From Thiomonas sp. FB-Cd (GTDB lineage: Bacteria > Pseudomonadota > Gammaproteobacteria > Burkholderiales > Burkholderiaceae_C), in the NCBI RefSeq assembly GCF_000733775.1, contig NZ_JPOE01000005.1, positions 744,001 through 808,000 of the forward strand: DNA of 64,000 nt, read 5' to 3'. The notes beneath the pieces are model-generated. The model searched no databases and was not told the origin of the DNA. It saw only the letters and a list, made by a program, of their open reading frames with translations. The position numbers were made by a program, and so were the translations under genes. Positions 1 through 64,000 of this stretch are shown one piece after another (the stretch's first letter is position 1; the number at the start of each line of letters is the position of its first letter).

Positions 1-69
1 GCGCATTCCACCCTGCCGTCAGGGCGACGCCCTTGGGACTAAGCTGAGACCTGAAATTTGCACCGACCC

Positions 70-1479
70 ATGAACCATCCAGACGCCACCCTCCTCGCCC
101 GCTGTGCACAACGCCGCGCAAGCCTCGCCACGCAGATGGCGCGAGCCGGCGGCGGTGTGGCCATCGTCCCCACCGCGCCCGAAGTCATGCGCAACCGCGA
201 CAGCGACTATCCGTACCGGCACGACAGCTATTTCTATTACCTGACCGGCTTCAGTGAGCCGCAAAGCGTTCTGGTCCTGGTTGTTGAACCCGACGGGGGC
301 AGTCGCAGCACCCTCTTTTGCCGTGCCAAGGATCCCGAGCGCGAAATCTGGGATGGCGTTCGGTTCGGCCCGGACGCGGCACGCGAAGCCTTTGGTTTTG
401 ATGCGGCTCGGCCCGTGACCCAGCTTGATGCGGAGCTGCCCCCAATCCTGGCGGACCGAGCCGGGGTGTGGTGGCCGTTTGCTGTGCACACCGGATTCGA
501 GACCCGGGTCGAGCAGTGGCTTGCCGCCGTGCGCAGCCAGTCCCGGGCGGGGCACCGCACGCCGGCGGCACAGTATGACCTGTGCGCCCTGCTGGACGAG
601 ATGCGCCTGTTCAAGGACGACTTTGAGCTGTCCGTGATCCGCCGTGCCGCCTCCATCTCGGCTGCGGGGCACCGTCGGGCCATGCAGGCCAGCGCCCGCG
701 GCTGCCGTCAGCCGCCCTCCGAGGGCCTGCGTGAATACCACCTCGAGGCTGAACTGCTGCATGCCTTTCGCGCTGGGGGTGCGCAGTCTCCGGCCTATGG
801 CAGCATCGTTGCCGCTGGGGCCAATGCATGCATCCTGCATTACCGCGCCGACAGCGCACCGGTCAACCCGGGCCAACTCGTGCTGATCGACGCTGCCTGT
901 GAACTTGATGGGTACGCCAGCGACATCACCCGCACGTTTCCCGCAGACGGCCATTTTGATGGCCCTCAGCGCACCCTGTACGCCATTGTGCTCGAAGCGC
1001 AAGAGGCGGCACTGGCGGCCTCTTGCGCGGGCAATCGCTTCCACGACCCGCACGACGCCGCGTTGCGCGTGTTGGCGCAGGGCCTGCTCGATACGGGGCT
1101 GGTGGCGCGCGACACCGCGCCTGACGTGGACGCCGTGATCGCCACGGGCGCGTACCGCCGCTTTTACATGCACCGGACCAGCCACTGGATGGGCATGGAC
1201 GTGCACGATTGCGGCGAGTACACCGAGCCCGATGAACCCCCGCAAACGCTGCCCGACGGCACCACGCGGCCCGCTCCGCGGATCCTGCGCCCGGGCATGG
1301 TGATGACCATCGAGCCGGGCCTGTACATCCGAGCCGCAGCGGACGTCCCCGCGGCCTTCCATGACATTGGCATCCGCATCGAGGACGACGTGCTCATCCG
1401 TGAGAGCAGCTGCGAGGTCCTCACTGCGATGGCGCCCAAGAGCATCGCCGAAATCGAAGACTGGATGCAGGCGGGCTGA
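70..1479 (+). CDS. pepP: Xaa-Pro aminopeptidase (aminopeptidase P, M24B)
   Basis: Cytosolic metallopeptidase that removes an N-terminal residue preceding proline. The pita-bread fold ligands for two metal ions are all readable: D274 and D285 (in IDAACELDG...SDIT), H372 (HRTSHWMG), E415 (TIEPGLY) and E438 (RIEDD). At 469 residues it has the usual length of bacterial PepP, with the N-terminal regulatory domain in the first ~150 residues. The ATG at 70 is preferred over an in-frame TTG at 58. The next gene, ubiH-like, starts in the stop codon, so the two are translationally coupled; pepP-ubiH is a conserved proteobacterial order. Family identity is certain. Confidence 0.95.
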   Translation: MNHPDATLLARCAQRRASLATQMARAGGGVAIVPTAPEVMRNRDSDYPYRHDSYFYYLTGFSEPQSVLVLVVEPDGGSRSTLFCRAKDPEREIWDGVRFGPDAAREAFGFDAARPVTQLDAELPPILADRAGVWWPFAVHTGFETRVEQWLAAVRSQSRAGHRTPAAQYDLCALLDEMRLFKDDFELSVIRRAASISAAGHRRAMQASARGCRQPPSEGLREYHLEAELLHAFRAGGAQSPAYGSIVAAGANACILHYRADSAPVNPGQLVLIDAACELDGYASDITRTFPADGHFDGPQRTLYAIVLEAQEAALAASCAGNRFHDPHDAALRVLAQGLLDTGLVARDTAPDVDAVIATGAYRRFYMHRTSHWMGMDVHDCGEYTEPDEPPQTLPDGTTRPAPRILRPGMVMTIEPGLYIRAAADVPAAFHDIGIRIEDDVLIRESSCEVLTAMAPKSIAEIEDWMQAG

Positions 1480-2789
1480 TGCCAAGGCACGCCATGCGCG
1501 GGGCTTCCCTCCATCCATCGAACCTGCCCATGCACGAGCAGGCGGTTGGCCATACGCCTGGTTTGAACGCCAAGCGGTTGCGCGCGGCCATTATCGGCGC
1601 GGGACCTGTCGGCCTGAGCATGGCCCTGCACCTGCAGCGACTGGGCGCAGGCGTGGACGTCACGGTGTTTGATGCCCTGCCCGACCCCGGCACGGCTTTG
1701 GCCGATCCGCGTGTGCTGGCCCTGTCCGAAGGCAGCCGGCAGTTGCTCGTGGCGGCTGGCGCCTGGCCCGATGCGGCGGCAACCGCCATTACCCGCATCC
1801 ACGTCTCCCAAGCCGCGCCCGGACTGGCTTCGCTGCCCCGCGTGTGGCTGAACGCGCAGGACGCCGGATTGCCTGCACTCGGTTACACGCTGCGCTATGG
1901 GGAGCTGCTCGCAGCGCTGCAGGCCGCAGCGCTGCGAGCAGGCATCGAGGTGCAGTACGGCCAGGCGGTACAGGCGCTGCCCACCGAGGGCGGTGTGCTC
2001 TTGCGTCGGGGCTCAACCGAAGACGACGGGGCGCAGGCGCGCACACAAAGCCCTCAGGCCGCGTCCGCGGCTCCAGCCTACGAGCTTGCCATACTCGCCG
2101 AAGGCGGCGCCTTTCACACCCAGACACCACGGGCCTTGCGCTACGACTATCACCAGACCGCCCTGGTGGGCCGCGTGCGCTGCGACCGTCCGCATGCAGG
2201 CCTGGCGATTGAGCGCTTCACGTCCGACGGCCCGGTGGCTTTGTTGCCGCGCGGCGCCGACTACGCGCTTGTGTGGTGTGTCCCGCCCGCCCAGGCCGAT
2301 GTGCTACGCGACACGGACAAGACCGCCCAGATCGCTGCACTGCAGGCCCTTCTTCCCGCGGCGTGCGGCCGCGTGGTGGAGCTGGCAATTGCCGGAAGCT
2401 ACCCTCTGGGGCTCAACGCCCAATGGCGCACGCGCCTGGGGCGCATCGTGCAACTGGGCAACGCGGCGCAGACTCTGCACCCGGTGGCCGGTCAAGGCTT
2501 AAACCTCGGGCTGCGCGATGCGGCAACCCTGGGGCAACTGCTCGGATGGACGCTCGCGCAGTCGTCACACCCTGACCATGACCTGGACGCGCTGTTGCTG
2601 CGCTACGACCGCGCCCGCCTCCCCGACCGCGCTGCCTTGGTGGGCCTTACGGATCTTCTCGCGCGCGGCTTTACCTGGAAGGCCCCAGGCTCTGCGGCAA
2701 TCCGTGCCGGCTGCCTCGCAAGCCTGGCCATGCTGCCACCGTTGCGCCGCCTGCTTCAAGACCGCATGGTATTTGGCTGGCGGCTCTGA
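1479..2789 (+). CDS. ubiH: UbiH-family FAD-dependent ubiquinone biosynthesis hydroxylase
   Basis: Flavoprotein monooxygenase that hydroxylates the ring of a ubiquinone precursor. The N-terminal dinucleotide-binding motif GAGPVG is at about residues 39-44, and the second FAD motif appears near the C-terminus (HPVAGQGLNLGLRD). The D-x-R-x-LALS motif (DPRVLALSEGS) typical of UbiH/UbiF is present. The ATG at 1479 overlaps the pepP stop as TGATG; an ATG at 1530 would give a more typical N-terminus, because the Rossmann motif otherwise follows a 38-residue extension. A second UbiH-family gene lies at 25,779. Which ring position each one hydroxylates cannot be read from the sequence. Confidence 0.88.
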   Translation: MPRHAMRGASLHPSNLPMHEQAVGHTPGLNAKRLRAAIIGAGPVGLSMALHLQRLGAGVDVTVFDALPDPGTALADPRVLALSEGSRQLLVAAGAWPDAAATAITRIHVSQAAPGLASLPRVWLNAQDAGLPALGYTLRYGELLAALQAAALRAGIEVQYGQAVQALPTEGGVLLRRGSTEDDGAQARTQSPQAASAAPAYELAILAEGGAFHTQTPRALRYDYHQTALVGRVRCDRPHAGLAIERFTSDGPVALLPRGADYALVWCVPPAQADVLRDTDKTAQIAALQALLPAACGRVVELAIAGSYPLGLNAQWRTRLGRIVQLGNAAQTLHPVAGQGLNLGLRDAATLGQLLGWTLAQSSHPDHDLDALLLRYDRARLPDRAALVGLTDLLARGFTWKAPGSAAIRAGCLASLAMLPPLRRLLQDRMVFGWRL

Positions 2790-2936
2790 CAGGGCCGGCT
2801 GGCGCCGGACGAACGTTGTCCGGGCACACACAGCGGTGGGCTCAGCATTCGTTGACCGGTTTTTTTGCAACGCCTGTCATGCGCAAGCCATCGAATCACG
2901 TTCATACTGTGTCTTCAGACACCTTGGAGTTCCGCC

Positions 2937-4898
2937 ATGGGCCCGTTTGCTCGTACCTCTAGCCTGCTTGCCGTCGTGTTCGCCTGCATGGTGCCCGCCG
3001 CGCATGCCGAAGAGCCGCCAGCGATCGTGGGGCGACTGGACAATTTCGTGGGTCAGGTGAGCCTATTGCCCGCCGGCAGCGAGACCTGGATTGCGGCAAG
3101 CCTGAATCGGCCCATCAGCCTGGGTGACCGGATTTGGGTTCCACAGGGTGGCCGCGCCGAAATCCTGGCCGGACCGGATGCCGTGCGCATCGGCCCGGGA
3201 AGCGAGCTTGGCGTGCTTGACCTGCAGGAGCGGGACATGCAGCTTTCCTTGTCGCAAGGCACGGTGGAACTGCGCGTGCGTGACTTCGGGTCGCAGCAGC
3301 GTGTGGAGGTGGACACACCCAACCTTGCCTTGCAGTTGGAGGGGGCTGGGGACGCGCGTTTGGACGTGGATCCTTTCGCCGACACCACCACGGTCACGCT
3401 GCATGACGGCCAAGCCGCTGTCTTTGGGGACACGGCTGCACCGGCTTCCGTGCAGATGGGACAGCAGGTGCGCTTTGCGGGGCGTGATCTTACCGTCATT
3501 GCCGCCGAGAATGACCCGGCGCTTGATGCCTTCGACCACTGGGTCGTCGAGCGCAACAGGCGTGAGGATGCCTCGATCACGGCACGCTACGTTTCACCCT
3601 GGGTCACGGGTTACGAAGGCCTGGATGACTGGGGAACCTGGCAGGACAACACAGCGTTCGGCGCCGTGTGGTTCCCGCGTGTGCCCGCAGGCTGGGTTCC
3701 GTACCGGGATGGCCACTGGGCATGGATTGCGCCCTGGGGCTGGACCTGGATCGCCGACGAGCCTTGGGGATTCGCCCCCTTTCATTACGGCCGCTGGGCG
3801 TGGATTGCCGGATCGTGGGCGTGGGTGCCGGGGCCCGTCGCGGTGCGCCCGGTGTACGCGCCTGCCTTGGTGGCGTTTATCGGCGGCGGCTCATTCACGG
3901 CGGACATGGTCAACGCATCGGCTGCGGTGGCCTGGTTTCCCCTCGCCCCGGGGCAGCTCTACAGACCGCCCTATGCCTATACACCCACCTATCTGGTCGC
4001 CGTAAATCGCTGCACGGCCATCCGGCGCGAAGATGAGGACTTCAACGTACGCCGCACCGTGACACCCGGTCGCCTGCCCCCGCAATCGCTGACCGTTGTG
4101 CCGCGCGACGTGTTTGTTCGCGGCCAACCCGTGCGGCGTGCGACACGCCCCTTGCCGCTCGCGCGCATGCAATCGCTGTCCGTCGCCGATGGGCCGCACG
4201 TGCAGCCGCGAACTGAGAGCGTGCTCGGCCAAGCCCGGCCGGTGCCGGCCCCGCGCGGCGGACCGCAGCGTCCGGTGCTGGCCACGCGCCAGCCGGCGGC
4301 GCCGCCAGTCCTTCCCTACACACCGGGTCCAGGCGCAGGCGCCGCACCGCGCCTGTGGCCGGGCCATGCGGTACGCGTGGTGCCGCACCCATCGGAAGGC
4401 TACCGGCCGCAGCGACGTGTGGCGCCGCCGACCACCGTGATGCCGCTGGAACGCGCAGGCATGGTCCCACCCACGCCGCGCGATCGTGCTCTGGGGCAGC
4501 CCGGCCTTTCCCAGCCGCGCCCGTCTGGCATGCGGCCCTATGCGCCCTATCCTTCGCCCCGTCCTGCACCCAGCGCAACACCGCAGCCTGGCCTGTATGC
4601 CCCGCACCCGGGGTTTTCACCGCCACCGCCGGATCAATCCCACAGGCAACAAGGCCAGCGCCCCCTGCCGAGGTCCGTTGTGGAACCGCCGCGGACCCTG
4701 ATGCCGCTGGAGCGCGCTGGCATGCTGCCGCCCCCGCAAGGTGTTCCACGCAGCATCGAGCGGCCTGGTGGCGCACGTCTTGACCACGGCTCCCCACCCG
4801 AACACCCGGCAGAGGGTCGTCGCGCCACCACCAACGAACGTGGAAGCGACCGGCCCAGCACGGCGAGTCCCTTGCAGCGCGCGAACATGGCCCCCTAG
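2937..4898 (+). CDS. Exported FecR/DUF6600 protein with Trp-rich repeats and Pro-rich tail
   Basis: Start chosen at the ATG at 2937, preceded by GGAG and opening a clear Sec signal peptide (about 24 residues, ending AHA before EEPPA). Residues ~25-200 look like a FecR-type beta domain. Residues ~215-330 form the DUF6600 region, dense in W-G-W, GHWAWI and GRWAWI repeats. The last ~300 residues are Pro/Arg-rich and carry three spaced copies of a short motif: PLERAGM-V-PP, PLERAGM-L-PP and PLQRANMAP, the last forming the C-terminus. Probably periplasmic or envelope-attached; function unknown. No sigma or FecA partner is adjacent. Preceded by 147 bp without a gene. Confidence 0.82.
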   Translation: MGPFARTSSLLAVVFACMVPAAHAEEPPAIVGRLDNFVGQVSLLPAGSETWIAASLNRPISLGDRIWVPQGGRAEILAGPDAVRIGPGSELGVLDLQERDMQLSLSQGTVELRVRDFGSQQRVEVDTPNLALQLEGAGDARLDVDPFADTTTVTLHDGQAAVFGDTAAPASVQMGQQVRFAGRDLTVIAAENDPALDAFDHWVVERNRREDASITARYVSPWVTGYEGLDDWGTWQDNTAFGAVWFPRVPAGWVPYRDGHWAWIAPWGWTWIADEPWGFAPFHYGRWAWIAGSWAWVPGPVAVRPVYAPALVAFIGGGSFTADMVNASAAVAWFPLAPGQLYRPPYAYTPTYLVAVNRCTAIRREDEDFNVRRTVTPGRLPPQSLTVVPRDVFVRGQPVRRATRPLPLARMQSLSVADGPHVQPRTESVLGQARPVPAPRGGPQRPVLATRQPAAPPVLPYTPGPGAGAAPRLWPGHAVRVVPHPSEGYRPQRRVAPPTTVMPLERAGMVPPTPRDRALGQPGLSQPRPSGMRPYAPYPSPRPAPSATPQPGLYAPHPGFSPPPPDQSHRQQGQRPLPRSVVEPPRTLMPLERAGMLPPPQGVPRSIERPGGARLDHGSPPEHPAEGRRATTNERGSDRPSTASPLQRANMAP

Positions 4899-4968
4899 GA
4901 CAGGGTGACCACGGTGCGCTCCTGCGTTGCGCCGCCAGGCGCGACCAGGACCCGGCGGGGATGCGGTA

Positions 4969-4992
4969 CCGGGGGCCCGATACGCCCCCGGT
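4969..4992. terminator. Hairpin between convergent genes
   Basis: A 9-bp perfect stem (ACCGGGGGC at 4969-4977 with GCCCCCGGT at 4984-4992) and 6-nt loop lie between the DUF6600 gene and the convergent porin gene, touching the porin stop codon. There is no T-tract on either side, so it may be a transcription barrier or 3'-end stabiliser rather than a classical intrinsic terminator. Confidence 0.5.
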
Positions 4993-6164
4993 CAGAACTC
5001 CAGATGCACGCGCACGCCCAGGACGGTACTCCCCGGGTTGCGTCCGCCTGGGTGCCAGATGCGCTGCAGGTCTGGCTGGATGAATACCGTGCGGCTGACC
5101 GCGTATGCGTAGTTCAGTTCAAGCACGGTTTCCGGATGCTTCTGCCCGGCCAGGCTTGCATGGGCGATGCCGACGCTCGCGTTATCCGCTGGACGGCTGG
5201 CGAAAGGCCGCTGCACGCGCAACCCGGCGCCCAGGTAATACGGCACCGCATTCACCCGTCCATTGCTGGCGGCCAGCTGCACGAACGCGCCCAGCCGCGG
5301 ACCTTGCGCGACGTCCCATCGATGTTCGCCCAGCGCGTAGACGCCGCCGGTGGATGGCCCCAGCAACGCGTCGTTCTGACGCTCATGCCACACCCCAAGC
5401 TTGAGCACATCCTGAGCCTGGCCGTCAGCCAGGCGTCCCGTGCGCTTGGCCAGTTCCAACAGGCTGAGGGCTCCGCTGCGCAGCGCGGTGCGGAACGCCG
5501 GAGGATTCGCCTGCCACACTCCGGCCTGCGCCGACCAGCGGCCACCGAGCTCGGAGCCGGCCATCAGCCCGATCCCCGGCGTGGGAAACGTGGCGATATC
5601 GGCATTGGCCGTCAGCGTCGGGACCGGTCCAAATGAAGCGTTTTGCAATTGGCCGGCGAGGCCGACGTTCGCAAAGTAGTAGTTCATGTCCATGATGCCC
5701 GCGCGCACGAAACTCGGGCCGATGTCCTGTTTGTAGGTGAGTTGATAGATGCGCAGGAAATTGGCCGCCCAGTCGTTGCTTGGAGTCTGCAGTGCGCCGG
5801 TCTGCGCAGGCAGGTTGCCATTGGTTTTCAGCCCCATCGCGCTGAACTCGAACAAACCGTTGCCCCACAGCCCGGCCTGCGCCGTATCGAGCTGCCCACC
5901 CACCTGCAATAGCGTGTCGGAGGCAGCCTGGCGGCTCAGCCCCCCAGCGGTCACCGCCATGATCTCGCTGTCCAGGTGTCCGGACAGAACCAGGCCATTT
6001 TTCGGCGCCCGGGCAAACGGCAGCGCAGGCGCGTTGAATGGCGCAATCTGGAATTCGCCGGGCTTATCGGCGGTGCCCGATCCTTGTGCTTCGGCCATCG
6101 CCGGAACAGGCGCGAGTGCCGCCAGCACCGCCACCTCAAGCAAGAGCAGGCAGCCGCGACGCAT
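4992..6164 (-). CDS. OprB-like carbohydrate-selective outer-membrane porin
   Basis: 390 residues from the ATG at 6164, which opens a signal peptide (MRRG, hydrophobic core, APVPAMA). Upstream in-frame ATGs up to 6257 would hide the signal and overlap ubiX, so they are less likely. The mature part has alternating hydrophobic beta-strand patterns, a QLTYKQDIG strand, and ends in HLEF, a terminal aromatic residue as expected for a BAM-assembled barrel. Phrases such as GVWHERQND, LGAGLRVQRPF and VLELNYAYAV match carbohydrate porin (OprB) family style. The substrate is unknown and no sugar genes flank it. Confidence 0.7.
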   Translation of the reverse strand: MRRGCLLLLEVAVLAALAPVPAMAEAQGSGTADKPGEFQIAPFNAPALPFARAPKNGLVLSGHLDSEIMAVTAGGLSRQAASDTLLQVGGQLDTAQAGLWGNGLFEFSAMGLKTNGNLPAQTGALQTPSNDWAANFLRIYQLTYKQDIGPSFVRAGIMDMNYYFANVGLAGQLQNASFGPVPTLTANADIATFPTPGIGLMAGSELGGRWSAQAGVWQANPPAFRTALRSGALSLLELAKRTGRLADGQAQDVLKLGVWHERQNDALLGPSTGGVYALGEHRWDVAQGPRLGAFVQLAASNGRVNAVPYYLGAGLRVQRPFASRPADNASVGIAHASLAGQKHPETVLELNYAYAVSRTVFIQPDLQRIWHPGGRNPGSTVLGVRVHLEF

Positions 6165-6226
6165 GGCCGAGTGCTGTGTGTCATGCGCCACGCCAACCCT
6201 GCAGCGGCAGCTCCGGGCCATGCAAA

Positions 6227-6811
6227 TCAAGTTGAGTTGTCGCCGGCAGGCGGCCAACCTTGCCAGCTTGGAGCCAGATCGTGCGTAATGCCGAACTGCT
6301 CCAGCACCCGACCGAGCGTGTGGTCGACCATCTCATCCAGGGTTCGCGGACGTTGGTAAAAGGCCGGTACCGGGGGAAAGATGCTGCCGCCCATTTCGGC
6401 CACCAGGCTCATGTTGCGCAAGTGCGCCAGTGTGAGTGGCGCCTCACGCACCAGCAAAACCAGCCGACGGCGCTCCTTGAGGCAGACGTCAGCGGCCCGC
6501 GTCAGCAGATTGTCCGACAAGCCGTGGGCAATGGCGCCCAGCGAGTTCATCGAACACGGGGCCACGACCATGCCACCGGTGGAAAATGATCCGCTGGCAA
6601 TGCTTGCAGCCACGTCGCCAATGGGATGCACCGTGTCGGCCAGCGCCTCCACCGCCCTTCGGTCCAGGTCCAGCTCGGCCTTGACACTCAGCCAACCCGC
6701 GCTGCTAACGACCAGATGCGTGTGCACGCCACCGCGTTCGCGCAGGTGTCGCAACAGGCGTACGCCGTAGATCGCGCCCGTGGCTCCTGTGATGCCGATA
6801 ATGAGACGCAC
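6227..6811 (-). CDS. ubiX: Flavin prenyltransferase UbiX
   Basis: 194 residues. Makes prenylated FMN, the cofactor of UbiD-type decarboxylases, for ubiquinone synthesis. The N-terminal GITGATGAIYG flavin loop, the SSAGW segment, the GSFSTGGMVVAPCSMNSLGAIAHG segment and the C-terminal REAPLTLAHLRNM and QRPRTLDEMVDH motifs are all diagnostic. It is the last gene of the hemA-prfA-prmC-grxD-ubiX run on the minus strand, 21 bp after grxD. No ubiD is in the window. Confidence 0.95.
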   Translation of the reverse strand: MRLIIGITGATGAIYGVRLLRHLRERGGVHTHLVVSSAGWLSVKAELDLDRRAVEALADTVHPIGDVAASIASGSFSTGGMVVAPCSMNSLGAIAHGLSDNLLTRAADVCLKERRRLVLLVREAPLTLAHLRNMSLVAEMGGSIFPPVPAFYQRPRTLDEMVDHTLGRVLEQFGITHDLAPSWQGWPPAGDNST

Positions 6812-6832
6812 GCCAAGGCCCGCGCGCGCGAT

Positions 6833-7153
6833 TCAGGCAGCAGCCTTGTCAAGCAGTTGCTTGAGTTCACCGCTCTGGTACATCTCCATCATGATGTCCG
6901 AGCCACCAACGAACTCGCCGTGGACGTAAAGCTGCGGGATCGTGGGCCAATTGGCGTAGTCCTTGATGCCTTGGCGGATCCCCTCATCCTCCAGCACGTT
7001 GACGCTGGCGTACTGATTCACGCCACAGGCCTTGAGGATCTGCGCCGCACGCCCCGAAAAGCCGCATTGGGGAAACTGTGGCGTGCCTTTCATGAACAGC
7101 ACCACATCGTTGGATTTGACAATCTGGTCAATGCGCTGGATGACGTCGGACAT
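6833..7153 (-). CDS. grxD: Monothiol glutaredoxin (Grx4 family)
   Basis: 106 residues starting [12 protein letters not shown]. The monothiol active site CGFS is at residues 30-33, and the WPTIPQLYV cis-Pro segment and the GGSDIM glutathione-binding motif follow. Class II monothiol glutaredoxins bind a bridged [2Fe-2S] cluster with glutathione and act in iron-sulfur transfer. Longer in-frame extensions upstream lack any family similarity. It lies downstream of prmC, within the same strand run. Confidence 0.95.
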
Positions 7154-7299
7154 GGGAGCCTCGAAATAAAGTGGACGCGGCCTTGGCCGCATGCCGTGAA
7201 TTGTAGGTTTGCGGCAGCCCGCACGTGCCTGCGGGGACTCCCGCCAGTTGCAGCCCGGGCGAATTCCCCTCGCGCCCTGCCCCCGCAGGGCACACGGCA

Positions 7300-8145
7300 T
7301 CAGCGGCCTTCGACCGGTCGCTGACCGAATGTCATACGCGGGATGCCGGCCAGATCGGGCTGCGTGCCCACTGCGGTCAGCCCGGCTGCGCACAGCATCG
7401 CTCGCACCGCCTGTGCCTGGTCGTAACCGTGCTCCATGGCCAACCATCCACCCTCGGCCAGATGCGCTGGCGCGGCGGCAACGATGCGTCGGATATCAGC
7501 CAATCCGTCGCCGCCCGCAGCTCCAACGAGTGCCAGCTGCGGCTCATGCTGCAGCATTTCCAGGTGCACATCGCCCTTTGCGACGTACGGCGGATTACTC
7601 AGGATGATGTCGAAACGCGGCGGATGCGGCGGCAAGGCGGCGAACCAATCGCCAGCGAGCAGCCGCAGCGCACCGCCCGCTCGATGCGGGGGCAGCAGCG
7701 CCCGCGCGTTTTGCGCGGCAACCGCCAGTGCGTCCTCGCTCGCATCCACCGCCCAAACCTCGGCATGGGCCCGCTCGTGCGCCACAGCCAATGCGATGGC
7801 GCCGCTGCCGGTGCCGAGATCAAGAATGCGCGCACGGCCTTGGGGCGCGATGCGCTGAAGCGCAAACTCCACCAACAGCTCGGTTTCCGGACGTGGCACG
7901 AGCACCGCCGGGCTCACCGCAAAACGCAGGCCGAAGAACTCGCGCCACCCCAGGACATAGGCCAGAGGCTCGCCAGCATGGAGCCGAAGCGCCGCCTCCT
8001 GCAAGCGCGCCGCAACGTCAGCGCCAAGCAACGCATCGGGGTGCGCCAGGAGGGTGGCGTGCGACAGCCCTGCCACCTCACGCAGCAAAGCCAGCGCCTC
8101 AACGCGCTGCAGCTCGCAGCAGGCCATCCACTGCGCAGCGGTCAT
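7300..8145 (-). CDS. prmC: Release factor glutamine methyltransferase PrmC
   Basis: 281 residues. SAM-dependent enzyme that N5-methylates the GGQ glutamine of RF1 and RF2. The motifs are clear: the [13 protein letters not shown] segment, [12 protein letters not shown] for SAM, and the catalytic NPPY ([10 protein letters not shown]). It lies downstream of prfA, its own substrate gene, with a 177-bp spacer. Full family length. Confidence 0.96.
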
Positions 8146-8322
8146 CGGAAAAAGCTCCTTCGCGTCATCGCAATCTGCTCAGACTTGCGGAAACGCCGGG
8201 CGCATCGAATCATCATGCCCCCACCACCTGCGTGGTTCGTACCGCAGCCACGGCTCGGCGCGACGCATCATCCACCGCACGTCGCGTGACCGCTTCCCTA
8301 TGCCGCGCGCATGCAACGGGCT

Positions 8323-9402
8323 TCACGTCTCCCCCAGCGCCGTCAACAACTCGGCTTGATGCTCTGCGTGCAGCGCATCAAGCAACTCGTCGAGGTCTCC
8401 ATTCAAAATCGCATCGATCTTGTAGAGCGTGAGGTTGATGCGGTGATCCGTCACGCGACCCTGCGGGACGTTGTACGTCCGAATGCGATCGGAACGGTCA
8501 CCGCTACCCACAAGGCTTTTGCGGTGTGCTGCCTCGCGCTGCTGCGCCTCCTGTCGTTGACGCTGCTCAAGCCGCGCGGCCAGCACGGTCAGGGCCTGGG
8601 CCTTGTTGCGATGCTGCGAACGGTCGTCCTGACACTCCACCACGAGCCCCGTGGGCAAGTGCGTGATGCGCACGGCCGAATCGGTCTTGTTGATGTGCTG
8701 GCCGCCAGCGCCAGAGGAACGGAAGGTGTCAATCCGCAGTTCGGCCGGGTTGATCGCAACGGCCGTCTGCGCATCCGGCTCGGGCATGACTGCGACGGTC
8801 GCCGCGCTGGTGTGGATGCGGCCCTGGGATTCCGTGGCTGGAACACGCTGTACACGGTGCCCACCGGATTCGAACTTGAGCCGCCCGTAGACACCATCAC
8901 CGCTCACGCGAAGAATGGCCTCCTTCACACCTCCGAGGTCGCTGTCGGAATGGCTCACCACCTCGGTGCGCCAACCCCGGCGTTCGGCGTAGCGGGTGTA
9001 CATCCGCAGCAAGTCGGCTGCGAACAGCGCCGACTCCTCACCGCCGGTGCCGGCGCGCACCTCGACGAAAGCGGGCTTGCGGTCATCGGGGTCGCGCGGC
9101 AGGAGGGCGCGCTGCAACTCGCCCTCAAGCGTTTCGATGCGCGCATGCGTGGCCTGCACCTCGTCTTGCGCCAAGGCCCGCATTTCGGGGTCCGCAAGCA
9201 GCGCCTGCGCGCCTGCCTGGTCGTCTTCGGCGTGGCGCAACTGCGCATAGAGCTGCGCCACGGGCGCCAGTTCCGCGCGCTCACTTCCGAGCGCACGCAA
9301 GCGCCCGGGATCGGCTGCAGCATCGGGGGCTCCCAGCAGGGCGTCGATCTCGTCCAAGCGGCGCAGCATGGCGTCGAGCTTGTCACGAAGTGATGGTTTC
9401 AT
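8323..9402 (-). CDS. prfA: Peptide chain release factor 1
   Basis: 359 residues, normal RF1 length. It terminates translation at UAA and UAG. The ribosomal peptidyl-transferase motif GGQ lies in [15 protein letters not shown], and the RF1 codon-recognition P-A-T tripeptide is in VPATESQGR. Between hemA and prmC, in the conserved order; 68 bp separate it from hemA. Confidence 0.97.
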
Positions 9403-9435
9403 GGAATGGCACGCAGGCGTACAGGTGCGGGCAAC

Positions 9436-9452
9436 GCGGGTGAAGCACCCGC
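9436..9452. terminator. Hairpin in the hemA-prfA spacer
   Basis: GCGGGTG (9436-9442), loop AAG, CACCCGC (9446-9452): a perfect 7-bp stem in the short spacer between the hemA stop and the prfA start. There is no T-tract, so I read it as an intercistronic stem that may protect the upstream hemA message or tune prfA level, not as a full terminator. Confidence 0.4.
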
Positions 9453-9470
9453 CCGCGCTGCCCCGATCTG

Positions 9471-10796
9471 CTAGCTGTTGTTGGAGTCGCCGCCGCAGCC
9501 CGTCGAGCCGCGATGGGGTGTGAGAAACAAGCGCTGCACGGCGCGCGTCACCTGCTCACGGTGCGCCGGGTCCGTGTGGTGCATGGCGGCGAACGCGTTA
9601 TGCAGAAACTTCTGCGACAGGTTGCGTGCCAGCATGTCCATCACCAGATCCGGTGATTCGCCGCGCGCCAAGAGCTTGCGCGCGCGCTCCAGTTCGGCGC
9701 CTTGCCACTGCCTGCTTTGCTCCTGCAACTGCAGGATGAGCGGCACCTGTTCGCGGTTGTCCATCCACTGCAGAAAGCCCTGCACACGCGTCTCGATGAT
9801 GGCCTCGGCCTGCTCGACCGCGGCTTGCCGCTTTTCGGTGTTTGTACGGACCAGTTGCGTGAGGTCATCCACCGAGTAGAGATACACGTCGGGGAGTTTG
9901 GCCACCTCGGCCTCAATATCGCGCGGCACGGCCAAGTCCACCATCACGACGGGCTTGTGGCGACGCTGCTTGACCATCCGCTCCGCCGCGCCCAGACCGA
10001 TGAGCGGCAAGGTGCTGGCGGTGGAGGTGACGACCACGTCGAACTCAGCCAAGCGCTGGGGGACATCCGCCAGGCGCATGGCCTCGGCTCCAAACTGCTG
10101 GGCAAGGCGCGCGCCGCGCTCAAGTGTCCGGTTGGCAATCGCCATGTGGCGAGGACGGCGCGACGAAAAATGCGTCGCGACGAGTTCAATCATCTCACCC
10201 GCGCCAATGAACAGGATGCGGCAGTCGGCAAGATTCTCGAACACGGTCTCAGCAAGCTTCACACTGGCGGCAGCCATGCTGACCGAGTGCGCTCCGATTT
10301 CCGTTGTGCTGCGCACCTCCTTGGCCACCGCAAATGTGCGCTGAAACATCTGACCCAGCGTGCTTCCCAGCGTCCCGGTGTCGGAGGCCGCACGCACGGC
10401 ATCCTTCATCTGGCCCAGGATCTGCGGCTCGCCCAAGACCATGGAATCCAGGCCGCTGGCGACTCGAAACGCGTGCCGCACGGTACCGTCCTGCACCAGG
10501 CGGTAGCTATGCTCGTACAGATCACCCTCGCTCAGGGCGCGCGACTCGGCCAGCCAGTGCACCAGCGCCTCGCGCGGATCGTTGTCGGCGGCGCAGTAGA
10601 TTTCCGTTCGGTTGCAGGTGGAAAGTATGGCCGCCTCAACCGCGCCCTCGCCACCCGGCACGCCTGTTCGATGCGCCAGAAGCGTGTCGCGCAGCGTGCG
10701 CAACGCGTCCTTCAGGCCTTCAGCTGAAAATGCCAGACGCTCGCGCACATCGAGTGGCGCGGTCTGATGGTTGACTCCGACGGCGGCTAATAACAT
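9471..10796 (-). CDS. hemA: Glutamyl-tRNA reductase
   Basis: 441 residues. First committed step of the C5 haem pathway: glutamyl-tRNA to glutamate-1-semialdehyde with NADPH. The N-terminal [11 protein letters not shown] motif, the catalytic cysteine in [11 protein letters not shown] (about residue 61), the [15 protein letters not shown] block, and the [12 protein letters not shown] nucleotide-binding loop are present. The C-terminus ends in a short low-complexity CGGDSNNS tail. The only ATG that fits is 10,796, and no Shine-Dalgarno is visible before it. A correctly placed FNR-type site and -10 box lie immediately upstream, suggesting a very short leader. Confidence 0.97.
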
Positions 10797-10808
10797 GATG
10801 AAATTGCT

Positions 10809-10851
10809 ATTTTACGGACGCGGCCCGCTTTTGGCGGCTGATGCAGATCAA
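10809..10851 (-). promoter_or_regulatory. FNR/Anr-type box and -10 element for hemA
   Basis: Reading the minus strand, TTGAT-CTGC-ATCAG (10,851 to 10,838) matches the FNR consensus TTGAT-N4-ATCAA at 9 of 10 positions. A -10 hexamer TAAAAT sits at 10,814-10,809. The first base of the -10 is 30.5 nt from the box centre, within one base of the class II arrangement (box centred near -41.5). The predicted start is near 10,802, only about 6 nt before the hemA ATG. Oxygen-responsive control of hemA by FNR-family regulators is known in pseudomonads; here it is inferred. Confidence 0.6.
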
Positions 10852-11029
10852 TCCACCTCGCGATACGGGACCCGGTGGCTGAAACGCCGCACACCGCGAC
10901 AATGCCCCCGGCCACTCCCTCATCGTGGAGCGACTCCCATTTCCGGGCGGGTTTGACGTCGTGGATCAGCGACGTTTCGACTTCCACCCACCTGCTGACG
11001 CACATCAACCCCTTTCGAATGCAAACCCC

Positions 11030-11296
11030 ATGCTGAGCCTATTGCTGTCATGGCTGGCCTCGACCAGCGTCATGCCGATTGCCGTGGGCGGCGCGATCGG
11101 CGCCGTTGGCAGGCGCGTTCTGCGTCCCTGCCGCGGCCGGCTTTTGCGCCAGGTCCTGTGGGGCGCGGCTGCGGCACTCATCGTGCATCTTGCGCTTGTC
11201 GGCAGCGGCTTCCTGCGCGAAGGCGCCATGATGGATTATGGCGCCGTCATGGCCAGCGCCGTTATCGCCTGCGTATTGGCCTGTCGCCTCGGCTGA
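11030..11296 (+). CDS. Small hypothetical membrane protein
   Basis: 88 residues from the ATG at 11,030; an upstream in-frame ATG at 10,925 adds 35 polar residues and crosses the hemA promoter region, so it is less likely. Three hydrophobic stretches are visible (about residues 1-25, 42-58 and 66-86), separated by an Arg-rich segment (GRRVLRPCRGRLLRQ), suggesting a small inner-membrane protein. It is convergent with rarD, whose stop is only 6 bp away. I do not recognise a family. Confidence 0.5.
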   Translation: MLSLLLSWLASTSVMPIAVGGAIGAVGRRVLRPCRGRLLRQVLWGAAAALIVHLALVGSGFLREGAMMDYGAVMASAVIACVLACRLG

Positions 11297-11302
11297 CCGG
11301 CA

Positions 11303-12184
11303 TCAGGCGGCGACGCTGCGCCAGCGCAGCCGCACCAGCCCTTCGGCCAGATACACGGCTATGCCAACCCACACCAGCCCGAAGCCGATCGCCTTGTCGA
11401 CGCCAAATGGCTCGTGATAGAGCCAGACCCCCAGACCAAGCAGGACCGTGGGCGTGAGGTATTGCAGAATCCCCAGTAACGAGAAGGGGATGCGCCTCGC
11501 TCCAGCAGCGAAAAGCAGCAGGGGTATCGTGGTCACGGGCCCAGCGGCGATCAGCAGCCAGCGCAGGCTCCAGTTGCCGGTGGCAAACGCATTGGCGCCG
11601 TGCGCGCCCTCCCAGCCCAGGTAGACCAACGCCAGGGGAAAAAGGACCGCTGTTTCGACTGCGAGCCCCTCAAGCGACCCCAGCGGCGCCGTCTTGCGCA
11701 GCAAGCTGTACCCGGCGAAAGTGACCGCCAGCGAAAGCGCAATCCATGGCACGTGCCCGACTTCAGTGGTCATCCAGGCCACACCGCAGGCGGCGATCGC
11801 CACTGCCACCCACTGCGCCGGGCGCAAACGCTCATGCAGAATGACCGTGCCCAGGGCGACGTTCATGAGCGGATTGATGTAGTAGCCCAGGCTCGCCTCG
11901 ACCACATGGTCATGATTCACTGCCCAGATATAGGTGCCCCAGTTGCAGGCCAGCAGCAACGCACTGGCGGCAAAGCGCGCGAGCACGGCCGGTTGTTCGC
12001 GTAGCAGGCGCATCCAGGTCCAGCGCCTGCGCACGAGCAAAATGCCGAAAACCAGCAAAAGGGACCATACCATCCGGTGCGCCAGGATCTGCATCGCGGG
12101 CACGGCATGCAGAAGCTTGAAATACAGCGGAAACAGGCCCCACAATGTGTAGGCGCCCAGGGCGTAAGCAACGCCTGGATTCAT
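11303..12184 (-). CDS. rarD: RarD-type EamA-superfamily permease
   Basis: 293 residues with about ten hydrophobic helices in two EamA repeats. The opening (ALGAYTLWGLFPLYFKLL), the HRMVWSLLL segment and GPVTTIPLLLFAAGARRIPFSLLGILQYLTP are distinctive of RarD within the drug/metabolite transporter superfamily. The physiological substrate is not established; RarD was named from chloramphenicol phenotypes. Single gene, with a 254-bp upstream spacer to ychF. Confidence 0.88.
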   Translation of the reverse strand: MNPGVAYALGAYTLWGLFPLYFKLLHAVPAMQILAHRMVWSLLLVFGILLVRRRWTWMRLLREQPAVLARFAASALLLACNWGTYIWAVNHDHVVEASLGYYINPLMNVALGTVILHERLRPAQWVAVAIAACGVAWMTTEVGHVPWIALSLAVTFAGYSLLRKTAPLGSLEGLAVETAVLFPLALVYLGWEGAHGANAFATGNWSLRWLLIAAGPVTTIPLLLFAAGARRIPFSLLGILQYLTPTVLLGLGVWLYHEPFGVDKAIGFGLVWVGIAVYLAEGLVRLRWRSVAA

Positions 12185-12438
12185 GATCGTCGATCGTAAT
12201 GTGAACGCAACCGTCCATCGTACGCGGCGCGGACAAAATATGCCGAAGTCGCGCGTGATCCCTTACGCTGCAGTGCCTGTCTTGATGGGGTTGCTCCCTC
12301 AGGGGACGGCATGCGCTGGAAGATTAACGTTGGGGCGGTACGCTTCGAGTGGGCTTCTTCCCGCCCTTGGCCCAATGCCACCGACGGCGCGGGAAGAGAT
12401 CAGACTTCGGCGGCGCTGCGGGCGTGTCTGACCCCGAG

Positions 12439-13530
12439 CTAAACGTTAAACAGGAAGTTCAGAACGTCGCCATCCTTGACGACGTAGTCCTTGCCTTCGG
12501 CGCGCATCTTGCCGGCATCCTTGGCACCCTGCTCGCCACCGTACTTGATGAAATCGTCGAAGGCAATGGTCTGGGCGCGGATGAAACCGCGCTCGAAATC
12601 GGTGTGGATCACTGCAGCAGCCTGCGGCGCAGTGGCACCGATCGGAATCGTCCAGGCGCGCACTTCCTTCACCCCCGCGGTGAAGTAGGTCTGAAGCCCA
12701 AGCAACTTGTAGCCGGCGCGGATCAGCCGATTCAGCCCCGGCTCGTCCTGGCCAAGCTCGGCCAGGAACTCCCGCTTCTCCTCGGGCGTCATTCCCGCCA
12801 GCTCGCTTTCCAGCTTGGCGCAGATGGCGACCACCGGCGCGCCCTCGCGAGCCGCGTATTCCCGCAGGCGGTCAAGGTGCGGGTTATGCTCGAAGCCGTC
12901 CTCCATCACGTTGCCGACGAACATCGCCGGCTTGGCGGTGATCAGACACAGTGGCTTGATCAGGGCCAGTTCATCCTCCGACAGCCCCATGGCACGCACG
13001 GGCCGCGCCTCATTCAACGCCTTCTCGCAGCGCTGCAGCACTTCGGCCGTTTTCAGCGCTTCCTTGTCGCCCGCCCGGCCCTGCTTGTTCATGCGCACCA
13101 GTGCCTTTTCCACGGTGCCAAGATCGGCCAGGCAGAGTTCCGTCTGGATCACGCCGATATCGGCCAGCGGGTCGACGCGTCCGGCCACGTGCACCACGTT
13201 TTCGTCGTCGAAACAACGCACCACATTGACGATGGCATCGGTCTCGCGGATGTGGGCAAGGAACTGGTTGCCAAGCCCCTCGCCTTGGGAGGCGCCCGCG
13301 ACCAGGCCGGCGATGTCGACAAACTCGACCACGGCCGGCACCATGCGCTGCGGCTTGACGATATCGGCAAGCCTCTGCATGCGCGCATCGGGCACTTCGA
13401 CGATGCCGACATTCGGCTCGATGGTGCAGAAGGGATAATTCTCGGCCGGGATGGCGCTTTGGGTCAGCGCGTTGAAAAGGGTGGACTTGCCCACGTTGGG
13501 CAGGCCCACAATGCCGCATTTGAGGCTCAT
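12439..13530 (-). CDS. ychF: Obg-family ATPase/GTPase YchF
   Basis: 363 residues, full length. The P-loop GLPNVGKST is at residues 8-16, the switch motif D-x-x-G in VDIAGLVAG, and the NVMED segment stands in place of the NKxD specificity motif, explaining why YchF prefers ATP. A coiled-coil region and the C-terminal TGS-like domain ([22 protein letters not shown]) follow. YchF binds ribosomes and is linked to oxidative-stress control. Its 5' leader contains an inverted, diverged copy of its own codons (see the repeat at 13,558). Confidence 0.97.
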
Positions 13531-13557
13531 GAAAATTCCTTGGAAATCAACCCTCTA

Positions 13558-13597
13558 TGCACCATCGAACCGAATGTCGGGACCGTGGATGTGTCCG
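13558..13597 (+). repeat. Inverted 40-bp fragment of ychF coding sequence
   Basis: The plus strand here matches, at 34 of 40 bases, the coding strand of ychF at 13,428-13,389, which runs on the minus strand. It opens with 11 identical bases, one mismatch, then 11 identical bases. Translated in the matching frame it gives [13 protein letters not shown] against [13 protein letters not shown] in YchF. Four of the six differences fall at third codon positions. The two copies are separated by 129 bp, so the ychF transcript leader could pair with its own coding region. Confidence 0.75.
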
Positions 13598-13711
13598 GTC
13601 AGTGCCGGGCAAGGGGGCGTGAATGGAGCGAAGCCAAACCAGACTGCGCAGCACGTTTGCGCCACTTTTGTCCTGGTTTTGTCCTGAAAAACTGATGCCG
13701 ATTGTAATGTT

Positions 13712-13727
13712 GAGCGACGCGTCGCTC
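13712..13727. repeat. 16-bp perfect palindrome
   Basis: GAGCGACGCGTCGCTC is a perfect palindrome in the 312-bp spacer (13,531-13,842) between ychF and the mazG-like gene. The rest of that spacer holds the inverted ychF fragment and a doubled TTTTGTCCTG; no gene is visible. It could be a regulator site or a hairpin; there is no adjacent T-tract. Confidence 0.4.
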
Positions 13728-13842
13728 CGTCGCAGCACGGCCGTGGATGGGCGCATCCTCCGCGACCGGATCCTCCGCGGATTTTGTATCCGCCTCGCTC
13801 GCACGCCCTGGAGTTGATGCGGACATGTCGCAATCGCGGGCA

Positions 13843-14262
13843 TCAAAATTCGTCATATTTTTTGTTGGAGCCGTAAGCCCTGCCAATGGGGTATTTCTCG
13901 GCATTGAGCTTGAGCTTTTGAGATGCCGCCCGATTGAGATCGACCCCTAAGACGTCCGCTAACCGAACGAGGTAGAGCAGCACATCCGCGAGTTCCTGCT
14001 CGACCTTGATCGCTTTGGCGGGATCGTCGCAAGCCTTGCGGGATTCGTCTTCGGTCATCCACTGAAACAGTTCCGTCAGTTCGCCAAGCTCACCGGTGAG
14101 CGCCATCACGAGGTTCTTTGGGGAATGGAACTGTCCCCAGTTGCGATCAACGGCGAATGCCTCGAGCTTTGCGGCAAGCCCGCGAGCATCGATGAGCGGG
14201 GCATCCTCCTCGCAGGAGCTTCGTTCTGGCATCTTGACGTCCGTTGAAAACGATGGATCCAT
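13843..14262 (-). CDS. MazG-like nucleotide pyrophosphohydrolase (dCTPase type)
   Basis: 139 residues, or 128 if the ATG at 14,229 (MPERSSCEED) is used. All-alpha NTP pyrophosphatase fold with the metal-binding pattern E-x-x-E-(12-28)-E-x-x-D, visible as GELGELTELFQW and VEQELADVLLYLVRLAD. Closest in style to the dimeric RS21-C6/dCTP pyrophosphatase subgroup, which hydrolyses non-canonical nucleotides. The C-terminus YPIGRAYGSNKKYDEF is typical of the group. Stand-alone gene. Confidence 0.85.
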   Translation of the reverse strand: MDPSFSTDVKMPERSSCEEDAPLIDARGLAAKLEAFAVDRNWGQFHSPKNLVMALTGELGELTELFQWMTEDESRKACDDPAKAIKVEQELADVLLYLVRLADVLGVDLNRAASQKLKLNAEKYPIGRAYGSNKKYDEF

Positions 14263-14424
14263 TATGTGCCAACGCCCTTACGCCTGCCTGCAGGCTCGCT
14301 CAGGGCTCGCGGCTTTCAAGCAATGCTCGCCTTGCAGTAAGTTGGCCGAGGCCAGCGTCTCTCCCGCGAAAGCCCGACGATTGTTACGATCTGCGACAAC
14401 ACAGCACCACCCGGATCTGCCGCC

Positions 14425-15003
14425 ATGTTCCTCGTCGTCGTCATCGCAGCCCTTGCCGTTGCCCTGCTGCTCTACGGGGTGATGATCTACAACAACCTCG
14501 TGGGCCTCAAGCATGCGGTTGCGCAGGCTTGGTCCAACATCGACGTCCTGCTCAAGCAGCGTCACGACGAACTGCCCAAGCTTGTGGAGGTCTGCAAGCA
14601 GTCGATGCACTTCGAGCAAGAAACACTCGATCGCGTGATCCGCGCGCGTCAACAGGTACAGGAGGCGCGTGCCGCGCAGAACGTTGGCGCGCTCGGCCGT
14701 GCCGAGGGTGCGCTGCACGGCAGCATGGCAAGGCTTTTTGCGGTCGCCGAAAGCTACCCCGATCTGAAGACCAACGAAAGCTTCGGTCATCTGCAGGCGC
14801 GGATCAGCGGCCTGGAGGAGAGCATCGCGGACCGGCGCGAGTTCTACAACGCAGCGGTCAACGCCAACAATGTGCGCATCGAGCAATTCCCCGACGTGCT
14901 GGTTGCGCGGCTGTTCAGCTTTAACCCTGCGGTCTTCTTTAAAGTCGTCGATGCCGACAAGGCCGACGTGGATCTGAAGATTTCTTTCGGCGGGGCAGCG
15001 TGA
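14425..15003 (+). CDS. lemA: LemA family protein
   Basis: 192 residues. One N-terminal transmembrane helix (residues 2-20), then YNNLVGLKHAVAQAWSNIDVLLKQRHDELPKLVE, the LemA signature, and a long helical coiled coil ending with the ISGLEESIADRREFYNAAVNANNVRIEQFPD block. The family is found in the bacterial inner membrane; its function is poorly known. It precedes a GIDE-domain membrane protein by 49 bp, a pairing seen in other bacteria, so the two probably work together. Confidence 0.9.
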   Translation: MFLVVVIAALAVALLLYGVMIYNNLVGLKHAVAQAWSNIDVLLKQRHDELPKLVEVCKQSMHFEQETLDRVIRARQQVQEARAAQNVGALGRAEGALHGSMARLFAVAESYPDLKTNESFGHLQARISGLEESIADRREFYNAAVNANNVRIEQFPDVLVARLFSFNPAVFFKVVDADKADVDLKISFGGAA

Positions 15004-15052
15004 CACCTCGCCCCTCGCCATCCGCTGCATCAGCAACAGATCAATTGCAGCT

Positions 15053-15937
15053 GTGACGGCCATGGCGCGATGGCTGCCGCATGACCCCGAAGGCGCTGTC
15101 ATTCTGCTCTTTGCGGCAGTCCTCGGCGCGGTGCAGTTTTTCCGGCTGCAGCGCCGCAGGCGGCTCATGGAGGACACCCCCACTGCGCGCATCCGCTCGG
15201 CTGCACAGGGTTATGTGGAGCTCAGTGGCCGGGTGCGGCTGCCCGATGCGCCATTGCACTCGCCGCTCACGGCCACACCCTGCGCCTGGTGGCGGTTTCG
15301 CATCGAGCGGCGCAAAAGTGAGGGGCGCAACGCCGGCTGGGAGCTTGAGCAGCGCGGCGTCAGCGAGGCTCAGTTCTGGCTGGACGATGAAAGCGGGCGT
15401 TGCATTGTCGATCCCGCCGGCGCGGAGGTGCGCGCAGTCAACCACCGCTCCTGGGTGGGTGCCACGCCCGTGCTTATTCCGGAGTCTCCTGGAACGACGA
15501 TTTGGTCGGGAGATGCCGAGCATCGCTACACCGAGGAACTGATCTTGCCTGGCGAAACCCTCTATGCCCTGGGCCAGTTCACCAGCATCGATCCGCTACA
15601 GACTTCGGCCCGCGACGATCTGCGCGATCTGGTCATTGCCTGGAAGGCCGAACCCGCCCGGCGCGCGGCATTCGACAGCAACGGCGACGGCGAGCTCGAC
15701 GCCGCCGAGTTCGACCAACTGCGCTCAGCTGCGGCGCAGCAGGTTGCTGTGAACCGCCGCGAGGAGGCTGCCCGGCCGCAAACCCATGTGCTGCACAAGC
15801 CGCCAGGGCGCCAGATCTTTCTCCTGTCCACCGTGCCGGCACAAAGGCTTGGGACCCGTCTGCGCTGGCAATCCTGGGCATGGCTCGCGGCGTCCTTGAT
15901 CGCCGCAGGGTTGGCTGGGTCGACGTTGCTGGGCTGA
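15053..15937 (+). CDS. GIDE-domain (E3-ligase-like) membrane protein with an EF-hand motif
   Basis: 294 residues from GTG 15,053, or 291 from ATG 15,062. An N-terminal transmembrane helix, then a GIDE-like beta-rich domain (YVELSGRV...TPCAWWRFRIER) related to the membrane domain of eukaryotic MUL1/GIDE ligases, and a C-terminal transmembrane helix (residues ~272-292). There is no RING finger. Between them a canonical EF-hand loop, DSNGDGELDAAEF (about residues 206-218), suggests calcium binding. Downstream partner of lemA. Confidence 0.72.
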   Translation: MTAMARWLPHDPEGAVILLFAAVLGAVQFFRLQRRRRLMEDTPTARIRSAAQGYVELSGRVRLPDAPLHSPLTATPCAWWRFRIERRKSEGRNAGWELEQRGVSEAQFWLDDESGRCIVDPAGAEVRAVNHRSWVGATPVLIPESPGTTIWSGDAEHRYTEELILPGETLYALGQFTSIDPLQTSARDDLRDLVIAWKAEPARRAAFDSNGDGELDAAEFDQLRSAAAQQVAVNRREEAARPQTHVLHKPPGRQIFLLSTVPAQRLGTRLRWQSWAWLAASLIAAGLAGSTLLG

Positions 15938-15943
15938 CGCGCG

Positions 15944-17272
15944 CTACTCGAGGGCATCCAGCAGACGGTCGCTCTGCCGCGCCGGTTCCCCGCCCTTCGG
16001 CCCCAGAAGCGCATAAAGCAATATGGCGCCGAAGGTCGCGGTCCCGATGCCGCCCAAGGCAAAGCCGCCAAACTTCAATGTGAAGTCCGCCGTACCCAGC
16101 ATGAGCGTAATGGCGACGATGATGAGGTTGCGACTTTCGGAGAAGTCCACCTTGTTGTCCACCCAGATGCGCGCGCCCGACACGGCGATGAGCCCGAAAA
16201 TCACGATGGCTACGCCGCGCAGCACCGGCGCCGGGATGAGGTGAATGAGCGCGCCGAACTTGGGGCTGAAGCCCAGGACGATGGCGACAACCGCGGCCGT
16301 GGCGAAGATGAGCGTGGAGTAGATTTTGGTCGCCGCCATCACGCCAATGTTCTCCGCATACGTGGTAACCCCGGTTCCACCCGCCGCGCCCGAAACGATG
16401 GTTGCAAGCCCATCGCCGAGAAAGGCGCGACCCATGTAGCGATCGAGATTCTGCCCGGTCATGGCCGTAACGGCCTTGATGTGCCCAAGATTCTCCGCGA
16501 CGAGGATCACCACCACAGGCACGATCAATGTCATCGCTCTGGGGTTGAACACGGGCGCCGTGAAGTTTGGCAGGCCAAACCAGGCGGCGCCGGCCAGGTC
16601 CGAGAAGTTCATCGGCGTACCCAGACCCAGACCATTGGCCAGGATGGCGTAGACGACGCTGGCAATGACGAGTCCGACCAGGATGAGCAGTCGCTGCACC
16701 ATACCCCGCGTGTACACCGCGACCAGTCCGACCGCCAGGAACGTCACCACGGCCATCCAGTCCTCGAAGTTGCTCGCGCCATGCGATTTGATGGCGATGG
16801 GGGCAAGATTCAGGCCAATCACGGCAACCACGGAGCCGGTGACGACCGGAGGCATCAGGCGCTCGATCCAGCGCGTGCCTATGCCCATCACGATCAGGCC
16901 GATTGCCGCATACACCACGCCACAGGCAACGATGCCGCCCAGCGCCACAGCGATGTTGGGATTCATGCCACCGCCCGAATAACCGCTGGCGGCGATGACC
17001 ACGCCGATGAACGAGAACGACGAGCCCAGGTAGCTTGGCACCCTGCCGCCCACGACAAGAAAGAAAATCAGCGTGCCCACCCCGCTCATCAGAATCGCGA
17101 TGTTGGGCGAGAAACCCATCAACAGCGGAGCAAAGACGGTAGAGCCGAACATGGCCACCACATGCTGCAAACCCATCGCCAGTGTCTGGGCCGGGGGTAA
17201 GCGCTCGTCAGGCGCAACGACGCCCCCGGTATTCAAGCGCCATTTGGGAAAATACGCATCAGCCATCTTCAC
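15944..17272 (-). CDS. uraA: Uracil/xanthine permease (NCS2 family)
   Basis: 442 residues with about 14 hydrophobic segments. NCS2 motifs include the QHVVAMFGSTVFAP segment in TM1, AENLGHIKAVTAMTGQNLD with the substrate-binding glutamate, and the GGTGVTTYAENIGVMAATKIYS block. Proton-linked uptake of uracil is likely because upp (uracil phosphoribosyltransferase) lies just upstream on the same strand. The 303-bp spacer to upp (17,273-17,575) shows no credible gene. Confidence 0.9.
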   Translation of the reverse strand: MKMADAYFPKWRLNTGGVVAPDERLPPAQTLAMGLQHVVAMFGSTVFAPLLMGFSPNIAILMSGVGTLIFFLVVGGRVPSYLGSSFSFIGVVIAASGYSGGGMNPNIAVALGGIVACGVVYAAIGLIVMGIGTRWIERLMPPVVTGSVVAVIGLNLAPIAIKSHGASNFEDWMAVVTFLAVGLVAVYTRGMVQRLLILVGLVIASVVYAILANGLGLGTPMNFSDLAGAAWFGLPNFTAPVFNPRAMTLIVPVVVILVAENLGHIKAVTAMTGQNLDRYMGRAFLGDGLATIVSGAAGGTGVTTYAENIGVMAATKIYSTLIFATAAVVAIVLGFSPKFGALIHLIPAPVLRGVAIVIFGLIAVSGARIWVDNKVDFSESRNLIIVAITLMLGTADFTLKFGGFALGGIGTATFGAILLYALLGPKGGEPARQSDRLLDALE

Positions 17273-17575
17273 CTCCCTGGTTGTCGGTCATGCCGCGTGC
17301 GCCGCCGCCTGATTTTGAACGCTCAACGTCGCCTCTTCCCTGCACCCGAAATCATGGGACCTTCTGCACGACTTGCGCATTTTCGTGGATCCGATGCCGC
17401 GAGTGCAGATGCAGCCATTGGCAGCGCCGCGTCGTGCCGGCCCCGCGGCGCACCCCGGCGTGCAGCTCGATGACGCGCCCGTCAGCGTTGTGTCGCATGC
17501 CGATGCGAAAGGCCGCGCTCACGCGCCGCAACCCCATCGCGCAAGGCATGCCTGCACGACGGGCTGGCGCAGCCA

Positions 17576-18211
17576 TCACTTCGTGCCAAAAATGCGATCA
17601 CCCGCATCGCCCAGGCCGGGGACGATGTAGCCATGTTCATTCAAACCCTCGTCGACCGCGGCAAGGGTGATGGGGACGTCGGGATGGGCTCGGTGCACGG
17701 TGCGCACGCCTTCTGGCGCAGCCAAAAGATTGACGAGCTTGAGCGTGGTGGCCCCCGCCTGTTTCAGCCGGGACAGGGCCGCGGCTGCCGAATTGCCCGT
17801 CGCCAGCATGGGGTCGACCACAATCACCAGACGCTCGGCCATGTCATCGGGCACCTTGAAGTAATACTCCACCGGCTCCAGGGTGGCGGGATCCCGGTAC
17901 AGGCCAATGTGGCCCACGCGTGCGTTCGGCAACAGATCGATCATGCCGTCGAGCATGCCATTGCCGGCGCGCAGGATTGACACCAGACACAGCTTCTTGC
18001 CGGCAAGGATGGGCATGCGGCAATCGGCAACCGGAGTACTCACATCCACCAGCTGCGTGGGCAAATCACGCGTGGCCTCATACGCCAGCATCGCGGCGAT
18101 TTCACGCACGAGCCGCCGGAAGTTGTCTGTGGTGGTATCACGGCTACGCGCAAGCGTGAGCTTGTGCTGCACAAGCGGATGCTGGACGACTTGGAGCATG
18201 GGCAGATCCAT
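17576..18211 (-). CDS. upp: Uracil phosphoribosyltransferase
   Basis: 211 residues from the ATG at 18,211 ([13 protein letters not shown]). Salvages uracil to UMP with PRPP. The PRPP-binding loop [15 protein letters not shown] and the uracil-binding C-terminal [18 protein letters not shown] are diagnostic. The longer upstream reading frame (to 18,448) is low-quality Arg/Ala sequence and is not part of the protein. Upstream of uraA, forming a uracil salvage pair. Confidence 0.95.
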
Positions 18212-18573
18212 GGCGGATTCTCCGGTGTTTTCGGGTTGGGTCGCAGTGGCATTATCAGACCACAGCGTTGGCGGTGGCCCGACGCGCGTACGGCACACCC
18301 GCAGGAGCCAGGCCGGGGCCGCGCGTGCTGCACCTCGACGTGGAGTGCCACCTGCAAGGAGCTGAACGCTCAACAGGCTGGCGCACCTCCATCGACTGCG
18401 GTTCGAGCAAAGCTCGTGGCGGACATTTCGGCGACTGGCGAACTGCATGGGTGCGCGGAAGCGACGTCATGCCATCAACCACGGATCCCCCGCCGATGCA
18501 AACCATGAAGCATTCAGTTGCATTTAAGTGCAGGCCATGCGTTGACCTGCGATGCGTCGACAACGAGAATCAA

Positions 18574-18600
18574 AAGTGACAATTCAATTCAAAATCACTT
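18574..18600. promoter_or_regulatory. AT-rich inverted repeat upstream of the Liv operon
   Basis: In the 447-bp divergent spacer between upp and the solute-binding gene, AAGTGA (18,574-18,579) and TCACTT (18,595-18,600) form a 6-bp inverted repeat with a 15-nt AT-rich spacer, about 60 bp before the start codon. This is the obvious local AT-rich patch and a likely promoter or operator. No other gene is visible in the spacer. Confidence 0.3.
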
Positions 18601-18658
18601 CACAATCGAACCGCAGTTTGGCCACGCGATACAGGCCAAGAACCCAGGAGACTCTCTC

Positions 18659-19903
18659 ATGCAAATACGCATGCCCAAAGCCATGAAAGCCATGGCAGCA
18701 GCCGGCGCCCTCACCCTGTCCACGCTCGGCGCACACGCCGCAACGGCCCCAGCAGAACTCAAGATCGGCACGCTGTATGCGACGAGCGGCCCATTCGCGG
18801 TGGCCTCGCAGGGGCAGTACGAAGGCTTGCAGTTCTGGGCGGCCGCAGTCAACAAGGACGGCGGCGTATTTGTGAAATCGTTTGACAAGAAAATTCCGGT
18901 CAAGATCGTGGCCTACGACGACCAGAGTTCCACCTCCACGGCAACCACGCTGTACAACCAGCTCATTACGCAGGACAAGGTGGACATCCTGGTGGCCGAC
19001 TTCGGCTCCGTGCTCACGTCCGTTGCGGTCCCGCTGGCGGCCGAGCACCATATGTTGCTGATCGATCCAACGGGTTCCGGAGCCAACTTCTTCACCAAGA
19101 AGACCGACTACCTGGCCGATGTGAGCATTCCGTCGTCGACCGTGTGGCCTGTGCCCCTTGGGAAGTATGTGCTGCAGCAGAAAATCAAACGTGTTGCCAT
19201 CGTCTATGACGCCAACGACTTCGATGCATCGCAAGCCAACACCCTCAAGGACGTCCTGGTCAAGGGCGGTGTGACCCCGGTGTATTTCCACGCCGTGCCG
19301 ACCAGCGAGTCGAACTACACCATTCTTCTGCACACCGTGGCGGCCACAAACCCGGATGCCGTGCTGGAGTTCGGCTATGCGCCCAACGACATCGCCTTTT
19401 TGCGCGCGCTGTCGCAAAGCGGGCTGCACTTCAACATGACGTTCACGATCTTCCCCGGTCAGCTTCTGAGCCTGATCACGAAGAACGTGGGGGCCAAGGC
19501 TCTGGCCTACACCTACACCTACCCCACGCCCCCGCTCGTGAAATACGACAAGGTGAGCTATGGCATGAACACTGCACAGTTCGTGCAGGCCTTCCAGGCA
19601 GCCCAGCACAAGGAGCCCAATTTCCTGGATTCGGCTGGCTACAACACGGGCCTGATCATCCAGCACATGCTGGACATGGCGCCCAAGTTTGAACAACTCG
19701 CTTTTCATCAGGCATTGATGGACATGTCGGGCAAGACCACCACGCTGCTGGGTGAGTTCAAGATCAACGAAAACGGAGCGCAACTCGGGCAGCCCTTCCC
19801 TGTGGCCCAGCTCGTTCCGGAAGGCAGTGGCACCAAGATTGTCGTGGTGTACCCCGACGACAAGGCAACGGGCAAGGCCGTATACCCGGCGCCGAAACCC
19901 TGA
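18659..19903 (+). CDS. livK: Periplasmic solute-binding protein of a Liv-type (HAAT) ABC importer
   Basis: 414 residues from ATG 18,659, which has CAGGAG upstream and opens a signal peptide (MQIRMPKAMKAM, hydrophobic core, cut after GAHA). The mature protein has the type I periplasmic-binding fold of the hydrophobic amino acid transporter family: KIGTLYATSGPFAVASQGQYEG, then YDDQSSTSTATTLYNQLI. The ligand cannot be assigned; the family binds branched-chain amino acids, amides or urea. First gene of a five-gene operon, separated from the permease by a stem-loop. Confidence 0.9.
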   Translation: MQIRMPKAMKAMAAAGALTLSTLGAHAATAPAELKIGTLYATSGPFAVASQGQYEGLQFWAAAVNKDGGVFVKSFDKKIPVKIVAYDDQSSTSTATTLYNQLITQDKVDILVADFGSVLTSVAVPLAAEHHMLLIDPTGSGANFFTKKTDYLADVSIPSSTVWPVPLGKYVLQQKIKRVAIVYDANDFDASQANTLKDVLVKGGVTPVYFHAVPTSESNYTILLHTVAATNPDAVLEFGYAPNDIAFLRALSQSGLHFNMTFTIFPGQLLSLITKNVGAKALAYTYTYPTPPLVKYDKVSYGMNTAQFVQAFQAAQHKEPNFLDSAGYNTGLIIQHMLDMAPKFEQLAFHQALMDMSGKTTTLLGEFKINENGAQLGQPFPVAQLVPEGSGTKIVVVYPDDKATGKAVYPAPKP

Positions 19904-19921
19904 CCCTGACCCTCACCCTGA
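19898..19921 (+). repeat. Hexanucleotide tandem repeat over the livK stop codon
   Basis: Four head-to-tail CCCTGA-type hexamers (one as CCCTCA) cover the end of livK. The gene's TGA stop is part of the first unit and further in-frame TGA codons follow in later units. The repeat may be slippage-prone, but unit number would not change the encoded protein. Confidence 0.55.
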
Positions 19922-19943
19922 CTCTGGCGTCGCCCTGCCCCTG

Positions 19944-19970
19944 GCCTCCTTCCCGTTGTTGGGGGGAGGC
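19944..19970 (+). terminator. Intercistronic stem-loop between livK and livH
   Basis: GCCTCC pairs with GGAGGC, extended inward by CCC-GGG and one wobble pair around loop GTTGTT. There is no T-tract. Stem-loops after the binding-protein gene commonly protect the upstream message or attenuate the permease genes, giving an excess of binding protein. Confidence 0.5.
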
Positions 19971-20064
19971 GGATCATTTCCGCCGCGCTGTGGGTGGAGA
20001 GGATTGGCAGGAGCGACATCCGGCAAGGACGAGGCTGGACTGACACGCGGATCGCGGAGGGCGA

Positions 20065-20946
20065 TTGGAACTGCTCGAATACGCCATCATCGGCGGCATT
20101 CTGTACGGCATCTTTTTTAGCTTGGTGGGCATCGGGCTGAATTTGATTTTCGGCGTCATGCGCATCATCAACCTGGCCCACGGACAGTTCATCGTTCTGG
20201 GCGGCTATACGGCATGGCTGGTTTCGCGGCACTTCGGACTCAATCCGTTGTGGGCGGTTCCGCTGTCGATCGTTGGTGCCGTCGTGATTGGGTGGCCGCT
20301 ATACCGCGCCGTGGTGCCACGCCTGCAGCGCTCGGGCGACCCCGAGATGCTGTCCTTCATCCTGTTCTTTGGAATTGGGCAGATCATCGAGGCGCTCACC
20401 GTGCTTGCATTCGGTGCCGACCAGCGCTCGCTGCCGAGCGAGGCGCTGGGCGCAGGCAATATTGGCGTGCTCGGCCAGCAATTTCCGGATAGCTGGTGGT
20501 GGGCTGCAGCGGTGAGCCTGGCGGCGATCGCCGGGCTTTGGGCCTATTTCTCTCACACCCGCCTGGGCTACGCAACGCGCGCCATCATGGCGAACCGTGA
20601 CGAAGCCCTTGCCACTGGCATCGATGTGCATCGGGTCTCGAGCATTGCCTTCGTGGCCGGCCTGGCGCTGGCGGGGATCGCAGGCGTTTTCGTGCCCTAC
20701 CTGCTGGGCTCCGTGTCGCCCGATCTGGGCAACGAACTCACGACAACCTCATTTGCCATTGTCATCATCGGCTCGCTGGGCAACCCGCTGGGCACTGTGG
20801 TCGGCGGCCTGGTGTTTGGCCTGGGCACGATGCTGATGCAGACCTACTACTCGTCCTGGTCCAACGTTGTGCCCTACGCCCTGCTGCTCGTCATCGTCCT
20901 CATCAGACCATCCGGGCTGCTCGGAAAGGCGGTGCGCCTTGCATAA
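20065..20946 (+). CDS. livH: Liv-type ABC permease (LivH)
   Basis: 293 residues from a TTG start at 20,065, supported by GGAGG four bases upstream. About eight hydrophobic helices; LivH hallmarks are NLIFGVMRIINLAHGQFIVLGGY near the N-terminus and the coupling-helix region GYATRAIMANRDEALATGIDVHRV. Forms the inner-membrane channel with LivM. Its last codons overlap the proposed livM start. Confidence 0.93.
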   Translation: MELLEYAIIGGILYGIFFSLVGIGLNLIFGVMRIINLAHGQFIVLGGYTAWLVSRHFGLNPLWAVPLSIVGAVVIGWPLYRAVVPRLQRSGDPEMLSFILFFGIGQIIEALTVLAFGADQRSLPSEALGAGNIGVLGQQFPDSWWWAAAVSLAAIAGLWAYFSHTRLGYATRAIMANRDEALATGIDVHRVSSIAFVAGLALAGIAGVFVPYLLGSVSPDLGNELTTTSFAIVIIGSLGNPLGTVVGGLVFGLGTMLMQTYYSSWSNVVPYALLLVIVLIRPSGLLGKAVRLA

Positions 20947-21871
20947 CTCCTGGTTGACTCGCGCACGCCCTGGCGCCATCGTGCTGGTGCTGGTGGCTGC
21001 CGCTTTCATGCTGCTGCCGCACGTCTACGGCAATCAGACCCTGCTGTTCACCCTGATGACCTTCATCGTGCTCGCTCAGGGTTTGAACCTGCTGTACGGC
21101 TTCACCGGCTACCTGCCCTTTGGCTATGTGGGCTTTTTCGGATGCGGCGCCTACGCCACGTCGCTTTTGGTCCTGCATACGCATTTGCCGGTGTTCGGCT
21201 GTGTGGCGGGCGGCGGGCTGGCCGCGGTGCTGATGGCGCTGATCCTTGGGCCGCTGCTGCGCCTGTCCGGCGCTTATTTTTCGATCGCCAGCCTGGCGGC
21301 GTCGCAAATTCTCTATTTCGTCGTGTCCAACCCCAATCTGGCCGATATCACCGGGGGACCCTACGGGCTGAAGATCGAGCAGGTCTATGCACCAGGCACC
21401 AGCTACGGGGCGATGCTCGGGCTCTTGCTGGTGGCCACGGCGGTCGCGGCCTATTTTCGGCGCTCGCGCTTCGGCATGGCCCTGCGCGCGATGAAGCAGG
21501 ATCCCACGAGCGCCTCCATGGCCGGCATTGATGTTGTGCGCGTGCGACTCATCGTCTGGCTGGTGTCGGCGCTCGTGGCAGGCCTTGCGGGCGGCATTTA
21601 TGCCTGGAACCTGTCGGTGTTCTACCCCGACGCGGTCTTCACCCTGCAAATCTCCGTATTCGCCATCGTGTTCGCGCTGTTCGGCGGCGTTGGCACGGTG
21701 ATCGGGCCCATCGTCGGCGCCGCGGTTCTGTATTCGCTGTACTCGGCAATCGGCATTTCCACGCCGCAGTATTTCCAACTCATCTACGGCGCACTGATCG
21801 TCTTGCTGGTGATGTTCCTGCCCGGCGGGATTCTCTCGCTGTTTACACGCAGGGGCGTGCATGTCTTCTGA
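20939..21871 (+). CDS. livM: Liv-type ABC permease (LivM)
   Basis: 310 residues if the TTG at 20,939 is the start, which overlaps the livH end by 8 bp; the longer reading frame from 20,867 begins with a Ser-rich, non-family sequence. LivM motifs are NLLYGFTGYLPFGYVGFFGCGAY and FGMALRAMKQDPTSASMAGIDV (coupling helix). Second half of the membrane channel. It overlaps livG by 11 bp. Confidence 0.92.
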   Translation: MHNSWLTRARPGAIVLVLVAAAFMLLPHVYGNQTLLFTLMTFIVLAQGLNLLYGFTGYLPFGYVGFFGCGAYATSLLVLHTHLPVFGCVAGGGLAAVLMALILGPLLRLSGAYFSIASLAASQILYFVVSNPNLADITGGPYGLKIEQVYAPGTSYGAMLGLLLVATAVAAYFRRSRFGMALRAMKQDPTSASMAGIDVVRVRLIVWLVSALVAGLAGGIYAWNLSVFYPDAVFTLQISVFAIVFALFGGVGTVIGPIVGAAVLYSLYSAIGISTPQYFQLIYGALIVLLVMFLPGGILSLFTRRGVHVF

Positions 21872-22565
21872 ACTCCTGCACCTTGCCGGGGTGAACAAGC
21901 GCTTCGGTGGACTCGTGGTTCTGAACGATGTGACGTTCGGTGTTTCGCCCGGCGAGATCCTGGGCCTTGTCGGTCCCAACGGCTCGGGCAAGACGACGAC
22001 CATCAACCTGATTTCGGGTATGTACCGCGCCGATGCCGGCTCGATCGTCTTCGACGGCCACAGCATCAATCGCTTGCCCATGTTCCGCCGCGCCCGACTG
22101 GGCATCAATCGCACGTTCCAGGTGCCCAAGGTGTTTCGGGACATGACGGTGCGCGAGAACATCGAAGTGGCCGCCCACTTCGGGCGCGCGCATGAGGCCG
22201 ACGTGGATACGATCCTGGCCGATGTCGATCTCATCCCGAAAGCCGACAAACTCGCCGGTTCGCTCACGGTCAACCAGCAAAAGCAGCTTGATTTGGGCCG
22301 TGCGCTGGCAACCAACCCGAAGCTGCTGCTGGTGGACGAGATCGGCGCTGGACTGAACCCGGCTGAACTCGGCGCCATCGCTGCGCTGCTGCAGAAGCTG
22401 GCGGCGCGCGGCATTGCGCTCATCGTTGTGGAGCACCTTCTCGATTTTCTCAACCGCATCACCGAGCGTGTCATTGTGCTTGGCGCCGGTCGCATGCTGT
22501 TTCAGGGCTCGCTTGCCCAGGCGTCGCATGACCCGGAAGTGGTTGCCGCCTTCATCGGAGGCTGA
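21861..22565 (+). CDS. livG: Liv-type ABC ATPase (LivG)
   Basis: 234 residues. Walker A GPNGSGKTT, the family-specific GINRTFQVPKVF Q-loop region, and Walker B LLLVDEIGAGL are visible. The signature motif reads LTVNQQKQLDLGRAL instead of LSGGQ, that is, the usual SGGQ core is replaced by VNQQ. The final glutamate of Walker B is kept in shifted form (DEIGAGL). ATP-binding subunit paired with LivF. Confidence 0.9.
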   Translation: MSSELLHLAGVNKRFGGLVVLNDVTFGVSPGEILGLVGPNGSGKTTTINLISGMYRADAGSIVFDGHSINRLPMFRRARLGINRTFQVPKVFRDMTVRENIEVAAHFGRAHEADVDTILADVDLIPKADKLAGSLTVNQQKQLDLGRALATNPKLLLVDEIGAGLNPAELGAIAALLQKLAARGIALIVVEHLLDFLNRITERVIVLGAGRMLFQGSLAQASHDPEVVAAFIGG

Positions 22566-22567
22566 TC

Positions 22568-23272
22568 ATGGCAACGCTGCTCGAAGTGCAGGGTTTGGAA
22601 ACAGGGTATGGCCCGCTGCAGATCCTCTGGGGTATCGACCTGAATGTCTCCGCTGGTGAGACGGTGTTGCTGCTGGGTGCCAACAGCGCCGGCAAAACCA
22701 CGCTGTTGCGCAGCCTGATCGGCCTGCTGCCCAGTTGGCGCGGCACGATCCGTTTTGATGGCGAACGCATCGACGGGTTCGCGCCCGACCAGCGCATCCG
22801 CCGCGGCATTGCATTCATGTCCGAGCTTGGCGTGTTCCCCACCTTGTCCATCGATGAGAACATCGCCCTTGGTGGCTACTTCTTGCCCGATGCGCAGGTG
22901 CGGCGGCGCCGCGACCAGTTGTTCCAGGTCTTTCCCGATCTCGCCGCCAAGCGACGCGACGCTGCCGGGTCCCTGTCAGGCGGGCAGCGCAAGATGCTCG
23001 GCATTGCCAAGGTGCTCGTGTCTGAACCACGTCTTCTGCTCATGGATGAGCCGTCATCGGGCCTGGCCCCGGTTTTCGTCAAACAGGTGATTGACGTGCT
23101 CAAGACGACGATCGGCGGCGGCACATCCCTGCTGATTGCGGAGCAAAACGTGGCCTTCCTCGCTCTCGCTGATCGCGGCTATCTGATCGACCACGGCAAG
23201 GTCAAGCTCAGTGGCACGCGCACCGAACTGCAGACAAGCAGCGCGGTGCGCGAGACGTACTTCGGACTGTGA
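22568..23272 (+). CDS. livF: Liv-type ABC ATPase (LivF)
   Basis: 234 residues. Walker A GANSAGKTT (Ser in place of the usual Gly), Q-loop segment, standard signature LSGGQRKMLGIAKVL, and Walker B LLLMDEPSSGLAP. Begins 2 bp after livG. Last gene of the operon; the convergent asmA-like gene follows 53 bp on. Confidence 0.93.
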   Translation: MATLLEVQGLETGYGPLQILWGIDLNVSAGETVLLLGANSAGKTTLLRSLIGLLPSWRGTIRFDGERIDGFAPDQRIRRGIAFMSELGVFPTLSIDENIALGGYFLPDAQVRRRRDQLFQVFPDLAAKRRDAAGSLSGGQRKMLGIAKVLVSEPRLLLMDEPSSGLAPVFVKQVIDVLKTTIGGGTSLLIAEQNVAFLALADRGYLIDHGKVKLSGTRTELQTSSAVRETYFGL

Positions 23273-23325
23273 CGGGTGCCGCGTCCGGCTTTGCCTGAAC
23301 CGCCAGAGGCAACCCCCGGCCGGGC

Positions 23326-25680
23326 TCAGCGTCCCAAGCCGCGCAGACCCTTTTGCACCTGCTCCCGGAGTTTTTCTGCATCGCGTGGGCCGAGGCTCTT
23401 GCGCAATGCCCGCTCAGCGCGCTGCTTCAGCAGGTTTTCAGCGCGGGGAGCAACGGCCCGCGACCAGAGGACTGCATAGACCGGTTGGGCAAACGGTCCG
23501 CTCACGCGGACAGGCACTGTCAGGCCCTGGAGCTCTGCCGCACGCGCGCCAGCCACGCCGGGCAGCTTGCCTGTCAGCGTTGGGCTCAGCGTCATGTCCA
23601 GCGTTCGCGCGGGCAGGTCGACCACGCCATGCCCGGTGACATGCAGCAGGGGACTTTGCAGCGCGATGTCATGGCTCGTGGCAACGCCGTGCGCGAGATC
23701 AAACCGGGCACTCGCCGCACTGAATGTCGTGCGTAGCTCGCCGCTGGCTGGCATCACGCGATCAAGCCCCCCAAGCGGCAAACTTCCAGCCAGGTGCAGC
23801 GACCGTTCAAGATCAAAGCCCTTGACGGCGCCATTGCTCAGCTTGAGCCGGACCGTGCCGTCGAGCTCACGCAGCCAGTTGACCGGGGCCAGGCCCCGGG
23901 TCGTCACATCGATCGAAGCGTCAGCCACGCCTTGCAGAGCGTCGTGCCCACTCAGCGCTTCGACAATGGGCTGGATTTGCACATTGCGCGCGACCTGCGC
24001 AAGGGTGATGCGCGTGTCCTTCAATTGGAGTTGGGCACTGCCGTTGAGCGTGCCGCCATATCCTTGCATGGAAAAGGGCTCGACAGTGAGCACCTGGCCA
24101 TCGTCGCGCACATGCGCTTGCACATGGCGCCACTCCATGCCTTTGACGCGCAGCGCGCCGACCTCCAACTGGGCATCCAGATCAAGGTCCTTCAGGAGGT
24201 CCATATCCGTGCTTCGGGCTGCTGCTGCGGCCGGCTCCGCCATCGGTGGCTTGCCCGCCTGAGCCTTCGCCGTCCCGGGCTCGGTGCCGGGTCGCGCGTC
24301 GATGTCGAGCCTGTCCACCGTAGCGCTCATCGTGATGGCGTTTTTCAGGCTGCTGCCGCTGAGTGTGAGTTGCGACGCACCGACTCGTCCGGCAACATCA
24401 AAACTGCTGGTGCGCGCGTCAAGCGCGTAAGCCGCGTGACCTTGCAGTGCAAAGTCCACCGGCTTGGCGCGCGCACCAGCAGGGCGCCAACTTCCCTGCA
24501 GGCTGCCTGCGTCGAGAACAGCGCTCATGGCCGGCACATTGATGCTCAGGGCTCCCGCAAGCCGAGCCTGCAACGCGCTCGCCCGCCCATGCACGGCCTG
24601 TTGCACGTCGAGCTCGACAGGGGCCAGGCGCAGCGCCTCGGCCGGCCCCGATGCGGCAGGAACGTGCAGCTCCATGTGCACTGTCGTGGGCGCAGCGCCA
24701 AACAACGCCTGCGCGGTCAGTGCCGCGGTTTCGAGGTGGTCTGCCGCCCAGCTCAGTGCAGGCAAGGACGCATCAAACTGAAGCGGTTGGCCATGGCCAT
24801 TCTGGCCCTGGGCCTTGATGAGCAGCCCTCGCACACTCAGGCTGCCGCCCGGGTGCCTGGACGCAGGCGGCAGCGGCATGTAGTCCACGCTACCCGAGAC
24901 ATTGCTCAGCAGTTGCGTGACACCCAGCATGCTGCCGTCACAGCGCAGCATGAAGTCATGCAACTGCACCGACCCCTGCGGCGTGGCCTGCAGCTGGCCC
25001 TTGAGGTCGATGCTTGCATTGAGCGACGGTTTGATAAACACAGCACGCGCACTCAAACGCATGGGCCCCGGCACGGCGTCGCCGAAGCCGTCCACCGTCA
25101 GGTTCAGATTGGTAAGGCGTCCATCAATCCCCGTGCGACTGTCATTCAGGGTGACGTCGCCGCCGCTGATGCTGAGATTGCGCACCACAAGAGCCATATG
25201 CGACGGCGCTTCACCCGGCGTTGACCCGCCAGGAGCACCGGCAGGCGCGGGCAGCAGGTCATGGAAATTGAACTGGCCGTTCGCGTCGCGCTGCACCACC
25301 ACGTGTGGCGCGTCCAACGCGATGCGGTCGACCACCAGGCGACGCCGCAGCAAAGCCAGGAAATCAAGGTGCAAGCGCATGTCGCCGGCCTGGGCAAACA
25401 GCGCGCTGCTTCCCGGCTCGCTCAGGCGCATCGGGCCGGTGTGCAGCGTGAATGGCGGAAAGAGGTGGAGTTCCAGCGTGCCGGGCAGTGCCAGGGTTCG
25501 GTGGTAGCGCTCCTGCACGGCGCTGATCAGGGCGGCCTTGTACTGGTTCGGGTTGAAGGCCAGCAGCATCAAGCCTGCGCCACCCACCACAAGGATGATC
25601 AATGCGAGCAAAGCAGCTACGACAAAGCGAATCAGCTTTGCGCCCATGCCTGCTTCCTGGGCGTCGGCCGCCTTGCGCAA
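23326..25680 (-). CDS. AsmA family protein
   Basis: 784 residues; the true start may be the ATG at 25,647 (MGAKLIRFV), which puts the single N-terminal transmembrane helix (AALLALIILVVGGAGLMLLAF) at the usual place. AsmA-like proteins are inner-membrane anchored with a long periplasmic beta-groove and are thought to move phospholipid to the outer membrane. The C-terminal AsmA region ends with DMTLSPTLTGKLPGVAGARAAELQGLTVPVRVSGPF. Divergent from the ubiH-like gene at 25,779. Confidence 0.88.
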   Translation of the reverse strand: MRKAADAQEAGMGAKLIRFVVAALLALIILVVGGAGLMLLAFNPNQYKAALISAVQERYHRTLALPGTLELHLFPPFTLHTGPMRLSEPGSSALFAQAGDMRLHLDFLALLRRRLVVDRIALDAPHVVVQRDANGQFNFHDLLPAPAGAPGGSTPGEAPSHMALVVRNLSISGGDVTLNDSRTGIDGRLTNLNLTVDGFGDAVPGPMRLSARAVFIKPSLNASIDLKGQLQATPQGSVQLHDFMLRCDGSMLGVTQLLSNVSGSVDYMPLPPASRHPGGSLSVRGLLIKAQGQNGHGQPLQFDASLPALSWAADHLETAALTAQALFGAAPTTVHMELHVPAASGPAEALRLAPVELDVQQAVHGRASALQARLAGALSINVPAMSAVLDAGSLQGSWRPAGARAKPVDFALQGHAAYALDARTSSFDVAGRVGASQLTLSGSSLKNAITMSATVDRLDIDARPGTEPGTAKAQAGKPPMAEPAAAAARSTDMDLLKDLDLDAQLEVGALRVKGMEWRHVQAHVRDDGQVLTVEPFSMQGYGGTLNGSAQLQLKDTRITLAQVARNVQIQPIVEALSGHDALQGVADASIDVTTRGLAPVNWLRELDGTVRLKLSNGAVKGFDLERSLHLAGSLPLGGLDRVMPASGELRTTFSAASARFDLAHGVATSHDIALQSPLLHVTGHGVVDLPARTLDMTLSPTLTGKLPGVAGARAAELQGLTVPVRVSGPFAQPVYAVLWSRAVAPRAENLLKQRAERALRKSLGPRDAEKLREQVQKGLRGLGR

Positions 25681-25778
25681 TCTTGCATTCGAGGTGTCAT
25701 CGGTGTCTTCAAACGCGCCACCCTGCCGAGCGGGCGCAAAATGGAAGGCCTTTCATTCTAGGCACAGGTTTTTTGACC

Positions 25779-26981
25779 ATGACTTCGCGCACAACACAGG
25801 CCGTGATCGCGGGCGGCGGAATCGTCGGCAAGGCGCTGGCACTGGCGCTCGCGCAGGGTGGCGTGCAGGTGTTGCTGTGCGGTGCACGACCCGCTGCACC
25901 AACACCAGCCGCCGGGTACGGCCAGAGGGTTTACGCCATCAATGCCGCGTCACGGCACTTTCTGGACGGGCTGCGCGTTTGGGCGCAGATCCCGGCCGAG
26001 CGTGTGCAAAGCGTTGAGCGCATGCGCATTGCGGCCGACGGTGCGGAACTTGTCTTCACCGCCTACGCACAGGGTGTGGAGGCGCTCGCATGGATCGCCG
26101 AGTCCGACGCCATCGAGCGCGCGCTCGATCTGGCCTTGCAGTTCGAGCGCGGCGTCAGCAGCACCCCGGCGAGCCTGGAGCAGGCAACCCGGGACGGCGC
26201 CCTGTGGAACCTGCAGTTGGCCGACGGGCGCCACACGTCCACCGGACTGCTGCTGGGCGCAGACGGACGTGCAAGCCGCGTGCGGGACTGGGCTGGCATC
26301 GGCTTGCGCAGCAAGGCCTATGGTCAGACCGGCGTGGTGTGTAATCTGCACTGCGCGGCCTCGCATGGAGCCACCGCCTTTCAAACCTTTACCCAGGATG
26401 GCGTGATTGCCCTGTTGCCGCTGGCTGCGCAGGGCGGGCAGAGCCAGGTTTCGCTCGTGTGGTCCGCGCCCGATGCGCTCGCAGCGCAGCTCCAAGCAGA
26501 CGGCGCGCAACGATTGGCCGCGCGTGTGCAGGAGGCATTGACGCTGCTTGGCGCCGAGCACCTCGGGCCGCTGAAGGCTGCCGGCGAGCTTGGCGCCTGG
26601 CCCCTGGTGCTGCAGCGCGCCCACCACCTGGTGGGCGAAGGCGTGGCGTTGCTCGGTGACGCCGCACACGTCGTGCATCCGCTGGCGGGCCACGGATTGA
26701 ACCTTGGCCTGCAGGACGCGCAGGCGCTTGCCGCCGTCGTCAAAGCCCGCGCGTCTTCCGAGGGCGTCGGCGATGCGCGGGTTCTTCGCCGCTACGCCCG
26801 CGCCCGTGCAGAACAGGTGCTCGCGCTGGAACTGGCCACTGACGGCCTGCACCGACTGTATGCGCCCGGCATGCAGTGGCTTGCGCCCTTGCGCGCACTG
26901 GGACTTGCCGGCACGAATCACCTGGCGCCGCTCAAGCGCTGGCTGGCGGGCTATGCTTCAGGTTTGGCCGTGCTGGGCTGA
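25779..26981 (+). CDS. UbiH/UbiF/Coq6-family FAD monooxygenase
   Basis: 400 residues from ATG 25,779. GGGIVGKALALALA binds the FAD ADP moiety, the Q-R-V-YAIN segment corresponds to the D-R-x-LALS motif, and GDAAHVVHPLAGHGLNLGLQDA binds the FAD ribityl chain. Second such enzyme in the window, so together with the gene at 1,479 it likely covers two ring hydroxylations in ubiquinone synthesis. The gene is followed by dsbC 52 bp downstream, an order common in Burkholderiales. Confidence 0.88.
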   Translation: MTSRTTQAVIAGGGIVGKALALALAQGGVQVLLCGARPAAPTPAAGYGQRVYAINAASRHFLDGLRVWAQIPAERVQSVERMRIAADGAELVFTAYAQGVEALAWIAESDAIERALDLALQFERGVSSTPASLEQATRDGALWNLQLADGRHTSTGLLLGADGRASRVRDWAGIGLRSKAYGQTGVVCNLHCAASHGATAFQTFTQDGVIALLPLAAQGGQSQVSLVWSAPDALAAQLQADGAQRLAARVQEALTLLGAEHLGPLKAAGELGAWPLVLQRAHHLVGEGVALLGDAAHVVHPLAGHGLNLGLQDAQALAAVVKARASSEGVGDARVLRRYARARAEQVLALELATDGLHRLYAPGMQWLAPLRALGLAGTNHLAPLKRWLAGYASGLAVLG

Positions 26982-27033
26982 AATCGGCCACAATTTCCGG
27001 CATGGCCGTCTCTTTATATCGTCAGGAATTTCC

Positions 27034-27753
27034 ATGAACTTTCGTTGCACAACCGCTGCGCTCGCCCTGATCGGCAGCCTGCTTCTGGCGACCACGGGCC
27101 AGGCACAGACCACGGCCGACGTGCGTCAGGCCCTGGCCAAGGTCCTTCCCCATTTCCCGGCCTCGGCCCAGATCATCAAAACGCCGTACGCAGGCCTGTA
27201 CGAGGTGGATATCGGCGACCGCGTGTTTTACACGGATGCGAAGGGATCGTTCCTGTTCGCGGGCGAGATTCTCGAGACCAAGAGCGGCACGAACGTGACC
27301 AAGGAGCGCGTTGAGCAGTTGCAGAAGGTCAGCTGGAAGGATCTGCCGCTGAAGGACGCGTTCAACGTCGTGTACGGGAACGGCAAGCGCCAGGTCGCCG
27401 TCTTCGAGGACCCCTACTGCCCCTATTGCCATCAACTCGACAAGACCCTGGAGAGCATGAGCAACATGACGGTGCACGTGTTTCTGTTCCCTGTCATTCG
27501 TCAAGATTCCCCGGCGAAAGCACGGGATATCTGGTGCTCAGCTGACAAGGCCAAGGTATGGCAGGCCTGGATGAATGATCAAAAGGCGCCACCCAAGGCA
27601 GCTGCGTCCTGCGCCACGCCGTTGGAAGCCAACCTTGCCCTCGGGCAACGCCTGGGCATCCAGAGCACACCCACGATGTTTTTGGAGAATGGCCAACGCA
27701 TCAGCGGCGCCGTGGACGCAGCCGAGATCAACCGGCGCATGGCCATGAAATGA
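27034..27753 (+). CDS. dsbC: Thiol:disulfide isomerase DsbC
   Basis: 239 residues starting MNFRCTT, with a Sec signal peptide cut after GQAQ. Residues ~25-85 form the dimerisation domain (YEVDIGDRVFYTDAKGSFLFAGEIL). The thioredoxin domain has the redox motif CPYC (FEDPYCPYCHQLDK), a structural cysteine pair (DIWCSAD...ASCATPL), and the cis-Pro QSTPTMFLENG. Periplasmic shuffling of wrong disulfides. Confidence 0.95.
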   Translation: MNFRCTTAALALIGSLLLATTGQAQTTADVRQALAKVLPHFPASAQIIKTPYAGLYEVDIGDRVFYTDAKGSFLFAGEILETKSGTNVTKERVEQLQKVSWKDLPLKDAFNVVYGNGKRQVAVFEDPYCPYCHQLDKTLESMSNMTVHVFLFPVIRQDSPAKARDIWCSADKAKVWQAWMNDQKAPPKAAASCATPLEANLALGQRLGIQSTPTMFLENGQRISGAVDAAEINRRMAMK

Positions 27754-27756
27754 AGG

Positions 27757-27788
27757 CGGCGGGACGGCCCGCAACTGACGTCCCGCCG
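27757..27788 (+). terminator. Hairpin just after dsbC
   Basis: A 10-bp perfect stem, CGGCGGGACG (27,757-27,766) with CGTCCCGCCG (27,779-27,788), loop 12 nt, begins 4 bp after the dsbC stop. There is no T-tract, so termination would need help or be Rho-assisted. Confidence 0.5.
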
Positions 27789-27878
27789 GGCGGTCGGCAT
27801 CCGCCGGCACCCACGAGGCGCAGCACGTTCCTCAGCGTACGCACTCGGCTCACCGCTTCGTCGCCTGGCGCGTGCGCA

Positions 27879-28733
27879 TCACGCCTGCGTGCGCACAGCG
27901 ACCACGGCTGATCCCACAATGAGCAGCGCCGCGACGACGAGCGGCCAGGTGAACGTCCCGCCGGTCACCCAGACCAGCAGGGCTGTGGACGCCAATGGAG
28001 TGATGTAACTGAGCACCCCAATGATGCGTGCGTCGCCCAGTTTGAACGCCCGGTCCCACAGGTAGAACGCCGCCCCCAACGGCCCCAGACCGAGCATGCC
28101 GATGCGCAGCAACTGGGGCACGCTCAGACTCACATGCGGCTCCAGTAGCGCATGACAAACGAGTGCGAGCAGCCCGGACACCAGTCCAAACAGTCCGATG
28201 GCAGCCGTCGGGAAACCACGCCCCTGCAGCGCCAGGCGCCTCGTGCCGAGCGAGAAACATGCCCAGGCCAGCGCGGCGGCAAGCGCAGGGGCGTAACCCC
28301 AGGCCAGTCCGCCGTGCAACGTTCGCCCCCCCAGGATGGCAAGCGCCGCACCGGCGAACCCGATCAGGGCTGCGCCGATGTGCACGGCGCGCAAGCGCAT
28401 GCCGGGCAGCAACAACGGCGCCAGAACCACGATCAGCAGCGGCCACAGGTAATTGACCAGATTGGCCTGGACTGGCGGCGCATGGCGAAGTGCGATGAAC
28501 AGCAGGAAGTGGTATCCGAACAGACCGCCCACGCCGAGCGTGAGCGCCGCGGGCCCCACGCGCCAGTGCCGCATGTACGGCCAGGCAGGCACGCTGCCGA
28601 CGATGAGCGCCAGGCCCGTCAGCAGGAACGGCGGGACTTGCGCGAGTTGCACGGCAAGCGTTGCAAGGCTCGCCCACAGCGCAATAGCGCCGAGCGCGTA
28701 CAGATTGGCGGCGGTATGGCGCGACGTGATCAC
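27879..28733 (-). CDS. DMT-superfamily (EamA) exporter, YddG-like
   Basis: 284 residues, about ten transmembrane helices in two EamA halves. The HAPPVQANLVNYLWPLLIVVLAPLL and GDARIIGVLSYITPLASTALLVWV segments resemble YddG-type aromatic amino acid exporters, but substrate prediction is weak. The start overlaps the end of the amidase by 4 bp (ATGA), so the two are coupled; the exporter may move the amidase product or a related amide. Confidence 0.8.
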   Translation of the reverse strand: MITSRHTAANLYALGAIALWASLATLAVQLAQVPPFLLTGLALIVGSVPAWPYMRHWRVGPAALTLGVGGLFGYHFLLFIALRHAPPVQANLVNYLWPLLIVVLAPLLLPGMRLRAVHIGAALIGFAGAALAILGGRTLHGGLAWGYAPALAAALAWACFSLGTRRLALQGRGFPTAAIGLFGLVSGLLALVCHALLEPHVSLSVPQLLRIGMLGLGPLGAAFYLWDRAFKLGDARIIGVLSYITPLASTALLVWVTGGTFTWPLVVAALLIVGSAVVAVRTQA

Positions 28734-30205
28734 AGCGCGGCACGCCGCTGGACCCAGGGCTGGGCCGCTTCAAGCTGCGCCGCCAATCGCAAGAGCTGGT
28801 CTTCGCGGCCCCAGGCCGCAAGGAACTGCACGCCAAGCGGTAACCCACCGGAGTCCGTGTGCAACGGTACCGACATGGCCGGTGTTCCGGTGAGATTGGC
28901 CAGTTGCGTAAACGGGGTGCGCGCAAGGCTGATGCGCGCGAGATCATCCACCACGCCGGTACGGCGCAGCAGTCCGCCCAGACCCAGCGCGAGCACGGCA
29001 CGCAGAGCAGCTTTCTGCGAGACTGGCGTCTCAAGCTCGCCAATGCGCGCCGGAGGCTGCGCGGTGGTCGGCGTGAGCAGCAGATCGTACCTGGCATGAA
29101 AGGCCGCCAGCGCCCGCGCAAAGCCGTTCCATCGCTCGCGCAGGCTCACATACTCGGCCGCCGGCAGACTTTCGCCGATGGCGGCCAGCGCCCGGGTCTC
29201 GAGTTCGAAATCCGTGTGCTTGGCACCGAATTGGCGCACACACCGCCGCACTTCTGCGGCAACGTGCCCAAAATAGATGCCCAGATAACTTTGCGCCAGC
29301 TGCAACCCGTCAATGGATGGCGCGGCAGGCTCAACGTGGTGGCCCAGACCCTGCAGCAGGACACTGGTGCGCTCCACCGCCGCACGCATGTCGCGATGCA
29401 CGGGAGTGCCAAGCGGGGATTCAGTGCTGAACCCTATGCGCAGCCGTCCCGGCTCGGCACCCACTTCCTGTACCCAGGGGCGGGCGGGCGGAGCCACAGC
29501 AAAAGGATCGCCTGGCTCAGCCACGGCAATGAGGTCCAGCAACGCGGCGCTGTCACGCACGCTTCGGGACAGCACATGGGTGCTGCTTGCACCGTCCCAG
29601 AATTCGTCCGCCTCGGGCGCTTGGCTGACCCGGCCACGCGAAGGCTTGAGTCCGAACAACCCGCAGTACGCGGCCGGGATGCGTATCGAGCCGCCGCCGT
29701 CCGATGCTCCGGCAACTGGCACGATGCCGGCAGCCACGGCGGCCGCAGCTCCACCAGACGATCCACCGGGGGTGAACTCCGGATTCCAGGGATTGCGGCA
29801 AGGACCAAACAGCTCTGGCTCTGTCACGGCCTTGAGCGCCAACTCGGGCAGATTCGTCTTGCCTAATACCACGAGGCCCGCATTGATCCAGCGCTGCACC
29901 ACGCTGCTTGTGGCCTGCGCGCGCACGCCCCGCCGAGCGCGCGAACCCCAGGTCGCGGGCAGACCGCCAATGTCCTGCCCCAGGTCCTTGAGCAAAAAGG
30001 GCACACCGGCAAAGGGACCTTGCACGCCTGCGGCAACTTGGGCACGCGCGCGTTCGCGCCAGTCCATCACGACAGCCCCCAGACGGGGGTTCACCGTGTC
30101 CATGCGCGCCACTGCCGCATCGAGCACTTCGGCGGCACTCACCTCGCCGGATGCGACCAGTGCGGCCAAGGCTGTGGCGTCAAGGCTGGCGTATTCCGTG
30201 AACAC
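28730..30205 (-). CDS. Amidase-signature-family amidase
   Basis: 491 residues. The Ser-cisSer-Lys triad is readable: Lys in FLLKDLGQD, the cis-Ser in GGSSGGAAAA and the nucleophile in GASDGGGSIRIPA. Hydrolyses an unknown amide; the residues around the active site do not place it in GatA, which would sit with gatB and gatC. Upstream partner of the DMT exporter. Confidence 0.88.
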   Translation of the reverse strand: MFTEYASLDATALAALVASGEVSAAEVLDAAVARMDTVNPRLGAVVMDWRERARAQVAAGVQGPFAGVPFLLKDLGQDIGGLPATWGSRARRGVRAQATSSVVQRWINAGLVVLGKTNLPELALKAVTEPELFGPCRNPWNPEFTPGGSSGGAAAAVAAGIVPVAGASDGGGSIRIPAAYCGLFGLKPSRGRVSQAPEADEFWDGASSTHVLSRSVRDSAALLDLIAVAEPGDPFAVAPPARPWVQEVGAEPGRLRIGFSTESPLGTPVHRDMRAAVERTSVLLQGLGHHVEPAAPSIDGLQLAQSYLGIYFGHVAAEVRRCVRQFGAKHTDFELETRALAAIGESLPAAEYVSLRERWNGFARALAAFHARYDLLLTPTTAQPPARIGELETPVSQKAALRAVLALGLGGLLRRTGVVDDLARISLARTPFTQLANLTGTPAMSVPLHTDSGGLPLGVQFLAAWGREDQLLRLAAQLEAAQPWVQRRAAL

Positions 30206-30541
30206 ATTGAGTCTCCTGGCATCGTCGATGCATCGAGCCTACCAGCGAACGCGGCAGGTCCGTGCTCTGCGCAGCAGCTGCAACGGCGCCTTGACCTCCC
30301 GCCAGGGGCGTGAGTGCTGACTTGACGAACGGGGGCAGGCGCCGCTCACAGGCGCAAAGCAAAACGCGCGGGGCCGTCTGGCCCCACCATCACCGTGGAC
30401 GCGCAGTGCGCCAGGCACAAGGTCGAACGCCAGCAAGGCAGCGAGCGCTTGCCCCTAGGGTGATCCCCGGGACGCATGGGGCCATACGGACCAGCCTGGT
30501 TCCGCTTGGCGCCCGCCGATCGGCTGGACGGTCTCAACCAG
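30206..30541. other. Gene-free spacer upstream of the amidase
   Basis: A 336-bp stretch between the amidase start and the end of the HugZ-like gene. It should contain the amidase promoter. The only structure I see is the GGGGCC/GGCCCC hairpin at 30,370-30,385. Short reading frames here have no family resemblance. Confidence 0.5.
30370..30385 (-). terminator. Candidate intrinsic terminator after the HugZ-like gene
   Basis: On the minus strand, GGGGCC-AGAC-GGCCCC is followed within a few bases by GCGCGTTTTGCTTT, a partly T-rich tail. It lies about 160 bp after the HugZ-like stop and before the amidase, both read leftward. Confidence 0.4.
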
Positions 30542-31255
30542 CTAGGCGGATGCCCGACAATCCCGTGCCATCGCGACCAGGGCGTTGCGCACTGCACCGG
30601 GATCGCACACCGGCTGCGCGAAATCGAAGCGCAACACGCGGGCATCGGCGCGCACATCGAAGCCGTCGGTGTCGACGCCGATCATCGCGACCTCCTGGGC
30701 CTGCACACCGTGCACGTGCAGGCAATAGGCGCGAAGGTTATGCACATGATCCGCGTTCATGTGCGCGATGATGCCTTCCTCGGCTTCGGCCAGGCTGTTG
30801 CCTGGCGGCGCGAATGCCTCGGGATCCACCCAATGGATCTTGCCGAAACCGCCGATGTAGCGCACCGCCTGCACGGCGATCGCATAAAAATGGAAATCGT
30901 GCATGCCGAAATACTCCTCGGCTTCGGGAAGGTAACGCAGGTAGCGCGGCCCGAGGGCAGTTTTGTCGGGCAAGCGCTCGGCTGTGCCGCTGAGGGTCAC
31001 CCTTCCGGCAGCTTGTGCATCCTGCGCACAGGGATGCGCAATGATGCTGCAGCGAGCGTCGGCAGCGAGGTTTTTCGTGTGTTCGGCCAGCGTCGAGATG
31101 AGAATGACGGGGCGTCCGGCATGGTCGAGCATGAAGGGCGCAATGGACCCGAACGGCGCTCCGCCCAGACGCTTGGACAGCGTGGACAGCACACCATTGG
31201 GGTGGGCGCGCATGAAGCGGCGCGCTTCGAGGCCGAGGTCGGGTTTTGCGGACAT
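30542..31255 (-). CDS. HugZ-like FMN-fold haem-utilisation protein with DUF2470 domain
   Basis: 237 residues from ATG 31,255. N-terminal split-barrel flavin-binding-type domain of the pyridoxamine 5'-phosphate oxidase superfamily (APFMLDHAGRPVILISTLAEHTKNLAADARCSI) and a C-terminal DUF2470 domain with EEGIIAHMNADHVHNLRAYC. This arrangement matches HugZ/HutZ proteins, which bind or degrade haem. No haem-uptake genes are adjacent, so it may serve general haem turnover. Confidence 0.82.
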   Translation of the reverse strand: MSAKPDLGLEARRFMRAHPNGVLSTLSKRLGGAPFGSIAPFMLDHAGRPVILISTLAEHTKNLAADARCSIIAHPCAQDAQAAGRVTLSGTAERLPDKTALGPRYLRYLPEAEEYFGMHDFHFYAIAVQAVRYIGGFGKIHWVDPEAFAPPGNSLAEAEEGIIAHMNADHVHNLRAYCLHVHGVQAQEVAMIGVDTDGFDVRADARVLRFDFAQPVCDPGAVRNALVAMARDCRASA

Positions 31256-31352
31256 GGGTAAAGCCTCACGGAGTTTGGAGCATGCACCAGACGCGGCCGC
31301 GTGCGCCGCGCAGACTGGATTGTGCCCCGTTCCCGGAGGCGCGTGGCACCGC

Positions 31353-31940
31353 CTACGTCGTCGCCAGCAGATGCTCGACTTCGGCGAAGCTTTGTGGCCG
31401 CTCGGAGGCCTCGATTGGGGCGCCCAACTGGCGACCGATCTGTGTTGTCGAGAAAATCCCTCGAATGATCGGAACATGGCCGCGCTCGAGTACGAGCGCA
31501 TGCTGTCTTCCACTGTCATGCAACGTTTTCACCACATCGCCGACGCTTGAATGCTGCACTTCCTCAAAGTCCAGAACCTGGATGTGCTCGCGCCGCACCA
31601 TCACACGCTGCACCGCCACTGCGTTGCGGGCTGTGCCCTCGTCCACTGCAATGCGGATCGGCTTCTCACCAAGAAGGTCGCGGGCCGTCACCAATCCCAC
31701 CACGTTACCGGCCGCATCCATGACCAGGAGCAGACGCACTCGGGCATGGATCATGCGCTGGTTCGCCACCTCAACCGTCGCATCGGGGCCGATGGTCACG
31801 GCCCTGGTCTGGCGCAGATCGGTCATCACCGTGATGGCCGAATGGTCCATGTCCACATGCGCGGGACGGTCCATGTCAACTTCGCACAAGCGGGTCTGCG
31901 CCGGTAACAAGCTGGGGTGCAGGCTGCGGTACATCGTCAT
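31353..31940 (-). CDS. CBS-domain pair protein
   Basis: 195 residues holding two CBS motifs: TDLRQTRAVTIGPDATVEVANQRMI with LLLVMDAAGNVVGLVTARDLL, and HSSVGDVVKTLHDSGRQHALVLERG with IIRGIFSTTQI. The first 35 residues are an unusual His/Asp-containing leader. CBS pairs bind adenosine nucleotides and sense energy state. No enzymatic domain is attached. A 15-bp palindrome about 100 bp upstream may control it. Confidence 0.85.
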   Translation of the reverse strand: MTMYRSLHPSLLPAQTRLCEVDMDRPAHVDMDHSAITVMTDLRQTRAVTIGPDATVEVANQRMIHARVRLLLVMDAAGNVVGLVTARDLLGEKPIRIAVDEGTARNAVAVQRVMVRREHIQVLDFEEVQHSSVGDVVKTLHDSGRQHALVLERGHVPIIRGIFSTTQIGRQLGAPIEASERPQSFAEVEHLLATT

Positions 31941-32041
31941 GGCGTTCTCCTTGGATGCCGGCCCGGGTGGGCCTCATGCTTCCTAATCTAGGACGATCAA
32001 GAAATCCACGTTGTGTCGACCTGTCCCCATTCGCAAAAATT

Positions 32042-32056
32042 TGTTGCATTGCAACA
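32042..32056 (-). promoter_or_regulatory. 15-bp palindrome upstream of the CBS gene
   Basis: TGTTGCA-T-TGCAACA is a perfect inverted repeat with a one-base centre, about 100 bp before the CBS gene start and inside an AT-richer patch (CAAAAATTTGT). Likely a dimeric regulator site; the regulator is not identified. Confidence 0.45.
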
Positions 32057-32159
32057 TCACCGCAACCTTACGCTCTCACGGGACCGAGCCGGCGCAGCGC
32101 ACGCCCGCCTCCCCTGCTGGCTTCGCGCCATCGAACAATACGCGCCGGCACCCTAGCGG

Positions 32160-32525
32160 TCAACGCACGTGAAGATCGCAGCGATCGCCAATTCCGTCTC
32201 GCCATACGGAAATGCGACTGGGCAGCAAGCCCGAGCCCTGGAGGGCACCATGGATGAACATGCACAAATTCTCCAGGGTCGGGGCCTTGAGCCCCGGCAC
32301 GGTGTCGAGGAACTGGTGATCAAGACGCTCCCGCACAAGCGCCAACTCCCGTCGGAGCACCCCGAGATCGATGACCATCCCGGTTTGCGGATCTGGCTGC
32401 CCTTGCACCGCCACCTCGGCGTTGTAGGTATGCCCATGGATACGGGCGCTTTGTTCGGTTTCCAGCTCGCGTCGAAGGGTGTGAGCTGCATCGAAGAAGA
32501 AACGCTGAGAAATTTCAAATCTCAT
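32160..32525 (-). CDS. queD: 6-carboxy-tetrahydropterin synthase (QueD family)
   Basis: 121 residues starting MRFEISQRFFFD. Second step of 7-deazaguanine (queuosine) synthesis. The zinc-binding histidines are in FDAAHTL (H15) and IHGHTY (H30, H32), and the LDHQFLD and APTLENL motifs follow. The usual catalytic cysteine four residues before the HGH motif is replaced: the sequence reads S26-A-R-I-H30. The start overlaps the queE stop by 4 bp. No queC lies nearby. Confidence 0.85.
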   Translation of the reverse strand: MRFEISQRFFFDAAHTLRRELETEQSARIHGHTYNAEVAVQGQPDPQTGMVIDLGVLRRELALVRERLDHQFLDTVPGLKAPTLENLCMFIHGALQGSGLLPSRISVWRDGIGDRCDLHVR

Positions 32526-33154
32526 CGAATATCCAGGAATTTGTGAGTCTGTGTGCTGAGGCGCCAACGAGGGTCGGCGAGGCACTGCGCGATGGCCCAA
32601 TCCGTGTTCGCCCGCTTCAATGGTCCGTCCATCGGCTGCAGCAACCGATGCTTGAACGCAAGCTGCACGAGGGCCGCGAGGTCGAGGCCCTCCTGTGGCA
32701 CGACGACCTTCAATTCATCCCCGCGCATCTGGCGCAAAGGTGCGCCGGCCTTCGGGCTTACGCAGACCCAGTCGATGCCCTCGGGCACCGCGACGGTGCC
32801 ATTGGTTTCGACGGCGATCTCGAAGCCCTGGTCATGCAGGGCTTCGATCAGCCCGGAATCGACCTGCAGAAGCGGTTCGCCACCGGTCAATACGCAAAAA
32901 GGCTGAACCTCGCGCACTGGCCACAGTGCTGCAAGCTGTGCAGCCAACGCATGTGCATCGGAGAATTTGCCCCCCAAGCTGCCGTCGGTGCCCACGAATT
33001 GCGTATCGCAGAAGGTGCACACAGCGCTGGCACGGTCCTTTTCGCGTCCGGACCAGAGGTTGCAGCCGGCAAAGCGACAGAATACGGCCGGCCTACCCGC
33101 ATGCGTCCCCTCGCCCTGCAGCGTGTAAAAGATCTCTTTGACCGAATAGGTCAT
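32522..33154 (-). CDS. queE: 7-carboxy-7-deazaguanine synthase QueE
   Basis: 210 residues from ATG 33,154 (MTYSVKEIF); a start 30 bp earlier is possible. Radical-SAM enzyme. The cluster-binding cysteines follow the C-x14-C-x2-C spacing (GCNLW...AVCTFCDTQ), the variant described for the Burkholderia multivorans enzyme, instead of C-x3-C-x2-C. The GGEPLLQ motif and LQGEGTHAGRPAVF substrate segment are present. Coupled to queD downstream. Confidence 0.93.
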   Translation of the reverse strand: MTYSVKEIFYTLQGEGTHAGRPAVFCRFAGCNLWSGREKDRASAVCTFCDTQFVGTDGSLGGKFSDAHALAAQLAALWPVREVQPFCVLTGGEPLLQVDSGLIEALHDQGFEIAVETNGTVAVPEGIDWVCVSPKAGAPLRQMRGDELKVVVPQEGLDLAALVQLAFKHRLLQPMDGPLKRANTDWAIAQCLADPRWRLSTQTHKFLDIR

Positions 33155-33460
33155 GGTCGATGCCAGCTTTGTGAAACCCGCCATTATCCCGGATCCTGCA
33201 TGCGCCTTGCCCCAAACGGGTATCGCGCCGACAACCTTGCAACAAGGCAAGGCCGATCCCCCCGGCTGGCCCCGAACGCTGGGCGGCGGGCGAACGGGCC
33301 ACGAAAGCGAACGCAGGCGCACATCTGCAGGGCGCAAGCAGCTGCTGCGAGTCCCTGTTGGCCGCTGCCGACTTTGATGCGCCCCCCCTGCGCCCATTCA
33401 GGTGGGGACTCAACCCAATCGTGCGACCTCGCGCACGGCGCGCTCAAAATGCCCTGGCGG

Positions 33461-33517
33461 CGTCCCAAGCGGGGTCAAACGGCGGTCATGCGTTGATGGT
33501 GCCCGCCGCTTGGGACG
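33461..33517. repeat. 12-bp inverted repeat with 33-nt loop
   Basis: CGTCCCAAGCGG (33,461-33,472) and CCGCTTGGGACG (33,506-33,517) are perfect complements. They lie in the 399-bp spacer (33,155-33,553) between queE and the MFS gene, 37 bp beyond the MFS stop on the minus strand. It may form an RNA stem at the MFS message end. No gene is visible in the spacer. Confidence 0.45.
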
Positions 33518-33553
33518 TTGCATTCGTTGCCACGCGCTGCCCCTGCGTGACCA

Positions 33554-34909
33554 TCAGTCCGGCAGGCCTTTGTTGGCGGTTTCGGGCAACAGCCACGGAA
33601 TGACAAGCCCGAGAAGGTACACCGAACCCAGGATCAACGCGGCATGACTAATGCCCCCGAACGTCTTGATCATGGATCCCGCGATGATGGGGAAAACCCA
33701 CGCGATGAGGCGCGCCGCATTGAAGATAAAGCTGACTGCCGTGGACCGAACGGTTGATGTAAAAAGCTCGGTGGGGTAGATCGCCATCCAGACATAGGCA
33801 CACCCAAGCGTGAAGAAGCCGTTGATCGGCGCGACCATCATCATGCCTTGAACGGAATGGGTCAGCGCGTAGGTCATGACGGTGGTGACCAGCGCGCCGA
33901 GGAAGGTCAGAAAAATAAACACGCGTCTGCCGACGGCGTCCACGATGAAGCCTGCAATCATGTAGGCAATGATGGCGCCGACGGTATAGGCAATCGACAC
34001 CCTGGACGCCCAGGCAGCCGGATTGCCCAAGCCCTGCGCCTTGCCAATGGCAATCGTGTAGATGGGCAGCCAGCTCGAAATCGCCCACCAGCCCGTGGTC
34101 GTCACGATCGAGAGGATTGTCGCCAACACCGTGCGGCGCCGTGCCTCGGGCTCACGAAACAGCTGCGTCAGCGTGAAAGGACGCGCATCCGATGAAGATG
34201 CTCCTGCGGATGCCATCGCGCCTGCCTCGGTGGCCGCCCACCGCCTGGAGCGCACGGCATTGACCCACTTTTCGGATTCCTGGATGCCTCGACGGATGTA
34301 GAGCACAAACAGAGCTGGAACCGCGCCGATCGCAAACATCAGCCGCCAGGTTTCGGCACCCAGCGGGTGTGCAGTGGAAAGCACGTACCAGATCACTGCG
34401 GCCAGTAGCGTGCCCCACCCAAAGCCCGACTGCAGAAAGCCCGCGCCTTTGGCGCGCGCGCGTTCGGGCCACGTCTCGGCAAGCAGGGCAATGCCCGTGC
34501 TCCACTCGCTGCCCATGGCAAGGCCCGTGAGAAACCGCAGGGCACACAGTTGCACGAATGTCTGGGAAAACGCTGTCAGCCCAGAGAAGACTGCGTACAG
34601 GAAAACCGACCAAAGCATCATCCGCTTGCGGCCGACGTAATCGGCCATGATGCCGCCGACCATGCCTCCGAACCCCCAGCCAAGCAAAGTAATGCCAATG
34701 GCTGTTCCGGCATAGATGGGAGCCGAGGCAAGCTGAGCGGGAGTCAGCAGCGAATGCAGCATGGGCAGCAGAACCATGATCAGTGCGAGGGCCTCGTAGC
34801 CATCGAAGACCCACCCAAGAAATCCGCCGGTCAGCACGCGCCAATGCATCGACGTGAGACCGCTGCGCCATGACTCGGCGCGGCCGGAATCGATAGCCAA
34901 CTCCTTCAT
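33554..34909 (-). CDS. MFS transporter of the sugar-porter/aromatic-acid type
   Basis: 451 residues from ATG 34,909, with about 12 hydrophobic helices. MFS motif A appears as GIMADYVGRKRMM in the TM2-3 loop and again as GFIVDAVGRRVFI in the second half; FLTGLAMGSEWSTG in TM4 is typical of the acid:proton symporter branch. The substrate is probably an organic acid. It is divergent from a LysR regulator that likely controls it. Confidence 0.85.
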   Translation of the reverse strand: MKELAIDSGRAESWRSGLTSMHWRVLTGGFLGWVFDGYEALALIMVLLPMLHSLLTPAQLASAPIYAGTAIGITLLGWGFGGMVGGIMADYVGRKRMMLWSVFLYAVFSGLTAFSQTFVQLCALRFLTGLAMGSEWSTGIALLAETWPERARAKGAGFLQSGFGWGTLLAAVIWYVLSTAHPLGAETWRLMFAIGAVPALFVLYIRRGIQESEKWVNAVRSRRWAATEAGAMASAGASSSDARPFTLTQLFREPEARRRTVLATILSIVTTTGWWAISSWLPIYTIAIGKAQGLGNPAAWASRVSIAYTVGAIIAYMIAGFIVDAVGRRVFIFLTFLGALVTTVMTYALTHSVQGMMMVAPINGFFTLGCAYVWMAIYPTELFTSTVRSTAVSFIFNAARLIAWVFPIIAGSMIKTFGGISHAALILGSVYLLGLVIPWLLPETANKGLPD

Positions 34910-35252
34910 GCCTTTCCCCTCATAAATATCGTTGTTGTCCACAAACGGTGCCGCCTTGCTGCAAACCGATGATGATCCCAAGCCAACGGATCGTCGCCCA
35001 CATGCGCGCGCCATCAACGCCACCCCGACGACTGCGACTTCGCACTCAAGCCAGCGCCCTGCCTGCCACACGCGCAAACATTCGCTTCCGACGTCGGCCT
35101 CACCCGTGGCGGCAGGAGTCAATCCCAGACGAGCACCGGAACCGTGCTCCATGCTGGCCCTGCGCCCGCCTCTGCCCAGTTCTTGTTCTGGATCCGTGCA
35201 CTCGCATTATGTTGACGCGTGCAGTCCTTCGGTTCGTTTCTTGTTGACGTAT

Positions 35253-35271
35253 CCTTAACCAATGATTAAGG
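35253..35271. promoter_or_regulatory. LysR-type operator candidate
   Basis: CCTTAA-N7-TTAAGG is a perfect inverted repeat (arms 35,253-35,258 and 35,266-35,271) just before the LysR-family start and inside the 373-bp divergent spacer shared with the MFS gene. Spacing fits the T-N11-A pattern of LysR boxes, and it overlaps the regulator's own start region, suggesting autorepression. Confidence 0.6.
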
Positions 35272-35282
35272 AAAGGGCAGCC

Positions 35283-36203
35283 ATGGCCATGAACCCGAGC
35301 CGTTTCGATCTGGCGTCCTTGCGCCTGTTCGTGTTCGCGGCCGATGCGGGAAGCCTGACAGCAGGCGCCGAGCGCTATGGGATCTCGCTGGCCGCAGCCA
35401 GCAAGCGCATTGCAGAGCTCGAAGCACGCGTTGGCAGTGCGCTCCTGCTGCGAAGCAAGCAAGGCGTGACACCCACCCCTGCGGGGCATACGCTAAAAAG
35501 GCACGCGATTGAACTCGTGGCCCGGCTCGAGCAAATGGCCGTGGCGATGGCCGATTTCCAGCGTGGAGCCCATGGACACCTGCGTCTGTGGGCCAACACC
35601 TCGGCATTTGCGGGATTCCTTCCGGAGGTGCTTGCGGCCTACTCAACCGCTTATCCCCACATCAAACTCGACCTGGAAGACATGTTGAGCGACGTCACGG
35701 CGCGAGCCGTCGCAACCGGAGTCGTTGAGCTTGGAATCATGGGGGAAAACACGCCTGCCGAAGATTTGGAAACGCTGGTGTGCGACGTTGATGATCTCGT
35801 GCTGTTGATCCATCCCGGCCATACGCTGGCGGGCAAAGGAACAGTGTCGTTTGCGCATGCAATCGAGTATGACTTTGTGGCGCTCGGCAGAACGACGTCC
35901 CTGACACGACAGATCCATGCCGCCGCAGAGGCCGCCGGCCGTAGCCTGAAGGTGCGCGTGCAGGTGCGCAGCTTCGATGCCATGTCGCGCATGGTGGCCA
36001 CGGGACTTGGGATTGCCATTCTTCCAAGCGCAGGTGCGCTACCGCATGCCTCAGCACTTGGCCTCGAGATCCTTCATCTGGAAGGTCCATGGACCAAGCG
36101 TCGCCTCCTGCTTGCCATGCGCGACCGCCAGTCGCTTTCCGGGCCGGCCAGAGCGTTCGTCACTCTTGTTGAGAATCGCATGGCGGCGCATGCCGCAAAC
36201 TGA
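35283..36203 (+). CDS. LysR-family transcriptional regulator
   Basis: 306 residues from ATG 35,283, chosen because GGAAAGGG lies just upstream; an in-frame ATG at 35,262 falls in the palindrome. The N-terminal wHTH (DLASLRLFVFAADAGSLTAGAERYGISLAAASKRIAELE) is standard, and the effector domain includes RLWANTSAFAGFLPEVLAAY. Divergent from the MFS gene; the effector is probably that transporter's substrate. Confidence 0.92.
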   Translation: MAMNPSRFDLASLRLFVFAADAGSLTAGAERYGISLAAASKRIAELEARVGSALLLRSKQGVTPTPAGHTLKRHAIELVARLEQMAVAMADFQRGAHGHLRLWANTSAFAGFLPEVLAAYSTAYPHIKLDLEDMLSDVTARAVATGVVELGIMGENTPAEDLETLVCDVDDLVLLIHPGHTLAGKGTVSFAHAIEYDFVALGRTTSLTRQIHAAAEAAGRSLKVRVQVRSFDAMSRMVATGLGIAILPSAGALPHASALGLEILHLEGPWTKRRLLLAMRDRQSLSGPARAFVTLVENRMAAHAAN

Positions 36204-36591
36204 GCAGCCCCACGACGGGGTTCGACGCAGACGCGGTTGTTCGCGCTTTGCTTTGTCATCGCCCAAACCCACCTCCCGAGCCAGAGGATGACCCGCGTTT
36301 GCCGCAGATCAAGGAAACGTCGTCCCTGGGTTGCAAAGGGATACAGTCGGTCATAGATTGGAAATGTGCGGCAGACCGATTCGATTGCCTGGCGTTCCCA
36401 GTTTGGTCGGGGATGGAGTGCAGCAAAGCGCACATGGGCTTGCCCGTGAGTGTCATCGGCTCTGCCGCACCTCGTTATTCAGATCCGATCGGCAAGGCTT
36501 GCGAAGGCGTAAGCTCATACGCGACAGTCATGCTGCGATGCAGCGTTTGGTTGCATTGAGCCCTGCGGAGGGCTTTCAAGGAACATCTGTG
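36204..36591. other. Gene-free spacer before the YXWGQ lipoprotein
   Basis: A 388-bp stretch between the LysR gene and the small lipoprotein. Short overlapping frames occur but none has a good ribosome site or family resemblance. The lipoprotein's ribosome site (AAGGA, 36,578-36,582) is at its end. Confidence 0.4.
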
Positions 36592-36942
36592 ATGAACAAA
36601 ACGCGCATCAGCTCGCTGATTGCCACTGCTGCGTTGGCAATCAACCTGACCGGCTGTGTCGTTGCCCCGGGGCCACCGTACGTGGCAGCTCCGGCCCCCT
36701 ACCCCTACTACGCGGAAAGCACCTTGCCGCCTCCGGCACCACGGGCAGAAATCGTGGGTGTGGCACCTTATCCCGGCTATTTTTGGATTGCCGGCTATTG
36801 GGGCTGGGCCAGCGGTCGATACCTCTGGCATCCCGGCTATTGGGAAGCGCCACGTCAAGGGTACCGTTGGGTGCCGCATCAATGGGCGCAGCACGGCGGA
36901 GCCTGGCGGGCCCAACCGGGTCACTGGGAACGCCGCCATTAG
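36592..36942 (+). CDS. YXWGQ-repeat lipoprotein
   Basis: 116 residues. The signal ends in the lipobox LTGC (Cys at about residue 20), so it is a predicted lipoprotein. The body is rich in Y/W/P/G with spaced units such as GYFWIAGYWGWASGRYLWHPGYWE and YRWVPHQW, matching the short YXWGQ-type repeat proteins; the units resemble the Trp-rich repeats in the DUF6600 protein at 2,937. Probably on the outer membrane; function unknown. Confidence 0.75.
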   Translation: MNKTRISSLIATAALAINLTGCVVAPGPPYVAAPAPYPYYAESTLPPPAPRAEIVGVAPYPGYFWIAGYWGWASGRYLWHPGYWEAPRQGYRWVPHQWAQHGGAWRAQPGHWERRH

Positions 36943-37740
36943 CAGCCAAGTGTGGCTCTCGGAATTCTGGGCCCAGCATTTTTCCAGGTGCGCAATGGCG
37001 GGCTGGCGCGTGATGCGGCCGCCATGCGTTAGCGCCTGAGCGATGCCACCAGGTGTGATGGCTAGCGGCGCGTAGGTGCATGTTTGATGCGAGTCGCCTC
37101 CTCGGGGGCGCCGTAGAGCCTCAAAAGTGTGCTCGGTGCCTCGTCCGAGATCGCTTGTGTGAAGTCTGATTGCGGCTGAGGTCGCAGGCATGGGCTTTGT
37201 CCTGCACAGGGCCGCGCTGGCGACCCACGGCGTCAGCTGCTGCTTGCTCACTGTCGACGCGAGACCAATTCTGGCGTCCGCCGTCGGCGCCCAAGCGCGC
37301 GGACGATCCCTTGTTTTCATGAAGCGAACGGGCCGTCGGCTTCTTCGGGCCTTGTACGAAGCCGCGCGGTGGTCGTTGCCGTCGCTCAGGTGCGGGATGC
37401 TGTTGCTTTCACGATAACTCCGGAATCCAAGAAGTTGCGTGGAACCAGCGCGTTTGGTCAATGGGGCTGGGCGTTTGGTACGGCTTTAGCCCATTTAATG
37501 TAAGGACACAGCCGCTGCCGCGCACACGTTGCAGTCGCCTGGCGCCGTGCACGTGCTCATCCTTCTTCACCGCGTTGCCAGAGGGCATTGGAGACATTGG
37601 CCTGGATCTGACGAAGCAGGGGGCTGGGTTTTTTAGCATGAACTGCCCCTTCATTCGGGGATTGATACAGGGGCTCGCTCCTGTCTATCTTTCTACGCAC
37701 ATTCGTCAAGTGTTGATGATGCCAGCTTTGGGGACGCACA
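36943..37740. other. 798-bp region without a recognisable gene
   Basis: Base use differs from the core genes: fewer long frames and more stops. Candidate short frames (for example 37,190-37,417 plus) show no motif, ribosome site or conserved start. It may be degraded DNA at the border of the accessory region that follows. Confidence 0.4.
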
Positions 37741-38718
37741 ATGGCCGTGGTAAACGAGATTGCGATCGACGGAGCGTCGACATGTGCCCCACCAAAGGGC
37801 CACGAAGAAGCGGCAACTTTCCCATTTGGCATTACCTCATGCGAAAGCAGCCGCTTCTCGACCCATAACGTCAGCCCGATTCGTCACAATTTTGACCAAC
37901 ATCCGCTGATGCAACTGCCACGACTGGCGCAGCTCGCACATGACTTGATGCCGAGCCGACAGTGCCGATTTATTCGCCCGGGTACTACGCAGGCGTCCGA
38001 GTTTTTTCATACGCCGAAAACGCCTGATGGCGCAGCCATCGATGAGGTGTTTGCCCGGATCGAGGAGCCAGGGTCGTGGATCGCGCTTTACAACGTACAA
38101 ACAGATCCAGCCTATGCCGGCTTTCTTGACGAAGTCATGGCCAGCGCGAAGTCACTGCTTCAGGCCGAGCAACCTGGAGTGTTTCGCGTCGCAGGATTTA
38201 TCTTCATCTCTGCGCCGCCATCAGTCACGCCGTTCCATATCGACCGCGAGAACAATTTCTGGCTGCAGATTCGAGGCCGCAAGATCATGACCGTTTTTGA
38301 TCATCGCGATCGCGCGGTCGTGAAGGCGAAAGACGTGGAAGATTTCATCGTAAGCGGGTCGCTCAAAAACGTCCGCCTGGATCCGACGCATCGCGCGCTC
38401 GGGCACGACTTTGATGTAGGCCCTGGTGACGGCGTGTACTTTCCTGCCACCTCACCGCACATGACGCGCACCCCGACAGGCTGGGTCCAGCCTGGGAACG
38501 GCGTTTCCATATCGATAGGCGTGGTCTTCTATACGGACGTCACCCGCCATCATGCAAGAGTCCACCAGTGCAATCGAGTTTTGCGTAAGTTTGGCCTCAC
38601 CCCGACCTTCCCTGGTGAAAGCGCTTGGCGCGATGCGATCAAAGCTCCACTTGGAAGGGCCATTGCCGCATCAAGGACACGGTGGCGTAATTATGTCGCA
38701 CCTCCAGGAGCCTATTGA
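37741..38718 (+). CDS. Cupin/JmjC-like Fe(II)/2-oxoglutarate dioxygenase
   Basis: 325 residues. The facial triad is suggested by H-x-D in TPFHIDRENNFWLQIRGRK and a later histidine in GDGVYFPATSPHMTRTP, as in the transcription-factor-jumonji/cupin_8-like group. The N-terminal region (NFDQHPLMQLPRLAQLAHDL) fits this group too. Probably hydroxylates a peptide or small molecule. Near a TIGR04325-type methyltransferase, so the two may be remains of a modification cluster. Ribosome site weak (GGGG 9 nt upstream). Confidence 0.6.
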   Translation: MAVVNEIAIDGASTCAPPKGHEEAATFPFGITSCESSRFSTHNVSPIRHNFDQHPLMQLPRLAQLAHDLMPSRQCRFIRPGTTQASEFFHTPKTPDGAAIDEVFARIEEPGSWIALYNVQTDPAYAGFLDEVMASAKSLLQAEQPGVFRVAGFIFISAPPSVTPFHIDRENNFWLQIRGRKIMTVFDHRDRAVVKAKDVEDFIVSGSLKNVRLDPTHRALGHDFDVGPGDGVYFPATSPHMTRTPTGWVQPGNGVSISIGVVFYTDVTRHHARVHQCNRVLRKFGLTPTFPGESAWRDAIKAPLGRAIAASRTRWRNYVAPPGAY

Positions 38719-38804
38719 GTCAGCGTGCGCGAAGCAGAGGCGCATTGACAGTTCAGTTGTCAGTTCACACCTTGGTTGACGCCGCGGCCAGGTAGTTCAT
38801 GGTC

Positions 38805-39479
38805 TCACCCTCGTGCCACGTGCCCGCAACGATCTGCTCTGTCGCTTTGCAGTCGACCACAACAGCTGTCGCGGTGGCGTGGACGGAGATGGTGCCCAAG
38901 CGCATGGCAGGAAGCGCCGCATGCGTCGACCGGTTTCGCAGCCGCTTCTGGGTAGAGGTTTGGGAAGAGCAGGTGCAACTGGTCGAGCGGAAAACCCAGG
39001 CTCACGGCCCCCTTGGGTGAGTCCGACCGCAGAAGGCCGTCAGCCACCGGTCGCGACAGCGAGTGACGTGCCGCGCGCTCGCCCAAGCCGGTCATCTGCA
39101 CGAATTCACCACGGCTGAGCGGCCCCGCGGCCAGCACGTAATGGAGCGGAACGACGAGTTCACTGCGGTACGCCGAAGTGTCCTCGGTTTGACTCTTCCC
39201 CAGCACGAGGACATGCAAGCGTTTCTTTAGAGCTCCGAGGTCCAGCATCTCGGTCATGAACGGGACCTGGTCCTCGCACACGCCGATAAAAAAGCGGCAC
39301 CGCTCGAGCAGCATGCGCTCACTCAGGTTGCCGCGCCCGTCGAGGTCCCCTTGGCGCACCATGTCTGCGTTGGACAGATGTGAGTAGCATGCGTCGCGCT
39401 GGCGTGCCAAGCCTCGATTCATCGACCAAAGACCTGCGGATAGCGGCTGCACCGCAACGTGGGTCTGAAGGCGTGCGGC
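38805..39479 (-). pseudogene. Truncated fic duplicate (3' half only)
   Basis: 38,837-39,479 aligns without gaps to 44,068-44,710, which holds the last ~180 codons of the intact fic gene. The copy begins immediately after the codons for the Fic motif (HAFRDGNGR), so the catalytic core is missing. It keeps an open frame, but the normal stop TGA has become TGC (protein continues ...KPVDACGAS), extending it to 38,805. No start codon with a ribosome site is present. A relic of segmental duplication. Confidence 0.85.
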
Positions 39480-39867
39480 AAGGAGGCGGATACGCTCGCT
39501 TCTCCCTTGGGGTCGATGAATCGGCCTCTTGCGCAGATCACAAAGGGCTAGGGTGCACGACTAACGTGCCGTTGAATGCTGGTGCGCCGCCGGGATCAGC
39601 GACGAAGTAAGGCAGCGACCAGCAGCAGTGAACAAGGAAAGATGCGAGGAGCCTATCGCTACAACAGAGCGCTGTCGATGACGGACGCGAAGTTCTCGGC
39701 GATGTCCAGAAACCGGATGTGTAGAGCGCACTCTATGTCATGGCAATCATTGAAATCCATCGCCGCCCAGGACGTTCATGAACGTCTGCATGATGCTTGT
39801 ACGGACGGAATTGTTCAGCCGTGGGAGGGATCCCCCTACCGCCACATCTCTCCGAGGGTGCACGGTT
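39480..39867. other. 388-bp spacer without a recognisable gene
   Basis: Between the truncated fic copy and the methyltransferase end. The short plus-strand frames have no motif. It includes the right-hand boundary of the fic duplication and no insertion-sequence end that I can see. Confidence 0.35.
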
Positions 39868-40689
39868 TTAATGCTGGGTCAAGGCGAAGTGGTAGCCATG
39901 ATATTCACTCAGGCTGCGATCGCGACTGAAAGGGATCAGGCACGACTTGTCGGGGTTGATCCAGGCGTCCCGCAGCGTATAGCCCAGTGCCTGCAGACTT
40001 TTAACAAACGCGTCTTCGCGATCGATGCGATAGGGACAAAACGCCGTGCCGATGCTCTGCAGTGTGAAATACGCCGCGTCCGGATGCAGCGGCGTAAGGT
40101 TGACGAGTACATTCGGGGGGAGGCGCTTCAGGTCCTGCAACCGTTCGGCCAGTGTCTGGGGCAGATACTGCAAAACGCCCATCGCCAGAAAGATGTCGGC
40201 CTGCGCTGCCTCGGAGAAATCGTCCGCGAATTGGAGCTTTCCCAGACTGTCCCTATTGCGCGCGAGAGCCGCGCCGCGCTCCATCACTGCCGGGACGTCA
40301 TGGATGACCCATTGCAAATTGGCGGGATAGGTCAGTACCGATTGGTACGCGTAGTAGCTCACGCCGATGTGGCCGCCCAATTCAAAGATCCGAACCCTCC
40401 CCTGCCCGAACAACTGCTGAAGCCAGAACAGCACTGGATAGTCCGTGGGAAAAAGGTGCTTCATCCGATCGCGGTACATCAGCGCGGAGTCCGGATTGTC
40501 GTAGCCCATCGGCCGGGTCCGTGGTGCCGAAGCCGCGGCTTCCTCGAACGTCTGGAATACGCCGCGAAACAGGTTTCCCGACGTATTGGCCGCGAAACGC
40601 CGATCGTAACGCGAAGATAGCCACTGATGTAGCCCAGGCATATCGCCAAGCTTGTCAAGTAACCCGTGCGCGCGGCGCATCAACAGCAT
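39868..40689 (-). CDS. Putative methyltransferase, TIGR04325-like
   Basis: 273 residues from ATG 40,689, with AGGGG upstream at good spacing. N-terminal GYDNPDSALMYRDRM, DYPVLFWLQQLF, then a Rossmann-like FELGGHIGVSYYAYQ loop where SAM would bind, and the ANLQWVIHDVPAVMERG segment are in the style of the TIGR04325 family, often found in surface polysaccharide clusters. No glycosyltransferases accompany it here. Confidence 0.65.
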   Translation of the reverse strand: MLLMRRAHGLLDKLGDMPGLHQWLSSRYDRRFAANTSGNLFRGVFQTFEEAAASAPRTRPMGYDNPDSALMYRDRMKHLFPTDYPVLFWLQQLFGQGRVRIFELGGHIGVSYYAYQSVLTYPANLQWVIHDVPAVMERGAALARNRDSLGKLQFADDFSEAAQADIFLAMGVLQYLPQTLAERLQDLKRLPPNVLVNLTPLHPDAAYFTLQSIGTAFCPYRIDREDAFVKSLQALGYTLRDAWINPDKSCLIPFSRDRSLSEYHGYHFALTQH

Positions 40690-41079
40690 GTTGATTTCCC
40701 CTTGATGCCGAGATAAGTGGCTGACGTAGCCCTTTGAACAGGCATCATATGAACTTTGAGTGCTAGCGAACACTGTACTCGATGCCCTGCGCGGCGGCGC
40801 CAAGCCGCGTGCCAGCCTGATGCCATGCTCATCCAAGTGCGATGGACAACCGATGGCGGTGACGCACGCACAAGTCGTGGCCACAAAAGGCCGCCTGCGT
40901 GTGCTCCGGCGAAGAAATTGGCGCCGGTTTTGAGAGAACAGAGAGCAGAAGCGAGTCGAACCGGGCGACTTCAGGACGCCGGGCCGCCACGGCGTGGCCC
41001 ATGCAGATCGGCGCCGAACCCCGCGTGGTGTCGCGGAACTCGGAAATGAAAACACCCAACTGAGAACAGTTGGGCGCTA
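40690..41079. other. Gene-free spacer left of the island boundary
   Basis: About 390 bp between the methyltransferase start and the attL-like repeat core. Contains the methyltransferase promoter region and, from 41,012, the imperfect part of the tRNA-Phe flanking repeat including the copied terminator hairpin. No gene visible. Confidence 0.45.
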
Positions 41080-41132
41080 AATTTTGGTGGCCAGGGACGG
41101 AATCGAACCGCCGACACGCGGATTTTCAATCC
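41012..41132 (-). repeat. attL-like copy of the tRNA-Phe 3' end
   Basis: 41,080-41,132 is identical over 53 bp to 51,887-51,939, the 3' end of tRNA-Phe plus its CCA and five downstream bases. Leftward the match continues less perfectly to about 41,012 and includes the hairpin CCCAACTG-AGAA-CAGTTGGG. At 41,133 the sequence leaves the tRNA gene in the anticodon arm, so this copy cannot make a tRNA. This is what is left when an element integrates at a tRNA 3' end. Confidence 0.9.
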
Positions 41133-41245
41133 AAATCAGGCATGTCCATGCGTGCGAAACATGACGCAACACATAACAAAATCAAGCGCTTGCAGCGCAT
41201 TCAACCGCACTGGTCGTAAAGATTCGGTGATGACGTCGGCAGCCG

Positions 41246-42112
41246 TTACCGACGCAGGATGGCTGCGTAGTCGGGACGCAGCGGGTACAGCCAGATGTCC
41301 TTGATGGGCAGCGCCTGTTGGTGCGAGAGGCTCTTCTTGCCGCGGCCGGTTGTTTTGCCCACGAGGACCCAGTTGGCGGCCTTGTAGCAGGTGCCTTTGT
41401 GCCTGGGGCTTTCGACGAAGGTCTCCAGCATCACGGGCGAGTAGCCGTAGCGCTGCTGCCAGTCTTTGGGCAGGCGACGCGCGGCGAGGGCCAGGATCTT
41501 CGAGGCAAGCCCTTTGGACTGCACCCACGGCAGGATCAGGAAACGCGTGTTGTTGACGACGCGCTGCAGGTTGTTCTGCCGCTGATCGTGATTCCAGCCG
41601 ATGAATCGTTCGCGATCGGCCAGCTTCCAGGCGCTGGCGCCGAAGCTCAGCAAGGCAACGAGCCGGTCGCCAGCGTAGACGTTGTAACGGATCTGGCTGC
41701 CCGACATGGGCGTGTAGCCCAGGTAGTGGTAACGCGCCACATATTCGTTCCACAGCCTGGAGGCCGCGCCGACACCGGCGACCACCTCCAGGCGCAAGGC
41801 ATCCAGAGCATGCACGGGCATGTCGATCGCACCTTGCGCATCGGTGGCCGGTGTGGGGTCGAACTGCGCCCGGCGCCGCGGGTGAGGCATCTGTGAGGGT
41901 GGCAGCGTGATCAAGCCGTCAGTCTGCATGCGCAGCATCGCCACGCGGCAACTCATGTCGCTGAGGCGTCCATCAGGGCGGCGCCAGTCGATCATCTCGC
42001 ACACCCTGCGCGACAGCGGCGCGCGCTTGAGCTGGGGGTTTTGCGCCATCAGCCAGGCGATGGCGTCAAGCTCCTCCTGCGTGAACACGCGCCCGCAGTA
42101 CCGTTTGTTCAT
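41246..42112 (-). CDS. DUF4338 (Druantia DruA-like) protein carried by the IS
   Basis: 288 residues. Diagnostic blocks are ARYHYLGYTPMSGSQIRYNVY, WKLADRERFIGWNHDQRQNNLQRVVNNTRFLILPWV, GLASKILALAARRLPKDW, and ETFVESPRHKGTCYKAANWVLVGKTTGRG. The central part has the feel of a GNAT-like fold (LPWVQSKGLASKIL), an inference only. DUF4338 includes DruA of the Druantia anti-phage system, but no druB-E or helicase is present. Its ATG overlaps the tnpC stop by 4 bp, and it ends 6 bp from the inverted repeat, so it is part of the transposon. Confidence 0.85.
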   Translation of the reverse strand: MNKRYCGRVFTQEELDAIAWLMAQNPQLKRAPLSRRVCEMIDWRRPDGRLSDMSCRVAMLRMQTDGLITLPPSQMPHPRRRAQFDPTPATDAQGAIDMPVHALDALRLEVVAGVGAASRLWNEYVARYHYLGYTPMSGSQIRYNVYAGDRLVALLSFGASAWKLADRERFIGWNHDQRQNNLQRVVNNTRFLILPWVQSKGLASKILALAARRLPKDWQQRYGYSPVMLETFVESPRHKGTCYKAANWVLVGKTTGRGKKSLSHQQALPIKDIWLYPLRPDYAAILRR

Positions 42113-43803
42113 GAGCTGTCGATTGTTGCGCAGGCCACGCCGCGCATCGCGCTCAGCCGGGCCTCATCCATCCGCCAGGGCAGGAAGCGGTCGAGGTCCG
42201 CCGGCATGCAGCCGCCCGCGTGTGCGCAGGCATGCAGATACGCGCTCAGCCAGGTGCGCGGATTGATCCCCCAGCACTTGAGCGTACCCAACACGCTCAT
42301 CATCGTGGCGGCCAGCTGCCCCGACCACTGGCTGCCCGAACCATAGAAGTTCTTGCGCCCGACCACCGCGGGCCGCAGCGCGCGTTCGGCGGCGTTATTG
42401 TCCAGGTCGATGGCGGGATGATCCAGGAACAGGATCAGTCCCGCCCAGTACGTGCGCAGGGTACGCAGCACCTTGTGCGCCGCGCCTGCCAGTGCCGTGT
42501 CGGCCAACTCATCCAGGCAGCGCTGCTCCATCGAGGCCACCAGCGCGCGCGTCTCGGCATCGCTGTCCTTGAAGGCAGCGTCGCCATCCGCCCATTGTTG
42601 CCGCCGCCGGGCGTGCAAGGCGTACAGCTCGCCGATGAGCCCGACCCATCCCATGGCCCAGTCCCACAGCGCCGGATAATCATTGGCCGCGCGCAGGAAG
42701 TCGCGCCGCTGGTGCGCCCAGCAGATCGACAGCTTCACCCCCGGGTTCAACCGGGCGAACTTGCGGTACGAGGCGTAGCGGTCGACACTGAGAATCCCCT
42801 CGTCCACATGGTTGAGTGCGGCCGCCGGCACCGAGGCCGAGCGTGAAGGATCGAGCACAAAGCACACCGCAGTGGCCGACTGAAACACCCACAGGTACCA
42901 GCGATGCCCGACCTTGCCGGGCTCCTCCTCGAACACCTCCCAGCGTGTCTCGTCGGCATGCCAGTGCGAGCCACGTCGCAGCTCATCCAGGCCAGCCTCG
43001 GCCACCGGCCCCAGCAACGGCCACAGCATGCGCAGGCCCTCGGTGAGCGTGCCCTGCGCGATGTGCAGCCCATGATCGTCCCAGTCCTGCAGCAGCCTGT
43101 GGCTGGGCTGCCCATAGAGAAACTTCGACAGCAGTGCCTCCACCCAGACCGACACGCCCAGCTTGCCCCGTGGGATGAGTTGCGCCGGCGGCGGCGCCGT
43201 CACGATGCCGGGAAGTGCGCCGCAGCAGCACAGCGGCCGGTAGCGGTGTCGGCGGACGATGCGGCGGTACGCCTTGACCTCGATCTCCAGAATCTCGGCA
43301 TCCTGCGTGCCGGGAAACGCGCTCAGCCCCAGGCCGCAGCGTGGGCACGTCGTCTGCAGCGTCACCTCCTCAACCCTGGCCGGCAATCCGCCCAGGCGCG
43401 TGCGGCCGTGACCACGCCGCCCACGTTGCTGGCCCCGCGGCCGTGGAGGGCCAGCGCTGACCTGGCACACCGCATTGATCCGGCGCGACTGTTCCGTCTT
43501 GGCGCCAAACACGCGCAGGCGAAGATCGCGGATCTGCGCCTGCGCGGCCTCCAGCGCCGCCTTCAACTCGGCTTCACGCTGCGCAAATCGCGCCTTCTCG
43601 GCCTGATGCCGACGTTCCACGAATTCGATGCGCGCCACGGCTCGCGCATGCAGGGATCGGTATGAACTTGCCCGCTGCACCAACTCGATGTGCTCGCGCC
43701 TGGTCAGCGTGACCAACTCCTGGTCATAGGGTTTCGGCGTCGGCCGTCTTGCGTCGGGCACCGTCCCGATCGCCGAGTCCAGGTCTGCGGCTGTGTCGTT
43801 CAC
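42109..43803 (-). CDS. tnpC: IS66-family transposase TnpC
   Basis: 564 residues. N-terminal coiled coil (HQAEKARFAQREAELKAALEAAQAQIRDLRLRVFG), zinc-ribbon-like CPRCGLGL...LCCCG, then the DDE core: D284 (HADETRW), D341 (SVDRYASY) and E473 (NNAAERALRP), followed by GRKNFYGSG and a C-terminal GINPRTWLSAYLHAC tail. All catalytic residues are present and the frame is intact. Of IS66 subgroups, those with tnpC alone (ISBst12-like) are the best match. Confidence 0.95.
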   Translation of the reverse strand: MNDTAADLDSAIGTVPDARRPTPKPYDQELVTLTRREHIELVQRASSYRSLHARAVARIEFVERRHQAEKARFAQREAELKAALEAAQAQIRDLRLRVFGAKTEQSRRINAVCQVSAGPPRPRGQQRGRRGHGRTRLGGLPARVEEVTLQTTCPRCGLGLSAFPGTQDAEILEIEVKAYRRIVRRHRYRPLCCCGALPGIVTAPPPAQLIPRGKLGVSVWVEALLSKFLYGQPSHRLLQDWDDHGLHIAQGTLTEGLRMLWPLLGPVAEAGLDELRRGSHWHADETRWEVFEEEPGKVGHRWYLWVFQSATAVCFVLDPSRSASVPAAALNHVDEGILSVDRYASYRKFARLNPGVKLSICWAHQRRDFLRAANDYPALWDWAMGWVGLIGELYALHARRRQQWADGDAAFKDSDAETRALVASMEQRCLDELADTALAGAAHKVLRTLRTYWAGLILFLDHPAIDLDNNAAERALRPAVVGRKNFYGSGSQWSGQLAATMMSVLGTLKCWGINPRTWLSAYLHACAHAGGCMPADLDRFLPWRMDEARLSAMRGVACATIDSS

Positions 43804-44067
43804 AGCAAACAGGGTACGGCGAAAAAACTTCTGTGTCCAGCACGTTCTGCTCGCGACTCGGTCAGCCTACGTCATCACCGAATCTTTACCACTGGTCTGT
43901 ACCTGCCATTGCGACCCATTGCCAGAAAACATGCCAGATTGGGGCCGCTGGCAGTAGTGTAGAACACCGCGCTCGAACAGTGCTCCCCGCCTGCCCGCCG
44001 AGGCGACGACAGCTCGGTGTGAACACGCCGCGTGAGACCAAACCGTCTTGTGCACGCCGATGTGGGG

Positions 44068-44710
44068 CTCGGTCGCTTGGCAATCGACGACAACAGCTAT
44101 CGCGGTGGCTCAGACGGAGAAGGCGCCCAAGCGCATGGCAGGCAGCGCGTCATGCGTCGACCGGTTTCGCAGCCGCTTCTGGGTAGAGGTTTGGGAAGAG
44201 CAGGTGCAACTGGTCGAGCGGAAAGCCCAGGCTCACGTCCCCCTTGGGTGAGTCCGACCGCAAAAGTCCGTCAGCCAACAGTCGCGACAGGGAGTGACGC
44301 GCCGTGCGCTCGCCCAAGCCGGTCATCTGCACGAATTCACGTCGGCTGAGCGGCCCCGCGGCCAGCACGTAATGGAGCGGCACGACGAGTTCACTGCGGT
44401 ACGCCGAAGTGTCCTCGGTTTGGCTCTTCACCAGCACGAGGGCATGCAAGCGTTTCTTTAGAGCGCCGAGGTCCAGCATCTCGGTCATGAACTGCACCTG
44501 GTCCTCGCACACACCGATAAAAAAGCGGCACCACTCGAGCAGCATGCGCTCACTCAGGTTGCCACGCCCGTCGAGGTCCCCTTGGCGCGCCATGTCTGCA
44601 TTGGACAGGTGTGTGTAGTACGCATCGCGCTGGCGTGCCAAGCCTCGATTCACCGACCACAGACCTGCGGATAGCGGCTGCAGCGCAACGTGGGTCTGAA
44701 GGCGTGCGGC
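44068..44710. repeat. 643-bp direct repeat (second copy at 38,837-39,479)
   Basis: Gap-free alignment with 38,837-39,479 and clearly above 90 percent identity by eye. It covers the last part of fic and about 80 bp beyond its stop. One copy lies inside the island, the other 1.6 kb outside attL, in the same orientation. The intervening 4.6 kb contains the methyltransferase, attL and the IS66 element. Confidence 0.88.
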
Positions 44711-45370
44711 GCGGCCGTTGCCGTCGCGGAAGGCGTGAACCCAGGCCACACGGTGGTGCAAGCAAGCTACCGCCACCAAGCCCATATCCAGGCTCCAGCG
44801 ACGACCGTAGAACCCGTCCATGCGCGACAAGAAGCCTGGCAGCGAAGTCCAGGTCGGCGGGTGGTGGCGGTGCACAATCACGTCTTCCTGCCGCAACTGA
44901 CCAGGCTGCACCACATGGCCATCTTCGGTCGTGCGGTCTTGCGGCGTCAGACGACCGTAGAGCGCAGCATGCGCGCGCAACAACATCGGGCTTTGCAGCA
45001 CCGCCTCCTCTGGAGCCCCCAGGCCTTCGAGTTCGCGTTCGGCTTCGATGTGTGCAAGTGCGATGCGCTGGCGCTGGGCCACGTCGGGCTTGTCAGAGAA
45101 ATCCTTCCTGAGGGCGCTTTCGATGTAGCGCGGATGCGTGCTCTGGCCCTCGATGCAATTCGAATAGTACGAGTTCATTGCTCGCACCAACTCGCGCAGG
45201 CGTTGGCGCGTGACCGGATGTGCCGAACCCTGCAGTCGCAGAGATGCCTCGACCACGCCGCGAATGCGAAGCGCGAGCTCCTGCATCGCGGCGGCATTGC
45301 CGGGCATCAGGGGCTCGAACTGCGCGGGGTGGTCGTACACCACGACTTGGGTTGGGGTGGAATGCATCAC
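44150..45370 (-). CDS. fic: Fic-domain protein (AMPylator type) with C-terminal winged helix
   Basis: 406 residues. The Fic motif HAFRDGNGR is at residues 212-220 with the catalytic H212. An N-terminal inhibitory motif of the S-x-x-x-E-G form is present as S70-N-C-I-E74-G75, so this is a self-inhibited class II Fic. Residues ~330-400 form a winged-helix-like domain (LSRREFVQMTGLGERTARHSLSRLLADGLL). Such stand-alone Fic proteins modify host or own proteins with AMP; the target is unknown. No separate antitoxin is adjacent. Upstream is 251 bp of AT-richer DNA to the next gene. Confidence 0.9.
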   Translation of the reverse strand: MMHSTPTQVVVYDHPAQFEPLMPGNAAAMQELALRIRGVVEASLRLQGSAHPVTRQRLRELVRAMNSYYSNCIEGQSTHPRYIESALRKDFSDKPDVAQRQRIALAHIEAERELEGLGAPEEAVLQSPMLLRAHAALYGRLTPQDRTTEDGHVVQPGQLRQEDVIVHRHHPPTWTSLPGFLSRMDGFYGRRWSLDMGLVAVACLHHRVAWVHAFRDGNGRAARLQTHVALQPLSAGLWSVNRGLARQRDAYYTHLSNADMARQGDLDGRGNLSERMLLEWCRFFIGVCEDQVQFMTEMLDLGALKKRLHALVLVKSQTEDTSAYRSELVVPLHYVLAAGPLSRREFVQMTGLGERTARHSLSRLLADGLLRSDSPKGDVSLGFPLDQLHLLFPNLYPEAAAKPVDA

Positions 45371-45636
45371 AGCGAGATTTGGGGCTTCAGACGGGAGACA
45401 AATTGCCGATCATTTTGCCGTTCATGTTAAGCCGCAAACCATTGTCATGCATGTCATTTATGAATGAAACAACCAACCATTCGAAGATTTTTTGCCGATG
45501 TTCATGCCGATCGCTTGCCATGCTTGTCGCAGTCGCGCCCCGATGCGCCTCCTCTTTAAGGTCGCCAAGACTGAGGGAAGCGTGCTCATCAGCCGATGTC
45601 CACGAGTTCAGTCGGCCGACGATGCAAAGTCAATCC

Positions 45637-46020
45637 ATGGTCCGTCCAAAGGGTCGCGCCAAGAGCACGGACGCCGCCGAAGTCGGACCCCGGCCGATCG
45701 TTGTCGCAGTCCTCCCCGCAGGCCAGGGAGGACGCCACCAAGCAAACCGCCCGCCTGTGGCCGGCGCCACGCGATCTGTGCTGCTCAGTGGTGACATTGT
45801 CGCCGACGTTACCGGTTTGCCCCTCACCTGGTTCGCGCATCTGCGCGATCCCCAGAGGCTTAGCATTCCGTTCTACGCACTGGGCAATGCCGGCGTGATC
45901 AGGTTCAGCCTCGAGAAGGTGTTCCGCTGGGAAATGACCAGACTGGTGCCGCGAGCTCTGCCGTTGGTCAACGCCGGGTTGAGACACTCGAACGATAGTA
46001 ATGCATCTGCATTGACATAG
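45637..46020 (+). CDS. Hypothetical protein with excisionase-like C-terminal domain
   Basis: 127 residues from ATG 45,637, or 132 from 45,622. The last ~80 residues (VTGLPLTWFAHLRDPQRLSIPFYALGNAGVIRFSLEKVFRWEM) are clearly related to the end of the gene at 48,632 (ITGLPGYWIHQNQERLRLGIPFYRIANGDAIRFSIEELFLWEM), but the first helix-turn-helix domain of that gene is missing. Its 3' end lies inside the toxin-antitoxin operator. Probably a decayed or shortened paralogue. Confidence 0.5.
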   Translation: MVRPKGRAKSTDAAEVGPRPIVVAVLPAGQGGRHQANRPPVAGATRSVLLSGDIVADVTGLPLTWFAHLRDPQRLSIPFYALGNAGVIRFSLEKVFRWEMTRLVPRALPLVNAGLRHSNDSNASALT

Positions 46021-46040
46021 CAATGCAGATGCATTACTAT
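45995..46040 (+). promoter_or_regulatory. Promoter and palindromic operator of prlF-yhaV
   Basis: Two perfect 20-bp arms (45,995-46,014 and 46,021-46,040) flank a 6-bp centre. A textbook sigma-70 promoter lies in it: TTGACA at 46,012-46,017, 17 bp, TACTAT at 46,035-46,040. So -35 and -10 both fall in the palindrome. Binding by a dimeric AbrB-type antitoxin would block transcription; PrlF is known to repress its own operon. The start of transcription is near 46,047. Confidence 0.9.
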
Positions 46041-46069
46041 TGCGATCAGTTGCCTGACGAAGACGCGCC

Positions 46070-46399
46070 ATGCCCGCCACCCTGCAAGTTGAATCGACGC
46101 TGACCGACCGCTACCAGACCACCGTGCCCGAGACGGTGCGTCGAGCGTTGCGCCTGGGCAAGCGCGACAAGATCCACTACACAATCCGTCCCGGCGGCGA
46201 GGTCGTGCTCACGCGCGCGACCCCTGGCGACGGCGACGATCCGGCGTTGGCGCCGTTTTTGGACTTCCTTGCCCGCGACTTGGCCGAGCACCCTGAACGG
46301 CTCCAAGTCGTGGACGCTGGTCTCGCACAGCGCATCCAGGCACTGGTCGGCGGTGTTGAGGTTGATCTGGGCGCGCCGCTGTCGGCGGACGATGAATGA
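46070..46399 (+). CDS. prlF: Antitoxin PrlF (AbrB-like)
   Basis: 109 residues. N-terminal swapped-hairpin AbrB DNA-binding domain (STLTDRYQTTVPETVRRALRLGKRDKIHYTI) and a C-terminal toxin-binding tail (DPALAPFLDFLARDLAEHPERL). Its stop overlaps the yhaV start by 4 bp (ATGA). Neutralises the YhaV ribonuclease and, with it, represses the promoter just upstream. Confidence 0.93.
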   Translation: MPATLQVESTLTDRYQTTVPETVRRALRLGKRDKIHYTIRPGGEVVLTRATPGDGDDPALAPFLDFLARDLAEHPERLQVVDAGLAQRIQALVGGVEVDLGAPLSADDE

Positions 46400-46905
46400 G
46401 CGGCGGCACGCCGCTGGTCGTCAACGGGTGGACCCTCTTTGCCCACCCGATCTTCCTTGACCAACTTGACTCCCTGACCGCCCAGGTCGAAGCGCTCAAG
46501 CGCAAGGACTCGGTCGGCTACGTCAGGAAGAACGCCACCAAGCGCCTGGCGGCCATCGCCAAGTTGGCGTTCGAGGTGATTCCACAGGACCCCACCCGAC
46601 CGGAGTACCGCCAGGGCAACATGCTCGGCGACGAGCACAAGCATTGGTTCCGGGCCAAGTTCTTCCAGCAGTACCGGCTGTTCTTCCGCTTCCATGCGCA
46701 GGCCAAGGTGATCGTGTTCGCTTGGGTCAACGACGAGGACACGAAGCGGGCCTACGAGAGCTCTGACGACGCCTACCGGGTGTTCCGCCGGATGCTTGAC
46801 AGCGGCCACCCGCCGTCGGAGTGGGGCCAGTTGCTGGCCGAAGCACGCGCCGAATCGGAGCGCCTTGGCCGACTGGCGTCAGGCGGCGCACGCGCAAGTC
46901 CTTGA
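46396..46905 (+). CDS. yhaV: Toxin YhaV (RelE-superfamily ribonuclease)
   Basis: 169 residues. Family features: VNGWTLFAHPIFLDQLDSL at the start, KRLAAIAKLAFEVIPQDPTRPEYRQGNMLG, and the catalytic/structural RAKFFQQYRLFFRFHAQAKVIVFAWVNDEDTKRAY block. Full length, so probably an active mRNA-cleaving toxin. Translationally coupled to prlF. Confidence 0.93.
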   Translation: MSGGTPLVVNGWTLFAHPIFLDQLDSLTAQVEALKRKDSVGYVRKNATKRLAAIAKLAFEVIPQDPTRPEYRQGNMLGDEHKHWFRAKFFQQYRLFFRFHAQAKVIVFAWVNDEDTKRAYESSDDAYRVFRRMLDSGHPPSEWGQLLAEARAESERLGRLASGGARASP

Positions 46906-46996
46906 TTTTTCGACCTGCCGGGCCATGCGGTTCGCTGTATCGCACTGGGTAGGCAGGAGCAACGCTCGAACTGGCCTCCTAGCGAGTCGTTCGACC

Positions 46997-47779
46997 TCAC
47001 GCGTGTCGTGCCGCCGGAGGATGTGAACTTCCTGACCACGCACCTGCGCTTCCACTGGCTTGAGTACCCCGCAGGGCTTGAACGATAGCGTTCCACTCTG
47101 CTTGCGTGAGCACGCGGTCGCGCGCGTTGTTGATTTTCGGGATGTCCACCCCGGCCGCCGGGTTCACGCCCGGCTGGGTCCAGGACCATTTGGTTCGGGC
47201 GTAGTTGAACAGGCGGCTGAGCTGCGCCTGCTCGAGATTGACGCTCGCCGGCTCGTAGTGCTCGTCGCGCATCGCGTACATCAACTGCTGCACGGCGTAG
47301 GTGGTCACATCGGCGAACGCCATCCGTGCCAATTGCTGAAGTATTTTCGTCGACTTCTGGCCCCGCGCGTCCTGGCTGCAGCGGTGCGGCTGCAGGCTCT
47401 TGGGAATCGTGCGCGCCTCCTCGTCGACCAGCTCGACCTGCCAGTGGAGCGCTCCCGCCTGGGTGACCGGCTCGACCTTATGCAGGCGAATCACCGGCAG
47501 GCCACACGCGCGCAGATAGCAGTTGATACGACTGGCGTCCTGACACGCGCCCTTGAGCTCGGGCAGCTTCTCCAGCGCATAGTCCATGAACGCCACGCCA
47601 ACGCTCGTCTGGTGGGGACCGAGTTTGGCCGGCTTGCCGGTTTCGAGTATCGCCAGGCGCTGCTGTTCGGCCGCGTTTCGCGCGTCCGCTGCCGAGCTGT
47701 AGCCGCTGAGATAGATGTCCTGGCCGCGCACACGCACGCGCACCGCCCATCCCCTGCCCTCCGGATACGGCTTAGCCAT
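46997..47779 (-). pseudogene. Truncated tyrosine-recombinase integrase
   Basis: About 260 residues from ATG 47,779 (MAKPYPEGRGWAVRVRVRG). The arm-binding and core-binding regions are visible, including TTYAVQQLMYAMRDEHYEPASVNLEQAQLSRLFNYARTKW. The frame departs from family-like sequence after LTQAEWNAIVQALRG (near 47,070), before any of the R-H-R-Y catalytic residues. The catalytic domain is absent from the window, so the gene cannot be active. It probably once moved the island. Confidence 0.75.
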
Positions 47780-48285
47780 GACGCACCCCGCGGCGGACGG
47801 TGTGTCCTCGAACCTGGAACCTGGGGAACGCAAACCAATGTTGAATGATGACCTTCACGAAAACTCCTTGAGTGGAGTTGCGTGTAGGAACACCGGTCGG
47901 AGAGCGTCCTGGCCGGTGTATTTACGGCGCAGTGGCGCACATGCAGGCGCCGTCGATGCCGGATGCCTTGGCCAGACCGAGTGTCAGAAAAAACAAAGCC
48001 CCGTCACAGGGACAGGGCTAAGTTGTTGAGTCGGCTTGGTGGTGGAGTGTAACAGAAAACCAAACCCACATATCAGCAGTCTCTCAGCCCCGGTCGGAAG
48101 CCTTGAGACCCTCGCGCGATTCCGGGGAAGGATTTCGCGCAACCGCACATGTCCATGATGGTAAGTTCAGAGAGGCCGATTGGCACTCGCAGTTGCCGCA
48201 ACTGCCAGGGAATCTGGTGGATGCAACTTGGCTTTCCTCTCGTCTATCGCCGTAATGCCCGGCACGAACGACGAAAGGAAATGCC
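47780..48285. other. 506-bp spacer with minus-strand terminator
   Basis: Between the integrase fragment and the helix-turn-helix gene. Contains the terminator at 47,997-48,019 and, right before 48,286, a clear GAAAGGAAATGCC ribosome site. No protein gene is evident; a small RNA on the minus strand, ending at the terminator, is possible but unsupported by a promoter. Confidence 0.4.
47983..48019 (-). terminator. Intrinsic terminator reading leftward
   Basis: On the minus strand: AGCCCTGTC-loop-GACGGGGCT (48,019 to 47,997, one mismatch in a 9-bp stem) followed by TTGTTTTTTCTG. This is a good Rho-independent terminator. No leftward gene lies upstream of it for 2 kb, so it may shield the integrase from readthrough or end an unannotated RNA. 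Confidence 0.7.
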
Positions 48286-48648
48286 ATGCAAACCGAACCC
48301 GCCTTCACCGAAACGGGGCTCGCACGTCGGTGGAACGTCAGCATCAAGACCCTGCAACGCTGGCGCAGCGAAGAACGCGGCCAGCCGTACATCAAGCTCT
48401 CAAAGGCCATCCGCTATCCAGTCGATGAGATCGTCACCTATGAGCAGGCGATCCGCCAGGGCATGTCCCACGAAGTGCCGCTGCCATCCTTGAACGACGC
48501 GCAGCCCGTTGTCGAATCTCCCGCGCCCGCCGCCCCCGAACCGAAGCGGTATTACTTGAGCGAGGCCTTCGCACTCATCGCGCAGTACGGCAGTCTTGAA
48601 GCGGCCGAGGCCGCGCTGACGGAGGCGCGCGATGAAGCCCAAGGTTGA
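48286..48648 (+). CDS. Helix-turn-helix (excisionase/AlpA-like) protein
   Basis: 120 residues with a strong ribosome site. The N-terminal domain (FTETGLARRWNVSIKTLQRWRSEERGQPYIKLSKAIRYPVDEI) is a winged HTH of the MerR/excisionase type. The C-terminal half (RYYLSEAFALIAQYGSLEAAEAALTEARDEA) is acidic and helical. Its end overlaps the next gene by 17 bp, and the two share related DNA-binding domains, so they look like a regulatory pair of the island. Confidence 0.7.
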   Translation: MQTEPAFTETGLARRWNVSIKTLQRWRSEERGQPYIKLSKAIRYPVDEIVTYEQAIRQGMSHEVPLPSLNDAQPVVESPAPAAPEPKRYYLSEAFALIAQYGSLEAAEAALTEARDEAQG

Positions 48649-49180
48649 TGCCGATAGACAGAGTGTTGTGTCCAGCCCGGAAGAGCCAGTCATCACGTAT
48701 CCGGTCCTCGATGAAACCCAGTTGTCCTCGAGGTGGAATCTCTCACCCAAGACGCTGCAAAAGTGGCGCTCGGAAGGAATCGGCCCGCCCGCCTGGCACC
48801 TCAACAGATCTATCCGTTACCTTCTGATGGAGGTTGAGGCCTTCGAGCGCAAGGCTCGGGTCACTTGGAAATCCCCTGCCGGACGCCCTTTGTCCGAATC
48901 CTCGCCCACGGCACGTGAAGACGCCATCGAGCAGATGATGCAGAAGCGGCCTGAACGCCGTGATCGGGTTTTCTACTCAGCCAAAGAGGTGGTCGACATC
49001 ACTGGATTGCCCGGTTACTGGATTCACCAGAATCAGGAACGCCTGCGGCTCGGCATTCCGTTCTACCGGATCGCAAACGGTGACGCCATCCGCTTCAGCA
49101 TCGAGGAACTCTTCCTCTGGGAGATGCATCACCTGCGCCCATGCCGGTACCCAGCAAAAGGGAATGCTGATGCCCCGTAG
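48632..49180 (+). CDS. Double helix-turn-helix protein
   Basis: 182 residues. First domain (LDETQLSSRWNLSPKTLQKWRSEGIGPPAWHLNRSIRYLLMEVEAFE) closely resembles that of the preceding gene; second domain (VDITGLPGYWIHQNQERLRLGIPFYRIANGDAIRFSIEELFLWEM) resembles the product of 45,637. So each DNA-binding domain has a relative elsewhere in the island. Likely an excisionase or operon regulator; exact role unknown. Confidence 0.65.
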   Translation: MKPKVDADRQSVVSSPEEPVITYPVLDETQLSSRWNLSPKTLQKWRSEGIGPPAWHLNRSIRYLLMEVEAFERKARVTWKSPAGRPLSESSPTAREDAIEQMMQKRPERRDRVFYSAKEVVDITGLPGYWIHQNQERLRLGIPFYRIANGDAIRFSIEELFLWEMHHLRPCRYPAKGNADAP

Positions 49181-49253
49181 TTGGGACGGGGCGTGGCGAA
49201 GTGTGTTGCCCTACGTTCCTATATTTCGTTGATTAGTTGAAATTGGAGAACAA

Positions 49254-49883
49254 ATGGAACACACTCCATCAATGCTCTCCGAGACCCACACCCAGCGCAT
49301 CCTTGATCTGGCCAGCCAGAGAGTGCTGCTACGTGCCAGCGATCTGGACGCCATCAGCTCGCCCCGGGTCATCCTGACGCGCATGACTGCAGCAGGACTG
49401 CTGGAACGGGTCGGGCGTGGTCTTTACCGTCTGCCAGGCGCACAGGTGACGGAATTTGAGAGTCTTGCCCTTGTCGCCACCAGGGTGCCACAAGCCGTGT
49501 TCAGCCTACTCACAGCACTCCAGTTGCACGGGCTGACCACCCAACTGCCGCGTCAAATATGGATCGCCATGCCACGCGGCAGCCACTCACCCCGGATCGA
49601 CTTTCCGCCGATCCGGATGGTTCAGATGGCCGGTAGGGCTTATCTGGCAGGCGTCGAGGAGCACTTGTGCAACGGGGTGAAGGTGCGGATCTACAGCCCG
49701 GCCAAGACCGTGGTCGATTGCTTCAAACATCGCAACAAGATCGGTCTGGATGTGGCGCTGGAAGCCTTGAAAGACGCCTGGAGGACGCGCAAGGCCTCTG
49801 TGGACGATCTGTGGCGCTACGCCCAGGACTGCCGCGTCGCCACTGTGATGCGCCCCTACATGGAGGCAGTCGCCCACGAGTGA
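49254..49883 (+). CDS. AbiEi-like type IV antitoxin, orphan
   Basis: 209 residues. N-terminal winged helix (RVLLRASDLDAISSPRVILTRMTAAGLLERVGRGLYRLPG) and C-terminal AbiEi domain (SLLTALQLHGLTTQLPRQIWIAM, YSPAKTVVDCFKHRNKIGLDVALEAL). AbiEi is normally followed directly by the toxin AbiEii, a nucleotidyltransferase; here the next gene is an XRE-ImmA/IrrE protein instead. It may be a free-standing regulator. Confidence 0.8.
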   Translation: MEHTPSMLSETHTQRILDLASQRVLLRASDLDAISSPRVILTRMTAAGLLERVGRGLYRLPGAQVTEFESLALVATRVPQAVFSLLTALQLHGLTTQLPRQIWIAMPRGSHSPRIDFPPIRMVQMAGRAYLAGVEEHLCNGVKVRIYSPAKTVVDCFKHRNKIGLDVALEALKDAWRTRKASVDDLWRYAQDCRVATVMRPYMEAVAHE

Positions 49884-49917
49884 CGCCACGGCCTCCGAGA
49901 CGGGTAGGGTTCTCTTT

Positions 49918-49955
49918 GGTTTAAAAATTTGGTAGGATGACGGTTGTTTTAAACC
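49918..49955 (+). promoter_or_regulatory. Operator candidate before the XRE-ImmA gene
   Basis: GGTTTAAAA (49,918-49,926) and TTTTAAACC (49,947-49,955) form a perfect 9-bp inverted repeat with a 20-bp spacer, in AT-rich DNA 18 bp before ATG 49,973. AAAGGAGG lies between. XRE regulators usually bind such repeats in their own promoters. Confidence 0.6.
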
Positions 49956-49972
49956 CAACCAAAGGAGGCGTC

Positions 49973-51052
49973 ATGATTGCAGATCGCATTCGTCAAGCAC
50001 GATTGGCGGCAGGCCTGACCCTGGGTGCGTTGGGCGAACAGGTGGGTGTTTCTCACACCGCCATCCAGAAGTACGAGAAGGGCCTGCTGACGCCATCGTC
50101 GACTCAGCTACTCAAGCTGGCCCGCGCCTGCGGCATCCGGACCGAATACTTCTTTCGCACGCATACGGTTGAACTGCTGCAGCCCGAGTTCCGCAAGCTC
50201 TCGACCTTTGGCAAGACGGCGCAGGATGCGCTGAAGATCAAGGTCGTCGAGTTGGTGGAAAAGCGCGTGGAGTTGCTCGGCGCATTTCCCGAACTGCCGT
50301 TCCCGGCGTTTGCACCGCCCGCGAATCTGCCTGAGCACATCACCTCGCTGGATGAGATCGATGCGTTCTCGGATTCGGTCCGCAACGCTTGGCAGTTGGG
50401 GCTGAATCCGATTGCTGACCTCACCGACACCCTCGAAGGCCTTGGCTTGCTGGTCATCGTGGTAGATGAGGAGAACCCGGGCTTCTCTGGCTTGACGGCC
50501 AAGGCACGGACCGAAGATGGCCGGGAGTATCCGGTCGTGGCGGTTTCCAAGCGCTGGCCCGGTGATCGGCAGCGGTTCACGCTGGCGCATGAGTTGGGGC
50601 ACCTGCTGCTCGAAGGACGACTGGCTGACGGCATCAACGAAGAGAAAGCCTGCGACCGGTTCGCCGGTGCCTTCCTGGCTCCGGGTGTCGCGGTATTGCA
50701 GTTGCTTGGGGCACAACGCCATGCGCTGGAATGGCAAGAGCTGTATGTGCTCAAGCACGAGTTCGGTCTGTCGATGACCGGATGGCTGCAGCGCGCCAAA
50801 CAGTGTGGCGTGATCACCGAGGCCGCTCACCTCTCTATGTTCAAGCGGTTTTCGGCCAAGGGCTGGCGCAAGACCGAGCCTGGCCAGCCACTGCCGCAAG
50901 AGCATCCACGACTGTTTGATCAGTTGGTGTACCGCGCCTTGGCCGAGCAATACATTTCCGAAGGCAAGGCGGCGGAATTGCTGGGCATCCCGATGATGCG
51001 CTTCCACAAAGAACGCCAGCTGGAGTCATCGGATGCGGTTGCTCATCAGTGA
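49973..51052 (+). CDS. XRE regulator fused to ImmA/IrrE metallopeptidase
   Basis: 359 residues. HTH_3 at residues 5-60 (RIRQARLAAGLTLGALGEQVGVSHTAIQKYEKG), then a COG2856 peptidase domain with HELGH at 206-210 and E224 as likely third zinc ligand (EEKACDRFAGAFLAPG). The C-terminus is helical. Such fusions repress a promoter and may cleave a repressor or antitoxin under stress. It overlaps a PIN-domain gene by 20 bp, consistent with an antitoxin role. Confidence 0.88.
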   Translation: MIADRIRQARLAAGLTLGALGEQVGVSHTAIQKYEKGLLTPSSTQLLKLARACGIRTEYFFRTHTVELLQPEFRKLSTFGKTAQDALKIKVVELVEKRVELLGAFPELPFPAFAPPANLPEHITSLDEIDAFSDSVRNAWQLGLNPIADLTDTLEGLGLLVIVVDEENPGFSGLTAKARTEDGREYPVVAVSKRWPGDRQRFTLAHELGHLLLEGRLADGINEEKACDRFAGAFLAPGVAVLQLLGAQRHALEWQELYVLKHEFGLSMTGWLQRAKQCGVITEAAHLSMFKRFSAKGWRKTEPGQPLPQEHPRLFDQLVYRALAEQYISEGKAAELLGIPMMRFHKERQLESSDAVAHQ

Positions 51053-51542
51053 TGCGAACATCTTGATCGATATGGAAGCGGGAGCGTTGATGGAGACGCT
51101 CTTCCAGCTTCCGATGCAGTTCGGCATCCCTGATCTGCTGTACTACGAAGAAATTGAACCGGGCAGCCCTGGCCTTGAGGACCTGGGCTTGCAGGTCATG
51201 GAGGTCAGCGGCGACTTCGTGGCGTATGCCGAGCAGTTGCCAGGCCAGCACAACCATCTGCTTCCCGCTAAAAACGGTCCCAAGCCCAGTCACAACGACT
51301 ACTTGGCGCTGGCGCTTGCGAAGCAAGAGACTTGCACTTTGCTGACCGGCGACGCCAATTTGCGGATTGTTGCCAACAAGGAGCAGGTCAACGTCATGGG
51401 CACCATCGGGCTGCTGTGCGCCATGATCGAGAACCAGCTGCTGTCAGTCGACGACGCCTTCAAGGCACTTGACCGCATGAAATCAGGCAAGCGACGGCTG
51501 CCCTGGCCGGAAGCCGAAAAAGTGCTGAAGGCGCTGCGTTGA
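51033..51542 (+). CDS. PIN-like ribonuclease (toxin candidate)
   Basis: 169 residues. PIN acidic residues are visible: D7 (ISDANILID), E39/E40 (LLYYEE), D89 (SHNDYLALALA) and D107 (LLTGDANLR). PIN domains cut RNA and commonly act as toxins. The 20-bp overlap with the XRE-ImmA gene indicates coupled expression. I infer a toxin-antitoxin pair; the partner class is not the usual VapB. Confidence 0.78.
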   Translation: MRLLISDANILIDMEAGALMETLFQLPMQFGIPDLLYYEEIEPGSPGLEDLGLQVMEVSGDFVAYAEQLPGQHNHLLPAKNGPKPSHNDYLALALAKQETCTLLTGDANLRIVANKEQVNVMGTIGLLCAMIENQLLSVDDAFKALDRMKSGKRRLPWPEAEKVLKALR

Positions 51543-51585
51543 TCAGGTTCTGCCATCGGCAGGCAACCATTGCGGGCCAGTGGCT

Positions 51586-51792
51586 TTAGGCCAATGTCCG
51601 CTGCAACACGCTCCATGCGGTAGCCCAGTCGATCCGCTCCTGCTCCAAGCGAACGTTTTGCCCCCAGCGCTGCTGCTTGAGATCCCGATAGAGTTGCTGC
51701 TCTGGCTCCGTCAGTAGCGTCAGTTCCGTTGCCGGATGCTGCGCCAATTCATCCACCCACAGCGCCTTGTGTTGCAGCAAGGTGTCACACAC
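51586..51792 (-). CDS. Short hypothetical protein or gene remnant
   Basis: 68 residues if GTG 51,792 is used (VCDTLLQHKALWVDELAQH...). The composition (EPEQQLYRDLKQQRWGQNVRLEQERIDWATAW) looks protein-like and differs from the arginine-rich noise frames, but there is no ribosome site. The longer frame to 51,936 runs through the tRNA gene. Perhaps the end of a gene cut by island formation. Confidence 0.3.
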   Translation of the reverse strand: MCDTLLQHKALWVDELAQHPATELTLLTEPEQQLYRDLKQQRWGQNVRLEQERIDWATAWSVLQRTLA

Positions 51793-51816
51793 AGGACCCC
51801 GGTCGCACACGCAGAA

Positions 51817-51939
51817 TGTGCGGGAACCCCGCGTGGCATGCGGGAAGCACAAATGAAAACGCCCAACTGAGAACAGTTGGGCGTTGAATTTTGGTGGCCA
51901 GGGACGGAATCGAACCGCCGACACGCGGATTTTCAATCC
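51817..51939 (-). repeat. attR-like repeat at tRNA-Phe
   Basis: Partner of 41,012-41,132. The exact 53-bp core is 51,887-51,939, covering the tRNA 3' end. The less exact part includes the terminator. The two copies are offset by 10,807 bp, which sets the island length. Confidence 0.9.
51859..51884 (-). terminator. tRNA-Phe terminator
   Basis: 11-bp perfect stem ACGCCCAACTG / CAGTTGGGCGT with a 4-nt loop, followed on the minus strand by GTTTTCATTT. It starts 7 nt past the tRNA CCA end. A diverged copy lies at attL. Confidence 0.85.
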
Positions 51940-51967
51940 GCTGCTCTACCGACTGAGCTACCTGGCC
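51892..51967 (-). tRNA. tRNA-Phe (GAA)
   Basis: 76 nt including the encoded CCA. Acceptor arms GGCCAGG and CCTGGCC pair fully, D-arm AGCTC...GAGC, anticodon loop TTGAAAA with anticodon GAA, T-arm with GGTTCGATTCC. The downstream 48 nt plus flanking bases are duplicated at 41,080-41,132, marking it as the island's integration site. The tRNA is intact. Confidence 0.97.
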
Positions 51968-52069
51968 GCAATGACATTGCACACGGGTTGGGGCGCTGAG
52001 CCTCCCGATCGGCACACCCAATCAGGTGCGCCTGCAAATAAAGCTCGCAATCATAGCAAACCAGCGGGC

Positions 52070-52753
52070 TCACGTTTGGGATGGACCATCTTCCGACGTT
52101 GATGGTTGGGCGAGCGCGCCTTTGCGGCCCGACCGACCCCAGTCCACGCCGAGTTGCTTGAGCTTGCGATACAGGTGCGTGCGCTCCAGCCCGGTCTTGT
52201 CCGCCACCCGGGTCATGCTTCCACCTTCGCGTGCGAGGTGAAACTCAAAGTAGGCGCGCTCGAAGTCATCGCGTGCTTCGCGCAGCGGGCGGTCGAGGGG
52301 AAACGATTGCTCAGCGATCAGCGGTGGTGGGGGCTCAGGCACTGCCTTGACTGCGGGAGGTGCGACGAGGTCTGCGCGAGATTTGGGCGCTGGCTTGCTC
52401 AAGCCTTGCTCGACGGCCCGCAGCAGTTTTTGCAGGGCGATCGGCTTCTCAAGAAAAGCCATCGCGCCGATGCGCGTGGCCTCCACAGCGTTGTCGATCG
52501 TTCCATGGCCAGACATCATGATCACGGGCATCGTCAGCTGGCCCGCTCCGGCCCACTCCTTGAGCAGCGTCACGCCGTCGGTGTCGGGCATCCAGATGTC
52601 GAGCAGCACGAGATCAGGCTGGTACTGCATGCGTATCTCACGGGCCTGCTGGGCGTTCTCGGCTGCCTCCACCGTATGGCCCTCATCGCTCAATATTTCG
52701 GACAACAGATCGCGAATGCCGATTTCGTCGTCCACAACCAGAATGCTTGCCAT
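52070..52753 (-). CDS. ntrX: NtrX-like response regulator without AAA+ domain
   Basis: 227 residues. Receiver domain 1-120 with acceptor D in LVLLDIWMPD and the VDDE acidic pair, then a Pro-rich linker and a Fis-type HTH (GSMTRVADKTGLERTHLYRKLKQLGVDW). The sigma-54 AAA+ domain of classical NtrX is missing, so it is unlikely to activate sigma-54 promoters. Partner of the NtrY kinase 27 bp upstream. Confidence 0.88.
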   Translation of the reverse strand: MASILVVDDEIGIRDLLSEILSDEGHTVEAAENAQQAREIRMQYQPDLVLLDIWMPDTDGVTLLKEWAGAGQLTMPVIMMSGHGTIDNAVEATRIGAMAFLEKPIALQKLLRAVEQGLSKPAPKSRADLVAPPAVKAVPEPPPPLIAEQSFPLDRPLREARDDFERAYFEFHLAREGGSMTRVADKTGLERTHLYRKLKQLGVDWGRSGRKGALAQPSTSEDGPSQT

Positions 52754-52780
52754 ACGCTCAAAGGGTTCCGAAGTTTGCTG

Positions 52781-55051
52781 TCATGCAACGCCGTCTGGCG
52801 TTGGGCATGTCACAGCGGGAAATATAAGGGATACACGAGCCCCGCCAGATAAGGTCGCCGAGGCCAGATTTTGCACCTCAACGCGTGCATGATGCTCCTC
52901 AGCGATTTTCTTCACCACCGCCAACCCCAAACCAGTGCCGCGCAGCTTGGTTGTCACGTAGGGCTCGAAGGCACGCGACAGCACTTTATCGCTGAAACCG
53001 GGGCCGCTATCTTCCACCGACAGGCGCACACGCTGCGCGCCGCTGGTCGGCGAACGGTAGGTTTCGGTGCGAATGCTGACCTCGCGCCGCGCCTGACCGG
53101 CTACCGCATCGAGTGCATTTTGCAGCAGGTTGTGAATGACCTGGCGCAACTGCGTGGCATCCCCCTCGATACAGGGCAGTTGTGGCGCGAGCTCAGCGCG
53201 CACGATCGGCGCATCTTCGCCGTGAGGCGCGTCGCGCGCGCTCATGCCGCTGTAAAGATTCAGGACATCCCCCACCAGGCTGTTGAGGTCCATTGACGCA
53301 AGCTGAGTGGCCGGTGTACGGGCGTAATCGCGGAACTCATCGACCATGCGCCGCATGGCGGTGACCTGATTGACGATTGTGGTCGTGGCACGACCGAGCA
53401 TCTCACGATCAGCGCCTTCGAGTTTGCCAGCCAGCTTCATCTGAAGGCGCTCGGCGGACAGCTGAATGGGGGTCAGTGGATTCTTGATTTCATGCGCCAG
53501 GCGCCGTGCCACCTCACCCCACGCCAGGGAGCGCTGCGCCGAGATGAGTTCGCTGATGTCGTCAAACACGACCACCGCCGCCCCTTGCCCGGGCAGCGCG
53601 AGGCGCGCCCCGCGCACGAGAAGGTTGAGCGCCGTTTCACTTCCCGGCGGGACGTAGTCGATCTGCTTGAGCCAGTGGTCGGCGCCACCACTGCCCATGA
53701 GTTCCTGGAACGCCACCTCAACCGCCGCCGCGAAGGGCTCAAGGCTTTCGACGCGATCGATGGGTGTGCCAATGCACCCCTGTAGCGGCACACGCAAGAC
53801 GCGTGTGGCGCTGGGGTTTGCCAGGGTCAGGCGCATGCCATCACCCAGCACCAAAACACCCGCCGAAAGATTGTCCAGCACGCTTTGCAAGTACGCGCGC
53901 GATGCCTCAAGAGCCTGCCGACTGGTTTCCGCCTGCTGACGCGCCTCTGCCAGCTGCGCCGTCATCTCGTTGAATGAACGCGTCAGCGTGCCGAGCTCGT
54001 CTGCCGACTGCAACTCCGGGCGCGGTCGCAGATCCCCTCCGGCGACGGCCTTCATCCCGTCGGCCAGCAGCAGCAGGGGACGTGCAAGCTGGTTGCCCAG
54101 CAGCACGGCCATCAAGACGGCGGCGAACACGGCGAGAAAAAGGGTCAAGGTCAGCGTGGAGATGTACATGCGCCGCAGCCCCTCGCGCCCCAGCGCGCGC
54201 TCCTGGTACTCGGCGTAGGCGCGTTGCACCTCGAGTGCGCTGTGCGTGATCGCCGATGGCACGTTCTGCACCAACATCAAGTAGCGCTGGTGCCCCGGCA
54301 ACAGAAGGCTGTGCGAAGGCAGTGGCACGACCACGCGCAGCTTCAGATTTTGGCCGCCCGCGGCCACCCCGTCGTCCCCCCCCTCCACGCTCGCCAATTG
54401 CCCAATCAGGCGCAGCTGGCGCATGGACTCTGCGCCCGGCAGATCTGGAATGAGTGCGAAGGGGTTCCCGCCTGCCGTCGCCAGGACGTTGCCGTTGCTG
54501 TCAAACACAGTGGCCTGTTCAGCGCCGATCTGCTGCAGCAACTGCTCGAGTTCGATGGGAGCAACGCCACCATGCCCATCACCGAGCTGCCCAGCCACGT
54601 TACGGGCCTTGGTCTGGAGATCCGCAAGCAACACGTCCAGTGTCGTGCGCCCAAGATTGAGGCCCGAGTCGAGGGCGCGCTCGACTTTCACGTCGAACCA
54701 GGTTTCGATGCTTCGCGCGACAAACTGGTAGGAGACGACATAAATCACGACGCCCGGCAGCACCCCGACCAATGTGAACACGATCGCGAGTTTGAACAAC
54801 AGCCGGCTGCCGAAACGGCGCCTGCGAAGCCGCCAAAGCAGGCGCATCGACAACCCAAGAATGAGCAGCAACAGCAGCCCGGCGACGGCAATGTTGATCC
54901 AGTACAGTGCGCCGAAATAGGGGTTGATCGCTTGAGTGTTCTTGGTGGACACCGCAAGCAGAAAAACCAGGAAGACCACCAGCGGCAGACCCAGCGCCAG
55001 CGCCGTCCAGGCTGCTACCCGGGTGATGCGGTTGACTGTGGAGGGTTCCAT
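52781..55051 (-). CDS. ntrY: NtrY-like sensor histidine kinase
   Basis: 756 residues. Three N-terminal transmembrane helices, an extracytoplasmic segment, a helix before the HAMP (LLLLADGMKAVAGGDLRPRPELQSADELGTLTRSFNEM), a PAS region, the phospho-acceptor H in AHEIKNPLTPIQLSAERL, N-box LLQNALDA and G-boxes DSGPGF and GTGLGL. NtrY-NtrX controls nitrogen or redox responses in other proteobacteria. It overlaps the DUF4390 gene by 37 bp. Confidence 0.93.
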   Translation of the reverse strand: MEPSTVNRITRVAAWTALALGLPLVVFLVFLLAVSTKNTQAINPYFGALYWINIAVAGLLLLLILGLSMRLLWRLRRRRFGSRLLFKLAIVFTLVGVLPGVVIYVVSYQFVARSIETWFDVKVERALDSGLNLGRTTLDVLLADLQTKARNVAGQLGDGHGGVAPIELEQLLQQIGAEQATVFDSNGNVLATAGGNPFALIPDLPGAESMRQLRLIGQLASVEGGDDGVAAGGQNLKLRVVVPLPSHSLLLPGHQRYLMLVQNVPSAITHSALEVQRAYAEYQERALGREGLRRMYISTLTLTLFLAVFAAVLMAVLLGNQLARPLLLLADGMKAVAGGDLRPRPELQSADELGTLTRSFNEMTAQLAEARQQAETSRQALEASRAYLQSVLDNLSAGVLVLGDGMRLTLANPSATRVLRVPLQGCIGTPIDRVESLEPFAAAVEVAFQELMGSGGADHWLKQIDYVPPGSETALNLLVRGARLALPGQGAAVVVFDDISELISAQRSLAWGEVARRLAHEIKNPLTPIQLSAERLQMKLAGKLEGADREMLGRATTTIVNQVTAMRRMVDEFRDYARTPATQLASMDLNSLVGDVLNLYSGMSARDAPHGEDAPIVRAELAPQLPCIEGDATQLRQVIHNLLQNALDAVAGQARREVSIRTETYRSPTSGAQRVRLSVEDSGPGFSDKVLSRAFEPYVTTKLRGTGLGLAVVKKIAEEHHARVEVQNLASATLSGGARVSLIFPAVTCPTPDGVA

Positions 55052-55632
55052 ACGAAACTGGTGGGCGGAAAGTCAGCCTGGAGCTGCCAGTCCGCCTGTG
55101 AGCCAACGTTGATCTGAAACGGGCGCGGAAGCTGGGACAAGTCCAGCTCGAAACTTCCCTGCAGCTGGTAGGTCAGACCCACGTGAAGATCCTTCGCCTC
55201 GGCGACCTTCAGATGCAGCACATGCTGGACATGGTTCAGCGCCTCCTCAAGCGTGCTGTAATTTTTCTGCAAAGCGCCTGTGGACACACGATACGTCTCC
55301 AAAAGCGGCTGGTAGATCAGGCGGGTGAGCATCTGTGCGCTTGCGACCTTCTGGTCGAACCACCACCAACGCCCGCGTACGACGCTGACCTGAGTGAGAA
55401 AATACAACGGGATGCCACGATGCAGCGCGTCTTCCAGCGCGCGCGGCAGGGCGAACACCACGGTGGCGCTTGCATACAGGCCATCGCTATCTTGCTCAAC
55501 GCTGAGTGGCTGGGCGTCCACCGTAGCGGCACGGACCGTTGCGCACGGCAACCATAGCGGGGCGGTCGCGGCCAGGCCCAGTGTGATAAGCCCGCGGCGG
55601 CGTGCGGGATCAGGGACCTGCGGTGGCGTCAT
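55015..55632 (-). CDS. DUF4390 exported protein
   Basis: 205 residues with a signal-like N-terminus (RRGLITLGLAATAPLWLPCATVRAA). Its place between rsmB and ntrY is conserved in betaproteobacteria. LYFLTQVSVVRGRWWWFDQKVA and TYRVSTGALQKNYSTLEEALNHVQHV are family-type. Function unknown; perhaps it feeds a signal to NtrY. Confidence 0.85.
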   Translation of the reverse strand: MTPPQVPDPARRRGLITLGLAATAPLWLPCATVRAATVDAQPLSVEQDSDGLYASATVVFALPRALEDALHRGIPLYFLTQVSVVRGRWWWFDQKVASAQMLTRLIYQPLLETYRVSTGALQKNYSTLEEALNHVQHVLHLKVAEAKDLHVGLTYQLQGSFELDLSQLPRPFQINVGSQADWQLQADFPPTSFVWNPPQSTASPG

Positions 55633-55641
55633 GCGTGGGCG

Positions 55642-57024
55642 TCATGCATCAGCGCGCTTTGCGAAAAGGGCATAAAAGAAACCGTCGCGCTCTGGCGACG
55701 TGCCGGGAAGGATTTGCCCAGGCGCAGCCAATGCTAGCGCATCGGGATGCCGCAGCAGAAAGGCCGCCGCCTGCTCACTGCCTTCTTCCGGAAACACAGA
55801 GCAGGTGGCATACAGCAGGCGTCCACCTGGTGCAAGCAGGGGCCACAGCGCGTCCAGCAGCACGGTTTGCTGCGCGGCGAGTTTTGTGATGTCGGACTCC
55901 TGCCGCAGCCAGCAGATGTCCGGATGACGACGCACGATGCCTGAGGCGCTACAGGGCGCGTCGAGCAAAATACGGTCAAACGGCACGCCATCCCACCATT
56001 GCGCGGGATGTGCGGCGTCCGCAGTGGCAACGCGCGCCGCGGGCAAGCGCAGTCGCGCCAGGGTCCCGCTAATGCGTGCGGCGCGCGCAGCGTCCTGGTC
56101 GAGCGCAAGCACATTGCACTCGGCGAGCTCCAGGACATGAGCGGTTTTGCCCCCCGGTGCTGCGCAGGCATCAAGCACTCGCATGCCGGGCTTCGCGTCG
56201 AGCAAGACAGCCGCGCGCTGCGCCGAAACATCCTGAACGCTGACTGCGCCCTCATCGAACAGCGGCAGCTCTTGCACGGGCACAGGGGTGCGCAGCACGA
56301 GGGCCTGTTCAAGACCGGACGACTCGGGCGCATCACCATCGAGTGCCCGGGCCCGCAGCAGCGCCGCATAGGCGTCGCGCGTGCCCCAGCGCGCGTTGAC
56401 CCGCAGGGTCATCGCCGGACGCTGTGCAGCCGTGTCCAGCACCTCGCGCCAGCCCTCTGGGTAAGCGGCACGCAGATGGGCAATCCACCATGCCGGATGG
56501 TTGAAACGCGCCACGTCTTGCTGCAGCACCTGGGCCAGCAAGCGGTCCCTGCTGGCCTGAAGCCGCCGCAGCAGCGCGTTCACGAGCCCGCGTGCGTGGC
56601 GCGTTCCCGGGCGCAGTGCGCAAGCCTGCACGGCTTCGTTCACCAAGGTGTGGTCAGCATAGGGATGCGGCTCGGATGGGCTGCTCAGCAGCGCCATGGC
56701 GACGAGGACCAGATGTTCCAGTTCGGCCGGCTTGATGCGCTTGGGGTGCAGGGCCTCCAGCAGCGCGCGAGAGCGGCCAAGGCCACGCAGCGCCTCGAAA
56801 CTCAGCGCCTGCGCCGCTCCACGTTGGTCCGGGGTCCAGGCCTGTGCCAGCGCCAAGCGCGGCAAGGCCGAAGCCAGCGACTGGCCCTGTACAACACAAC
56901 CGAGAAGATCGGCTGCAGCGCGGAGATCGCGGTGCAGTGGCCGACGCTTCGTCGTGGAGCCGCCGGGATCGCCGGGTTGCGACCCAGCGGGGATGCCGGG
57001 AGTTCGTGCAGTTGGAGTTTTCAC
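55642..57024 (-). CDS. rsmB: 16S rRNA m5C967 methyltransferase RsmB
   Basis: 460 residues. N-terminal NusB-like RNA-binding domain (HTLVNEAVQACA...RGLVNALLRRL), then the SAM site VLDACAAPGGKTAHVLE, and the two catalytic cysteines in LLDAPCSASG and YATCSVFPEE. Start of the rsmB-DUF4390-ntrY-ntrX cluster. Confidence 0.96.
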   Translation of the reverse strand: MKTPTARTPGIPAGSQPGDPGGSTTKRRPLHRDLRAAADLLGCVVQGQSLASALPRLALAQAWTPDQRGAAQALSFEALRGLGRSRALLEALHPKRIKPAELEHLVLVAMALLSSPSEPHPYADHTLVNEAVQACALRPGTRHARGLVNALLRRLQASRDRLLAQVLQQDVARFNHPAWWIAHLRAAYPEGWREVLDTAAQRPAMTLRVNARWGTRDAYAALLRARALDGDAPESSGLEQALVLRTPVPVQELPLFDEGAVSVQDVSAQRAAVLLDAKPGMRVLDACAAPGGKTAHVLELAECNVLALDQDAARAARISGTLARLRLPAARVATADAAHPAQWWDGVPFDRILLDAPCSASGIVRRHPDICWLRQESDITKLAAQQTVLLDALWPLLAPGGRLLYATCSVFPEEGSEQAAAFLLRHPDALALAAPGQILPGTSPERDGFFYALFAKRADA

Positions 57025-57100
57025 GCGGCGCGATGATGCACCGCGTCATGATGCCGCGTCAACCCGGGCCGCATGATCGATTGGGCAGATTGCGCATCCC

Positions 57101-57565
57101 TCAGGGGCATAAATAGGCGTAACCGTCGCGGTACTGCAGATTGGCCGCCTCGGCAACGCCCGAGGGCACGATGGTGGCGTCGATGATCACCTTGTCCTTG
57201 GAGATGCCGCGGTTGCTCAGCGTGTTGTTGCAGACGCGAAACGAAACGCCCTTGCTGGCCAGATCCCCGATATTGCCAGCGTACTCGGCGCCTTTCGCAT
57301 CCTTCGCGCCACTGAGCATGAAATCGATGCCCGCGCCGTTGCCCACGACGACGATCTTGGCCGTGGGGTCCGCGGAGAGGTGGTTGCGCACATTGCCCAA
57401 AGCCCGCGAAGCCTGTGCGTCTCCCTGCGTGATGTGATAGACCACCTTCACCGGCCCTTCCTTCTCGGCCCTGCCTGCGGCATGGGCTGTGGTCGTGAAA
57501 GCTGCAGCGCCCGCGGCTGCCGAAGCCAGCAGAACCTTGCGGCGGGGGGATTTAATGGATGTCAT
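57101..57565 (-). CDS. Exported DsrE-like protein (first of tandem pair)
   Basis: 154 residues from ATG 57,565 with GAGGAG upstream. SPRRKVLLASAAAG followed by THAAG is a Tat-like signal. DsrE/DsrF-like fold: KIVVVGNGAGIDFML, GVSFRVCNNTLSNRGI, and a C-terminal YAYLCP. The single conserved cysteine C-N-N-T-L is in the DsrE active-site position. Probably a periplasmic sulfur-carrier-like protein. Clear paralogue of 57,792. Confidence 0.75.
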   Translation of the reverse strand: MTSIKSPRRKVLLASAAAGAAAFTTTAHAAGRAEKEGPVKVVYHITQGDAQASRALGNVRNHLSADPTAKIVVVGNGAGIDFMLSGAKDAKGAEYAGNIGDLASKGVSFRVCNNTLSNRGISKDKVIIDATIVPSGVAEAANLQYRDGYAYLCP

Positions 57566-57791
57566 GCAATGTCTCCTCGTGTTGGTGTGCGCATCGGGCC
57601 AGCATGTGCGCAAACCCCACATGCCATGGCAACCTCGACTGGTTGCTGCGATTGATGATGCGTGAGTTCGCCCGCAAACGCAACCGGGTGTAACGCGCAT
57701 GTTCTGCCGCGGGGATGGAAAGACCGGGACACGCAGCCGCAAGCCTTCCTCATGCCTTGCCGCTGCGTGCCGCATCGATCAAGCAGATCGC

Positions 57792-58259
57792 TCAGGGCTT
57801 GATGTAGTACCAGCCCTCGGACTGCAGCTTGACCAGCTCATAAACACCAGCTGGCACGATGGTGGCTTCGAGGATCAGCCTGTCCTTCGGAATATTGAGG
57901 AAAGTCAGCGTGTTATTGCAGGCCTTGAACTGCACACCCTGGTTGGCCAGATTGCCGATCATGCCCTCAAACAGTGCCCCCTGAGGAGTCTTTGCACCGT
58001 TGAGCAGGAAACCGATGGCATTACCGTAGCCGACGACGATGAACTGCATCTTCGGGTCAAGTTCGAGGACGTTCTGGACGTTGATCAGCCCCTCATAGGC
58101 CTGCTCCAGACTGTCGCTGATTTGCATGACCACCTTCCACGGCTCGCTGGAGATGGGCTTGGCCGGTACGGGCCCCTGGCTTTGCGCCTGAGCCCGGGTG
58201 GTGACACCCAGACCTGCCAGCCCTGCTCCAAGGAGTTTGATGCGATCACGCGGGTTCAT
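57792..58259 (-). CDS. Exported DsrE-like protein (second of tandem pair)
   Basis: 155 residues from ATG 58,259. Signal-like N-terminus (KLLGAGLAGLGVTTRAQAQ). Same core as its neighbour: QFIVVGYGNAIGFLL, VQFKACNNTLTFLNIPKDRLILEATIVPAGV. The conserved C-N-N-T-L is retained; the C-terminus ends YYIKP instead of YAYLCP, so the second cysteine is not shared. 226 bp separate the two genes. Confidence 0.75.
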   Translation of the reverse strand: MNPRDRIKLLGAGLAGLGVTTRAQAQSQGPVPAKPISSEPWKVVMQISDSLEQAYEGLINVQNVLELDPKMQFIVVGYGNAIGFLLNGAKTPQGALFEGMIGNLANQGVQFKACNNTLTFLNIPKDRLILEATIVPAGVYELVKLQSEGWYYIKP

Positions 58260-58312
58260 GCTGTGTACTCCAGGTAGACAAATGCGACAAGCCAGAGGTG
58301 ATTTGCCCGGCG

Positions 58313-58609
58313 CTATGCGGACGCGTCCTCGCGCACCATATGGACGCTGAGCCGGTGCAGGCCCAGGCGCTGCCGACGGGCCAGCGCCCGGTAGGGCCAA
58401 TACCCGATGAGCGTGGCGAACATCAGTGCCAGGGCATTGAACAGGACAGCGCCAAGGAACAGCCCCAGGACCTGCCCTGCCGCAAGCTGGCGCCAGTAAA
58501 TCCCCACGGCAATGGCCGAGTTGACGACGCCCACACCCATGCCGATCGCCGCCATGATGCGCAGCAACGTGGGAAGTGTGAGGATGCCAGTGATGTGTTG
58601 GGGAGTCAT
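58313..58609 (-). CDS. Small inner-membrane protein
   Basis: 98 residues with two to three hydrophobic helices (LLRIMAAIGMGVGVVNSAIAVGIYW and VLGLFLGAVLFNALALMFATLIGYW) and a basic C-terminus. Located 53 bp upstream of the second DsrE-like gene on the same strand, so perhaps its partner. Family not recognised. Confidence 0.5.
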   Translation of the reverse strand: MTPQHITGILTLPTLLRIMAAIGMGVGVVNSAIAVGIYWRQLAAGQVLGLFLGAVLFNALALMFATLIGYWPYRALARRQRLGLHRLSVHMVREDASA

Positions 58610-58639
58610 GGGCCGATCGGCGGGTGTGGGGATGGTGGC

Positions 58640-59932
58640 TCAGCTGCGGATTTCGCCCTCGCCCAGGACCATCCATTTCTGGCTTGTCAGCCCCTCCAGG
58701 CCTACCGGGCCGCGGGCATGGAACTTGTCGGTGGAGATGCCGATCTCGGCACCGAGTCCGAATTCAAAGCCATCGGAAAAGCGCGTGGAGGCGTTGACCA
58801 TGACGGTGGCTGAGTCCACCTCCCGCAAGAAGCGCATCGCGTGCGCATGGTTGGTCGTGAGAATGGTATCGGTGTGCTGCGATCCGTAGCGATTGATGTG
58901 GGCAATGGCCTCGTCCACATCCCGCACGATCTTGATCGAGATGATGGGCGCAAGATACTCGGTGCTCCAATCTTCCTCAGTGGCGTCGCGCAGCAGCGCG
59001 GCCGCGCCGGGCACGGCCTGGAGCAAAGCACGGCTTTGCGGGCAACAACGCATCTCCACGCCCTTGTGTGCGAACACGGCGCCGATGCGCGGCAGGAATG
59101 CCGCAGCCGACGCACCCGCCACCAGGAGCGACTCGGCTGCATTGCAGGGACTGTAGCGCTGGGTTTTGGCGTTGTCGGTGACCGTCACGGCCATGTCGAG
59201 GTCGACTTCGGCGTCGACATAGACGTGGCAGTTCCCGTCCAGATGCTTGATCACCGGAACACGTGCCTCGGCACTGATGCGCTCGATCAGACTCTTGCCG
59301 CCGCGCGGAATGATCACATCCACATACTGTGGCATGGTGATCAGCGCCCCGACCGCAGCGCGATCCGTGGTGGACACGAGCTGCACGGCGTCCGGCGGCA
59401 GATCGGCCTCCACCAGCGCCAGCGCAACGAGCGCAGCCAAGGCACGGTTGCTATGGATGGCCTCCGATCCCCCGCGCAGGATGACGGCATTGCCGGATTT
59501 GATGGCCAGCGATGCCGCCTCGATCGTCACGTTGGGGCGACTCTCGTAAATCATGCCGAAGACCCCGAGCGGCACGCGCATCCGACCCACGGTGATGCCA
59601 CTGGGGCGTCGTCGCAAATCGGTCATCTCGCCAATGGGGTCAGGCAATGCGGCCACCTGCTCGCAGCTCTGCGCCATCTGCGCAATCACCTTGTCCGACA
59701 GCATCAATCGGTCAACGAAGGCTGGGTCCAGTCCCGCGGCGCGCGCCGCGTCCACGTCGTGCGCGTTGGCCGCGCGCAAGTCAGCGGCCTGGGCACGGAT
59801 CATCCCCGCCAGAGCCTGCAGCGCGGCATTCTTCGCAGCGGTGCTGGCGCGCGCCATACCGCGCGAGGCGGCGCGAGCGCGGACGCCGAGATCGATGACC
59901 AAGGCGTGTGTGGAATCGGTGGCAAGCGACAT
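58640..59932 (-). CDS. proA: Gamma-glutamyl phosphate reductase
   Basis: 430 residues from ATG 59,932 (MSLATDS). Second step of proline synthesis. ALDH-like fold with the NAD(P)-binding [33 protein letters not shown] and the catalytic Cys in [12 protein letters not shown]. The [27 protein letters not shown] end is diagnostic. No proB nearby. Confidence 0.95.
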
Positions 59933-60200
59933 GGCATTATTTCGAGAGGGTCCGCCATTGTCGCAAACTGCAGCCCACTTCGGTGCCGTGGCGCGCGCGT
60001 GCCAGCACGCGAATCGTCGAAGCCCATCGCAAAACTGGACCGCGCGCTCAACACGATCCGCCATACCGCCTTGCCGCGCAGGCCTCCGAGCCCTTGTGCG
60101 CGCTCGCCATTCCGCGCCAACATCCGGCGCGACAAATCATGACTCGCAACGCGCAGGGAAAGCCGCTTGGGTGCGCACGATAAACAGCAAAACACGTTCG

Positions 60201-60235
60201 GGCACCCCTGCTGGCCTGCGGCCGCGGGGGCAGTG
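60201..60235 (-). terminator. Possible terminator after ald
   Basis: In the 317-bp spacer 59,933-60,249, the minus strand reads GCACTGCCCC, a GC-rich inner stem (GGCC-GCA-GGCC), then GGGGTGC, followed by a T-rich GTGTTTTGCTGTTT. An imperfect but plausible intrinsic terminator for ald, 15 bp past its stop. Rest of the spacer is proA leader. Confidence 0.45.
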
Positions 60236-60249
60236 CCTTTGCTCGGCAT

Positions 60250-61389
60250 TCAGGCCGCGATCGCCTCCACCGCCTTGCCGAGCACTTTGGCGATCGGGGT
60301 GTAGGGAAGATTCAAAGCCTGTGCCACTGCAGGGTGCGTGATGCGCCCGGCCTGAACGTTCAACCCATGACCCAGATGCGCATCCTCGGCGCAGGCCTGT
60401 TTCCAGCCCTTGTTCGCCAACGCCAGGGTAAACGGCAGGGTGGCGTTGTTCAGGGCATAGGTGGACGTGCGTGCAACGGCGCCCGGCATATTGGCGACGC
60501 AGTAGTGCACGATGCCGTCCACCACGTAAGTGGGCTCGTCGTGGGTGGTGGCATGCGAGGTGCTGAAGCATCCTCCCTGGTCAATGGCGACATCCACAAT
60601 CACAGCGCCAGGGCGCATGCGGGCGAGCTGCTCGCGACGGATGAGCTTGGGCGCAGCCGCGCCTGGCACCAAGACCGCGCCCACGATCAGATCGGCCTGG
60701 GTGACGGCCATATCCAGCGCGTGAAGGGTGGAGTATTGGGTGTTGACGCGCCCATCGAAGAGTTCGTCGAGTTGGCGCAGACGCGGCAACGATTTGTCGA
60801 ATACGGTAACGCGCGCACCCAGCCCGACGGCCATGCGCGCCGCATGGGTGCCCACGGTGCCACCGCCAATGACCACAACATCGCCCGGCGCCACGCCAGG
60901 CACGCCACCCAGCAGCACGCCACGCCCGCCGCTTGCCTTTTGCAGCGCGACTGCACCCACCTGGATGGCCATGCGCCCGGCCACCTCACTCATCGGCGCC
61001 AGCAGCGGCAGACCACCGTGGGCATCGGTGACGGTTTCATAGGCTATCGCAGTGCAGCCGCTTTGCAGCAACAAGCCCGCCTGGTCCGGGTCCGGAGCCA
61101 GGTGCAGATAAGTGAAAAGCACCTGATCCTGACGCAGCATGCGGCATTCATCGGGCTGCGGCTCCTTCACCTTGACGATCATCTCAGCCTGGGCGAAAAC
61201 ACTCGCCGCGTCGGATGCGATTTGCGCGCCCGCGGCTTGGTACGCCGCATCGTCTGCGCCGATGCCGGCTCCTGCACCCGTCTGCACCAGGACCCGATGG
61301 CCGTGGTGCGTGAGTTCACGCACGGCGTCGGGTGTTAGACCGACACGGTATTCGTGCACCTTGATTTCCTTGGGAACGCCGACATGCAT
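60250..61389 (-). CDS. ald: Alanine dehydrogenase
   Basis: 379 residues from ATG 61,389 ([13 protein letters not shown]); a start 21 bp earlier exists. NAD-dependent alanine to pyruvate plus ammonium. GVPKEIK...RVGLTP, KVKEPQ, and [24 protein letters not shown] are the family motifs, with catalytic H in TYLHLAPD. Divergent from an Lrp/AsnC regulator, the usual activator of ald. Ammonium released could be linked to the transporter at 62,615. Confidence 0.93.
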
Positions 61390-61493
61390 GAGATTGCTCC
61401 TGTTGATCACTCGTTATGCGCCGCTGTCTTCGCATGGCGCCACGGTAGAAGTATCGGCCTGATCGCGCGCAACGCGGTTGCAAGATCGGTACG

Positions 61494-61508
61494 AACTTTC
61501 CCGAAGTT
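61494..61508. promoter_or_regulatory. Lrp/AsnC-type site candidate
   Basis: AACTT-TCCCG-AAGTT is an inverted repeat between ald and the Lrp-type gene. Flanks (GTACG left, ACGCAC right) extend the symmetry partly. Lrp-type sites are typically 15-bp weak palindromes; this one is about 105 bp from the ald start. Confidence 0.4.
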
Positions 61509-61578
61509 ACGCACGATTTGATTGATTAAAAGGAAAACGTTGGCTTCTAATTGCGCATAATTCCATTTTTGCGCGCGA

Positions 61579-62040
61579 ATGATTGAACTCGACCACCATG
61601 ACCGCGCCATCCTCGGCATCCTGCAAACGGACGCGAGCGTGGCCAACGCCACGCTCGCGGATCGGGTTGGGCTGTCTGCCTCGGCCTGCCTGCGCCGTGT
61701 GCAGCGCCTTGAGCGCGATGGGGTGATCGCGCGCGTGGTTGCGCTGCTCGACGCCTGCGCCATCGGCCGGGCCACCACGGTATTCATTGAAGTGACACTG
61801 GATAGTCAGCGCGAGGAAGTCCTGGGTGCGTTTGAACGCGCCGCCGCTGGCTGCCCCGACATCCTTGAATGCCACCTCATGGCTGGAGATTTCGACTACC
61901 TGCTGCGCATTGCGGTCAATGGCCCGCAGGAGTACGAGCGCCTGCACAAGCAGGAACTCTCGCGCCTGCCCCACGTGGTGCGGATCAAGAGCAGCTTTGC
62001 GCTGCGCACCGTGGTCAAGCGCACGGACTATCCACTTTGA
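61579..62040 (+). CDS. Lrp/AsnC-family regulator
   Basis: 153 residues. N-terminal HTH (DHHDRAILGILQTDASVANATLADRVGLSASACLRRVQRLERDGVI) and a RAM ligand-binding domain (GCPDILECHLMAGDFDYLLRIAVNG). Divergent arrangement with ald strongly suggests that it controls alanine catabolism, as Lrp-type regulators do elsewhere. No obvious Shine-Dalgarno before the ATG. Confidence 0.93.
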   Translation: MIELDHHDRAILGILQTDASVANATLADRVGLSASACLRRVQRLERDGVIARVVALLDACAIGRATTVFIEVTLDSQREEVLGAFERAAAGCPDILECHLMAGDFDYLLRIAVNGPQEYERLHKQELSRLPHVVRIKSSFALRTVVKRTDYPL

Positions 62041-62061
62041 GCGCCGCGGCGCACGCGCCGC

Positions 62062-62454
62062 TCAGTGCGTGAGGCGGCGCATGATGTGCACGTAGTAGCC
62101 AATGCGCGCCGCACTTTGCTCCAACCCGGCGCGGCTGTGCTCCACCATGAACAGCTCCTCCACCGCACCCCCACGCGCGTGGACGCGCCCGCTCAAGCGA
62201 TACGTCGCGCGGGCCGGCAATTGCTCGCCTGCGACGAGCGCGATATAGCCTTGGCCGTCATCGTCAACGACGATGGCGTCAAATCCATGCGCCTCGGCCA
62301 CGGCCTGGATGGTCACAGGCTCAAGCCTGCACATGCCCAGATGGTCGATGTAAACCTGCGCGATGCGCGCCAAGCGATCCGCGGCTGCGGGGTCGTTCAA
62401 AGCCAGGCTGGCGCCTGCCACGCCAACGCTCTTGGATGAAATCGTCTGGGCCAT
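62062..62454 (-). CDS. Hypothetical protein
   Basis: 130 residues from ATG 62,454 (MAQTISSKSVGVAG). Convergent with the Lrp-type gene. Regular sequence with no signal peptide or membrane segment; VDDDGQGYIALVAGEQL and RATYRLSGRVHARGG look like beta structure. I do not recognise the family. Confidence 0.55.
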   Translation of the reverse strand: MAQTISSKSVGVAGASLALNDPAAADRLARIAQVYIDHLGMCRLEPVTIQAVAEAHGFDAIVVDDDGQGYIALVAGEQLPARATYRLSGRVHARGGAVEELFMVEHSRAGLEQSAARIGYYVHIMRRLTH

Positions 62455-62614
62455 GATCTGTGTCCTTCGCTGCTGTTGGGAACCCGGCGAGCGGCTCTCA
62501 TGGCCGATCACCCTGGTCCGCACTTTAGGAAGGACGTGAGCAGACGTCCGTGAACGATTTCACGAAAACGCTGAAAACCTTCGGGGCCGTGCCGGCAGCC
62601 CCGCTACACCCGGC

Positions 62615-63814
62615 TCACCAGCTCACCTCCCGCTCGGGCGTCGACGTGATCTTGTGAATGGACAGGTCCGCCCCTTCGAACTCGGCCTCCGCATCCAGTC
62701 GCAGGCCAAGCGTCAGCTTGAGCACGCCGTAGACGACGACGCCGCTGAGCAACGCCCAGCCCACGCCGGCTAACGTGCCCACGACCTGCGCCCAGAAGCT
62801 CACGCCGCCGATGCCCCCCAGCGCGGTCTGCCCGAAGATGCCCGCAGCGATGCCCCCCCAGGCACCGCACAAGCCATGCAGCGGCCACACGCCCAGCACA
62901 TCATCCACACGCAGCCGGTTTTGGGTTAGCGTAAACATCGTCACAAATAGCCAACCGGCCACGGCGCCTGTGATCAGTGCCCCGACCGGATGCATGATGT
63001 CCGAGCCCGCGCACACGGCCACAAGACCAGCCAAAGGTCCGTTGTGCACGAAACCAGGGTCGTTGCGCCCAGCCACGAGCGCGGCAATCGTGCCGCCCAC
63101 CAGCGCCATGAGCGAGTTCACCGCCACAAGCCCAGAGATCTTGCTGATGTTCTGTGCGCTCATGACGTTAAAGCCGAACCAACCGACGATGAGAATCCAC
63201 GAACCCAGCGCAAGAAAGGGAATGCTCGATGGCGGATGCGGGTTGACCCGACCGTCCCGGTAGCGCCCCCTTCGCGCACCCAGCAGCAGCACGGCTGGCA
63301 GCGCAATCCAGCCTCCCATCGCATGCACCACCACGGAACCTGCGAAATCGTGGAACTCGGCACCAAAGACGCCCTGGAACCAGGCCTGGACGCCGAATCG
63401 CTCGCCCCACACAGCGCCCTCGAACAGCGGGTAGGCCACGCCGACGATGGCTGCTGTGGCGATGAGCTGAGGCCAGAACTTGGCCCGCTCGGCAATCCCA
63501 CCCGACACGATGGCCGGAACTGCCGCAGCGAAAGTCAGCAGGAAAAAGAATCGGGTGAGCGCGAAGCCGTCATCGAGCTTAAGCTGGGCTGCCGGCACGA
63601 AGAAATGCACGCCATAGGCAATGCCGAAGCCGACGAAGTAGTAGGCCAACGTCGCCACCGAAAAGTCGGTCAGGATTTTGACCAGGGCGTTGACCTGGTT
63701 TTTTCTGCGCACCGTGCCCAGCTCCAAAAAGGCAAAGCCGGCATGCATGAAGAGCACCAGAATGGCGCCCAAAAGGAGAAACAACACGTCGCTGCTTTGT
63801 TGCAGGGCTTGCAT
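62615..63814 (-). CDS. amtB: Ammonium transporter AmtB
   Basis: 399 residues, eleven transmembrane helices. Pore twin histidines in VVVHAMGGW and PLHGLCGAWGG, FAFLELGTVRRKN at the start. The Phe gate region is present. No glnK is adjacent in the window, unlike the usual glnK-amtB pair, but the upstream side is cut off by the window end. Confidence 0.94.
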   Translation of the reverse strand: MQALQQSSDVLFLLLGAILVLFMHAGFAFLELGTVRRKNQVNALVKILTDFSVATLAYYFVGFGIAYGVHFFVPAAQLKLDDGFALTRFFFLLTFAAAVPAIVSGGIAERAKFWPQLIATAAIVGVAYPLFEGAVWGERFGVQAWFQGVFGAEFHDFAGSVVVHAMGGWIALPAVLLLGARRGRYRDGRVNPHPPSSIPFLALGSWILIVGWFGFNVMSAQNISKISGLVAVNSLMALVGGTIAALVAGRNDPGFVHNGPLAGLVAVCAGSDIMHPVGALITGAVAGWLFVTMFTLTQNRLRVDDVLGVWPLHGLCGAWGGIAAGIFGQTALGGIGGVSFWAQVVGTLAGVGWALLSGVVVYGVLKLTLGLRLDAEAEFEGADLSIHKITSTPEREVSW

Positions 63815-63957
63815 CGTAGGGAACTCCGGAATGTAAATTCAGTGCACCATGATTGGGACGTTATCCTTCCAGATGCAAGCAATAAACGTTCCAAAAGCGT
63901 GCAAGCGCACCAAAACGGTCCGGCTTGGGAGCAATTCACTGGGGGTTCGCCGAGAAA

Positions 63958-64000
63958 TGACCACCATCGAAGCGTCCGGGACCGCCTTTGCACGCATCAA
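63958..64000 (+). CDS. Possible start of a gene cut by the window end
   Basis: ATG 63,958 opens a frame (MTTIEASGTAFARI) that continues past the edge. A GGGGG stretch lies about 12 nt upstream. Too short to assign. Confidence 0.2.

Follow-up and report, generated by a model that had tools for sequence, protein, structure and literature searches.

The window analyzed here is a 64,000-nucleotide stretch of a contig from Thiomonas sp. FB-Cd. Between its positions 41216 and 43889 lies a mobile element of two genes, an IS66-type transposase gene (tnpC) and a gene of the DUF4338 family, whose features are as follows in window coordinates:

41208..41215, left copy of the target-site duplication CACTGGTC, an exact 8-bp direct repeat
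41216..43889, whole IS66-type element, 2,674 bp, with inverted repeats, an 8-bp duplication and 7 complete genomic copies
41216..41240, + strand, left terminal inverted repeat, starting GTAAAGATTCGGTGATGACGT, complementary to the right arm at 24/25
41246..42112, - strand, Mom-like / DUF4338 gene, 288 aa, with an ATGA overlap with tnpC (PF14236, 1.6e-40)
41246..41809, - strand, predicted GNAT/Mom-like core of the DUF4338 gene, residues about 102-288
42109..43803, - strand, tnpC, IS66 transposase, 564 aa (PF03050, 1.7e-56; NF033517; D284, D341 and E473 aligned with canonical IS66 TnpC)
43865..43889, - strand, right terminal inverted repeat, 24/25
43890..43897, right copy of the target-site duplication CACTGGTC, an exact 8-bp direct repeat

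Architecture and genomic copies of the element

Re-measurement of the termini gave the same value for the 25-bp inverted repeats as the first-pass annotation (24/25, or 96%; stretching them to 28 nt gives 93%) and showed the target duplication described there as perfect to be 8 bp long and exact on both sides. The 4-bp overlap reported between the two genes proved to be an ATGA, and the distance from the DUF4338 stop codon to the repeat, given previously as 6 bp, is 5 bp. The element was also correctly described as missing tnpA and tnpB: only 61 bp separate the tnpC start from the nearer repeat, and these genes therefore cannot fit. With 61 bp unoccupied at one end and 5 bp at the other, the element lacks the classical IS66 pair of tnpA and tnpB; it does have the TnpC transposase, the terminal inverted repeats and, in all seven complete copies, the 8-bp duplication of the family. 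A target duplication of 8 bp is typical of IS66 elements, and IS66 subgroups with tnpC alone exist.

The tnpC protein matched both Pfam DDE_Tnp_IS66 (PF03050; 1.7e-56) and NCBIfam transpos_IS66 (NF033517; 3.4e-91). Its DDE residues appear intact, as had been proposed, in that D284, D341 and E473, which we take to be the catalytic DDE, align with the D, D and E of the TnpC of a canonical IS66 element (tnpA, tnpB, tnpC) in the same genome (L049). That element differs in having, upstream of TnpC, a TnpB_IS66 gene (PF05717; 6.8e-30) and a 125-aa ORF without a Pfam match, neither of which is present in the window element.

Seven complete copies (the window copy and six others) were found in the genome, as well as two fragments (L047, L048). 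The first-pass annotation would have regarded the DUF4338 gene as a chance passenger if it were absent from near-identical copies or outside their repeats. Both genes were within the repeats, and the 8-bp duplication was present, in all seven. The DUF4338 gene has no stops in any of these copies, and in one the tnpC frame, measured between stops, has 539 residues instead of 585. Among the seven, four are alike at 99.9% or more, and the other three are at 98.4% to the window copy.

The seven copies were counted as five distinct target sequences because three of them share the target CCGACTTC at the end of another repeated unit. These three (L041, L044 and L046, continued in L217, L218 and L219) occupy one insertion place, at one end of a ~1.9-kb repeated unit with a 587-residue open frame, and their left flanks differ; they may represent one insertion that was carried along by the other unit. 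As a target motif CCGACTTC was rejected, since the right flanks of the three copies are that one ~1.9-kb unit and all 3 genomic matches to the pattern are these sites. No clear consensus for target preference emerged across 32 insertion sites. The three copies at 98.4% (L044, L045 and L046) contain a nested insertion of ~1.64 kb that lies immediately within one of the repeats; it includes a 507-residue open frame and shows a 6-bp overlap of the kind a nested insertion sequence would leave. These copies are flanked by 8-bp duplications at three places, of which two have one target sequence in common, and the enlarged element may still be able to move.

A related element is abundant in Candidatus Accumulibacter ACC003, where scoring of 40 of the 183 candidates gave at least 28 DNA matches that cover the whole element with both genes and at least 11 partial ones. 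Of the 17 ACC003 loci fetched, 16 showed repeats together with an 8-bp duplication. At L118, L122 and L134 this genome holds another, distant DUF4338 gene of 311 aa; a 166-aa ORF with no Pfam match comes after it, and beside this second gene a transposase was not recognized.

Association of the DUF4338 family with transposases

A profile scan of genome contigs identified at least 575 relatives of the DUF4338 protein, from which 80 loci were kept. A transposase was encoded on the same strand no more than 400 bp away, or was part of the same frame, at 70 of these 80 loci and in 9 of 523 control windows taken from the same loci at least 2.6 kb away, counts made after six transposase neighbors had been added by hand, equally for loci and controls. 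When the 17 ACC003 loci were excluded, a transposase was beside or fused to the gene in 53/63. The first transposase tally had scored 18 loci as "none", several of which were later recognized by Pfam as IS66, DDE_5 or DDE_Tnp_1.

The partner transposases belonged to several families. Among the 80 loci and those from genome searches, Pfam confirmed IS66 partners, Tn5-like partners (Tnp_DNA_bind with Dimer_Tnp_Tn5), and partners with DDE_Tnp_1_assoc and DDE_Tnp_1 (annotated as ISAs1 in L210), in addition to UPF0236 (L078), DDE_5 (L143) and DDE_Tnp_1 (L084, L154). The gene order was not fixed: the transposase gene came first, the DUF4338 gene came first, or the two formed a single fused frame. 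Such fusions were of IS66 followed by DruA (L176, 808 aa; L185, 824 aa) or of DruA followed by a transposase (L080, L097, L099, L101 and L210, with L082 comprising DruA and DDE_Tnp_1_assoc), and the ISAs1-type fusions retain the GNAT part only. The first-pass annotation had suggested a search for DUF4338 genes overlapping the 3' end of an IS66 tnpC by 4 bp, and this arrangement was found in 28 rows, 17 of them ACC003 copies.

Inverted repeats (at least 15/18) bracketed the gene pair at 48 of 86 related loci, compared with 7 of 172 shuffled-flank controls. At 28/86 loci, and at 0/172 controls, the repeats were accompanied by an exact duplication of 8 bp or more, the 28 including the window and 16 copies from one ACC003 genome and amounting to 13 separate genomes or contigs. 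These loci span IS66 in both gene orders (8 bp), the Tn5-like L157 (9 bp) and the DDE_Tnp_1 locus L154 (8 bp), and at the Tn5-like L171 an 18/18 repeat was accompanied by a 10-bp duplication. At the UPF0236 locus (L078, 17/18) and the fused L185 (18/18) a repeat was found and a duplication was not; at the DDE_5 locus (L143) neither was found. The repeat was not found at 38/86 loci, some of them cut by contig ends.

Viewed from the transposase side, the association was narrower. A tnpC search in 10 genomes picked for having such loci gave 39 matches, of which 30 had loci, and the gene adjoined tnpC in 20 of these 30. Of the 22 matches at an E-value of 2e-43 or better, 19 had loci and the gene was present in 18, the remaining locus (L232) being cut by a contig end; the other tnpC loci without the gene were weaker IS66 matches or fragments. 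The association is thus a feature of a tnpC clade and not of IS66 at large. The element is rare by tnpC (2 of 399 genomes of the order), and DUF4338 was found in 3 of 150 family genomes by protein search and in 17 of 398 phylum genomes by Pfam family, the genome studied here being included in each count. A tnpC search of viral contigs gave no match, and in a search that covered 5,000 plasmid records the 15 rows among the matches listed were all below 33% identity.

Analyses of divergence indicated that the DUF4338 gene is maintained together with its partner. By simple NG86-type counts its dN/dS was 0.09-0.30 in 13 pairs and below that of the partner transposase in 11 of them (IS66 10/11, Tn5-like 1/2), with some loci common to several pairs, several dS values above 1 and two of the pairs Tn5-like. 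These ratios indicate that the gene is under purifying selection. Its distances were correlated with those of tnpC (r = 0.766; as high in 0 of 2,000 permutations, Mantel test) among 27 IS66 elements in which tnpC comes first and has a frame of 480 aa or more, near-copies removed, indicating that the two genes co-diverge. On a "quick" tree of 75 DUF4338 rows with SH-aLRT only, 10 of them without a transposase label, 16 labels (transposon contexts, Mom, Druantia) needed 25 changes, where shuffling gave a mean of 55.1, and contexts therefore switch rarely, yet several times. Omitted from the tree were weak matches, partial domains, cores that were identical, three of the four Arenicellales copies and every main Accumulibacter copy except one.

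These results bear on whether the DUF4338 gene was simply captured once by chance. A UniRef title is consistent with such a capture, as it names a 94% identical relative of the window protein (P0007) "passenger gene of insertion sequence ISCARN22". This explanation is contradicted by the linkage, fusion, selection and multi-family results, and we consider it very improbable. The earlier proposal that DUF4338 is a bona fide transposon protein is supported by the copies, the repeats, the linkage, the selection and the natural transposase fusions. The longest contig listed for P0007 (265,840 bases) is also listed for a 91% identical tnpC (P0121). As the UniRef title already attributes a passenger gene to ISCARN22, the element type taken by itself cannot be called new; the title gives no function, Mom link or spread over transposase families, and no paper mentioning ISCARN22 was found in the open-access literature searched.

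Similarity to phage Mom and to Druantia DruA

The DUF4338 protein matched Pfam DruA (PF14236) at 1.6e-40, with 139.6 bits against a cut-off of 27. It also matched Pfam Mom (PF25680; 8.5e-5) with 22.7 bits, below the curated cut-off of 27.1, and a Mom-like PHROG at 2e-6; sequence searches of the PDB, whether by the window protein itself or by its profile, yielded no useful match. The predicted structure (pLDDT 92.3) has a GNAT fold, with a mainly helical N-terminal region of 100 residues. A search with this model identified 71 PDB chains at E <= 0.001, and most of the 50 listed were named acetyl- or acyltransferases. The best VIA-align match was phage Mu Mom (PDB 8bv8). In BFVD, the top viral structural match by E-value was A0A3G4ZXG3, a 469-aa protein labelled Faunusvirus, which ranks above phage Mom.

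Six residues of the window protein (H129, R190, S204, Y243, N247 and W248) are common to the family (73-75 of 75 rows) and to Mom (13/13 rows), and at the aligned positions of Druantia DruA they were found in 0/5, a count from 5 sequences that were difficult to align. The model thus places the DUF4338 protein in the GNAT superfamily by its fold, and fold and residue set together place it with Mom. There are differences, as Mu Mom is without the ~100-residue extra N-terminal region, the Mom rows contain nothing equivalent to R167 and W173, and the DUF4338 protein is tied to a transposase gene and scores below the Pfam Mom cut-off. Phage Mu is itself a transposon that uses Mom for protection, and the prototype Mom modifies adenine in DNA.

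The likeness to Druantia DruA consists of the common Pfam family (PF14236), a profile match that covers the middle region at E 3.8e-9, and G138, R167 and G256, which also occur in Druantia DruA; a few conserved residues are thus common to the DUF4338 family and Druantia and missing from Mom. The two types were clearly separated by motif in an alignment-free count of 120 proteins each, in which the Druantia side comprised close relatives of one Druantia query: A.NW was present in 120/120 transposon-type and 0/120 Druantia-type proteins, and SS.YNRL in 0/120 and 115/120, respectively. Neither W.VP.S nor SS.YNRL, the DruA motifs of Druantia-type proteins, occurred in any of the 120 listed transposon-type proteins. 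The PADLOC DruA score of the window protein was 22.2 bits, compared with 353 and 701 for two true DruA proteins. No DruE-type large helicase was found near the element, with no ORF above 564 aa among those listed between 36000 and 50000; a DEAD/DEAH helicase was present in 4 of 6 fetched Druantia-named plasmid loci. The predicted structure of Druantia DruA had a mean pLDDT of 47.5, and its 5 rows formed one starred tree group, whose branch has length 9 and drew long-branch warnings, so that their placement says little for or against the first-pass suggestion that defence DruA may have been recruited from such elements.

The description "DruA-like" in the first-pass annotation therefore holds for the Pfam family; as a guide to function it is weakened, as the active-site-like residues match phage Mom and not Druantia DruA. 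Together, the sequence comparisons and the predicted structure indicate that the DruA name is misleading for the second gene of the element. The database name of P0004, which is of the transposon type and 95% identical to the protein of the window element, is "Druantia anti-phage system protein DruA", and Druantia counts made from such names or from Pfam alone may be inflated.

Database names such as that of P0004 would fit a passenger of benefit to the host, that is, a defence or anti-restriction gene selected for protecting the cell, and so would the protection of phage DNA by Mom-type modification, as an excerpt of one publication describes it (PMC7824862). We consider such a passenger quite unlikely. 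Relatives are fused to transposases, the gene overlaps tnpC by an ATGA, the two-gene element is without a partner nuclease or helicase, the residues of Druantia DruA are lacking, and the high copy number fits selfish use.

A candidate role for the Mom-like protein in transposition

We favor, with somewhat better than even confidence, the interpretation that this IS66-type transposon is autonomous and that its second gene specifies a Mom-like, DNA-modifying GNAT enzyme that works with the transposase. The enzyme would be made together with the transposase, probably through translational coupling, and as a single polypeptide in some relatives; since the fusions place it next to the transposase, it would be expected to act there. 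It may attach a small group of the acyl type to bases in DNA, with adenine the likeliest, and the modified DNA could be the transposon ends, the excised or circular intermediate, or the surroundings of the transpososome. The benefit would lie in shielding newly made copies or the intermediates of transposition from the nucleases and restriction of the host, or in marking donor versus target DNA. Of these we speculate, as the least certain part of the proposal, that the element's own DNA is protected, by analogy with what Mom does for phage Mu.

An enzyme of this fold might instead be a protein acetyltransferase that sets the rate of transposition by acetylating the transposase or a host factor and never touches DNA. 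We regard this as unlikely, because Mom is the best match by VIA-align and by profile, the conserved residues are those of Mom, and the unrelated transposases would all have to be substrates.

The first-pass annotation had proposed either an accessory to transposition or a target-immunity factor. An accessory role is the best reading, and the Mom-like enzyme favored here would be one. A non-enzymatic accessory that replaces TnpA/TnpB, in DNA binding or transpososome assembly, would suit an element without these genes, and the predicted helical N-terminal region could bind DNA. This version, like target immunity, seems to us slightly less probable than the host-benefit passenger, as near-invariant polar residues are in common with an enzyme family and the GNAT part alone is kept in the ISAs1-type fusions. 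Target immunity is disfavored by two Accumulibacter ACC003 copies that lie 7 bp apart, weak evidence because the copies are just about 93% alike.

A wider proposal, to which we give a little less than even odds, is that several bacterial DDE transposon families use transposase-coupled DNA hypermodification, in which the DNA of the element itself is marked by a Mom-like protein in the course of transposition, and that the mom gene of Mu may stem from the same pool. If true, such proteins, now named anti-phage DruA, would be transposition enzymes and DUF4338 proteins named Druantia DruA would be reassigned, base modification would join bacterial transposition, and one fold would connect Mom, transposons and a defence system. 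In the open-access literature, with ISfinder and TnPedia outside its scope, neither the Mom link nor the spread over transposase families was found, nor was a description of base modification as part of bacterial transposition; in passages of a paper that contains both terms, DUF4338 was not linked to a transposase. Fungal DNA transposons of many lineages encode TET/JBP dioxygenases, according to excerpts of Kojima (2025, PMC12730594). There, likewise, heterogeneous transposon lineages each have a DNA-modification enzyme, but these excerpts concern eukaryotic elements, 5-methylcytosine oxidation and an unrelated enzyme.

The surroundings of the element in the window contain other repeats and genes. 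The end of a tRNA-Phe gene (51892-51967, - strand) and its flank (51824-51939) are repeated about 10.8 kb away at 41016-41132 (119 columns, 91%), and these repeats outline a genomic island with the element ~75 bp inside one end. A 300-bp direct repeat (92%) at 38836-39135 and 44067-44366 places a partial copy of the end of a Fic-family gene (44150-45370; PF02661, 2.2e-10) on the opposite side of the element, and an AbiEi-type antitoxin/regulator match lies at 49254-49883.
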